In this document: positions 1 to 36,586 of the stretch, piece after piece
How positions within the stretch are numbered: the stretch's first letter is position 1
How the letters are laid out: every line of letters begins with the position of its first letter
From: Azoarcus sp.
GTDB taxonomy: Bacteria > Pseudomonadota > Gammaproteobacteria > Burkholderiales > Rhodocyclaceae
Length of the DNA: 36,586 bases
Assembly (NCBI GenBank): GCA_031277975.1
Contig: JAITLI010000090.1
Span: 1 to 36,586, forward strand
Direction of reading: 5' to 3'
Notes under the pieces: model-generated
What the model was told of the DNA's origin: nothing
What the model saw: the letters and a program-made list of their open reading frames with translations, nothing else
Database searches by the model: none
Program-made: the position numbers and the translations under genes

Positions 1-2
1 CG

Positions 3-113
3 CTGGTCGAGGCCGCGAGCCAATACCCCCCGCCGCCCGGCGGCGCGACGGAACTGGGCGAGGACTACGCCGATTTGCTCGATGTCATCGGCGGGCAGTG
101 GGAGGCGGTGTAA
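3..113 (+). CDS. C-terminal end of an unrecognised protein (partial)
   Basis: An open frame enters from the left edge and ends at a TAA stop, giving about 36 residues that finish ...DLLDVIGGQWEAV. The stretch is proline- and glycine-rich, then acidic. No start is visible and the fragment is too short for me to assign a family. It lies on the opposite strand to the next gene, so the two are convergent. That it is coding at all is inferred from its openness to the window edge and its plausible composition. Confidence 0.4.
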   Translation: MVEAASQYPPPPGGATELGEDYADLLDVIGGQWEAV

Positions 114-205
114 GAATCAGGGGACGGGGATCGGGGGATCGGGTCACTGTCGAGAGGATCCGTTGCGAGACACTTGTCGCCGCGCCAATCCTCCTCCCGC
201 CCCCT

Positions 206-304
206 CGTCATTGCGAGGCGCGCCGCGCCGTGGCAATTCAGTGCATTCTAAACGGCGCGAAGCGCCGCTGATTTGAACCGCCGCATGGGTTGCCACGGTG
301 CTGC
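206..304. repeat. Palindromic intergenic repeat (CGTCATTGCGAGG family), copy 1
   Basis: The copy starts CGTCATTGCGAGGCGCG, has a central GGCGCGAAGCGCCGCTGATT palindrome and ends with the partial opposite arm GGGTTGCCACGGTGCTGC. The same left arm, centre and right arm recur at about 10.05-10.20 kb and, inverted, at about 6.76-6.83 kb. It fills most of the gap between the first partial gene and the M23 peptidase gene. Short ORFs here are a by-product of the repeat. Confidence 0.75.
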
Positions 305-389
305 ATCCGCCGCCGCCTTGATGTTGTCCAGCAATTTCCGGTTCCCGCGCGAGCGCGAACCCCGCCGGGCGCGGCTCGAATCTTCCCGT

Positions 390-1310
390 TCAATCCGCCG
401 TGATCCGCATGCGTTGCCGGAGCGTGATTTTCGCGCCCGAAGCGCGGCTATGGAAAGAAAAAGGGATCGACTCCTGCACCACGCGCCCCCCCGGCCGGAT
501 GCGCGTCCGCCGCACATCGAAATGCAGGTGCGGCCCGGAAGAAAAGCCGGTATTGCCGGAATAGGCCAGCGCCTGTCCCGCCTCGACCCGTTCCCCAGGG
601 CGCACCAGCGCGCTGCGCGGCGCGAGATGCGCATACTGCGCGAAAGTGCCGTCCGCATGCAGGATGGAAATGAGATTGGTCTGCCCGGCAAGCGCGGGAT
701 CGCGCCGTCCGGCGGTGAATCCATCCTTGACTTCGATCACGACGCCGCCGCGCGCGGCGCACACGAGCGTGCCCCGCGCAACGCCGAAGTCCACCGCATG
801 GCGGCTCATGGCGTCCCTGTGAGTCGTGATGATGCCATTGGGTTCCTGTGTGACGCGCGCCCGCGTGCCTTTTCCGAAAGGCAGCACATAACGGAAATCC
901 TGGTCGGGCACGGCGAAGGCATCGCCGACGCTGTAGGTATAACTGAAGCTGGCGTGATATGGCTTCTTGCTGTTTTTCGCGGAAATACGGGCGATTTCCT
1001 TGCTGGAACTCGCCGCGACGACCTCTTGCGCCGGCCATGATCTGTCGGACTGGAAATTGCTCCCGGCGATCCTGACGACCACCGTGACCGGCGCCGCCCC
1101 TTTATTCATGGCGACGATCCGGTGTTCCTGCCCGGAGCGGATCTGTTCGATCCGGAAAACATCGCCGTCCGCGCCCCACGCCGCAGCCATCCCCGCCAGG
1201 CAAAAGAATGGAAGACAAAAAAGCCGCCGCCGCGCGGCATGGCCGATGATCGAAGCGAACAGCCGCCCTGGAGGCGCGGCGAAGCAGCGGCGGCAAAGCG
1301 TGCGCCGCAT
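390..1310 (-). CDS. M23-family (LytM-type) metallopeptidase, exported
   Basis: Predicted zinc peptidoglycan endopeptidase of 306 residues. A long basic N-terminus is followed by a hydrophobic stretch (about residues 30-46, LFCLPFFCLAGMAAAWG), which looks like a signal peptide. The M23 domain occupies about residues 150-275 with the expected zinc ligands: H171 and D174 in HAVDFG, H228 in AHLAP, and the HLH motif in SGPHLHFDV (H261, H263). Residues 50-145 form a poorly conserved N-terminal domain. The gene begins one base after the udg stop, so it is probably cotranscribed with udg. A later start nearer the hydrophobic segment is possible. It could be an active hydrolase or, like some LytM proteins, an amidase activator. 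The intact ligands favour an active enzyme. Confidence 0.85.
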   Translation of the reverse strand: MRRTLCRRCFAAPPGRLFASIIGHAARRRLFCLPFFCLAGMAAAWGADGDVFRIEQIRSGQEHRIVAMNKGAAPVTVVVRIAGSNFQSDRSWPAQEVVAASSSKEIARISAKNSKKPYHASFSYTYSVGDAFAVPDQDFRYVLPFGKGTRARVTQEPNGIITTHRDAMSRHAVDFGVARGTLVCAARGGVVIEVKDGFTAGRRDPALAGQTNLISILHADGTFAQYAHLAPRSALVRPGERVEAGQALAYSGNTGFSSGPHLHFDVRRTRIRPGGRVVQESIPFSFHSRASGAKITLRQRMRITAD

Positions 1311-1311
1311 G

Positions 1312-2139
1312 TCAGTCTTTCTCCGCGCAACCCGGAGACATCAGCGCGCGCGCGAAACACAGGTCTTCCCACGCCTTGCCCTTGTCCAGCGGATTGCGCA
1401 GCAGATAGGCGGGGTGGTAAGTCACGGCCACCGCCACGCCGCCGCGCTCGAAGCGTTTGCCGCGCGCGGCGGCGATGCTGATTTCGCGCCCGATCAGCGC
1501 CTGCGCCGCCGGACGGCCCAGTGCGACCAGCAGCCAGGGCTGGATGAGCGCAATCTGGCGATCGAGAAAGGGCAGGCAAGCGCCGATTTCCGCCGCTTCC
1601 GGAGTGCGGTTGTGCGGCGGGCGGCATTTGACCGCGTTGGCGATGTAGACGTTTTCGCCGCGCTTGAGGCCGAGCGCCGCCAGCATGTGGTCGAGCAAAT
1701 GCCCGGCCTGTCCGACGAAAGGTTCGCCACGGCGATCTTCCTCCGCTCCCGGCCCTTCACCGACGAACATCCAGCGCGCCCCGCGGTCGCCGACGCCCGG
1801 CACGGCCTGCGTGCGCCGCTCACACAGCGCGCAGGCGCGGCAGGCGCGGATGCGCTCTTCCAGTTCCGGCCAGTCCAGCGTGGCGATGCGCTGGATGCGC
1901 TCGCCGATGGAAGGCTGGGGCGGCGGCTCGGGCGGCCCGGCCACAGGGGGCGCATCCGGCACCGGCGTGGCGGCTTCTTCCCGTCCGGCGGCGCGCGCGT
2001 CGGGAATGGGCCGCCGCACTTCTTCTACGGGCGGCGGGGCGGAGACATCGCCGGAAGGCGCGTCTTCCCCGGCGGTGCGCAGGCGCCACAGAGGGGCGAG
2101 TCCCATTTCGCGGAGAATGGCGGCGCGTTGCGGCTTCAT
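1312..2139 (-). CDS. udg: Family-4 uracil-DNA glycosylase (Fe-S type)
   Basis: Removes uracil from DNA as the first step of base excision repair. The 275-residue protein has a proline/alanine-rich N-terminal extension (about residues 25-78) before the catalytic domain. Family-4 features are all present: the active-site motif GEGPGAEED (127-135), the C-terminal HPAYLLRNP motif (242-250), and four cysteines that fit the iron-sulfur cluster (C103 and C106 in CRACALC, C172 in KCRPP, C188). In many betaproteobacteria this gene follows tsaB and rimI, as here, but a 325-base gap with an inverted-repeat element separates it from rimI. The N-terminal extension resembles those of proteobacterial homologues once annotated as DNA polymerase-related. 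Confidence 0.92.
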   Translation of the reverse strand: MKPQRAAILREMGLAPLWRLRTAGEDAPSGDVSAPPPVEEVRRPIPDARAAGREEAATPVPDAPPVAGPPEPPPQPSIGERIQRIATLDWPELEERIRACRACALCERRTQAVPGVGDRGARWMFVGEGPGAEEDRRGEPFVGQAGHLLDHMLAALGLKRGENVYIANAVKCRPPHNRTPEAAEIGACLPFLDRQIALIQPWLLVALGRPAAQALIGREISIAAARGKRFERGGVAVAVTYHPAYLLRNPLDKGKAWEDLCFARALMSPGCAEKD

Positions 2140-2298
2140 GGGGCTTCGCGGGCGAGAGCCTGGAATGCGCGAAGGGCGCGCCGCTTGTGGTTTTCGAGTG
2201 AGAAAACCCTGGCGCTCCCGCGCTCTTTCCCAACGCCGCGCCGCGCCGCGTCAGGAAACGAACAGCCTCCCACTTCGCAATGCCGAGTTCTTCCAATG

Positions 2299-2423
2299 GA
2301 TTCCCCTCCCTCGCTTGGCGGGGGAGGGCGCCCGAAGGGCGGGAGAGGGCGTCGTTCCATCCGGCGCGCAGCGCCGCTGATTGAATCAAGGAATTCCCCT
2401 CGCCAGGGGAGGGAGGGGAATGC
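2299..2423. repeat. Inverted-repeat element inside the rimI-udg gap
   Basis: The left arm GATTCCCCTCCCTCGCTTGGCG and the right end, which read in reverse is GCATTCCCCTCCCTCCCCTGGCG, form imperfect inverted ends about 30 bases long. Between them lies CCATCCGGCGCGCAGCGCCGCTGATTGA, the centre also found in the CGTCATTGCGAGG family near 10.1 kb. The element lies in the 2140-2464 gap, where I see no gene. Its hairpin could uncouple udg from tsaB-rimI or act as an RNA-processing site; this is inference. Confidence 0.65.
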
Positions 2424-2464
2424 TTTGGAAAAACCACCGCGCTCATTTCGATGGCGAAGCCGCA

Positions 2465-2926
2465 TCATAGCTCCAGTTTCATGACAATAGCGTCCTCGCG
2501 TCCGCCGGAAGCTGGATAATAGCCTTTGCGCCGTCCGATTTCGACAAAACCGGCGCGCCGGTAGAGCGCCAGCGCGGGTGCGTTGGAGGGGCGGACTTCG
2601 AGGAAAAACCAGTGGGTGCCGCCGCGCCGCGCTTCGTCCAGCAGATAGCCGAGAAAGCGCCCTCCGAGACCACGCCCCTGTTCGCCGTGCGTCACGCTGA
2701 TGTTGAGGAGATGATTTTCGTCGATCACCGCAAGCACCACCGCGTAGGCCACGGGTACGCCGCCGTCGGACATCAGCCAGCAGGCATGTCCCACCGCCAG
2801 CGAGTCGAAAAAATTGTTCCGCGACCACGGAAAGGGATGCAGGAGGGCTTCCTGCGCTGCCACCCAGTCGAGATCGTCTTCGCGCATGGGGGTGAAGCTC
2901 AGGCCCGGGGCGCGCTCCGGCATCAT
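2465..2926 (-). CDS. rimI: Ribosomal protein S18-alanine N-acetyltransferase (GNAT)
   Basis: GNAT-fold acetyltransferase of 153 residues, the usual RimI length, predicted to acetylate the N-terminal alanine of ribosomal protein S18. The acetyl-CoA binding motif is seen as QGRGLGGRFLGYLL (about 83-96), preceded by the conserved NISV strand, with ALALYRRAGFVEIGRRKGYY at the C-terminal end. The ORF track's 307-residue version runs upstream through tsaB in another frame. The start chosen here, ATGATGCCG, overlaps the tsaB stop as ATGA, a typical coupling arrangement. The second ATG is an equally possible start. The tsaB-rimI pairing is common in proteobacteria. Confidence 0.92.
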   Translation of the reverse strand: MMPERAPGLSFTPMREDDLDWVAAQEALLHPFPWSRNNFFDSLAVGHACWLMSDGGVPVAYAVVLAVIDENHLLNISVTHGEQGRGLGGRFLGYLLDEARRGGTHWFFLEVRPSNAPALALYRRAGFVEIGRRKGYYPASGGREDAIVMKLEL

Positions 2927-3609
2927 GCCTTGTTCCCCCGCGCCAGGCGCTCGGCGGTGGTCAGCGCAACTTTGTTGCGCACATACAGGGGCGCGGTGCG
3001 TTCGGGCGGCGCCATGGCCGCCGCGCCCATGGCCGCTGCCAGGCGGGCCACCGCTTCCGCCGAGGGCGTCGCCGTCGGATCGCAACCGGCAAGTCCGGCG
3101 GTGACAGTGGTCAGATCCGCCGTGTGCGCGGCAAATGCCGTCCCCAAGCCGAACCATGCGCCCGCCGGCGGGCGCGGCAGCGCGGCGGGGGCGCAGCAGG
3201 CGGGCGCGGCAAGCTCGCTGACCGCGCCGCCTTCCACCCGGTAGCGTCCGTGGTAGATCTCGCCCATGCGCGCATCGGTCGCCACCAGCGCCAGGGGCCG
3301 GGGCGACTGCATGGCCAGCGCCGCCAGTGTGCACACCGGAATCACCCCCAAGCCCGCGCCAAGCGCCAGACCCTGCGCGACGCCGCACGCCAGCCGCAGG
3401 CCGGTAAAAGCGCCCGGCCCCGCGCCGAAGGCCACGGCATCGAGCGCGCCCATGCCCAGCCCGGCTTCGGCCAGCAGCGCGGCGGTAACGGCGAGAATAC
3501 GTTCGGAGTGGTCCGCGTGCCCTTCAAACCAGACCACGCGCGTCCCGCCATTGATATAGAGCGCGGCACTGGCGCGCTCGCAGGAAGATTCAAAAGCAAG
3601 TAACTTCAT
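2923..3609 (-). CDS. tsaB: tRNA N6-threonylcarbamoyladenosine complex subunit TsaB
   Basis: TsaB (YeaZ) is the non-catalytic partner of TsaD in making t6A37 of ANN-decoding tRNAs. The 228-residue protein has the ASKHA-fold N-terminus MKLLAFESSCERASAAL and the hallmark GAGPGAFTGLRLACGVAQGLALG (about 62-84), followed by the TDARMGEIY segment. Length and N-terminus match the family. The stop overlaps the rimI start by ATGA. No gene lies immediately upstream on the same strand; waaF ends 87 bases away on that strand, so tsaB probably heads a tsaB-rimI transcript or reads on from waaF. Confidence 0.93.
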   Translation of the reverse strand: MKLLAFESSCERASAALYINGGTRVVWFEGHADHSERILAVTAALLAEAGLGMGALDAVAFGAGPGAFTGLRLACGVAQGLALGAGLGVIPVCTLAALAMQSPRPLALVATDARMGEIYHGRYRVEGGAVSELAAPACCAPAALPRPPAGAWFGLGTAFAAHTADLTTVTAGLAGCDPTATPSAEAVARLAAAMGAAAMAPPERTAPLYVRNKVALTTAERLARGNKA

Positions 3610-3696
3610 CGTGCCGGTATTTTACCGGCGCGAACCCCGATACGGGCTGGCGGCGGGCATTCGCGCGCCGCACGCCGCCGTCCGCGCTGGCCGGGA

Positions 3697-4725
3697 TCAA
3701 TGCGGCGCGTTTTCTTTTCCGGCGATGAATGGCTCCAGCGCGGCAAGTACGCGCGCCGGTCCGATGCCGGTCAGGCAGCGGGTGTGTGCGAGCGGGCAGC
3801 GGCGCGCGAAGCAGGGGGCGCAGGGCAGGCACAGCGATTCGATGATGGCGCGCTTGCCCAGGGGCGGCGTATGTTCTGGGCTGGAAGAGCCGAAGATCGC
3901 CGCCAGCGGCACATCGAGCGCGGCGGCGACGTGCATGAGGCCGGAATCGTTGCTGACGGCGGCGCGGGCGAGCGCGAGGAGGTCGACCGCATCGCCCAGC
4001 CCGGTGCGGCCGGTGAGGTCACGCACATCGGGATTGCCGGCGGCGATCGGGCGCGCGGCTTCGCTGTCCTTGTTCGACCCCAGCACCCAGATCTGGAAAC
4101 CCCGGGCGGCGAGCAGGCGGGCAAGTCCGGCGTAATGCGCGGGCGGCCATTGCTTGGCGGGGCCGTATTCGGCGCCAGGCATGAAGGCGATGACCGGACG
4201 CGCGACGTCGAGTCCGAACCGTTCGAGCAGCGCGCGCTGGTTGACCGCATCGGCAATCAGGCTCGGTACGCGGAAAGAGGGCGGCGCGGCGTCTGCGCCG
4301 CGCGGCTGGCCGAGCGCGACGAAGCGCTGCACGGTCATCGGCAGGCGGGCGCGGTCGAGCGGGCGCAAGTCGTTGAGCAGGCCATAGCGCATTTCGCCGC
4401 GAAAGCCGGTGCGCTGCGGGATGCGGGCGAAAAATGGCGCGAGCGCCGATTTGAAGGAACCGGGAAGCACGATCGCCTGGCCATAGCGCTCCCGCGCCAG
4501 TTCGCGCCCGAGCCGCCAGCGCGCCCCCAGATCGATCTGGCCGTGGCCGAGCGGCATGACCACGCCGCGCCGCACTTCCGGCATGCGGGCGAGGATCGGC
4601 AGCGACCACGCCGGAGCGAGTACGTCGATCTCGCATGCGCCAGCGTGTTTCAGGCTCATGAACAGGCTTTGCGCCATGACCATGTCCCCGACCCAGGATG
4701 GGCCCACGATCAGGATTTTGCGCAT
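3697..4725 (-). CDS. waaF: ADP-heptose:LPS heptosyltransferase II
   Basis: GT-B-fold (GT9 family) glycosyltransferase that adds the second L,D-heptose to the lipopolysaccharide inner core at the cytoplasmic face of the inner membrane. It has 342 residues. The N-terminal ILIVGPSWVGDMVMAQSLF motif and the C-terminal nucleotide-sugar site (VSNDSGLMHVAAALDVPLAAIFGSSSPEHTPP) are characteristic, as is PGAEYGPAKQWP in the linker region. It lies 12 bases downstream of hldD, whose product makes its donor sugar, so the three heptose genes form one pathway operon. WaaC is the paralogue to exclude; the PGAEYGPAKQWP stretch and SSSPEHT favour WaaF. Confidence 0.92.
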   Translation of the reverse strand: MRKILIVGPSWVGDMVMAQSLFMSLKHAGACEIDVLAPAWSLPILARMPEVRRGVVMPLGHGQIDLGARWRLGRELARERYGQAIVLPGSFKSALAPFFARIPQRTGFRGEMRYGLLNDLRPLDRARLPMTVQRFVALGQPRGADAAPPSFRVPSLIADAVNQRALLERFGLDVARPVIAFMPGAEYGPAKQWPPAHYAGLARLLAARGFQIWVLGSNKDSEAARPIAAGNPDVRDLTGRTGLGDAVDLLALARAAVSNDSGLMHVAAALDVPLAAIFGSSSPEHTPPLGKRAIIESLCLPCAPCFARRCPLAHTRCLTGIGPARVLAALEPFIAGKENAPH

Positions 4726-4737
4726 TGCCGCGTGTTT

Positions 4738-5703
4738 TCAGCGCCGGTGCAGCCAGTCGAAATAGCGCGCCACGCCCGTGGCGACGTCCATGAAGACATG
4801 TTCGCAGCCCGCCGCGCGCAGCGCCGAAAGATCGGCTTCGGTGAAACTCTGGTAGCGGCCCCTGAGATGGTCGGGAAAGGGAATGTAGTCGATGCCGCCG
4901 AAACCGCTGTCACTGCGCCAGTTGCGGTGCCAGTCGATGGCGGCGCGCGCCAGATCGTTGAAGCTCTGCGCCCGCCCGGCGCCCACGTTGAAAATACCCG
5001 AGACTTGCGGATGGTCGAGCAACCACAGATTGACGGCGACGGCATCGTCGACGTGGATGAAATCGCGGCGCTGCTCGCCCGGCCCGTAACCTTCGGAACC
5101 CTCGAAAAGCCGCAGCCGGCCGCTGTCGTGCAACTGGTTGTTGACGTGGAAAGCAACACTCGCCATCGCGCCCTTGTGCTGTTCGCGCGGGCCATAGACA
5201 TTGAAATAGCGCAGGCCCGCCACCTGGCTGCCGATGCCGTCCAGACGGGCGCGCAGGTGGCAATCGAAGAGGAACTTGGAATAGGCATACATATTGAGCG
5301 GCTGTTCGTGCTCGCGCGCTTCGCGGAAAACCGGCCCCATGCCATAGACCGAAGCCGAAGAGGCATAAATGAACGGCGTCTTGCGCGCCGTGCACCAGGC
5401 CAGCAGCGCCTTGGTGTACTCGAAATTCACTTTCATCACGAAACGCCCGTCCCACTCGGTGGTCGACGAACAGGCGCCCTCGTGGAAAACCGCTTCCACC
5501 GCGCCGAAGCGCTCGCCCTTCTCCATGCGGGCAAGGAAGTCGTCCTTGTCGAGATAATCGTGGATGTCGGCATCGGCCAGGTTCAGGCATTTGTGGCCGT
5601 CGCCCAGGTCATCGACCACGAGGATGTCGCGGATGCCCCGGGCGTTGAGGCCCTGCACGATATTGCTGCCGATGAAACCGGCGCCGCCGGTGACGATGAT
5701 CAT
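4738..5703 (-). CDS. hldD: ADP-L-glycero-D-manno-heptose 6-epimerase
   Basis: Converts ADP-D-glycero-D-manno-heptose to the L,D form, the last step in making the LPS heptose donor. This short-chain dehydrogenase-type epimerase has 321 residues. The NAD(P)-binding motif GGAGFIGSN is at 6-14, and the catalytic pair Y139 and K143 lies in YAYSK. The conserved stretches [21 protein letters not shown] and [14 protein letters not shown] are all present. The gene sits between the kinase gene (15 bases upstream) and waaF (12 bases downstream). Confidence 0.95.
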
Positions 5704-5718
5704 GAAAAACTCCTGTAT

Positions 5719-6669
5719 TTATCCGGAATGCGCCAGCGCCTCGGACAGTTCGGCGCGGCTGACGGCGGCGGTGCCGAGCTTGCCGACCACAATGCCGGCG
5801 GCGGCGTTGGCCAGTCGCGTGGCGTGGGGCAGATCGAGTCCGCAAGCGAGACTCGCGCCAAGCACCGCGACCACGGTATCGCCCGCGCCGGTGACGTCGA
5901 ACACATCGCGCGCGCGCGCGGGCAGATCGAGCGCGGGCCGGTCTTTTTGCAACAAAGTCATGCCGCGCTCCGAGCGCGTGATGAGCAGCGCCTCCAGTCC
6001 CAGGCACGCGCGCAGCGCCTCGCCGCGCTCGCGTATCGCCTGTTCATCAGCGCAGTGACCGGCCACGGCCTCGAATTCGCTCATGTTCGGCGTGATGACC
6101 GAAGCATTGCGATAACGCTCGAAGCACGCGCCCTTGGGGTCGACCACCACGGGCAGGCCGCGCGCGCGCGCCGCCTCAATCAGCGTCGCGGCCTGCGCGA
6201 GCGTCCCCTTGCCATAATCGGAGAGTACCGCCGCGCCCGCGCCGTCGAGCGCCGTGGCGAAGGCGCTCTCCACGCCCGCCGCCTCCAGCACGGCGAAATC
6301 GTTCTCGAAATCGAGCCGGATGAGCTGCTGGTGACGGCTGATGACCCGCAGCTTGGTGATCGTCGGATGCCCCGGCGCCTCCACCAGATCGCAGAGCACC
6401 CCGCCCGCCGCCAACTTCCCGGACAAAAGCCGCGCCGCCTCGTCCCGCCCCACCAGCCCCACCAATCGCGCCGCCGCCCCCAGCGCGGCGGCGTTGAGCG
6501 CCACATTCCCCGCCCCGCCCGCCCGGAACTCATCGTTTTCCACCTTCACCACCGGCACCGGCGCTTCGGGCGAAATGCGCGTGGCCACGCCATGCCAATA
6601 ACGATCGAGCATGACATCACCCGCGACGGCAAGGCGGCAGGCGGAAAAATCGGGTAGTGGAACGGACAT
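5719..6669 (-). CDS. rfaE1: D-glycero-beta-D-manno-heptose-7-phosphate kinase (kinase-only HldE/RfaE1 type)
   Basis: PfkB/ribokinase-family kinase that phosphorylates heptose-7-phosphate at C1 for ADP-heptose synthesis. The 316-residue protein holds only the kinase domain. The C-terminal nucleotidyltransferase half of E. coli HldE is absent, so the adenylyltransferase (RfaE2/HldC) must be encoded elsewhere, as in many betaproteobacteria. Recognisable parts are GDVMLDRYWHG near the N-terminus, the PfkB signature FRAGGAGNVALNAAALGA (48-65) and the anion-hole/catalytic motif DVTGAGDTV (258-266). It is first in the hldE-hldD-waaF run. Confidence 0.92.
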   Translation of the reverse strand: MSVPLPDFSACRLAVAGDVMLDRYWHGVATRISPEAPVPVVKVENDEFRAGGAGNVALNAAALGAAARLVGLVGRDEAARLLSGKLAAGGVLCDLVEAPGHPTITKLRVISRHQQLIRLDFENDFAVLEAAGVESAFATALDGAGAAVLSDYGKGTLAQAATLIEAARARGLPVVVDPKGACFERYRNASVITPNMSEFEAVAGHCADEQAIRERGEALRACLGLEALLITRSERGMTLLQKDRPALDLPARARDVFDVTGAGDTVVAVLGASLACGLDLPHATRLANAAAGIVVGKLGTAAVSRAELSEALAHSG

Positions 6670-6760
6670 GGGGCAAGGCCGGAGCGAGAAGCGGAAGGCA
6701 CAATTATCCCACGAAGGCTGGCGGATGGCTCCGCAGATGGCGCGGCGGACAATCCAGGCG

Positions 6761-6900
6761 TGCAGTCAGCGGCACTTCGCGCCGGACGAAACGAACTGGA
6801 TTGCCACGGCGCTGCGCGCCTCGCAATGATGAGGGGGGAGCTTTCGCGATGATGGAGGGATTGCCGCGCCGCGACACTTCACGCAATGGCGAGTTCTTCC
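6761..6900. repeat. Palindromic intergenic repeat, inverted copy plus extra arm
   Basis: TGCAGTCAGCGGCACTTCGCGCCGGACG...TGGATTGCCACGGCGCTGCGCGCCTCGCAATGATG is the reverse complement of the left half of the CGTCATTGCGAGG element seen at 206 and 10046. A further degenerate arm (GGATTGCCGCGCCGCGACACTTCACGCAATGGCG) follows within 70 bases. The element occupies most of the 269-base hldE-rsmE gap. I see no gene in that gap. Confidence 0.65.
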
Positions 6901-6938
6901 GAAGGCTCTCCGCCCAAAGAATTCCCTGCCGTCGGAGA

Positions 6939-7658
6939 TCAGAAATCCCCCGCCGCCGTTTGCAAGGCGGCGATGGCCGCCAGGCCCGCTGTTTCCGTGC
7001 GCAGGATGCGTGGCCCCAGGGCCGCCGCGCGGCAGCCGGAACGTTGGCAAAGCGCCAGTTCTTCCTCGCTCCAGCCGCCTTCCGGGCCGACGAGGAGGTG
7101 GACGGGGGCGGCCAGCGGCGGCATTCCGGACAGGCGTTCGCCGCCGGGGGCGAGGATCAGGCGGGTAGCCGCCTCGCCCTGGCTGAGGTAGGCGGCGAGT
7201 TCCTGCACCGGCGCGACGAAGGGCGGGCGATTGCGCCCGCACTGCTCGCAGGCGGCAATGACGACCTGCCGCCAGTGCGCCACCCGCTTGCCGGCGCGCT
7301 CTCCGGCAAGGCGTGGCACCGAGCGCGCGGCCTGTAGCGGCACGATGCCCACGACGCCCAGTTCCACCGCTTTTTGTATCACCCAATCCATCTTGTCGCC
7401 GCTTGCCAGCGCCTGTGCGAGTACGATGGCGAACGGCGATTCCCTTTCGATTTCCCGCCACTGCCCGGCAACGGCGTATGCTTTGCGCGCACGAACTTCA
7501 AGACGGGCGTCAAGCTCGCCGCCGTTGCCGTCGAAAAGCGTCACCGCATCGCCGCGAGCCAGGCGCAATACCTTGAGCGCATGGTGCGCGGCGGCGGCTG
7601 GCAGTTCAACTTCCCCCGCGTGCGGCAAAATGCCCGGAAAATGAAAACGTGGAATCAT
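6939..7658 (-). CDS. rsmE: 16S rRNA (uracil(1498)-N(3))-methyltransferase
   Basis: SPOUT-class methyltransferase predicted to methylate U1498 of 16S rRNA in the 30S decoding region. The start chosen (MIPRFHFPG) gives 239 residues, the usual RsmE size. The ORF-track version adds 39 implausible residues that overlap the divergent gene. The N-terminal PUA-like domain is followed by the knotted SAM-binding domain with LLVGPEGGWSEEEL and LGPRILRTETAGLAAIAAL, the RsmE signatures. The QKAVELGV segment is also conserved. It is convergent with nothing and divergent from the phosphatase gene, the two starts lying only 16 bases apart. Confidence 0.92.
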   Translation of the reverse strand: MIPRFHFPGILPHAGEVELPAAAAHHALKVLRLARGDAVTLFDGNGGELDARLEVRARKAYAVAGQWREIERESPFAIVLAQALASGDKMDWVIQKAVELGVVGIVPLQAARSVPRLAGERAGKRVAHWRQVVIAACEQCGRNRPPFVAPVQELAAYLSQGEAATRLILAPGGERLSGMPPLAAPVHLLVGPEGGWSEEELALCQRSGCRAAALGPRILRTETAGLAAIAALQTAAGDF

Positions 7659-7674
7659 CGCAACGATTATAAGC

Positions 7675-8547
7675 ATGCCTTCGATACCTTCAATGATTGC
7701 TCTGCCCCCGCCCCTCCCGCCCTCTTCCGGCCCGCCGCCCGCTCCTTCCGACGGCCTGCTGGCCAGGGCGCGCATCCTCGCGGCGCTGGTGCGCAGGATT
7801 GCCGGCGCGGAAATCCTGCCGCGCTACCTGAAAGTGGCGCGCGGACGCAAGGCCGACGGCTCTCTCTTCACCGAGGCGGATCTGGCCACGCAGCGGCGCC
7901 TCGCGGAAGAATTGCCGACGATCCTGCACGGACCGGTGCTGGGCGAAGAAATGAGCGGCGAGATGCAGGCGCGCCTCTGGAGCGAAGGCCGCGGCGGTCT
8001 GTGGTGCATCGACCCGATCGACGGCACCACCAATTTCATCAACGGCATTCCTTTTTTCGCGGTGGCGATCGCCTGGCTCGTCGACCACGAACCGCGCCTT
8101 GGTCTGGTCTATAACCCGATCAGCGACGAATGTTTCTACGCCGCCCGGGGCGCGGGCGCTTTCATCAACGACGAAACCCTTCCCCTGCGCCGCAGCACGC
8201 GGCGGTTGCGCGAAGCAGTGGCCGGTTTCGATTTCAAGCGCGTCAGCCCGCATCTGGGGGATGAACTGGTGGCGCGCCCGCCGTATTTCACTCAGCGCAA
8301 TTTTGGCTCCAGCGCGCTGGAATGGTGTTTCCTCGCCGCCGGGCGCTTCGATGTCTACATGCACGCCGGGCAAATGCTGTGGGATTACGCCGCCGGACAG
8401 TTGATCCTTGCCGAAGCCGGCGGCTGCGCCTGCGCGCTCGGCGGCGGCACGCTGTCGGCGGGACCGGCGGTCAAACGCGGCGTCATCGCCGCCGCCAACC
8501 CGCTGCTGTTCGCCGAATGGCGCGCGTGGCTGCAATCGCACTCATGA
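7675..8547 (+). CDS. Inositol monophosphatase family protein
   Basis: Mg2+-dependent phosphatase of the FIG/IMPase superfamily, 290 residues. The metal-binding motifs are intact: E91 in GEEM, DPIDGTTNFINGIPF (113-127), and the C-terminal WDYAAGQLILAEAGG. The substrate is not readable from sequence; inositol phosphates, PAP/FBP or histidinol phosphate are all handled by relatives. The N-terminal 25 residues are proline-rich and probably not part of the fold, so translation may start at the internal ATG seven codons in (7693). The first ATG lies in a GCATGC palindrome shared with the opposite strand. Confidence 0.88.
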   Translation: MPSIPSMIALPPPLPPSSGPPPAPSDGLLARARILAALVRRIAGAEILPRYLKVARGRKADGSLFTEADLATQRRLAEELPTILHGPVLGEEMSGEMQARLWSEGRGGLWCIDPIDGTTNFINGIPFFAVAIAWLVDHEPRLGLVYNPISDECFYAARGAGAFINDETLPLRRSTRRLREAVAGFDFKRVSPHLGDELVARPPYFTQRNFGSSALEWCFLAAGRFDVYMHAGQMLWDYAAGQLILAEAGGCACALGGGTLSAGPAVKRGVIAAANPLLFAEWRAWLQSHS

Positions 8548-8656
8548 AGCCGGAGGCTTTCTGGAAAAACACGGGCCGGAATTGATGATGCGTGTAGCGC
8601 CGCGAAAGGCGGGCGAACGGGATCGCCAGGGCGCCGCGTCCCGCGCGCGCCGCGCT

Positions 8657-8674
8657 CCTCCGGGAACCCGGAGG
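8657..8674. terminator. Hairpin between convergent genes
   Basis: CCTCCGGGAACCCGGAGG forms a perfect 8-base stem in the 151-base space between the IMPase-family gene (+) and the MBL-fold gene (-). No T-run follows on either side, so it is not a classical intrinsic terminator. Its position between two stops makes a bidirectional transcription end plausible. Confidence 0.45.
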
Positions 8675-8698
8675 GAAATCTCCCCCACCCATATGCGT

Positions 8699-9637
8699 CT
8701 ACTGCCGCTGTTCGAGCCAGTGGGCCAGACCCTGCGCGTCGAGTTCCATGTCCACTCTCAACACCGGCCTGAGCCATTCGCGGCTTTCGGCGGGCGCTTC
8801 GGCGAGCAAGTAGCGCTCGATACTGGCATGGATAGTGTTCTTCCGGGCTTTTCCTTCTCCCGGCGCGGCTTCAGCCAGAGCGACGAAAACGTCGATCCGG
8901 CGCAATAAATCCGCGCCCAGGCGCTCCACATCATCCACCCGGCTGAAATGCGTAAGATACATCGCTTCCGGCTTGAGCGCGAGCAGGCGATGGATCGAAG
9001 CCTTCATCGCTTCGGGATCGAACTGGGTCGGCGTGGTGGCGGGGATCAGGAACGGCTCGCCGCTCACGCCCATTTCCCGATAAGCGATGCCGAAAGCGTC
9101 GCCGGTGAAACAGGCGCGCGCCCGCGCATCCCATAGGCACATGTGATGCTTGGCGTGCCCGGGCGTATGCAGGCATTGCAAGGCTCGGCCCGCGAGATCG
9201 AAAACCTGTCCATCGGCGGCTTCGAGCACCCTTTCGGGCGGTACCGGCACGGGCGCGCCGTAAAGGCGGCGAGCGATTTCCACGCCATACACTTCGGAGG
9301 CGCCTTCAAAAAGCCGGACGGGGTCGATCATGTGGCGCGCGCCGCGCGGATGCACCACCAGTTTTGCGTTCGGCAAGCGCGCCATGTAAGCGCCCGCGCC
9401 GCCCGCGTGATCGAGATGGACGTGGGTGAGAAACACATGATCCACCGCCTCCGGCGCCAGTCCGAGCTGATCGAGCGCGCCCAGGAAACGGGGCAGCGCG
9501 GCATTGTGGGCGGTATCGACCACCGCGACGCGGCCCTTTTCGACGATCAGATGCACGGCGGCCAATCCCGGACGTACATAGCCGGCATCCACGGCATGAA
9601 TATCGTCCGGCCAGGTAAAAAGCGGTTCAGTCTGCAT
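8699..9637 (-). CDS. MBL-fold metallo-hydrolase
   Basis: Metallo-beta-lactamase-fold hydrolase, 312 residues from the ATG chosen here; the track's upstream GTG at 9649 adds four residues and has no better ribosome site. The dinuclear metal motif reads THVHLDHAGGAG, followed by HTPGHAKHH, the FTGDAFG aspartate motif and a C-terminal THF histidine. These are the glyoxalase-II/lactonase-type ligands. The long C-terminal helical part (after about residue 215) resembles uncharacterised MBL proteins of proteobacteria rather than GloB. The substrate is unknown. It is convergent with the phosphatase gene, and a junk region lies upstream. Confidence 0.82.
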   Translation of the reverse strand: MQTEPLFTWPDDIHAVDAGYVRPGLAAVHLIVEKGRVAVVDTAHNAALPRFLGALDQLGLAPEAVDHVFLTHVHLDHAGGAGAYMARLPNAKLVVHPRGARHMIDPVRLFEGASEVYGVEIARRLYGAPVPVPPERVLEAADGQVFDLAGRALQCLHTPGHAKHHMCLWDARARACFTGDAFGIAYREMGVSGEPFLIPATTPTQFDPEAMKASIHRLLALKPEAMYLTHFSRVDDVERLGADLLRRIDVFVALAEAAPGEGKARKNTIHASIERYLLAEAPAESREWLRPVLRVDMELDAQGLAHWLEQRQ

Positions 9638-9781
9638 GGCGCGGATCACTCGCGGGAGTTGTCAGATCCGGCAGGATAAAGCGTCCGCCCGGCGCGGGCA
9701 AACCCGATCCCTGATCCGCGGGTTACGGGGAATGCGGAACATCGGCATTGGCGATGCCGTTGAGAACCCGTTCCAGCAGCC

Positions 9782-9930
9782 CCGCCGCCGCCAGGCAATA
9801 ACGCCACGAGCAAAATGCACCATGGCCATGAGCGTCTCGGGAAGCTTCTCCCAGCAAACGAATATCCAGCGAAAGCGGTTCATCCACCCATGCGTGCGTT
9901 CGACCACCCAGCGCCGCTGCGCGCCGGATG
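9782..9930 (-). pseudogene. C-terminal remnant of an IS5-type (DDE) transposase
   Basis: The - strand reads QRRWVVERTHGWMNRFRWIFVCWEKLPETLMAMVHFARGVIAWRR (coordinates of the recognisable part). That is the end of an IS5/IS427-like transposase, in which the glutamate of VVERT is the last acidic residue of the DDE triad. The N-terminal and central parts are gone. The frame runs upstream only into repeat sequence, so the 209-residue ORF in the track is not a real protein. The break falls exactly where the repeat centre ATCCGGCGCGCAGCG begins. Confidence 0.75.
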
Positions 9931-9937
9931 GTTGAAT

Positions 9938-9982
9938 CCTCCTCTCCCGGCCTTCGGCCACCCCGCAAGCAGGGGAGGGGAG
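9938..9982. repeat. Short inverted repeat with internal GGCCTTCGGCC hairpin
   Basis: CTCCTCTCCC and GGGGAGGGGAG flank an inner GGCCTTCGGCC palindrome. It resembles a shortened version of the element in the rimI-udg gap and directly abuts the transposase remnant. Confidence 0.45.
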
Positions 9983-9997
9983 TCCATCGGAAAGACT

Positions 9998-10228
9998 CGT
10001 CATTGCGAAAGCCGCCCCCTTCGTCATTGCGAAAGCCTCTCCCATCGTCATTGCGAGGCGCGAAGCGCCGGGGCAATCCAGTGCGTTCCATCCGGCGCGC
10101 GAGCGCCGCTGATTGATCCGGGTGGATTTGCGGCTCGCCAAGGCGCTTCGGATGGTTGAACCGCTGCATGGATTGCCACGTCGCTGCGCTCCTCGCAATG
10201 ACGAGGTGGGAAGGCTTTCGCAATGACG
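9998..10228. repeat. Nested palindromic repeat cluster (CGTCATTGCGA family), full copy
   Basis: CGTCATTGCGA occurs at 9998, 10022 and 10046, exactly 24 bases apart. The third copy opens a full element with inverted ends, from CGTCATTGCGAGGCGCGAAGCGCCGGGGCAATCCA to TGGATTGCCACGTCGCTGCGCTCCTCGCAATGACG (10046-10203). A further outer arm, TGGGAAGGCTTTCGCAATGACG, ends at 10228 and pairs with the 10022 copy. The centre holds CCATCCGGCGCGCGAGCGCCGCTGATTGA. With the transposase remnant it accounts for most of the gene-free 9650-10310 stretch. All ORFs here are repeat by-products. Confidence 0.8.
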
Positions 10229-10310
10229 AAGTGGAAGGGTTCGCGGGGCGGGGCGTGCGCAGGGGCGGATGGCAATCCGCCCGTCTGGCAAATCCCGCCT
10301 GCCTTGACGC

Positions 10311-10373
10311 CGTAAAACTGTAGTTTCAAGCCGTAAAACTGTAGTTTTAAACTATAAAACTGTAGTTTTGAAC
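10311..10373. repeat. Three 21-bp tandem repeats with AAAACTGTAGTTTT dyads
   Basis: Copies start at 10311 (CGTAAAACTGTAGTTTCAAGC), 10332 (CGTAAAACTGTAGTTTTAAAC) and 10353 (TATAAAACTGTAGTTTTGAAC). Each contains the dyad AAAACT-GT-AGTTT(T). The unit is two helical turns long and AT-rich, in contrast to its surroundings. Both a protein-binding array and decayed coding repeats (reading LKLQFYG on the - strand) are possible. Confidence 0.85.
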
Positions 10374-10420
10374 CGTGAAGGCCGACCCTCAAGGCAACCT
10401 TCCCATCCTTCCCCGTCATC

Positions 10421-10675
10421 ATGGTCAGGCGATATGCCACCACTTGGGCGCGCGACCTGCAAGGCCGCATCGTCGCCAGGGTGACGCCCGACGGCGCGAT
10501 GACCGCCTACGAATTCGACAGCGCCGGACGGCCAGCCGCCGCCAGCCCCAAGCGCGAACGGATGGATTTTGCGCAGGAGGAGAGCGGCAAGACGATTTAT
10601 TTCTGTGTGCGCTATGAGAACGCCAAGGGGGAGCCGGGGCCGTGGGGGCCGATCTTCTCGGCGGTGATTCCGTGA
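10421..10675 (+). pseudogene. RHS-repeat-like gene fragment with an unrelated tail
   Basis: An 84-residue frame begins with a stretch like one RHS/YD repeat (ARDLQGRIVARVTPDGAMTAYEFDSAGRP, about 10-38). It ends with KTIYFCVRYENAKGEPGPWGPIFSAVIP, which recalls the end of larger uncharacterised bacterial proteins rather than an RHS protein. There is an in-frame stop shortly upstream (10376). RHS proteins are often T6SS effectors hundreds of residues long, so this is best read as a rearranged remnant at the edge of the T6SS locus. A real small protein cannot be excluded. Confidence 0.45.
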
Positions 10676-10761
10676 GGGGTCGGGAAACGAAACGCCGCGC
10701 ACTTCGTCATTGCGAAAGCCTCCCCCTGCCTCGTTATCGCGAGGCGCGCCGCGACGCCGGT
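10676..10761. repeat. Repeat-family fragment beside tssE
   Basis: CGTCATTGCGAAAGCCTCCCCCTGC (10705) is followed by CGTTATCGCGAGGCGCGCCGCGACG (10732), a degenerate two-arm piece of the CGTCATTGCGA family. It separates the RHS-like fragment from the tssE stop. I see no clear terminator for the long T6SS operon here; the repeat hairpin may serve. Confidence 0.5.
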
Positions 10762-11247
10762 TTATCGTTCTTCCCGAATCTCCACGCCGCCTGTCTCCAT
10801 ATCCCATTGCGCGCGTATCACCATATCTATTGGATAAGGCTCGAACCAGTAGGTCGCTTCGATCCGGAAATGGGCGCGGTTGTACAGAGCGGCGTCATCT
10901 CCGTGGGCGATGGTGACTCTCAGCGATTTTTCCAGTATGCGCGGCTCGAAACAGGTGATGGCATTTTTGATTCCATCGGCCACGGCGCCGAGGTCGGATT
11001 CGGACAGGCGCTCGCCCGCCAATGTCGGGATGCCGAAATTGATGACCGAGCGCTTGACGCGCGGGAATTCTTCCAGGGGCAGTTGCCCTTCGAGATTCGT
11101 GCAATTGAGCAGCCATGCCAGATCGCGCAATACCGTTTTCCGGAAGGCATTGCGACTCACCGCGCCACGGCTGTCCCGCGACAGCCTGTCCAGCAGCGCC
11201 GGCATGAACAAATCGCTCGCGCGGGTTTCGTTTCCAGGGCGGCTCAT
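10762..11247 (-). CDS. tssE: T6SS baseplate subunit TssE (gp25-like)
   Basis: Homologue of phage T4 gp25, the baseplate wedge protein from which the sheath polymerises. The start chosen (MSRPGNETR) overlaps the tagF stop as ATGA and gives 161 residues; the track's start is ten codons earlier inside tagF. Family hallmarks are FMPALLDRLSRD near the N-terminus, VLRDLAWLLNC (the TssE signature), SVINFGIPTLAG and the EPR core motif in AITCFEPRIL. It is last in the long minus-strand operon, far from the usual neighbour tssF, and is followed by repeats. Confidence 0.92.
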   Translation of the reverse strand: MSRPGNETRASDLFMPALLDRLSRDSRGAVSRNAFRKTVLRDLAWLLNCTNLEGQLPLEEFPRVKRSVINFGIPTLAGERLSESDLGAVADGIKNAITCFEPRILEKSLRVTIAHGDDAALYNRAHFRIEATYWFEPYPIDMVIRAQWDMETGGVEIREER

Positions 11248-11936
11248 GTCGCCACGCCTCCATTCATCAACAGGCAAAACAGGTCGTCATCGGGCGGGCC
11301 GCAGTGGATGATCTGCCTCGGCGGCAGTTTGGGCGCGGGCTCCGCCCACCAGAAGCTGCGGTCGGCGCGCTCGTTGAACAGCGCTGGAAGATCCGGCCAC
11401 GAAAACCATTCCTTGCAGGGCGACGAGGCTCCGTCGCTTATTCCCAGATCGCCGAGAATACCCGCCGTGGAATTGTCTCCGCCATCGCCATGGGTTTGCC
11501 GCTTCAGGGCGCCAAGCACATGGTCGACCGGCATGCGTTCGCCGATGACGCTCCGCAAGGCCGCGTCGATCCGGTACAGCCAGCGGCTGTCCGGCGGCAA
11601 GACCTTGTCGATGCCGCGCCTGTCGAGCGAACGCAAGGCCAGCAGCGGCGAATAGCGTCCGATCTTGTCGACGCTCGGCGCCAGGCAGCCGATCAGGGCG
11701 GATTTGTCCCATATGCCGGCGTTGATGGCGAAGTGCCAGACCGGGGAGACCTGGTAGACGTCCCGCCAATCCCCGGGCCGCGAGCGGGCAAGCGCCGCCA
11801 TGCCGGATGAGATCCATTTGTGGACGGTTTCCCGCAGGGACGGGGGCAATCCCCTGCCGGCGAAATCGCCGACTGAAGGCAGCTTGCCGAACCATCCCAT
11901 GTATTTGGAAGAGGCCAAAAAACCGAACATCCCCAC
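11244..11936 (-). CDS. tagF: T6SS accessory protein TagF
   Basis: TagF (DUF2094) proteins act post-translationally on T6SS firing; in Pseudomonas TagF represses H1-T6SS by sequestering Fha. The 230-residue product has the family start signature GWFGKLPSVGDFAGRGLP (about 14-31) and the SPVWHFAINAG and DKIGRYSPLLAL segments. The track start is a GTG, supported by a GGAGG nine bases upstream; in-frame ATGs at 11930 and 11900 are alternatives. Unlike some TagF-PppA fusions, phosphatase and TagF are separate genes here, four bases apart. Confidence 0.9.
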   Translation of the reverse strand: MGMFGFLASSKYMGWFGKLPSVGDFAGRGLPPSLRETVHKWISSGMAALARSRPGDWRDVYQVSPVWHFAINAGIWDKSALIGCLAPSVDKIGRYSPLLALRSLDRRGIDKVLPPDSRWLYRIDAALRSVIGERMPVDHVLGALKRQTHGDGGDNSTAGILGDLGISDGASSPCKEWFSWPDLPALFNERADRSFWWAEPAPKLPPRQIIHCGPPDDDLFCLLMNGGVAT

Positions 11937-11940
11937 CGGC

Positions 11941-12726
11941 TCACGCCTCCAGTGCTTTCCGCGCCAGGATGCGCGTCGTTATTTCTTCGCGTTCGCCGAC
12001 CCATACCGCCAGGGCGCTGTAGTTGTCCTGATCCTCCGCGTCCGCCCCGGCGATTTCGCGCGCCATGGCGTCCAGCCATTGCTCGGGGGAGGCCGCCTGC
12101 TGCAAGGCCGCTTCCATGACTTCTTCGCTGGCGCTCTCCCAGAAGCCGTCGGAGCACAGCAGGAAAATGTCGCCGGACAGCAGGGCGAGAGGTTTGTCGC
12201 ATACGGCGCGCTCCGGTATTTCGCCGCTGCCCACCGCCGCGTACAGCATGTTCCGCTTTCTGTTGCCGCGTAACGCGCCATTGAACATGCCGGCGTCGAT
12301 CATGGATTGCAGGACGCTGTGATCGTGCGTCAGTATGCGCGAGCGCCCGCTGCGGAACAGGTAGATGCGGCTGTCGCCAAGATGGCTCCAGTAAGCGAGC
12401 GCGCGTTCGGTATCCAGCATCAGCGCCGCGATCGTCGTGTCCATCTCGGCGTATCGCGGGTGACGTTCGCGTGCGTCGCAGAGCGCGTTGCGCGCGACCG
12501 GAATCGCCGCGTTGATCGCCGCGCCGTCGACCGCGGGCGCGGCGGAAAAGAACGACAGCACATGCCGCACGGCGGTTTCCGCCGCGAGCGCGCCGCCTTC
12601 ATGGCCGCCGGCGCCATCCGCGAGCACGAAACAGCCCAGCGTTTCGTTGGCGCAAAAGCCGATGAAATCTTCGTTGTATTTCCGGCCTCCGCACTCGCTG
12701 CGCTGCGCCACCGACAACCGCATCAT
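11941..12726 (-). CDS. pppA: PP2C-type Ser/Thr phosphatase of the T6SS switch (PppA-like)
   Basis: Predicted Mg2+/Mn2+ phosphatase that removes the phosphate placed by the T6SS kinase, switching the apparatus off. The 261-residue protein has the PP2C metal motifs: NEDF (about 18-21), VLADGAGGHEGG (35-46), WSHLGDSRIYLFR and LLCSDGFWES, and a late DNYSALAV. No membrane segment is seen, so it should be cytosolic. Its start overlaps the stop of the FHA gene as ATGA, keeping FHA substrate and phosphatase translationally coupled. The likely target is the FHA protein, by analogy with Pseudomonas PppA. Confidence 0.93.
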   Translation of the reverse strand: MMRLSVAQRSECGGRKYNEDFIGFCANETLGCFVLADGAGGHEGGALAAETAVRHVLSFFSAAPAVDGAAINAAIPVARNALCDARERHPRYAEMDTTIAALMLDTERALAYWSHLGDSRIYLFRSGRSRILTHDHSVLQSMIDAGMFNGALRGNRKRNMLYAAVGSGEIPERAVCDKPLALLSGDIFLLCSDGFWESASEEVMEAALQQAASPEQWLDAMAREIAGADAEDQDNYSALAVWVGEREEITTRILARKALEA

Positions 12727-14756
12727 GGTTTGTGCCTCCTTTCTTCCGGCTGTATCGCCGCAATCGCTTTTTCATAGGCTTCGAGAAAGGCCGCCCCGAA
12801 GAAAGCCTGGAAGTGATCGGCGGCGCGTTGCCGCGCGTCCTGGAAATGGCGTATGTAGGCATCCCACAAGCGGGCCTTGCGCCGTCGCGGCAATACGTTG
12901 TCGAGTCCGCGCTCCGCTTCTCCCTCGTCGATCAGCCTTGGATCGAAGCGATCCAGCACATGATTCAGGGCCGATTTCGTGCCGGAGACGATGCCTATCT
13001 GATGGGCGCGCAAATCGGCGAAAGCGTTCCGCACCGCTTCGACAGGCCCCATGAAGCCGGGGAAGGGCTTGCCCAGCAGGTACAGCAGCGCGACCTTGCC
13101 ATCCGGGGAGAATTTGAGCGGGTTATTGTCCTCCGGCGCGATCACGGTGACGTTCGCCCTGACCGCCTGCTTGACAATGGCCCTGCTGGCGATCATATCC
13201 ACCGTCCCCTGCACATAGCCGCGAAACAGCTGGCCAAGCATTTTCATGAAATCCTTGTCCAGCGCGGTACGATCGGGCAATTCGACCCCCAGCCCTTCGA
13301 TGAAGGCCGCGTAGAGTTCCCGCGTGTCCGCCTCCAGGGGCGTCCGCGCGGGTGATGTTCGCGGCGGCCGCGCGGGCGGCGGCTCTTCCGCGCACACCGC
13401 GACGGGGCGGGCGTCCGGCGCCGTGGACGCGGACGATCGCAGCGCCGCGCCGGAATCCGGCCAGGCGGGCGGGCCGCCAATATCGTCATCATGGATCGGC
13501 GCCGATATGCCGTTTCCGGCCGCCGCGGTCTCCGGCGCCCTGTCCGCCTCCGGCAAAACATTGCCATCAGGAGTGCCGCCATCCAGTCCGGTGATGAGCC
13601 GGTCTATTTCGTCCATGCTGCCCGCGCCAGCCGTCTCCGGGGCGGAATCAGCCGCGGCGGCTTCGCCCGGCTCCAGTCCGTCAAGAAGCCAGTCGATGTT
13701 CCCGTCATCGAGCGCGGGAAACGGCGCGCCGCCTCCCGGCAAGACAGCGCCGCCGGAAGCGGGACCCGGCTCGGCGATGAGGCGGTCTATCTCATCATTC
13801 ATGCCGGTCACATCTGGCGGCAAGGCGGGAGAAACGGGCGCGGGGGCGATTTCCGGCGGCGGATCGCCGGATGCCGGTTTTCCTCCCGCTTCCGGCAGGT
13901 GGAACAATCCGCCAAGTTCCGGGCCATGGGTCAGATCCATGCGCGCCACGTTCAGGGCCGCGCTCGCGCTTTTGCCGCCTTGCAGGATGTCATCGAACTC
14001 GCCGCCGCCGCCGCCGAACAGCGCCTCCAGGGGATCGAGGCCGCCGTCGCGGCGCAAACTGTTGTCCGCCTGGCCGGACAGCGGGTCGCGCAGCAATTCG
14101 CGCGTCATCGCCCCGGCGTCGCCGCCGCCGTTGATGAGCTCGTCGCCCTTGCCGTCGAGACTGCCCGGATCGATGCCGCGCTCGTTGAGCATCGGCATGG
14201 GATCGCCGCGAACGATCCGGGGGTCTTCCGCGAACAGAGCGGCGAGGTTTTCGTCTTCCGCGTCCGGCAGCGCGGTTTCCGCCCGCCGCGCCGCCGGGCC
14301 GGAACCCAGCAGGGAAGCCAGAAAATCGTCGCTCACCCCGTCCGGTTGTGCCGCGCCGGCGGGCGGCGGCGGCATGGCTGGCTCGCCTTTCCGGGGCTGC
14401 GCCACGTAACGCGCTTGCAGCACATACGCACCGATAATGATCTGAGCATGGTCCCGCAACAGGCACTCCATGCCGGGGCCAAGTTCCTGGCCATCGATGA
14501 ACGCGGGGTTTTTCTTGCTGACGTTGCGGACACGGTATATTCCCCGGGATTCGAGGCTGAATTGCAGGTGTTGGCGCGACACCGTGTTCGCCGGATCGGG
14601 CAGGATGATGGCGTTGTCCTCGTTCCGGCCGATCGTGCCGCTGGTGGAAATCGTGCCCGCGACCGGCATCACGGGGGCAAGACTGTTGTAGGTCAGCGCC
14701 TGGATTTCGAGCATTTTCATTCCTTCATTCACTTCTGGAGCGGATTTTCCGCTCAT
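12723..14756 (-). CDS. tagH: T6SS-associated FHA-domain protein (Fha/TagH)
   Basis: Phosphothreonine-binding scaffold that promotes T6SS assembly when phosphorylated. It has 677 residues in three parts. The FHA domain (about 41-114) carries TIGRNEDN, VSRQH and NPAFIDG. A long disordered Pro/Gly/Ala/Asp-rich linker (about 120-470) follows, then a conserved TagH C-terminal domain (about 475-670; LYAAFIEGLGVELP through VLDRFDPRLI). The linker repeats short acidic-hydrophobic motifs, including EIDRLI twice (322-327, 383-388). The track start overlaps the upstream gene as ATGA. An in-frame ATG at 14714 (MLEIQALTYN) has AAGGA six bases before it and may be the true start. Confidence 0.9.
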   Translation of the reverse strand: MSGKSAPEVNEGMKMLEIQALTYNSLAPVMPVAGTISTSGTIGRNEDNAIILPDPANTVSRQHLQFSLESRGIYRVRNVSKKNPAFIDGQELGPGMECLLRDHAQIIIGAYVLQARYVAQPRKGEPAMPPPPAGAAQPDGVSDDFLASLLGSGPAARRAETALPDAEDENLAALFAEDPRIVRGDPMPMLNERGIDPGSLDGKGDELINGGGDAGAMTRELLRDPLSGQADNSLRRDGGLDPLEALFGGGGGEFDDILQGGKSASAALNVARMDLTHGPELGGLFHLPEAGGKPASGDPPPEIAPAPVSPALPPDVTGMNDEIDRLIAEPGPASGGAVLPGGGAPFPALDDGNIDWLLDGLEPGEAAAADSAPETAGAGSMDEIDRLITGLDGGTPDGNVLPEADRAPETAAAGNGISAPIHDDDIGGPPAWPDSGAALRSSASTAPDARPVAVCAEEPPPARPPRTSPARTPLEADTRELYAAFIEGLGVELPDRTALDKDFMKMLGQLFRGYVQGTVDMIASRAIVKQAVRANVTVIAPEDNNPLKFSPDGKVALLYLLGKPFPGFMGPVEAVRNAFADLRAHQIGIVSGTKSALNHVLDRFDPRLIDEGEAERGLDNVLPRRRKARLWDAYIRHFQDARQRAADHFQAFFGAAFLEAYEKAIAAIQPEERRHKP

Positions 14757-16138
14757 TCGCCGCGCAAGGTCGCGCGCTCGCCCGCTTCGATATCGAAGTC
14801 CGCCGCAAATGGCGCACCTCGCGGAGAGATGGCCTCCAGGCTGTGGCGGCCAGGCTGGATCGGAATCAGGCGATCCACGCCCATGATGCCGTCCGGAGCA
14901 AAACGCTCGCCGTCGATGATAACAGTAGCATCGCCCATGTTCCGGATCACCAGTTGCGCTGCTTCCACGTTGATCCTGTCGAAGGTCAGGGTGGGCGTCT
15001 TGCCGCCATTGAGCGGCAAGGGAGCGGTATCCCGCGCCGCCGCGGGGGAGGCGGGTGGGGCGGCATCGCGGCCTTTTTCAACGACCGGCGCGCCGCCCCC
15101 CGATACCAGCGCGCGGACATCCCCGCCCGGGGCGCAATCGCCGCACAGGATGATGCGGTCGCCGTTTTCCGCGGGGAAATCCGCCGAAAATGACGCCCCC
15201 GTCGACGAAGCACCCGCCGGAAACGCCCGCAATTTGTGATTGCCCGCCCGGATCGGCACGCCATCGCCCCGATCCGGCCCGACCCTTTCGTCATCGATGA
15301 ACACGACGAGTTCTCCCGTCCCGCGCAGCACCAGCCGCGGCGGCGCGCCATCACCGCTTTTCTCGAACGTCAGGGCGGGTATTTTCCGCGCCTCCGTGGA
15401 TGAGCGCGGCGCGGGCGTGGCCGGCGCGGGGTCTTTTCCGGCAACCGCCGCTGCCCGAACGTTAGCGGGTACTGCCTTGAGCGGCGTTTTGCATTGCCCG
15501 CGCAGCACGACGCGGTCGCCTTTTTCCACCTTGAGATCGGCGGAAAACGGCGGTTCATGCGGGCATTCGACCCGCAAATGATGACGGCCCGAGACAATCA
15601 GCCCGATGCGCCCCGCCCGCGTCACACCGCCCAGCCCGATCCTTTCGCCATCGACCAGCACGGCGGCGTTGTCCAGCCCCCGCACCGCCACTTGCGGCAT
15701 GTCCGCGTCGATGCGCTCGAACGACAGGGCGATCGTGCCATCATCGTTGGCGCCCATCTCCCTCGGCGGCGCATGTGCCGGCGTCAGCGCGCGCGCCGCG
15801 CCGTCCCTGGCGGCGCCCATTGCCGAATGTTCGATGCCGGAGACCGCCGCATTCATCGCGCCGCCCGCCGCCGCCGCCGGATCGCGCGCGGCCTCCGCCA
15901 CGGTAACGCCCGCTTCCTTCAGTTTGCCGGGGATCGCCGCCGACACGTTCTGTTCCATGGAAGCCAGATCGCTCATCACTTTCGCCGAGGCATCATTGGC
16001 CACCGCCTCGGGCGGCGAGTCGAAAAGCGTCGTGCAGGCAACGAGAAAGAGCGCCGGGCAGCACAGCGCCGCGCCGGCAAGTCTTCCAGCCTTATCGCGC
16101 AAGACGCGAAACAGCGATTCACCGCGTTCCATCATCAT
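14753..16138 (-). CDS. Lipoprotein with three PEGA-like repeats, T6SS-linked
   Basis: I recognise no named family. The 461-residue product has a hydrophobic stretch ending in FLVAC (C35), a lipobox, so it is probably lipidated and faces the periplasm. A helical alanine-rich linker (about 36-130) precedes three related units at about 135-216, 253-335 and 381-461. Each unit reads roughly LTF(E/D)...V.RG...V.IDGER.G....G.H.L.....FSADF..E.GDR..L.G. Units 1 and 2 end in GQC and GDC. The pattern resembles PEGA surface-domain repeats. It overlaps the kinase stop and the FHA start, both by ATGA, so a role in the phospho-switch, such as sensing or envelope anchoring, is inferred. TagQ-type lipoproteins occupy similar contexts but are different in size. 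Confidence 0.75.
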   Translation of the reverse strand: MMMERGESLFRVLRDKAGRLAGAALCCPALFLVACTTLFDSPPEAVANDASAKVMSDLASMEQNVSAAIPGKLKEAGVTVAEAARDPAAAAGGAMNAAVSGIEHSAMGAARDGAARALTPAHAPPREMGANDDGTIALSFERIDADMPQVAVRGLDNAAVLVDGERIGLGGVTRAGRIGLIVSGRHHLRVECPHEPPFSADLKVEKGDRVVLRGQCKTPLKAVPANVRAAAVAGKDPAPATPAPRSSTEARKIPALTFEKSGDGAPPRLVLRGTGELVVFIDDERVGPDRGDGVPIRAGNHKLRAFPAGASSTGASFSADFPAENGDRIILCGDCAPGGDVRALVSGGGAPVVEKGRDAAPPASPAAARDTAPLPLNGGKTPTLTFDRINVEAAQLVIRNMGDATVIIDGERFAPDGIMGVDRLIPIQPGRHSLEAISPRGAPFAADFDIEAGERATLRGE

Positions 16139-17316
16139 CTCCCCCGCGCACCCGATGGCGTAGGTGCGGCGGCGCCAGAATTCGTGTTTTCCCCTCCGGA
16201 AAACGCTATGAAAAACACCGTGACGAACAGCAGCAAGACCAAGAGCAGGATACTCCAGCGCATGACGGCATCGTTATCCCGCGATCCTTTCCCCGTCCCC
16301 GCGCCGCGCGCCTTCCGGATGTCCCCGCGCGGCGTGACAACAACGGAAGGCGCGCGCGCGGGCGTCAGGACAGGCGGTGCGGTTTCCTCCGCGGCATCCA
16401 GCAATGCCTGCCTGAACGCTTCGACGGTGCGCGGACGCTCCTGCGGCCGCACCGCCATCCCCGCGTCGATGATTTTCAACACCCCGGCGGGCAGCGCCGG
16501 CGAGGCGAACGCCGCCGCCAGCGGCTTGACCGTGTCCCGCATGATCCTGGCCACCGAGATACCCGGCATCGCGCCGCTGACGAGAAAATAGGCCACCACG
16601 GAAAGCGCGTAAATGTCCGTCCATGGCCCCAGTCCCGGCGCATTGTCGCTGCCGCCGCCGCTGCCGTATTGCTCGATCGGCGCGAAGCCCGGCTTGAGGA
16701 TGATCGTGGTCGGGTCCTCGCCCCCCAGTTCCGTGTGGCGCGCGGCACCGAAATCGAGCAATACCGGCATCTTGTTTTCCAGCATCAGGATGTTGTCGGA
16801 CGAGATGTCGAGGTGATAGCAATCCACCGAATGGATCTGCGCCAGCCCCCCCAGTACGGGGATCAGGATGGCGAGCAGATCTTCCGAACTTCTCGCCCGA
16901 TAGCCGGCGCGCACCATGTCGCGCAAGGTCGTGCCGCGGTAGTAGGGCATGACCATGTAGGCGGTGCCGTTGGCTTCGAGAAACCGCAGCACCGAGACCA
17001 GCGCGGGATGGCGGAAACGCGCCAGGATGTGCGCCTCGTTGACGAAACGCCGCATCCCCTTGACGAACAATTCGCGCCTGGCGGCAACCCTGACCTCCAC
17101 CTGCGCGCCACCGCCGCGCGCCGCGAGGCTGGCCGGCAGGTATTCCTTGATCGCCACTTCCCGGTCGAGGAAGGTGTCGTGCGCCAGATACACGATCCCG
17201 AAGCCGCCCTCGCCGATGACCGAACGAATGACGAATTCCTGCAAGCGCGTCCCGGCGGGCAGGGCGCTCATCGGAGCGGGCATTTCCGCCCCCCGCGCAT
17301 CAGCCGTATCGTTCAT
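16135..17316 (-). CDS. ppkA: Membrane Ser/Thr protein kinase of the T6SS switch (PpkA-like)
   Basis: Hanks-type kinase, 393 residues. The glycine loop is IGEGGFGIVYLAH (34-46), the lysine is K57 in VAIKEY, the helix-C glutamate is in FVNEAHIL, the catalytic loop is HLDISSDN (168-175) and the metal motif is DFG (188-190). HRD is replaced by HLD, and the usual loop lysine by serine. A single transmembrane helix lies near 353-372, followed by only about 20 residues, so there is no large periplasmic domain as in Pseudomonas PpkA. It should phosphorylate the FHA protein encoded two genes on. It follows clpV by 33 bases and overlaps the lipoprotein gene. Confidence 0.88.
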   Translation of the reverse strand: MNDTADARGAEMPAPMSALPAGTRLQEFVIRSVIGEGGFGIVYLAHDTFLDREVAIKEYLPASLAARGGGAQVEVRVAARRELFVKGMRRFVNEAHILARFRHPALVSVLRFLEANGTAYMVMPYYRGTTLRDMVRAGYRARSSEDLLAILIPVLGGLAQIHSVDCYHLDISSDNILMLENKMPVLLDFGAARHTELGGEDPTTIILKPGFAPIEQYGSGGGSDNAPGLGPWTDIYALSVVAYFLVSGAMPGISVARIMRDTVKPLAAAFASPALPAGVLKIIDAGMAVRPQERPRTVEAFRQALLDAAEETAPPVLTPARAPSVVVTPRGDIRKARGAGTGKGSRDNDAVMRWSILLLVLLLFVTVFFIAFSGGENTNSGAAAPTPSGARGR

Positions 17317-17349
17317 GGCGAATCATCGCTCCCGCGCCGTCCCGGCCCT

Positions 17350-20124
17350 TCAGGCGCCATGCCCCGCGCCCGCCTCTATCTCGCGCATCTCTATGTCGTA
17401 GATGAACTCGTCGTCCCCGGCGCGCAATCCCACGCGCTGCAAGCCCTGCCCGGCGACCAGCCCTTCAAGATAGCGGCGGCTGATCTCCGGCAATACGGAA
17501 TTGGTCAATATCGCGCCGATCATGCGCCCGCCGGCATCCGCCGTATTGCAGCGCCTGATGACCAGTTCGACGGCGGAATCGTCGTATGTAAACGCCGCGC
17601 CATGCGAGGCGGCCACCCGTTTCTGGATGCGCCGCAATTGCAGACGCACGATGCTGGCAAGCGTCTCCGGCCCGAGCGGGTAATATGGCACCACGATGAG
17701 CCGCCCGAGCAGCGCCGGGGGAAACACTTCGAGCAGCGGCTTGCGCAGCGCGGCGGCCACCGTTTCGGCATCGACGGGCAATTCCGGATCGGCGCACAGG
17801 CTGTTGACGAGATCCGTGCCGACGTTCGAGGTCAGGATGATGACGGTATTGCGGAAGTCGATCTGCCGTCCCTCCCCGTCTTCCATGCGCCCCTTGTCGA
17901 ACACCTGGAAGAAAAGTTCGTGCACGTCGGAGTGCGCTTTCTCGATCTCGTCGAGCAGCACGACGCTGTAGGGACGGCGGCGCACCGCTTCCGTCAGGAT
18001 GCCGCCCTCGCCATAGCCGACATAGCCCGGCGGGGCGCCCTTGAGCGTGGAGACGGTGTGCGCTTCCTGGAATTCGCTCATGTTGATGGTAATCAGATTC
18101 TGTTCGCCGCCGTAAAGGAATTCGGCCAGCGCCAGCGCGGTCTCAGTTTTCCCGACCCCGGACGGCCCGCACAGCATGAACACGCCGATGGGCTTGGCCG
18201 GATCGTCGAGCCGGGCACGCGCGGTCTGGATGCGCCGGGCAATGGTGGCAAGACCATGCCGCTGCCCGATCACGCGCCGTTCCAGATTGTCGACCAGATC
18301 GAGCACCGCCTGCGCCTCGTTGCGCAACATGCGCCCGACCGGGATGCCCGTCCAGTCGGCCACGACCGAGGCAATCGCCTGTTCATCGACCGCCGCCAGC
18401 ACGAGCGCGCGTTCGCCTCGCACGTCCGTCAGTTCCCGCTCCAGCTTTTCCAGTTCGGCCAGCAGTTCGGCGCGCGAAGCATCTTTCGCATCTTCCGCCT
18501 CATCCGCCGCCGCGGCGCTTTCGGGCGGCGGCGCTTCCGTGGTTTCGCCGGAGGCTTCTTTCGCGTCTTTCGCCAACGGCGCGGCAAGGCGCTCGCGCAG
18601 TTCGACGATCCGCCCGATCAGCGCCTTTTCCTTTTCCCAGCGTTGCTTCAATTCGCTTTCCTGCGCCGCCAGTTCCGCCAGGCGCGCGCGGATTTCATCG
18701 CCGCGCTCGGCGGCGCCGATGCCGGCCGCTTCTTCCTGGCGCAACATTTCAAGCTCGCTTTGCAGGATTTCGATGCGCCGCTGGCAATCTTCCAGTTCGC
18801 CCGGCGTTGTGTGCTGGCTGACCGCGACACGCGCGGCGGCGGTGTCCAGCAGCCCCACGGCCTTGTCGGGCAACTGCCGCGCCGGGATATAGCGGTGCGA
18901 CAACGAGACCGCGGCGCGGATGGCGCTGTCGAGCACCCGCACGCCATGGTGCCTTTGCAGCGCGCCGGTGATGCCGCGCAGCATCGCCACGGCCTTTTCC
19001 TCGTCCGGCTCCGGCACTTGCACCACTTGGAAGCGCCGGGTCAGGGCCGGGTCTTTCTCGATGTATTTCTTGTATTCGGCCCATGTCGTCGCGCCGATGG
19101 TGCGCAACGTGCCGCGCGCCAACGCCGGTTTGAGCAGGTTGGCCGCATCGCCCGTACCCGCCGCGCCGCCCGCGCCGATCAGGGTATGCACTTCGTCGAT
19201 GAACAGGATGATCGGTTTGGGGGAATGCTGGACTTCCTCGATCAACTGGCGCAGGCGCTGCTCGAATTCTCCCTTCATGCTGGCCCCCGCTTGCAGGAGG
19301 CCGATGTCGAGCGCGCGCAGTTGCACGCCTTGCAGGCTCGGCGGCACGTCGCCGCTGGCGAGGCGCTGCGCGAAGCCTTCGACCACGGCGGTCTTGCCCA
19401 CCCCCGCCTCGCCGGTCATGAGCGGATTGTTCTGGCGGCGGCGCATGAGGATGTCGATCATCTGGCGGATTTCCTCGTCGCGCCCGGTCACGGGGTCGAG
19501 TTCGCCTTTCCGCGCGCGCTCGGTCATGTCCGTGGTGAACTTGTTCAGGGCTTCCTGCTTGCCCATGGCCGCTGGGGCCATCGCGCCCGAAGTCTCCCCC
19601 GGCGCGGCGCTGTCGCCGAAAGTCTGGCTGGCGCTCGCCGCGCCTTCCTCGGGACTGCCCGCCGTCAACGCTGCCAGTTTCGCGCGCAGTTCTTCGGTAT
19701 CGACGCGCGCGAGTTCCTTCGACAGCGCCAGGGTCACGCCGCGCAGGTATTTGTCGGTCAGCAGGGTGAAAAGCAGATGCGCGCCGCGCACCGCCCCGGC
19801 GCCGAACGTGAGCGAGGCATCGACCCACGCCCGTTCGGCGGCCAGGTCGATGTCGCCGGACAAATCCTCGATCGCCAGCGCCCCGTTGGGCAGGCGTTCG
19901 AGCGCGGCCAGCAGGTTGCCGGCCAGCCTGCCGCCATCCACATCATAGTGGCGGCAGATGCGATGCAGGTCGCTGTCGTCGAGTTGAATCAGTTGATAAA
20001 GCCAATGGCTGATTTCGACATACGGATTGCCACGCAATTTGGCGAACACGGTGGCCGATTCGATGGCCTTGTGCAACACCGGATTCAATTTCCCGAAAAG
20101 CGCCACGCGGCTGATTTTGCTCAT
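17350..20124 (-). CDS. tssH: T6SS sheath-disassembly ATPase ClpV (TssH)
   Basis: AAA+ unfoldase of the Hsp100 class that takes apart the contracted TssB-TssC sheath for reuse. The 924-residue protein has an N-terminal domain (about 1-145, opening LFGKLNPVLHKAIESA), a first ATPase domain with Walker A GEAGVGKT (238-245) and Walker B ILFIDE (306-311), a coiled-coil middle region, and a second ATPase domain with Walker A GPSGVGKT (653-660). The middle region carries an unusual Ala/Glu/Pro-rich insert (about 515-550). A GGGG eight bases before the ATG is a likely ribosome site. It lies 30 bases after tssG. ClpB is excluded by the N-domain and the context. Confidence 0.96.
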   Translation of the reverse strand: MSKISRVALFGKLNPVLHKAIESATVFAKLRGNPYVEISHWLYQLIQLDDSDLHRICRHYDVDGGRLAGNLLAALERLPNGALAIEDLSGDIDLAAERAWVDASLTFGAGAVRGAHLLFTLLTDKYLRGVTLALSKELARVDTEELRAKLAALTAGSPEEGAASASQTFGDSAAPGETSGAMAPAAMGKQEALNKFTTDMTERARKGELDPVTGRDEEIRQMIDILMRRRQNNPLMTGEAGVGKTAVVEGFAQRLASGDVPPSLQGVQLRALDIGLLQAGASMKGEFEQRLRQLIEEVQHSPKPIILFIDEVHTLIGAGGAAGTGDAANLLKPALARGTLRTIGATTWAEYKKYIEKDPALTRRFQVVQVPEPDEEKAVAMLRGITGALQRHHGVRVLDSAIRAAVSLSHRYIPARQLPDKAVGLLDTAAARVAVSQHTTPGELEDCQRRIEILQSELEMLRQEEAAGIGAAERGDEIRARLAELAAQESELKQRWEKEKALIGRIVELRERLAAPLAKDAKEASGETTEAPPPESAAAADEAEDAKDASRAELLAELEKLERELTDVRGERALVLAAVDEQAIASVVADWTGIPVGRMLRNEAQAVLDLVDNLERRVIGQRHGLATIARRIQTARARLDDPAKPIGVFMLCGPSGVGKTETALALAEFLYGGEQNLITINMSEFQEAHTVSTLKGAPPGYVGYGEGGILTEAVRRRPYSVVLLDEIEKAHSDVHELFFQVFDKGRMEDGEGRQIDFRNTVIILTSNVGTDLVNSLCADPELPVDAETVAAALRKPLLEVFPPALLGRLIVVPYYPLGPETLASIVRLQLRRIQKRVAASHGAAFTYDDSAVELVIRRCNTADAGGRMIGAILTNSVLPEISRRYLEGLVAGQGLQRVGLRAGDDEFIYDIEMREIEAGAGHGA

Positions 20125-20154
20125 GTCATTTACCCCAATGGTTTCTGTTGAACG

Positions 20155-21207
20155 TTACGTTCGATGCATGCGCGGCGCATCGGGCCGCTCTCCTTCCATG
20201 ACGAGGTCTCCCCGGTCGCCGCCGCCAGGCGGCTGCCCGAGCCAGGTCGTCCACCCCAGCCTGCTCGTGACCGCGCCAAGCCGCGGCGCGGGAACTTCGT
20301 CGTGCCGCAGGACGAGCCGGACATCCCACGAGAACTCGTAACTTACGTAATTGCGCACCCAGTCGCGCAATTGCCGGAACCGCTCGCTTCCCGGCAGGAA
20401 CGCCATGTAGTCGGCGAGCCGCAGCGGCCCGGCATGGATGCGGAAACGATGCTGCCGGTCGAGAACCGAGGCGCCGCACACCGCGCCGCGCCCCAGTTGC
20501 CCGGCGGCGGTCTCACTCCCCAGGAGCGTGCGATCCTTTTCGGCGAGTCGCAGCCAATGCGGCATCCACTCCTGGATGTGGAACGGACAGGCGAAGAAAA
20601 ACCGCAGGATCGAGGCCAATCCTTCCGAATTGCGCGTCATGCGCGCGAAATGGCCCGCCATGTAGCGCTTGGCGCGATCGGGCACGGAATCGCGCTTGTC
20701 GAAAACGGGTTCGCCATAACCGATCAGGCTGCCGACGTAGCAGGAAAAGCGATCCTCGTCCGGACGATCGAAGCTGGTCGTGGCTTGCACGCCGGCCCAG
20801 GCGCGATAGAACAGCAGCGCGAAGCGGTGATGGAAAATATCGAGAAAGGCCCGCAATGCCGGATCGCCGTCATACTCGCCGCGCTCGCGTGCAAATTCGG
20901 TGAAATGCAGCGGCATCGGGCCATTCGGCCCGAACAGCCCGAACGAGACTTGTTCGATGCACACACGGCCATGGCCGTCACTGCCGAAACCGGAGAGCGC
21001 CGCCGGAGCGAAATTGAGCGACGGCTTCTGGCTGATGCGCACGATCTCGTCGGCGGGATGCAAGGCCTTGCCGAAACGGGGCCGCGACGGATTGCGCGCT
21101 TCCAGCCAGCGCATGGTCTCGAACCAGTCGAAACGCCATGGTTCCTTGCGCCGTTCCGCTTCCAGCGGCACGACGATGTCCGCGCGAATGCCGCTTTCCT
21201 CAAGCAT
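20155..21207 (-). CDS. tssG: T6SS baseplate subunit TssG
   Basis: Baseplate wedge protein that pairs with TssF and TssK. The 350-residue protein has the family signatures FDWFETMRWLEA (about 26-37), LFGPNGPMPLHFTEFARER (about 92-110), FLDIFHHRFALLFYRAW and YVGSLIGYGEP. The C-terminal part contains the typical LADYMAFLPG...LRDWVRNYV region. The start lies eight bases inside the end of tssF, so the two are translationally coupled, as in most T6SS loci. Confidence 0.95.
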   Translation of the reverse strand: MLEESGIRADIVVPLEAERRKEPWRFDWFETMRWLEARNPSRPRFGKALHPADEIVRISQKPSLNFAPAALSGFGSDGHGRVCIEQVSFGLFGPNGPMPLHFTEFARERGEYDGDPALRAFLDIFHHRFALLFYRAWAGVQATTSFDRPDEDRFSCYVGSLIGYGEPVFDKRDSVPDRAKRYMAGHFARMTRNSEGLASILRFFFACPFHIQEWMPHWLRLAEKDRTLLGSETAAGQLGRGAVCGASVLDRQHRFRIHAGPLRLADYMAFLPGSERFRQLRDWVRNYVSYEFSWDVRLVLRHDEVPAPRLGAVTSRLGWTTWLGQPPGGGDRGDLVMEGERPDAPRMHRT

Positions 21208-23068
21208 CGGGCCGTCCTCCGAAACGCGGCGGCCACGCGGCGAGCGCCCCCCGCGTCGTGCTGTGCAGCGACAACTCGCAGAACATGTTCATGGAGACGT
21301 GCCGCGCCAGGAACTGTTCCAGTACGCAACCGAAAAGATAGGGGCTGCTGCCCGCGAAAGGCACTTCGTCGACAGAGAGCTTGATGCCGACGCCGCGTCC
21401 GAACACCAGCGGCCCGGAGACCGGCAGCCGCCGGGTCACGGCGCGAGACTCCACCGCGACGATGGATTCGCCATGTCTTGCCACCGCCGGATCGGCGAGC
21501 AGCGCATACAGGCCCAGCAACTTGCGCAGGGCCACCGCGCCGCTTTGCGCATCCATGTCGCGCAGGGCGAGATAATTCAGCGACAGATGGCTGATCAGGC
21601 GCCAGGTCATTTCCCGCTCGGCCACCGAAAATCGCGGCCGTGACGGCCCGCGCAGGATGCGCCCCCGCTTCATCGGCATGTCCGTTTCCACCGTCAGGTC
21701 GTGCGCGCCGCTGGCGGGGATGAGCAGCGGCAAATCGCGGTTGGTCAGGAGCATCGTCATCGACAACTGGTCGATGTGCTGCGGCCATGGGGACTCGTGC
21801 GCGTCGACAAGCGACAGGAAAACCTCGGAGCCGGCATAGCTCGAACGCGCCCCGCCGCGTTGCGAAGATTCCGACGCTCGCCGCGTTTCGCGCCGCGTGG
21901 TGAAATAGGCCTTGCAGCCGCCGCTGTCGGAGGCGGCATGACGATAAAATGGCGCGAAGCGGTTGACCGGATTATTGCCGCGGTCGAACCCTTCCACTGC
22001 GTCGATGCGGTAAACCTCGTAATCCAGCGGACGGGCGCGATCGGGCACCACATGATGCTCGACGCCGGAATGCGTCAGCATCAGGCGGTCACCATGGCGC
22101 TGGAAGACATTGATGACCGGCACGCAATCGAGTTCAAAGCAATTCTTGCGCACCGCGCCCGCGAGCGCGTCGGCATCCTGATCGAGCAGCGCCGTCAGGT
22201 CGAACGCATCCTCGCGCAACTTGCCAAGCGGCGCGCGCAGCCCATTGATGGAAAAAAACAGGAAACGCTGCGGGAACGCGAAATATTCGTGCAGCAGCCG
22301 ATACCCCTGGAATACGCGCGGATCGCCCGGCAACAGCGCCTGGGCGGCGTCGAACCCCTCGGGCCGCAACGCGGCGGCGGGCAAGAACGTGGTTTCGCCA
22401 CCGGCGGCGGGACCCACCGTCACGCCGAGACAATGACCGATCAGCGCCTCGTGGATCCGCGTGGCGAGCGCATCCGGCGCCGCCACGAAAAAAACCAGCC
22501 TGTCGGGATGCAGCCGCTCCGCCGTCACCGGCGTCCGGTATCTCAGGCGCAGCCGGATCTCCCCCCGCACTTCCTTGTCGCGCAAATGGCGCGTGGCGCG
22601 CGCGTCCCCGGCGGGCATACCGGCGCTGGCCTCCTCGATTTCGATCGGCCACGCCTCCATGTCCTGCGCCGTCACGAACGTGCATGGCGTCGCGGCGCCC
22701 GGCGGCGGCGCGCTGTTGAGCACCGCGCCGCGCGGCAAGCGCGCGACGATATCCTTCCTGGCATCGCTGTCCCGGTCCAGCGGAATCTGCACGATCGCCA
22801 TGGCCGGCGTCGGCGCGAGGTAATGCGGGAAAACGACTTCGAGCAGGCGCTGCGAGAAGCGCGGGAATTCCGCGTCCATCTTCAGATGGATACGGGCGGA
22901 AAGAAAGGCGAATCCTTCCAGCAAACGCTCGACATACGGATCGGCCACCGCCCCGCCCTGCATGCCGAGATGACCGGCTATCTTCGGAAACGAGGCTGCG
23001 AATTCCGCCCCCATTTCCTGGAGATAGGACAGCTCGCTGTTGTAATAATCGAGGAATTTCGCATCCAT
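21200..23068 (-). CDS. tssF: T6SS baseplate subunit TssF
   Basis: Large baseplate wedge subunit, related to phage T4 gp6, acting with TssG. The 622-residue length and the start MDAKFLDYYNSELSYLQEMGAEFA are typical, as are DPYVERLLEGFAFLSARIHLKMDAEFPRF, the family's best conserved stretch, and the later LVDAHESPW and RPPRFGGRPDA regions. It starts 12 bases after tssM and overlaps tssG by eight. Confidence 0.96.
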   Translation of the reverse strand: MDAKFLDYYNSELSYLQEMGAEFAASFPKIAGHLGMQGGAVADPYVERLLEGFAFLSARIHLKMDAEFPRFSQRLLEVVFPHYLAPTPAMAIVQIPLDRDSDARKDIVARLPRGAVLNSAPPPGAATPCTFVTAQDMEAWPIEIEEASAGMPAGDARATRHLRDKEVRGEIRLRLRYRTPVTAERLHPDRLVFFVAAPDALATRIHEALIGHCLGVTVGPAAGGETTFLPAAALRPEGFDAAQALLPGDPRVFQGYRLLHEYFAFPQRFLFFSINGLRAPLGKLREDAFDLTALLDQDADALAGAVRKNCFELDCVPVINVFQRHGDRLMLTHSGVEHHVVPDRARPLDYEVYRIDAVEGFDRGNNPVNRFAPFYRHAASDSGGCKAYFTTRRETRRASESSQRGGARSSYAGSEVFLSLVDAHESPWPQHIDQLSMTMLLTNRDLPLLIPASGAHDLTVETDMPMKRGRILRGPSRPRFSVAEREMTWRLISHLSLNYLALRDMDAQSGAVALRKLLGLYALLADPAVARHGESIVAVESRAVTRRLPVSGPLVFGRGVGIKLSVDEVPFAGSSPYLFGCVLEQFLARHVSMNMFCELSLHSTTRGALAAWPPRFGGRPDA

Positions 23069-23080
23069 TCGTCACTGATC

Positions 23081-26000
23081 CTAAGGCATGCCCCTGGGAC
23101 ACTTGAACTGGTTCAACTCCGGCAGGTTGAACGGATTCTGGACGCTCGTCGGCCTGATCTCGAAAGTCGCCGTCCGTCCGCCCACATCGAACCTGACGTT
23201 GAAGACATCCTGGGTCGCGCCCGGGCTTATTTTTCCGTGCTTGTCGAAGAGCCGGTGCAAGCCCCACAGCCCGGAGGCGGAAATACTGTTGGCGCCATTG
23301 GGCACCGGTGGCGTCAGCGTCACGCGCACCTGGTCGCCCCCCGCCGCGGGCCACGTCACCGAGGTCGGCACTTGCGGTCCATGGTCATAGCGCACCGTTT
23401 GCCCGCCGATATTCATGGTCATGGTCAGGATATTGGAATCCATGACCAATGGTCTGACGGTAAACGTGATCTGCGCGGTGTTGCCATTGCGGAAGAATAC
23501 ATCCCTGATGACGCGCCCCCGCGCGAAATCGGCAGGCAGCGATGTTCCTTCTCCCTGTTCCTGGCGGAACCGTTCCATCCTTCCGCCGGGAGCGAACATA
23601 TCCGCGAAATCGGCGGCAGTCACATCAATCGTCGAAGCACGGGAAAACGGATAACGGCCTGTGATAACTTTTTCGCAAAAACCGGTCACTTCCGTAACCA
23701 GCGCTGTATTAACAGCATTTCTTCCCGCTGCCCGGATACTCTTGTCGCTATTCTGGGCGACTGTCTTGAGAATTCTCCTGAACGGTTCCGGCATACTTTC
23801 GGCCCCGGTCAGCAATTGCGTAATCTGAGTGGTTTCGGGCATCGGCAGCTTGTTATCCGCCCTGTTTATCGCCAACGCCAACAGGCCGTGCAACTCTTCG
23901 AGCCTCTTGACCGCTTGGAGCATCGGAGAATTGGCGCCATCTCCACCGCTGCCATTGACAAAGCTGCGCAATGCAGCAAAACGGTTGTTGACCGCCATTT
24001 CAGGAATTTCCTTCGGCGTCAGCGCGCCGACCGTTCCCGGCGGCACGATCTGGCGCAAATCGTTTGTTGTCGCGGTGGCGGTCTGCCGGGCGCGGTTGAA
24101 CATCGACTGTTGCGTGTTCGCGGGGGCGGTTTCTTTCAGGAGCGTCGTCTCCCGCGCCGCGCCCGTCATGAAGCGGCGCAACGGCGAATCGATCCCGGAA
24201 AGGATGTCTACAATCTGCGCCGCTTCCCGCAGCGATCTGGGTTCGATGATGGTGACGTCGTCGATGTACTTTTCCCAATATGAAATGTAATCGGCCACAT
24301 AATGGCGTTTGACATCGAGCATCAGCTTGCCGGAGGCGACATCCTGCAAGGCGTCGCGTTCGTTGCGGATGACGCCGAGCACCCAGGACTCGTCCTTGCC
24401 GACGAAATTCAGGACGCGGTCGAGTTCCACCTTGAATAGTTCATGGTAGCCGCGATAGGTATAAAGAGACGGCACGCCATGCGTCAGCGAACGCCCACTC
24501 CTGAGCCTGAGCGCCTGCGCCGCCTGAACGCCGACTTCGGAAGCAACGGAAAATTCGGGCAACTGGTTGTTTTGCAGCAAGCGCTTCAGACGGCTGTAAA
24601 TGCGTTGCGAAGTCGTGTATTGCGTCAGGCGCGTGCGGGTGGCCTGCACCAGCGAGGCATCCACCGCCGTGGCGGACAGCGGTGCGGCGGCGGACTTTTC
24701 CGCGTTCAGGCCGACCAGAGCCGCGATGTGCCGCGCCAGCGCCTGGCGCTCGTCCGCCAGCGCGCCCTCGGGGAAATCGTATCCCCAGAGAGCCTCCACG
24801 AGAGAGGCGAATTCACGTTCGTCGAAATGCTCCGGCTCGTGCATCATCAGGTAAGCCTTCAGCAACTCATAAGCAAACTCCAGATCGTCGACCCCCACGC
24901 TGCGCAACCATTGCTCCAGATTGGCCTTGATCGTCGGAGCGAAACGCCTCTCCAGCAAATACTCGTACAACGGCCTCGCCCCGGCCTTGAGTTTCTTCCC
25001 CTGATAAAGTCCGAACCGCCATGGAATCCGCGGATCGTCGACCTTGAAAAAGGTACTGTCCGGCAAGGCTTCCGCCATGCCGAGTATCGGCAGCAGCGCA
25101 TTGATGCTGATATTGTTTCTCTCGGGCAGGTTGCCCAATTCGTCCTTGAATACGGCGGCCTTCTGGCCGACTTCCTCGATATGGGTCTGGTTGTTGAGAT
25201 CGCTGCCGATCCAGGCCAGCGTCGCGCCGCACAGCGCGCCCACACAAAGCGCGTATACCCCGATATGCCAGGCGCGCGAACGGCGCTCCGCGCGCCTGTC
25301 CGATCCGGCCAGATGCGCCTCGGCGAACACGACGCGGGAAAGCAATTCCTGCAAGAAATAAGCCTTGCCTTCTCCGGCAGCGGCTTTCCGGGGACTTTGC
25401 ACCGGGAATCCCTGGCCGAGCGCATGCACGATCCGGTCGAATGGCGTGCCTTCCTGCGTGGCGCTGGTGAAATAGACTCCACGCAACAACGGAGAAGCCG
25501 AAAAACGCGAGGCGGCGAGCAAATCCGCCGCGATTTCCCTGATGATCAGCGTCAACGCGCTGAATTGCTGCGGGAAAGCGTAAATCAACTCGCGGCGGCT
25601 GAGATCCGGCTCGCCCTGCAAGGTATCGACCAGCCCGGCGAAGATACGCGCCCGCAGCAAATCGAGTTCGACGGCAAACCGCGCCGGATCGAACTCGAAC
25701 GTTCCCGTGGGAGAAAACGGCAGGGTGAACCCCCACACCTGTTCGCGCCCGGAACGGTCGAGCGGCGAAAAATACTCGTCGAACCCCAGCAGCAGGTCGC
25801 ATTTATTGACGAGCAGATACACCGGAAACGACATGCCCAGATCGTTGCGCAGCTCATCGAGCCGGCGGCGCAGGATCGCGGCGCTGGATTGGCGGCCTTC
25901 CTCGTTCGCCCCGAGCAATTCCGTCACTGACAGCATCACCAGCACGCCATTGATCGGCTGGCGGCTGCGGTTTTTCTTCAGGAGCGAGAGAAAGCCGAGC

Positions 26001-26644
26001 CATTCCGCCTTGTCCGCGTCCACGTCGGACTCGTGCGTGGTGTAACGCCCGGCGGTATCGAGGAACACCGCCTCGTTGGTAAACCACCAGTCGCAATTGC
26101 GCGTGCCGCCCGCACCGCGAATCGCCGCCGCGCCGACTTGCCTGGCCAGGGGGAACGACAGCCCGGAGTTGAGCAGGGCGGTCGTCTTGCCGACGCCCGG
26201 CGCGCCGATGATGACATACCAGGGTAGTTCGTACACATATCGGCCATGCCGCAGGATGCGCCCCCAGAGCGTGGGCTTCGTTTTCTCGAAACGCGCCTTG
26301 CGCAGCACATCGAGCGCGTCGGCGAAGCGGTCGCGCAATATGCCGACCTGTCCCGCCTCTTCGTCCGGGCGCGCACTCAGGGTCGCGCGCAACATCCCGG
26401 CGATGCGCTCGTTCATGCGCCCCGCGCGCCAGCGCGCCAGCAGGAAACGCAGCAGGAAATACGCCAGGATCAGGCCGATCAGCCAGCAACGGGCCTCGAC
26501 GGAGGCGAGCGGACGCGCATCGCCGAACGCGAACAGCGGCCCAGCATACCAGATGAGCAGAAAGACCGCGATGACGCCAATCGTCACCCAGAGCGCGCGG
26601 GAGAGCAGCCAGCCGAAAATGCGCCGCAGCAACGACGAGATCAT
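23081..26644 (-). CDS. tssM: T6SS membrane-complex protein TssM (IcmF)
   Basis: Inner-membrane protein that bridges TssL to the outer-membrane lipoprotein TssJ through its long periplasmic part. The 1187-residue protein has two N-terminal transmembrane helices (about 17-38 and 53-70) and a cytoplasmic GTPase-like domain with an intact Walker A, GAPGVGKT (147-154). A third helix (HIGVYALCVGALCGATLAWIG, about 455-475) precedes the periplasmic region of about 700 residues. Its start overlaps the tssL stop as ATGA. Some TssM proteins have lost the Walker motif; this one has not. Confidence 0.96.
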   Translation of the reverse strand: MISSLLRRIFGWLLSRALWVTIGVIAVFLLIWYAGPLFAFGDARPLASVEARCWLIGLILAYFLLRFLLARWRAGRMNERIAGMLRATLSARPDEEAGQVGILRDRFADALDVLRKARFEKTKPTLWGRILRHGRYVYELPWYVIIGAPGVGKTTALLNSGLSFPLARQVGAAAIRGAGGTRNCDWWFTNEAVFLDTAGRYTTHESDVDADKAEWLGFLSLLKKNRSRQPINGVLVMLSVTELLGANEEGRQSSAAILRRRLDELRNDLGMSFPVYLLVNKCDLLLGFDEYFSPLDRSGREQVWGFTLPFSPTGTFEFDPARFAVELDLLRARIFAGLVDTLQGEPDLSRRELIYAFPQQFSALTLIIREIAADLLAASRFSASPLLRGVYFTSATQEGTPFDRIVHALGQGFPVQSPRKAAAGEGKAYFLQELLSRVVFAEAHLAGSDRRAERRSRAWHIGVYALCVGALCGATLAWIGSDLNNQTHIEEVGQKAAVFKDELGNLPERNNISINALLPILGMAEALPDSTFFKVDDPRIPWRFGLYQGKKLKAGARPLYEYLLERRFAPTIKANLEQWLRSVGVDDLEFAYELLKAYLMMHEPEHFDEREFASLVEALWGYDFPEGALADERQALARHIAALVGLNAEKSAAAPLSATAVDASLVQATRTRLTQYTTSQRIYSRLKRLLQNNQLPEFSVASEVGVQAAQALRLRSGRSLTHGVPSLYTYRGYHELFKVELDRVLNFVGKDESWVLGVIRNERDALQDVASGKLMLDVKRHYVADYISYWEKYIDDVTIIEPRSLREAAQIVDILSGIDSPLRRFMTGAARETTLLKETAPANTQQSMFNRARQTATATTNDLRQIVPPGTVGALTPKEIPEMAVNNRFAALRSFVNGSGGDGANSPMLQAVKRLEELHGLLALAINRADNKLPMPETTQITQLLTGAESMPEPFRRILKTVAQNSDKSIRAAGRNAVNTALVTEVTGFCEKVITGRYPFSRASTIDVTAADFADMFAPGGRMERFRQEQGEGTSLPADFARGRVIRDVFFRNGNTAQITFTVRPLVMDSNILTMTMNIGGQTVRYDHGPQVPTSVTWPAAGGDQVRVTLTPPVPNGANSISASGLWGLHRLFDKHGKISPGATQDVFNVRFDVGGRTATFEIRPTSVQNPFNLPELNQFKCPRGMP

Positions 26645-27942
26645 GGCTTGCCTCCCGTGGCGCCGAGCTGGCGCTGGATGGCCTCCGCCGACAGCAGCAC
26701 GGTGATTTCGACGCGGCGGTTGCGGGCGCGGCCTTCCCGCGTGTCATTGGGCGCGATCGGCTCGGCCTCGCCGCGCCCTTCGGCGCGGACGCGTCCTGCC
26801 CGCCCCAGATGGCTGTCGAGCAATCCTTTGACCGCTTCGGCGCGCGCCTGCGACAACTCCCAGTTGGAAGGAAAGCGCAGGCTGCGCATGGGCACGTTGT
26901 CGGTATAGCCCGACACGAGCACATTGCCGTCGATTTCCCCGAGCGCGTCGGCGATACGCTTGAGCACCGACAGGTAGCGGAAACGGATATCGGCGCTTCC
27001 GGACTCGAACAACCCGTCCCCGGTCAGGGTCACGATGCAGCGATTGGCTTTTTCCGTGACTTCCACCAGCCCTTCGCGGATCTCCTGTTCGAGAAAGCGG
27101 CGCAGCATCTCCGCCGTGCCCGTCGGTCTCTGTACGACCGCCACCGCTGGCTCCGGAATCTTCATCGCCGCCAATTGCGCATAGACGATATCGGAGCGGC
27201 TCCCTAGGGAAAACAGGAACCACAGATAAATCCCGAGGCCGATCAGCCCGCACAGCACCGCGACGACCCAGGGCGGCACCAGCCGCCAAGCCGGCGGCGT
27301 CGAACTCACTCCCTGCCAGTGCGGCGCGAGACGGGTTTCGTAGCCGCCCTTGACCTTGTCGAGAATCGAGGCGATCCGCCGCTTGAGGATTTCAAGCTGC
27401 GAATAGCCATTGTCGATGATCCTGAAACGCCCTTCAAAACCCAGCGCGTTGCAGTAATACAACAATTCAATGAGATTCTTGTGACGCTCGGGATTCTGCG
27501 CTAGCCGGGCCAGCAGCAAATAATATTTCTCGCCGCCCCAGGCTTCATTGTGAAACGAAACCAGCAGGCTTTGTTTCGCCCAGGCGCCCTTGCTTCCCCA
27601 CGGCGCATGCGCCGCCGCTTCGTCGAGGACAGTGCACAAGCAATAACGCGCGCCGATCAATTCGTCGCGTGCTACGCCCACTGATTGGGCGCGCTGTTCG
27701 AAGGCGCGTACTTCCATGACCAACTGCCGCCGCAATTTCGCCAGATCGTCGAGTTGAGGCATGCTCCGTATCTGCGCCACCATGTCGAGCAAACGGCCGG
27801 CAGCCCACACCAGTGGATTCACGCCGTTGGCGCTGTCGTACTCCAGCTCGATGCCGCCGACGGCCCGCGGTCCCGGCGCGGTCCCGGCGCGTGCGCCCTC
27901 CCGCATCCTCAGCACCGTGTCCGCTTCCATCGCGTCCGTCAT
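26641..27942 (-). CDS. tssL: T6SS membrane-complex protein TssL with OmpA-like domain
   Basis: DotU-type inner-membrane protein of the TssJLM complex. From the ATG that overlaps the tssK stop (ATGA) it has 433 residues; the track start is six codons earlier and inside tssK. The cytoplasmic DotU domain (about 40-215) contains VLDEAAAHAPWG and LLVSFHNEAWGGEKYY. One transmembrane helix (about 221-244) is followed by a C-terminal OmpA-like domain (about 300-425: VLVSGYTDNVP, NWELSQARA, ARNRRVEI). That domain should bind peptidoglycan, making this the extended TssL form that needs no separate anchor such as TagL. Confidence 0.95.
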   Translation of the reverse strand: MTDAMEADTVLRMREGARAGTAPGPRAVGGIELEYDSANGVNPLVWAAGRLLDMVAQIRSMPQLDDLAKLRRQLVMEVRAFEQRAQSVGVARDELIGARYCLCTVLDEAAAHAPWGSKGAWAKQSLLVSFHNEAWGGEKYYLLLARLAQNPERHKNLIELLYYCNALGFEGRFRIIDNGYSQLEILKRRIASILDKVKGGYETRLAPHWQGVSSTPPAWRLVPPWVVAVLCGLIGLGIYLWFLFSLGSRSDIVYAQLAAMKIPEPAVAVVQRPTGTAEMLRRFLEQEIREGLVEVTEKANRCIVTLTGDGLFESGSADIRFRYLSVLKRIADALGEIDGNVLVSGYTDNVPMRSLRFPSNWELSQARAEAVKGLLDSHLGRAGRVRAEGRGEAEPIAPNDTREGRARNRRVEITVLLSAEAIQRQLGATGGKP

Positions 27943-29279
27943 TTGCGGATCGCCCAGCATTCAAGGCCGAGGCCGGGAAAATCCCCGGCGACATGCAGCG
28001 CCATCCCCGCGCTTTTCTCCAGTTCCTTCCACAGTTCGTGCCGGGCGTCGAGTTCAAAATAGTTATAGCCCGCGTGGAAAGGAAGCTCCCGGGGCGCGAC
28101 CGGCAAAGGCCGCAGTACGATGCCGGGAAGTTGCAGGTTGATGAGATCGCGGATTTTTTCGACCGGCCCGATCTTGACCTGTGCCGGAAACTGCGTTTGC
28201 ATCTGCTCCACGGGCAGATCCGCGTGCGCGGCCAGCACGAACGAGGCCTGCTTGAACAAGGCGCGGTCGGCGACATTTGCCAGCTTGATGCCGAACTTGC
28301 GCTCCTGCAACTCGATGCGGATGACCGTTTGGTCGAGCACCGTGGCCAGCGCTCGGCGCAAATCCAGCAAAAGGGGGCGGAACGATGTCTGTAGATCGTC
28401 GTGAACATAGGCAGGATAACCGGACGCCCGCCGTGTCTCCGAAGAAAACGAGGTCAGTTCGCCCGCCAGGCCAACCAATTGCGCATAGAGACGTTCCGGA
28501 TGCAGCACGTCGATCTGCCCGAGATGTACGATCAGCGGTAACCAGCGGTTGATGAGCATCAGGATGAGGAACTCGCCGACTTCGGAAATCCCTCCGCGCC
28601 CGCTGGCCGAAAGGCGTCCCGCCAGCGCTTCCCCGCGCTGCCCGAGCAGGCTCGCCGCCTCGCGGATGAAGCCGGACAGGCTCTCCTGCGTGCGGCAATT
28701 GAGCGTCGGTGGAATGAATTCCCGATCCACGCGCAACACATTGTCCGCCTGCCGCTCGGTGATATGCAGCATTTTCATGGCGATCCAGCCATGGGGAACA
28801 TCGGCTTCCAGCATCAGGCGGAAACGGGGCCAGGCGATCTGGATCTCCGCCGCGCCCGCGCCGGGCGCATTGGCGTCTCCCGCCTCGAAGGTCGCGGCCC
28901 TGAACCTGGCGGCGCTCGCGCCGTCCTCATCGTAAATGACGCTCTCGACGCCCTCCCGCAACGGCGGCAATACCAAGCATACCGTGGCATTCTTCGCGTG
29001 CGGCGGGAAATCGAACGCGAACGGCCCCCCTCCATCGGCGGCCAGGTCGAACGGCGTGCCGTCCGGCAACAGGCCGCGGGCGCGCCGTATCAGTATCGTT
29101 CCCAGGCCCAGGGCATCGGGGTCGATCTCAAGGACGCTGAACCCCCAGAAAAACCCTTCGAAAGCCCCCTGCCCACGCCGGATGAAAGACTCGAAATAAC
29201 GCTCTTGTTGCTGGAAATGCTGTGGCCGCAAGAACATTCCCTCCGACCAGACGACCTTGTTGATATAGCCCATATACAC
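27939..29279 (-). CDS. tssK: T6SS baseplate subunit TssK
   Basis: Trimeric adaptor that links the baseplate to the TssL-TssM membrane complex. The 446-residue product carries the N-terminal family signature NKVVWSEGMFLRPQHFQQQERYFE and the later PDGTPFDLA segment. The track start is GTG, with AGGA six bases upstream; the ATG two codons later (29273) would be too far from that site, so GTG is preferred. It lies 98 bases after tssJ, in a gap where I see no further gene, and overlaps tssL. Confidence 0.95.
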   Translation of the reverse strand: MYMGYINKVVWSEGMFLRPQHFQQQERYFESFIRRGQGAFEGFFWGFSVLEIDPDALGLGTILIRRARGLLPDGTPFDLAADGGGPFAFDFPPHAKNATVCLVLPPLREGVESVIYDEDGASAARFRAATFEAGDANAPGAGAAEIQIAWPRFRLMLEADVPHGWIAMKMLHITERQADNVLRVDREFIPPTLNCRTQESLSGFIREAASLLGQRGEALAGRLSASGRGGISEVGEFLILMLINRWLPLIVHLGQIDVLHPERLYAQLVGLAGELTSFSSETRRASGYPAYVHDDLQTSFRPLLLDLRRALATVLDQTVIRIELQERKFGIKLANVADRALFKQASFVLAAHADLPVEQMQTQFPAQVKIGPVEKIRDLINLQLPGIVLRPLPVAPRELPFHAGYNYFELDARHELWKELEKSAGMALHVAGDFPGLGLECWAIRK

Positions 29280-29377
29280 TATGCATCCTGAAAAACAATG
29301 ACATCATGCGCCGGGGACCTTCCGCCGCCCGGCCCCGCGGAGATTCCCCGCCGAAAACATTTCCCTTGCGGCGCCGG

Positions 29378-29929
29378 TCATTTCCCCGGCTGTTCCTCGT
29401 ATATCGCCACGCCGCGCTCGCCCAGCACCACATACAGGCGTTTGGTCGGCGACTCGGAGTTGCTCCACACCCGCCCGGCAAGATAAGGCGCGGGCAGCGG
29501 CGCCACCGCCCGCCATGTACTGCCGGTCAGGTCCCGATACCCGGCGACCACCCCCAGGAACCGGCTGTTGAGCGCGGCGCGCCTGCGCACCATCCTGGTT
29601 TCGCCCGGCAGCAGGTTGTATTCATCATTGGTGAGCATTTCCTCGCCCAATGGCACGCCCCCTTGCCCCATCAGCACGAAATAGTCGGCGGACAGGAATT
29701 GCGTGTCATTGGAAAGCTCGAACAGGCGCACCACGATTGGTGAGGGCCTGCCCGCCGCGGTCGGATTGACGCGTTCCGCCGCGCCCATGGTGATTTCCAA
29801 GGGAACCGGGAGTTCCGGCCTTTCTACCGGCCTGAAAATCTCCCACAGCGCGCATCCCGGAAGCGCTATGCCAACAAGAATAATACCGAAAAGATGAAAA
29901 GCCCTTGCACGACCAAGCCCCGCATACAC
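29378..29929 (-). CDS. tssJ: T6SS outer-membrane lipoprotein TssJ
   Basis: Outer-membrane lipoprotein that docks TssM and starts assembly of the membrane complex. The 183-residue product has a signal sequence ending in the lipobox LPGC (C26). The mature part is a TssJ-type beta-sandwich with SPIVVRLFELSNDTQFLSADYF, which is strongly conserved in the family, and LPGETRMV. The start is GTG at 29929 with GGAG eight bases upstream. It is the first gene of the minus-strand operon and diverges from tssA. Confidence 0.93.
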   Translation of the reverse strand: MYAGLGRARAFHLFGIILVGIALPGCALWEIFRPVERPELPVPLEITMGAAERVNPTAAGRPSPIVVRLFELSNDTQFLSADYFVLMGQGGVPLGEEMLTNDEYNLLPGETRMVRRRAALNSRFLGVVAGYRDLTGSTWRAVAPLPAPYLAGRVWSNSESPTKRLYVVLGERGVAIYEEQPGK

Positions 29930-29984
29930 TTATGGATCTCCCCGCGATTCGCCAGCATGCACGCCAAAAGCATTTGTGTTAACG

Positions 29985-30013
29985 TTGACGCCGCGAGCAT
30001 AACAAGTTAGTAT
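29985..30013 (+). promoter_or_regulatory. Sigma-70-like promoter for tssA-B-C
   Basis: TTGACG (29985-29990), a 17-base spacer and TAGTAT (30008-30013) fit a housekeeping promoter, placing the start of transcription about 28 bases before the tssA ATG. It lies in the 118-base divergent space shared with tssJ. For tssJ I see only weak candidates on the other strand, and no obvious -24/-12 sigma-54 motif. Confidence 0.55.
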
Positions 30014-30047
30014 TCTCGTGTCCAGTACGTGAGATAGTTCCTTTGCG

Positions 30048-31079
30048 ATGAACCCGATTTTCAGCCAGATTCTATTGGAAGCAGGCGAAGCCGTCGGCGA
30101 AGATCTGGAATACACCCCCGCGTTCGCCGAATTCACCACACTCTCGACGGGCCGCGGAGAGCGTCAAGTCGGAGAACATATCATTCCCGCGCAGGGGCCT
30201 GAATGGGGCGCGGTTTTCAAGGCCGGTTGCGCGCTGCTCGAACAAAGCAGGGATTTGCGCATCCTCGCCACGGTCTGCCAGGCGGCCCTGCAACAACACG
30301 GCCTGCCGGGGCTGGCGCAAGGGCTGGCGCTGATGGCGCGCTGGCTCGAAAGCCAATGGGACGCGCTGCATCCGGCGCTGGAGATCGACGGCGATTACGA
30401 CCCCCTGTTCCGCAGCAACGCCATCGCGAGCCTGTCCGACCCGATGGGTCTCGTGCGCGCCTTGCGGCAGGCGGTGTTTCTCGAAACCCCCATTGGAACG
30501 GTTACGATATCGACTGCGGAAAACCTGTTCAATGGAAAGCCGGTAGGAGAAGAAACGATCGTATCTTCCCTCGATCAGCTTTCACGAATAGCCACTGAAG
30601 AAAAAGAACGAAACCAGGAGTGTTTCGCCGCGATAATTTCCATTCACTCTTCGCTCGTCGCGATTGCCTCCATATTCAGGGAGCGGCTCGAAGCGGAATA
30701 TCGGCCCGACCTCGAATTGCTGGCAGGTATTGCTGCCCGTCTAGAACGCTTCGTCAGTGCGACGCTGGAAGAAACGGCGCAGCAACCCGGCACCGCCGAT
30801 ATACAGGAATCCGCCCTCCCCGCCGTTTCTCCCGCCTCTGCTCCGGCAGGCGCGGCGAGCCACGCGTTTCCCTCGTCGATCGCCACTCGCGCGGATGCGT
30901 TCAAGGCGCTCGCATTGGCGCGAACATATTTCGAAAACAACGAACCTTCACACCCCGCCCCCCTGTTGATTCGCCGCGTCGAGCGGCTTGCCGATATGGA
31001 TTTTCTCTCGCTCGTCAAGGATTTGACGCCAGGCGGCTTGCAGCAACTCCAAGTGTTGGCGGGAGAACCCGGAGACTGA
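30048..31079 (+). CDS. tssA: T6SS protein TssA (ImpA N-terminal domain)
   Basis: Initiator/baseplate-associated protein of 343 residues, close to the short TssA class represented by Pseudomonas HsiA1. The ImpA-type N-terminal domain (about 45-130) includes EWGAVFKAGCALLEQSRDLRIL and WLESQWDALHPALE, the family hallmark. The C-terminal end (ADAFKALALARTYFENNEPSHPAPLLIRRVERLADMDFLSLVKDLTP) is the other conserved block. The middle is variable and alanine-rich. It heads the plus-strand tssABC operon, with a good promoter candidate just upstream, and precedes tssB by 111 bases. Confidence 0.93.
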   Translation: MNPIFSQILLEAGEAVGEDLEYTPAFAEFTTLSTGRGERQVGEHIIPAQGPEWGAVFKAGCALLEQSRDLRILATVCQAALQQHGLPGLAQGLALMARWLESQWDALHPALEIDGDYDPLFRSNAIASLSDPMGLVRALRQAVFLETPIGTVTISTAENLFNGKPVGEETIVSSLDQLSRIATEEKERNQECFAAIISIHSSLVAIASIFRERLEAEYRPDLELLAGIAARLERFVSATLEETAQQPGTADIQESALPAVSPASAPAGAASHAFPSSIATRADAFKALALARTYFENNEPSHPAPLLIRRVERLADMDFLSLVKDLTPGGLQQLQVLAGEPGD

Positions 31080-31190
31080 ATCGATTGACGACCATTGCCA
31101 TCGAAATGCGGCAGCGGAACACAGGCGGCGCCGCCACCCATGGGTTCATTGCCGTGACCATCATGCTTCATTCACCAAGGAGTTCTTGCA

Positions 31191-31739
31191 ATGCCTGACA
31201 TACCAAAGAAGAAAAGCGGACAGAAATTCATCGGGGACAATCGCGCCCCCCGCGTGCAGATAGAATACGACGTCGAAGTATACGGCTCGGAGAAAAAGAT
31301 ACAACTGCCGTTCGTGATGGGCGTCATGACCGATCTGTCCGGCAAGCCGAAGGAAGAACCTCCTCCGGTCACCGACCGCAAGTTCCTTGAAATCGACATC
31401 GACAATTTCGACGAACGCATGAAAGCCATCAAGCCAAGAGTCGCTTTCTCCGTCGACAACACCCTGACGGGCGACGGGCAGATCGCGGTCGATCTCACCT
31501 TCGAGAGCATGGAGGATTTCAAGCCGGCGGCCATCGCCCAGAAGGTCGAGCCCCTGCGGCAATTGTTGCAGGCGCGCACCGAGTTGAACAATCTGCTGAC
31601 TTACATGGACGGTAAGATCGGAGCGGAAAACCTGCTCGATGACGTCCTGAAGGACCCGGCGCTGCTCAAATCCCTTGCCAGCGCTCCCGCCCAGGCCGTT
31701 CCCGCGGCCAGGAACACCGACGACAAACAGGAAGACTGA
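31191..31739 (+). CDS. tssB: T6SS contractile sheath small subunit TssB
   Basis: Forms the contractile sheath with TssC. The 182-residue product has the family motif RAPRVQIEYDVE near the N-terminus, then LPFVMGVMTDLSG and the ELNNLLTYMDGKIGAENLL helix. A strong AAGGAG (31177-31182) stands eight bases before the ATG, fitting an abundant protein. The 111-base gap from tssA contains a GGCGGCGCCGCC palindrome (31124-31135), a possible processing or attenuation hairpin that could raise tssBC over tssA. It is five bases upstream of tssC. Confidence 0.96.
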   Translation: MPDIPKKKSGQKFIGDNRAPRVQIEYDVEVYGSEKKIQLPFVMGVMTDLSGKPKEEPPPVTDRKFLEIDIDNFDERMKAIKPRVAFSVDNTLTGDGQIAVDLTFESMEDFKPAAIAQKVEPLRQLLQARTELNNLLTYMDGKIGAENLLDDVLKDPALLKSLASAPAQAVPAARNTDDKQED

Positions 31740-31744
31740 CCGCC

Positions 31745-33247
31745 ATGCCCGAAACCAGCGCCCGCACATCGCCGGCAGCCGCCATATCCTATGCGGAACA
31801 GACGGATTTCGCCGCCCTGCTCGAAAAAGAATTCAAGCCCAAGACGGAAGAACAACGCACAGCCGTCGAAACCGCCGTGCGCACGCTCGCCCAACAGGCC
31901 ATCGGTTCCGCGATCACGCTGCCCGGCGACGCCTACCGCACCATCGAGGCGATCATCGCGGAAATCGACCGCAAATTGAGCGAACAGATCGACCGGATCA
32001 TTCACCATGAAGATTTCCAGCGACTCGAATCGGCATGGCGAGGATTGCATTACCTCGTAAACAACACCGAAACGGACGAAATGCTCAAGATCCGTTTCAT
32101 GAACATCTCCAAGAAAGATCTGCATCGCACCCTGCGGCGTCATAAAGGCACTGGCTGGGATCAAAGCCCGGTTTTCCGGCGTGTTTACGAAGAAGAATAC
32201 GGACAACTCGGCGGCGCTCCCTATGGCTGCCTAGTCGGCGACTACTATTTCGACCATTCCGCGCCGGACATCGAACTGCTCGGGGAAATAGCAAAAATAT
32301 CGGCCGCCGCGCACTGCCCCTTCATCGCCGGCGCGGACCCCGCCGTGATGCAAATGAAATCGTGGCAGGAACTGGCGAATCCGCGCGACCTGACCAAGAT
32401 CTTCGAAAATACCGAATATGCCCCATGGCGCAGCCTGCGCGAATCGGACGATTCACGCTATATCGGGCTGGCGATGCCGCGTTTCCTCGGCCGCATGCCC
32501 TATGGCGCCAAGACCAATCCGATCGACGAATTCGATTTCGAGGAAAACACCGGCGGAGCCGATCACCAGCGTTACCTGTGGATCAACGCCGCCTACGCGA
32601 TGGCGGCCAATATCAACCGCAGCTTCAAGCAATACGGATGGACCACCTCGATTCGCGGCGTTGAATCCGGCGGCGTCGTCGAAGACCTGCCGTGTCACAC
32701 GTTCCCGACCGACGACGGCGGCGTGGACATGAAATGCCCGACCGAAATCGCCATCTCGGATCGCCGCGAAGCCGAACTGGCCAAGAACGGCTTCATGCCG
32801 CTGATCCATCGCAAGAACACCGATTCCGCCGCGTTCATCGGCGCGCAAAGCCTGCAAAAACCCGCCGAATACCACGACCCGGACGCCACGGCGAACGCGA
32901 ACCTCTCGGCGCGCCTGCCCTACCTTTTCGCCTGCTGCCGTTTCGCCCACTACCTCAAGTGCATCGTGCGGGACAAGGTTGGCACATTCAAGGAACGCGA
33001 AGACGTGCAGCGCTGGCTCAACGAATGGATCGTGAATTACGTCGATGGCGATCCGCGCAATTCGAGCCAGGATACCAAGGCGCGCAAACCGCTCGCCGCC
33101 GCCCAAGTCGTCGTCGAGGACGTCGAAGGCAATCCCGGCTATTACAGCGCCAAATTCTTCCTGCGTCCGCATTACCAGCTCGAAGGACTCACCATGAGCC
33201 TGCGTCTGGTCTCGAAACTGCCGTCCGCCAAGGGGAGCAACGCCTGA
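31745..33247 (+). CDS. tssC: T6SS contractile sheath large subunit TssC
   Basis: Large sheath protein of 500 residues, typical for the family. Signatures include HEDFQRLESAWRGLHYLVNNTET, LKIRFMNISKKDL, YGCLVGDYYFDHS, the FLGRMPYG segment, and the C-terminal YYSAKFFLRPHYQLEGLTMSLRLVSKLP end that forms the handshake beta-sheet. Its partner tssB is directly upstream. The gene is followed by an inverted repeat and by tagJ on the other strand. Confidence 0.97.
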   Translation: MPETSARTSPAAAISYAEQTDFAALLEKEFKPKTEEQRTAVETAVRTLAQQAIGSAITLPGDAYRTIEAIIAEIDRKLSEQIDRIIHHEDFQRLESAWRGLHYLVNNTETDEMLKIRFMNISKKDLHRTLRRHKGTGWDQSPVFRRVYEEEYGQLGGAPYGCLVGDYYFDHSAPDIELLGEIAKISAAAHCPFIAGADPAVMQMKSWQELANPRDLTKIFENTEYAPWRSLRESDDSRYIGLAMPRFLGRMPYGAKTNPIDEFDFEENTGGADHQRYLWINAAYAMAANINRSFKQYGWTTSIRGVESGGVVEDLPCHTFPTDDGGVDMKCPTEIAISDRREAELAKNGFMPLIHRKNTDSAAFIGAQSLQKPAEYHDPDATANANLSARLPYLFACCRFAHYLKCIVRDKVGTFKEREDVQRWLNEWIVNYVDGDPRNSSQDTKARKPLAAAQVVVEDVEGNPGYYSAKFFLRPHYQLEGLTMSLRLVSKLPSAKGSNA

Positions 33248-33271
33248 CGTTAGGGATCAGGGGTCAGGGAT

Positions 33272-33344
33272 CAGGTTTCAGGAATCGGGAAAAACAAGCG
33301 GGCGTTGCAGCCGCTCGCGTTTTGGATCCGATTCCTGGTTCCTG
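33272..33344. terminator. Long inverted repeat between tssC and tagJ
   Basis: CAGGTTTCAGGAATCGG (33272-33288) and CCGATTCCTGGTTCCTG (33328-33344) pair in their CAGGAATCGG core, with a second CAGG/CCTG step. A smaller AGCGG/CCGCT hairpin followed by TTTT lies inside the loop. Placed between two convergent stops, it probably ends transcription both ways. The left arm is part of a run of GGGATCAGGGGTCAGGGATCAGG-like repeats. Confidence 0.5.
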
Positions 33345-33351
33345 TCCTTGG

Positions 33352-34128
33352 TCAATGTTCGAGATTTATCCGGCCCACGGCGAACATATCGAGCGCTTCC
33401 CCATCCACATACCACACCCGGCGTCCGGCACCATACCATGTGCCGCCCGGGGATTCGTGCCAGACCGTTTCGGCGCCCGTCAATCGCGCGTCGGAGTCCC
33501 CCCGCGCCGGAGAGGGGTATCTTGTGGGCATATAAGCGATCTTGGCGGGATGGCCGGTTAATTTCAGGTCAACTGGCGCCCAGACCAGTTCCATGGCGCG
33601 CTTCGGCGGTGGAATTCGCAGGCTTTCCACGATCTCGAACGGTGCCCAATAATATGTCCCGCCCAGAATGATCTCGATCATCGGCCCGAGCCGTTCGTCG
33701 CCGTCGGCAATCCACTCGAACGCGGCAGGCGGCCCCTCGCCATGGTTGCCCTTGCTCGCGGGTGCGGCGGCCAGCGCCGCGCGCCGCGCCCGCGCCGCTT
33801 CTTCCCCGGATTGGCGCAACGCTTCGATCATGCTTTCAAGCCACGCGGGAGCCGGAGCCAGCAAATCCGGCAGGATTTTCCCCGCGAATACCGCCTCGCG
33901 CGTCTGCTCAGCACGCACGAGCATCCTGATCAGTTGCGCTTCCGGTGCCAGTTCGGCATCGAATTGACAGGCAAGCTGCAATTGTTGCAGCGCCTTTTGA
34001 TACTCCCCCTGCACAAGCCGCAATTGCGCCAGCGCTAGCCGATGGGAAGCCTTGAGCGGCTCGGCGCGAATCGCGACGCTGATTTGTTCAATTTCCTGTG
34101 CCAGCCCACGAATGGTAAGAGAAGTCAT
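33352..34128 (-). CDS. tagJ: T6SS accessory protein TagJ (ImpE family)
   Basis: ImpE/TagJ proteins bind the N-terminus of the sheath protein TssB and help ClpV act in H1-type systems. The 258-residue product has an N-terminal TPR-like helical part (about 15-75, HRLALAQLRLVQGEYQKALQQLQLA) and a C-terminal ImpE domain (about 140-258: GGTYYWAPFEIVESLRIPPPKRAMELVWAPVDL, ARLTGAETVW). It ends facing tssC rather than lying inside the tssABC operon, so it is separately expressed. No promoter is clear upstream. It is the last recognised T6SS gene before the prophage-like region. Confidence 0.9.
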   Translation of the reverse strand: MTSLTIRGLAQEIEQISVAIRAEPLKASHRLALAQLRLVQGEYQKALQQLQLACQFDAELAPEAQLIRMLVRAEQTREAVFAGKILPDLLAPAPAWLESMIEALRQSGEEAARARRAALAAAPASKGNHGEGPPAAFEWIADGDERLGPMIEIILGGTYYWAPFEIVESLRIPPPKRAMELVWAPVDLKLTGHPAKIAYMPTRYPSPARGDSDARLTGAETVWHESPGGTWYGAGRRVWYVDGEALDMFAVGRINLEH

Positions 34129-34658
34129 GTTGTGAATTCCGCCAATGAAAAGAATGGGAGAACATAGTTTACCACTTCCTGAAAAGATACATGAATCAGT
34201 CTATTTCGGGTGAAGTTTGTACAACGCGCACACGATATCATGCGTTCTCTATAGCAAATTAACTTGATGTGCTCATGTCGATCCGCACTTTTCCCATCAC
34301 TTGAGCGCTATCTGACGGAGGATAGAGAAAACAACAGAACAGAGAAAAACGTTTTCATGGCTGACTCCAGTTGTTGAAGGTTCTCTCTGCCGGGATGGTT
34401 GGTCTGCCGGGATGGTTGGTGTTATGGTTTTGAAGGTTGCCCTTGGGTTCGCCGTGGTTGCGATCCACGACGGGCAGACCGGAACGGACTTCAGGCATAC
34501 CTTTGTCGCAAGGCAGGCGAAACCGCAACGCCGTTGCCCGTTCCGGCTGCGCCGTAGAGGCGCTACCCGGCGCGGCGTCCTATGTCCGGCGGCGTGAGCA
34601 TACATTATGTGCCCCTTTTCTCAATTAAATCAGTAAATAAATTTTCATGATTTTTCGT
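34129..34658. other. Gene-poor spacer between the T6SS locus and the prophage region
   Basis: About 530 bases with no gene I can support. Short ORFs on both strands (61-102 residues) have no recognisable motif. The first ~230 bases are AT-richer than the T6SS genes, the middle is GC-rich again, and the last 60 bases are AT-rich. A perfect 17-base tandem duplication lies inside. No tRNA or clear attachment-site repeat was recognised, although the end of the prophage should fall somewhere here. Confidence 0.5.
34386..34419. repeat. Perfect 17-bp tandem duplication
   Basis: TCTGCCGGGATGGTTGG occurs twice, end to end (34386-34402 and 34403-34419). It is a recent slippage or insertion scar in non-coding sequence. 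Confidence 0.85.
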
Positions 34659-35411
34659 TTACACAAGTATGAAATTATTTATATATGTATTGATGTCCTG
34701 TCCGTTCAGTTTATATTGGCGCTTCCTCGCGTCTCTCGTAATCTGTACTGACAGAGTTCTACCAGTAATAACCCCGGTAGCCCTCAGGTGTTCAAGCAAA
34801 GCGTTTGGAATAACAGCGTAATCTAAAAAACGATCTTCCCGCATCACAAAAATATAAAATGGTTTTTTGTTGAGATTATCATCGAATGCTTTTTGCTCGA
34901 TACCGAACCCAAAAGTATTTCCCAAGAGAGATGCGTTTTTTGTCGAAGTTTTGACTTGAATATAATGGAACTTTCCTTCTTTCTCTGCAATCAAATCAAC
35001 ACCTTGATCAACAGCCATTGTTGAAACATTAAACCCCCAAAAAAGAAGCTCACTAGCTACAGCATATTCTCCAGCCTTACCAGAGTAAAGAGTGTTTACT
35101 GATGGCGGTATTACTTTAATAATTGAACTGTCAGTACTTGATCCACGCTTTAACCGATAGAATCCACGGCGAAATGTCCCTTTTCTTTTACCAGATACTT
35201 TTGAGAAAATAGGCTTTTTTGTTCTCGCATGACTGGATAGTGCAGCGCCTATCTTTTCTGCAAGTTTTTCCTCAGAAAGCCCAAAGTTTCTGTTTTGGTT
35301 TACGGCTATTTTTGCGATTTCGTTAATGTGCATCCCTTGCGTTGTTCCATGACTATCTTCGTAAAGGATGTCCCTGACAACACTTAAGATTGGAGAAAGC
35401 TTTGTGTCCAT
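34659..35411 (-). CDS. HARE-HTH-like domain fused to a PD-(D/E)XK nuclease
   Basis: The 250-residue product has two parts. Residues about 5-88 (ILSVVRDILYEDSHGTTQGMHINEIAKIA...FRRGFYRLK) resemble the HARE-HTH winged-helix domain, which is known from restriction and chromatin proteins. Residues about 108-200 have the PD-(D/E)XK layout: GEYAVASELLFWGF (E115), GVDLIAEKEGKFHYIQVKTS (D139, then Q152-V-K154). The core therefore reads E...D...QxK, as in many restriction-like and repair nucleases. The gene is AT-rich, begins six bases after the repressor stop, and should be transcribed with it in the lysogen. A defence or superinfection-exclusion role is inferred; repair or regulatory cleavage is possible. 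Confidence 0.75.
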   Translation of the reverse strand: MDTKLSPILSVVRDILYEDSHGTTQGMHINEIAKIAVNQNRNFGLSEEKLAEKIGAALSSHARTKKPIFSKVSGKRKGTFRRGFYRLKRGSSTDSSIIKVIPPSVNTLYSGKAGEYAVASELLFWGFNVSTMAVDQGVDLIAEKEGKFHYIQVKTSTKNASLLGNTFGFGIEQKAFDDNLNKKPFYIFVMREDRFLDYAVIPNALLEHLRATGVITGRTLSVQITRDARKRQYKLNGQDINTYINNFILV

Positions 35412-35417
35412 GTTATT

Positions 35418-36092
35418 CTAATTCCCAAAGTTCTTCATTTCCATCGGTAGGGCACGAAGCACTTTCCCGACGATTCGAGTTTCTTCCAGCTTTTCAGCCC
35501 ACGGCCATGGCGGGTAGTTTTTGTTATCTGATACGACGGTCAGGGTTCGCCCAGCGTAGGTCAGGCGTTTGCAAATCAGCTCCCCGGCGTGCAGGAGCAG
35601 GTAAACCCCCTCACCGTCGAACGCTATGATCGATGTGTCAACAAAGAGCAGATCGTCTGGCTGGATCGTCGGCAGCATGCTGTCATGCTCTGCGCGGACA
35701 ACTTTTACACTGCCGTCTGCGTTTGATCGCCCGATCAGTTTCCGCGCCCCTTCGGCCACTATTTCGATGCTGTGAATGATCTCTGGATAATCTGAATTGA
35801 CTGCGCCAGCCCCGCACGCGGCTGCCACATGGAGTACATCGAAGCGGGAGATGTCAGAACGTGACTTTCTTTCGGGAGTCATAGGCCCTTTTCCTGTGGC
35901 CAGCCATGAGGATGAAACGCCCAGAATATCTGATACAGTTAAAAGATTTTCACCGCGTAGCGATTTTGTTGCGCCGGAAAGCCAGTTATTCACAGACGCA
36001 GTGCTGATATTACATGCTCGTGCAATGTCTGCTTGTTTTATCCCATTCGCTTTAGATAAAGCGAACTGTATCCGTTCTGTGAATGTTTTCAT
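35418..36092 (-). CDS. Phage CI/LexA-type repressor (HTH plus S24 peptidase)
   Basis: Predicted lysogeny repressor of 224 residues. An N-terminal helix-turn-helix (about 18-40, IKQADIARACNISTASVNNWLSG) is joined to an S24 self-cleaving peptidase domain with the catalytic serine S138 in HDSMLPTIQPDD and the lysine K175 in LICKRL. The linker contains ACGAGAV (92-98), which offers Cys-Gly and Ala-Gly bonds, the two dipeptides cut in this family. SOS-triggered induction is therefore likely. AGGA lies nine bases before the ATG. It diverges from a Cro-like gene across 70 bases holding three operator-like sites. Confidence 0.9.
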   Translation of the reverse strand: MKTFTERIQFALSKANGIKQADIARACNISTASVNNWLSGATKSLRGENLLTVSDILGVSSSWLATGKGPMTPERKSRSDISRFDVLHVAAACGAGAVNSDYPEIIHSIEIVAEGARKLIGRSNADGSVKVVRAEHDSMLPTIQPDDLLFVDTSIIAFDGEGVYLLLHAGELICKRLTYAGRTLTVVSDNKNYPPWPWAEKLEETRIVGKVLRALPMEMKNFGN

Positions 36093-36094
36093 GA

Positions 36095-36152
36095 TAGGTA
36101 ATCCTACTATCGCGCAGTTTAGGTGTGCCTGCTTTTTTGCTAGCTGTGCCTA
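36095..36152. promoter_or_regulatory. Three operator-like sites in the divergent immunity control region
   Basis: TAGGTAATCCTA (36095-36106), TAGGTGTGCCTG (36120-36131) and TAGCTGTGCCTA (36141-36152) share a TAGGT-nnn-CCTA pattern and start 25 and 21 bases apart, about two helical turns. The layout resembles lambda OR. A TAATAT (36151-36156) overlapping the third site could be the -10 of the rightward promoter. Confidence 0.6.
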
Positions 36153-36162
36153 ATATGCGTGA

Positions 36163-36459
36163 ATGGACAAATGCAAATACATAGACGGGATTATTGACGG
36201 CCTCGGCGGAACCTGTGCGACGGCCAGAATGTGCGGAATTCGATTTGCTTCGGTTTCCAGGTGGCGGAAAAAGGGCATCCCTCGGGCATGGCTGGCGTAT
36301 TTCCGGGCTGTACGCCCGGATTTATTCAATGAATCGGTCGATCCGCAGCGCCTCTCCATGCCGGAACCGGAGCTTCTTGACCCGCCCGACCTGATGGAGA
36401 GGCTGGCGCAGACCGAGTCCGCCATGCATGGGGCTGGAATCAAGGATGTCGGGCCATGA
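36163..36459 (+). CDS. YdaS/Cro-like phage regulator
   Basis: Small 98-residue DNA-binding protein. The helix-turn-helix (about 16-38, GTCATARMCGIRFASVSRWRKKGIPRAW) followed by LAYFRAVRPDLF is the YdaS/Cro pattern of Gram-negative temperate phages. It should oppose the repressor and favour lytic growth. The residues after about 56 look disordered. There is no ribosome-binding site before the ATG, and a TAATAT lies only seven bases upstream, so the mRNA may be leaderless. Its stop overlaps the next start as ATGA. Confidence 0.8.
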   Translation: MDKCKYIDGIIDGLGGTCATARMCGIRFASVSRWRKKGIPRAWLAYFRAVRPDLFNESVDPQRLSMPEPELLDPPDLMERLAQTESAMHGAGIKDVGP

Positions 36460-36586
36460 GCCTCGATCCGAAGTCCGTCCACGTCCGCCTGTCCCCCGAC
36501 ATGCACGAGCGCCTGGCGGTGCTGGCCGGGCTGGAGAACCGGGAAACCGCCGCACACGCCGCGCTGCTGCTGGAAAAGATGATCGT
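36456..36586 (+). CDS. Ribbon-helix-helix-like phage protein (partial)
   Basis: Not in the ORF track because it runs off the window. It starts at the ATG overlapping the stop of the Cro-like gene and reads MSLDPKSVHVRLSPDMHERLAVLAGLENR...LLLEKMIV for 43 residues. A short strand (VHVRLS) followed by two helices is typical of Arc/CopG-type ribbon-helix-helix regulators. The rest of the protein is unseen, so the family call is tentative. It is probably the second gene of the rightward early operon. Confidence 0.6.
   Translation, partial: MSLDPKSVHVRLSPDMHERLAVLAGLENRETAAHAALLLEKMI

Follow-up and report, generated by a model that had tools for sequence, protein, structure and literature searches.

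A gene for a predicted nuclease of 250 amino acids, in which a putative HARE-HTH winged helix precedes a PD-(D/E)XK domain, stands directly behind a CI/LexA-type phage repressor, and comparison of homologous loci gives good support to the conclusion that it is swappable cargo of a repressor-linked slot. We propose, with about as much belief as doubt, that the product is a stand-alone nuclease carried by the lysogen for modification-dependent (type IV-like) anti-phage restriction. The gene would be cargo (a 'moron') in the lysogeny operon of a temperate phage, co-transcribed with the repressor during dormancy; the N-terminal winged helix would recognise incoming DNA by some mark or feature, and the E-D-QxK PD-(D/E)XK domain at the C-terminus would then cut it. 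Because cutting would be limited to marked DNA, the host would be spared without a cognate methyltransferase, and the lysogen would thereby be protected against phages with modified DNA. We infer from sequence comparison that the gene is expressed in the lysogen and that its product cuts DNA, recognises modified DNA and acts against phages.

The window, that is, the whole stretch of 36,586 nucleotides that was analysed, is one entire contig (C200) of a source genome (G000) assembled as 2.71 Mb in 204 contigs. Type VI secretion genes occupy its left part and a phage immunity region its right end (Table 1). Homology of the host DNA to a related genome (G004) on the ImpE side stops at about position 34251, and a repeat that occurs in many contigs of both genomes covers about 34247-34324. 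This repeat belongs to a ~75-bp dispersed intergenic family of the genus and adjoins the left junction of the element. The original prediction of a nuclease gene starting six bases behind a same-strand CI/LexA-type repressor was borne out, since both open reading frames are present at that spacing and the repressor matched Peptidase_S24 (1.2e-15), HTH_3 (9.8e-8) and the phrog_4 family 'transcriptional repressor' (2.3e-45). No terminator-like site was found between the two genes on that strand, and promoter-like matches around the gap were close to shuffled expectation. The divergent Cro-like frame matched a DNA-binding protein family (phrog_8008, 2.7e-11) and, weakly, P22_Cro; a frame resembling the Arc-like one by eye occurs in the homologous phage L002 (4112-4456, minus strand). 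GC content was 38.9% in the nuclease gene, 51.3% in the repressor gene and 64.6% in the type VI part of the contig. No methyltransferase motif was detected in the 36.6-kb window, in agreement with the earlier statement that none stands beside the gene; nor do phosphorothioate modification or restriction genes adjoin it, its neighbours in the window being type VI and phage immunity genes.

Table 1. Positions of the features of the window and of small genes adjoining the nuclease gene at homologous loci.
Feature	Position	Strand	Remarks
VipB/TssC gene (type VI secretion)	31745-33247		left part of window; Pfam
ImpE family gene	33352-34128		left part of window; Pfam
Left junction zone	34251-34658	.	
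HARE-HTH-like / PD-(D/E)XK nuclease gene	34659-35411	-	250 aa, ATG start
PD-(D/E)XK nuclease domain	34707-35090	-	about residues 108-235
Catalytic-residue span, E...D...QxK	34950-35069	-	from alignment of 12 homologues
K154 codon	34950-34952	-	
Q152 codon	34956-34958	-	
D139 codon	34995-34997	-	
E115 codon	35067-35069	-	
HARE-HTH-like winged helix, N-terminal	35148-35393	-	residues 7-88
Gap, repressor stop to nuclease start	35412-35417	-	6 nt
CI/LexA-type repressor gene	35418-36092	-	224 aa; HTH_3 + Peptidase_S24
Cro-like small DNA-binding protein gene	36163-36459	+	98 aa; divergent
Arc-like small protein gene	36456-36586	+	start MSLDPKSVHVRLSPDMHERL...; cut at contig end
Signal-peptide-like gene, L002	5420-5946		adjoins nuclease gene
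Signal-peptide-like gene, L005	8726-9079		adjoins nuclease gene
Signal-peptide-like gene, L006	8781-9089		adjoins nuclease gene
Signal-peptide-like gene, L010	8729-9058		adjoins nuclease gene
Signal-peptide-like gene, L011	762-1154		adjoins nuclease gene
Signal-peptide-like gene, L014	5725-6081		adjoins nuclease gene
Signal-peptide-like gene, L072	6726-7262		adjoins nuclease gene

The C-terminal half of the protein is a PD-(D/E)XK nuclease domain, as had been predicted. Residues 106-158 matched the Pfam family PDDEXK_5 with 26.1 bits (1e-5), exactly at the curated cut-off of 26.1, and a match to this family was obtained for all nine members scanned together, that of L002 reaching 26.7 bits and those of the other homologues falling under the cut-off. 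Weaker Pfam matches were to DUF4365 and Mrr_cat_2, and residues 107-199 matched phrog_5018, a PHROG family of unknown function (7e-10). An AlphaFold2 model built from a nine-sequence alignment reached a pLDDT of 79.8 and placed a flexible linker at residues 92-111. With E values of 2e-4 to 8e-4, the best solved structures retrieved with this model by Foldseek were resolvases of the Hjc type, SPARDA effectors and the homing nuclease I-Ssp6803I, all PD-(D/E)XK folds; with query TM-scores below 0.4, these matches point to the core shared by PD-(D/E)XK proteins rather than to any particular function. Neither single-sequence nor profile searches of the PDB gave meaningful relatives of the window protein, and a PADLOC match to PDC-S01 (3.4e-4, over 68 residues) was too weak to name a system. 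The residues D139 and K154, singled out beforehand as the ones to mutate, proved invariant across 12 aligned homologues (38-56% identical to the window protein), as did E115 and Q152. A 'PD-QXK' active site is known from Mrr catalytic domains (PMC11037411).

HARE-HTH domains are found in proteins as different as bacterial restriction enzymes and human ASXL1. At the N-terminus of our protein, the AlphaFold2 model contains helices at residues 7-20, 29-38 and 47-62 and a beta wing at 69-73/80-87; when the N-terminal 92 residues were folded separately without an alignment, the model was poor (pLDDT 58.7). Against a Pfam cut-off of 25.9 bits, the single-sequence match to HARE-HTH (PF05066) scored 17.5 bits for the window protein (0.0057) and 19.9 bits for the domain alone (0.00099). 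Several homologues gave matches to the same profile positions, all of them under the cut-off, the best being L016 with 25.1 bits (2.4e-5). Profile-profile comparison was more telling. An early comparison with only two HARE-HTH proteins had given a probability of 29.9%, and hhalign against ten genuine HARE-HTH domains gathered by family search gave 93.2% and a score of 40.7, well above the mean of 10.1 and maximum of 18.1 obtained with controls that consisted solely of 200 column-shuffled profiles. We thus take the N-terminus to be a divergent HARE-HTH, which agrees with its earlier assignment, with single-sequence matches weaker than the profile comparison. In the literature the domain figures as a putative reader of modified DNA (PMC10853773, PMC11037411), and it has been argued, without proof, to sense modified cytosine (PMC11037411).

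To place the gene among its relatives, homologous loci were collected by profile scans of IMG/VR and GTDB contigs. Results showed 16 distinct loci, the window included, mostly in temperate phages. No homologue was found among the 50,697 phage records of INPHARED with the window protein, L015 or L014 as query, or among the 72,556 plasmid records of PLSDB with the window protein or L015, and relaxing these searches to E values of up to 10 returned chance-level matches only. The 100 close relatives contained no homologue, and 399 genomes of the order yielded two matches, one of them in the window's own genome. Half of the loci (8/16, with the window) have the gene in a repressor operon: at six it lies immediately behind the repressor (the window, L010, L015, L016, L067 and L071), and at L005 and L002 one or two small genes intervene. 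At the eight loci outside repressor operons, the homologue is found near KilA-N/Rha-type regulators (L006, L007, L014, L073), near a repressor but not behind it (L004/L012 and L072), at the edge of a phage contig (L011) or, in the Polaromonas locus L008, in the chromosome beside a gene for an SspF ATPase (PADLOC, 6.9e-200). In all 12 loci measured, the GC content of the gene was below that of its own locus.

Several further observations were made at these loci. In L008 (5893-9969) the homologue lies between SspF and a small HNH-like open reading frame, recognised by eye and without a Pfam match, at the contig end; no obvious SspG or SspH gene was seen beside SspF. Two copies may be decaying, namely that of L016 (8001-8645), which looks truncated at 214 amino acids, and that of L073 (5792-6528), which looks split into two frames. 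At many loci the nuclease gene has as its neighbour a small gene whose start resembles a signal peptide (Table 1). A common exported partner was rejected, since the small exported or membrane proteins compared were mostly unrelated and only those of L002 and L006 share a family. We also rejected L017-L019 as family members, in which only the nuclease domain is similar, accompanied by a C-terminal HTH and located beside capsid-type genes. In L017 (7968-8627) and L019 (7947-8606) a PDDEXK_5-like domain with a C-terminal HTH is encoded directly behind a capsid-type gene, and the related phage L018 has a PDDEXK_5-like match near 8001-8126.

The recurrence of the gene behind repressors, which the original prediction had put forward as a check, was then quantified. 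Placement in the repressor operon occurred in 7/15 independent homologous loci, corresponding to a binomial probability of ~1e-5 under the rough assumption of 3 chances in 50 for a random gene. The repressors in front of the nuclease are of both S24 and non-S24 kinds and for the most part bear low or no similarity to that of the window; a single shared repressor-nuclease module was thereby rejected, and the association is recurrent. The reciprocal comparison pointed the same way. Three relatives of the window repressor (47-51% identity) come from two members of the genus and a further genome of the family, and a fourth (34% identity) from elsewhere in the order. The slot behind these four never holds the nuclease but encodes a DnaJ-like membrane protein in L087, small membrane proteins in L088, an exported protein of 74 aa in L089 and a protein of 143 aa in L090. 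The position behind a CI-like repressor is also the site of the lambda rexAB genes and of the RexAB defence genes of P. putida, whose defence function is experimentally supported (PMC12894663), and in phage Fc02 the open reading frame behind the repressor is transcribed in the lysogen (PMC9936078). All in all, the family marks this position as a repeated parking place for swappable cargo of unrelated phages, and the slot helps in finding further lysogen-borne defences.

What such cargo would do is suggested by its architecture. The protein has the type IV trait of a predicted nuclease fused to a putative DNA-reader domain with no cognate methyltransferase, and a solo, active-looking nuclease of this make-up fits a modification-dependent enzyme. 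A defence role is plausible, and the earlier defence interpretation is partly supported. We suggest further, although with more doubt than belief, that repressor-coupled, phage-borne HARE-HTH nucleases form a distinct family through which the lysogen tells self from non-self by reading DNA modification. If so, a dormant phage would block competitors with modified genomes, and the nuclease would be off in lytic growth, so that a methyltransferase of the phage could be used without self-destruction. This bears on L010 and L067, where C5-cytosine methyltransferase genes (2333-3124 and 1685-2971, respectively) lie on the opposite strand several kilobases from the nuclease, among other genes; if the nuclease depended on cytosine modification, their products would generate targets in the phage's own DNA during lytic growth, which counts against the main proposal, although they may instead hint at the specificity. 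Also against that proposal are the HARE-HTH scores, under the Pfam cut-off in every member, the eight homologues outside repressor operons, four of them near KilA-N/Rha-type regulators, and the isolated position of SspF in L008.

The main rival is a lysogen defence effector that recognises DNA structure or an infection signal instead of a base or backbone modification; candidates are phage DNA that is branched or being replicated, free ends, or a trigger of abortive infection. It would draw on the same evidence from operon position and cargo behaviour, and the best fold matches, Hjc, I-Ssp6803I and the SPARDA effector nuclease, suit it, as does a weak Pfam match to Hjc that was seen in L071 alone (E 0.07, under the cut-off) and not in the window protein. 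Since the fold matches go no further than the shared nuclease core, and since HARE-HTH is regarded in the literature as a putative reader of modified DNA, we nevertheless consider this explanation unlikely.

A role for the phage itself, as a recombination or Holliday-junction nuclease or as a RexA-like modulator of lysis and lysogeny with no part in defence, appears less probable still. The homologues do occur mostly in phages, their fold is Hjc-like, RecT/YqaJ-type recombination genes lie by eye within a few kilobases of the homologue in L002, L010 and L072, and lambda RexA, encoded in the same slot, is able to tip the lysis/lysogeny switch (PMC11077077). Half of the homologues, however, sit in an operon that would be expressed while phage replication is off; the catalytic residues are invariant, a constraint not expected of a regulator that only binds DNA; one homologue is chromosomal and neighbours the defence gene SspF; and the sparse distribution, from 0/50,697 phage records to 2/399 genomes of the order, is unlike that of a core phage function. 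It is very improbable that the protein is a conventional type II-like restriction enzyme, with the methyltransferase that protects against it encoded elsewhere in the host or phage. The C5-methyltransferases of L010 and L067 could be cited in its favour, but at their distance and in their opposite orientation they would not be co-expressed with the nuclease, and no methyltransferase motif was present in the surveyed flanks of most homologous loci, C5-methyltransferases being seen in 2 of the 16.

The modification-dependent reading also had to be set against systems already described. The fusion as such was already known, for HARE-HTH-REase proteins have been published at Dnd loci, with a suggested role in distinguishing modified DNA (PMC10853773), and as back-up effectors of BREX (PMC12839542), and HARE-HTH-Mrr and HARE-HTH-GIY-YIG proteins were also found here. 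The architecture is consequently a phage-borne new form of already published HARE-HTH-REase fusions, occurring mostly in phages. With the Dnd and BREX proteins it shares the combination of HARE-HTH with a PD-(D/E)XK/REase domain and, in L008, the proximity to SspF; it differs in being mostly phage-borne, within repressor operons or near other phage regulators, and in having a divergent HARE-HTH, a PDDEXK_5-like nuclease and usually no adjoining modification system. The stand-alone HARE-HTH-Mrr (L047, L048) and HARE-HTH-GIY-YIG proteins (L046, L050, L051, L053, L054), whose nuclease types were assigned by eye, have the same order of N-terminal HARE-HTH and C-terminal nuclease, and the D...QxK residues are common to the Mrr ones, but they are chromosomal, belong to other nuclease families and score clearly over the Pfam HARE-HTH cut-off.

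Similar likenesses connect the protein to other groups. The type IV enzymes DpnI, FcyTI and HhiV4I, the last of which is described as prophage-encoded, also combine a winged-helix reader with a nuclease as solo proteins, many of them without a methyltransferase (PMC11037411); in the DpnI type, the nuclease comes first and is followed by a canonical wH that reads G6mATC, whereas here the HARE-HTH comes first. Lambda RexAB and P. putida P1 RexAB resemble the window gene as cargo downstream of a CI-type repressor, with a role in exclusion or defence in the lysogen that the window gene would share (PMC12894663; PMC11077077); RexA is a DNA-binding protein and not a PD-(D/E)XK nuclease. Hjc Holliday junction resolvases share the core fold and gave top Foldseek matches, but they carry no HARE-HTH, and the window gene lies in a lysogeny operon; in sequence, only one homologue matches them, and weakly. 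A solo protein of 250 amino acids with an intact-looking catalytic site, present in many temperate phages, is in any case convenient for asking what HARE-HTH domains bind; if the family does read modifications, it would offer a HARE-HTH defence enzyme open to direct test and, with it, a way to learn what the domain recognises.

Whether the copy in the source genome belongs to a complete prophage is a separate matter. The contig ends at 36586, so that the prophage is visible as an immunity region only. Another contig of the assembly (C18; L032) shares an exact 119-bp overlap with the window end (36468-36586) and runs past the end of the Arc-like frame and a truncated phage frame to hemA within ~0.5 kb, although this join sits at a branch of the assembly graph, may be wrong and is not reliable alone. 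If the join is real, the window piece would be either the decaying remnant of an immunity region, no longer functional, or a mini-island of the chromosome under repressor control, and not a prophage, a serious possibility that we hold to be somewhat doubtful and that is compatible with defence cargo as the explanation for the family. Parallels are offered by the L005 homologue in Accumulibacter and by the repressor homologue in genome G020 (L089), both located among host genes with no visible phage structural genes. Against a remnant, the nuclease, repressor and Cro-like frames are intact and conserved residues are kept, and phage DNA is fragmented in this assembly, as seen from a 4.8-kb contig of the same genome (C51; L062) that carries a terminase gene (phrog_2, 6.2e-29) with DUF3486-like and lysozyme-like genes and appears Mu-like by eye. 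An intact prophage was not confirmed in the source genome by the C18 overlap or by searches for the ZIP transporter and terminase.

Two loci showed additional genes of note. In L005, a frame with a NADAR domain (9391-10530, 4.2e-10) lies just past the repressor-nuclease island, and in L055 (1444-3055) a HARE-HTH-only protein is followed by an adenine methyltransferase of the D12 class and a small open reading frame, HNH-like in appearance, on the opposite strand.
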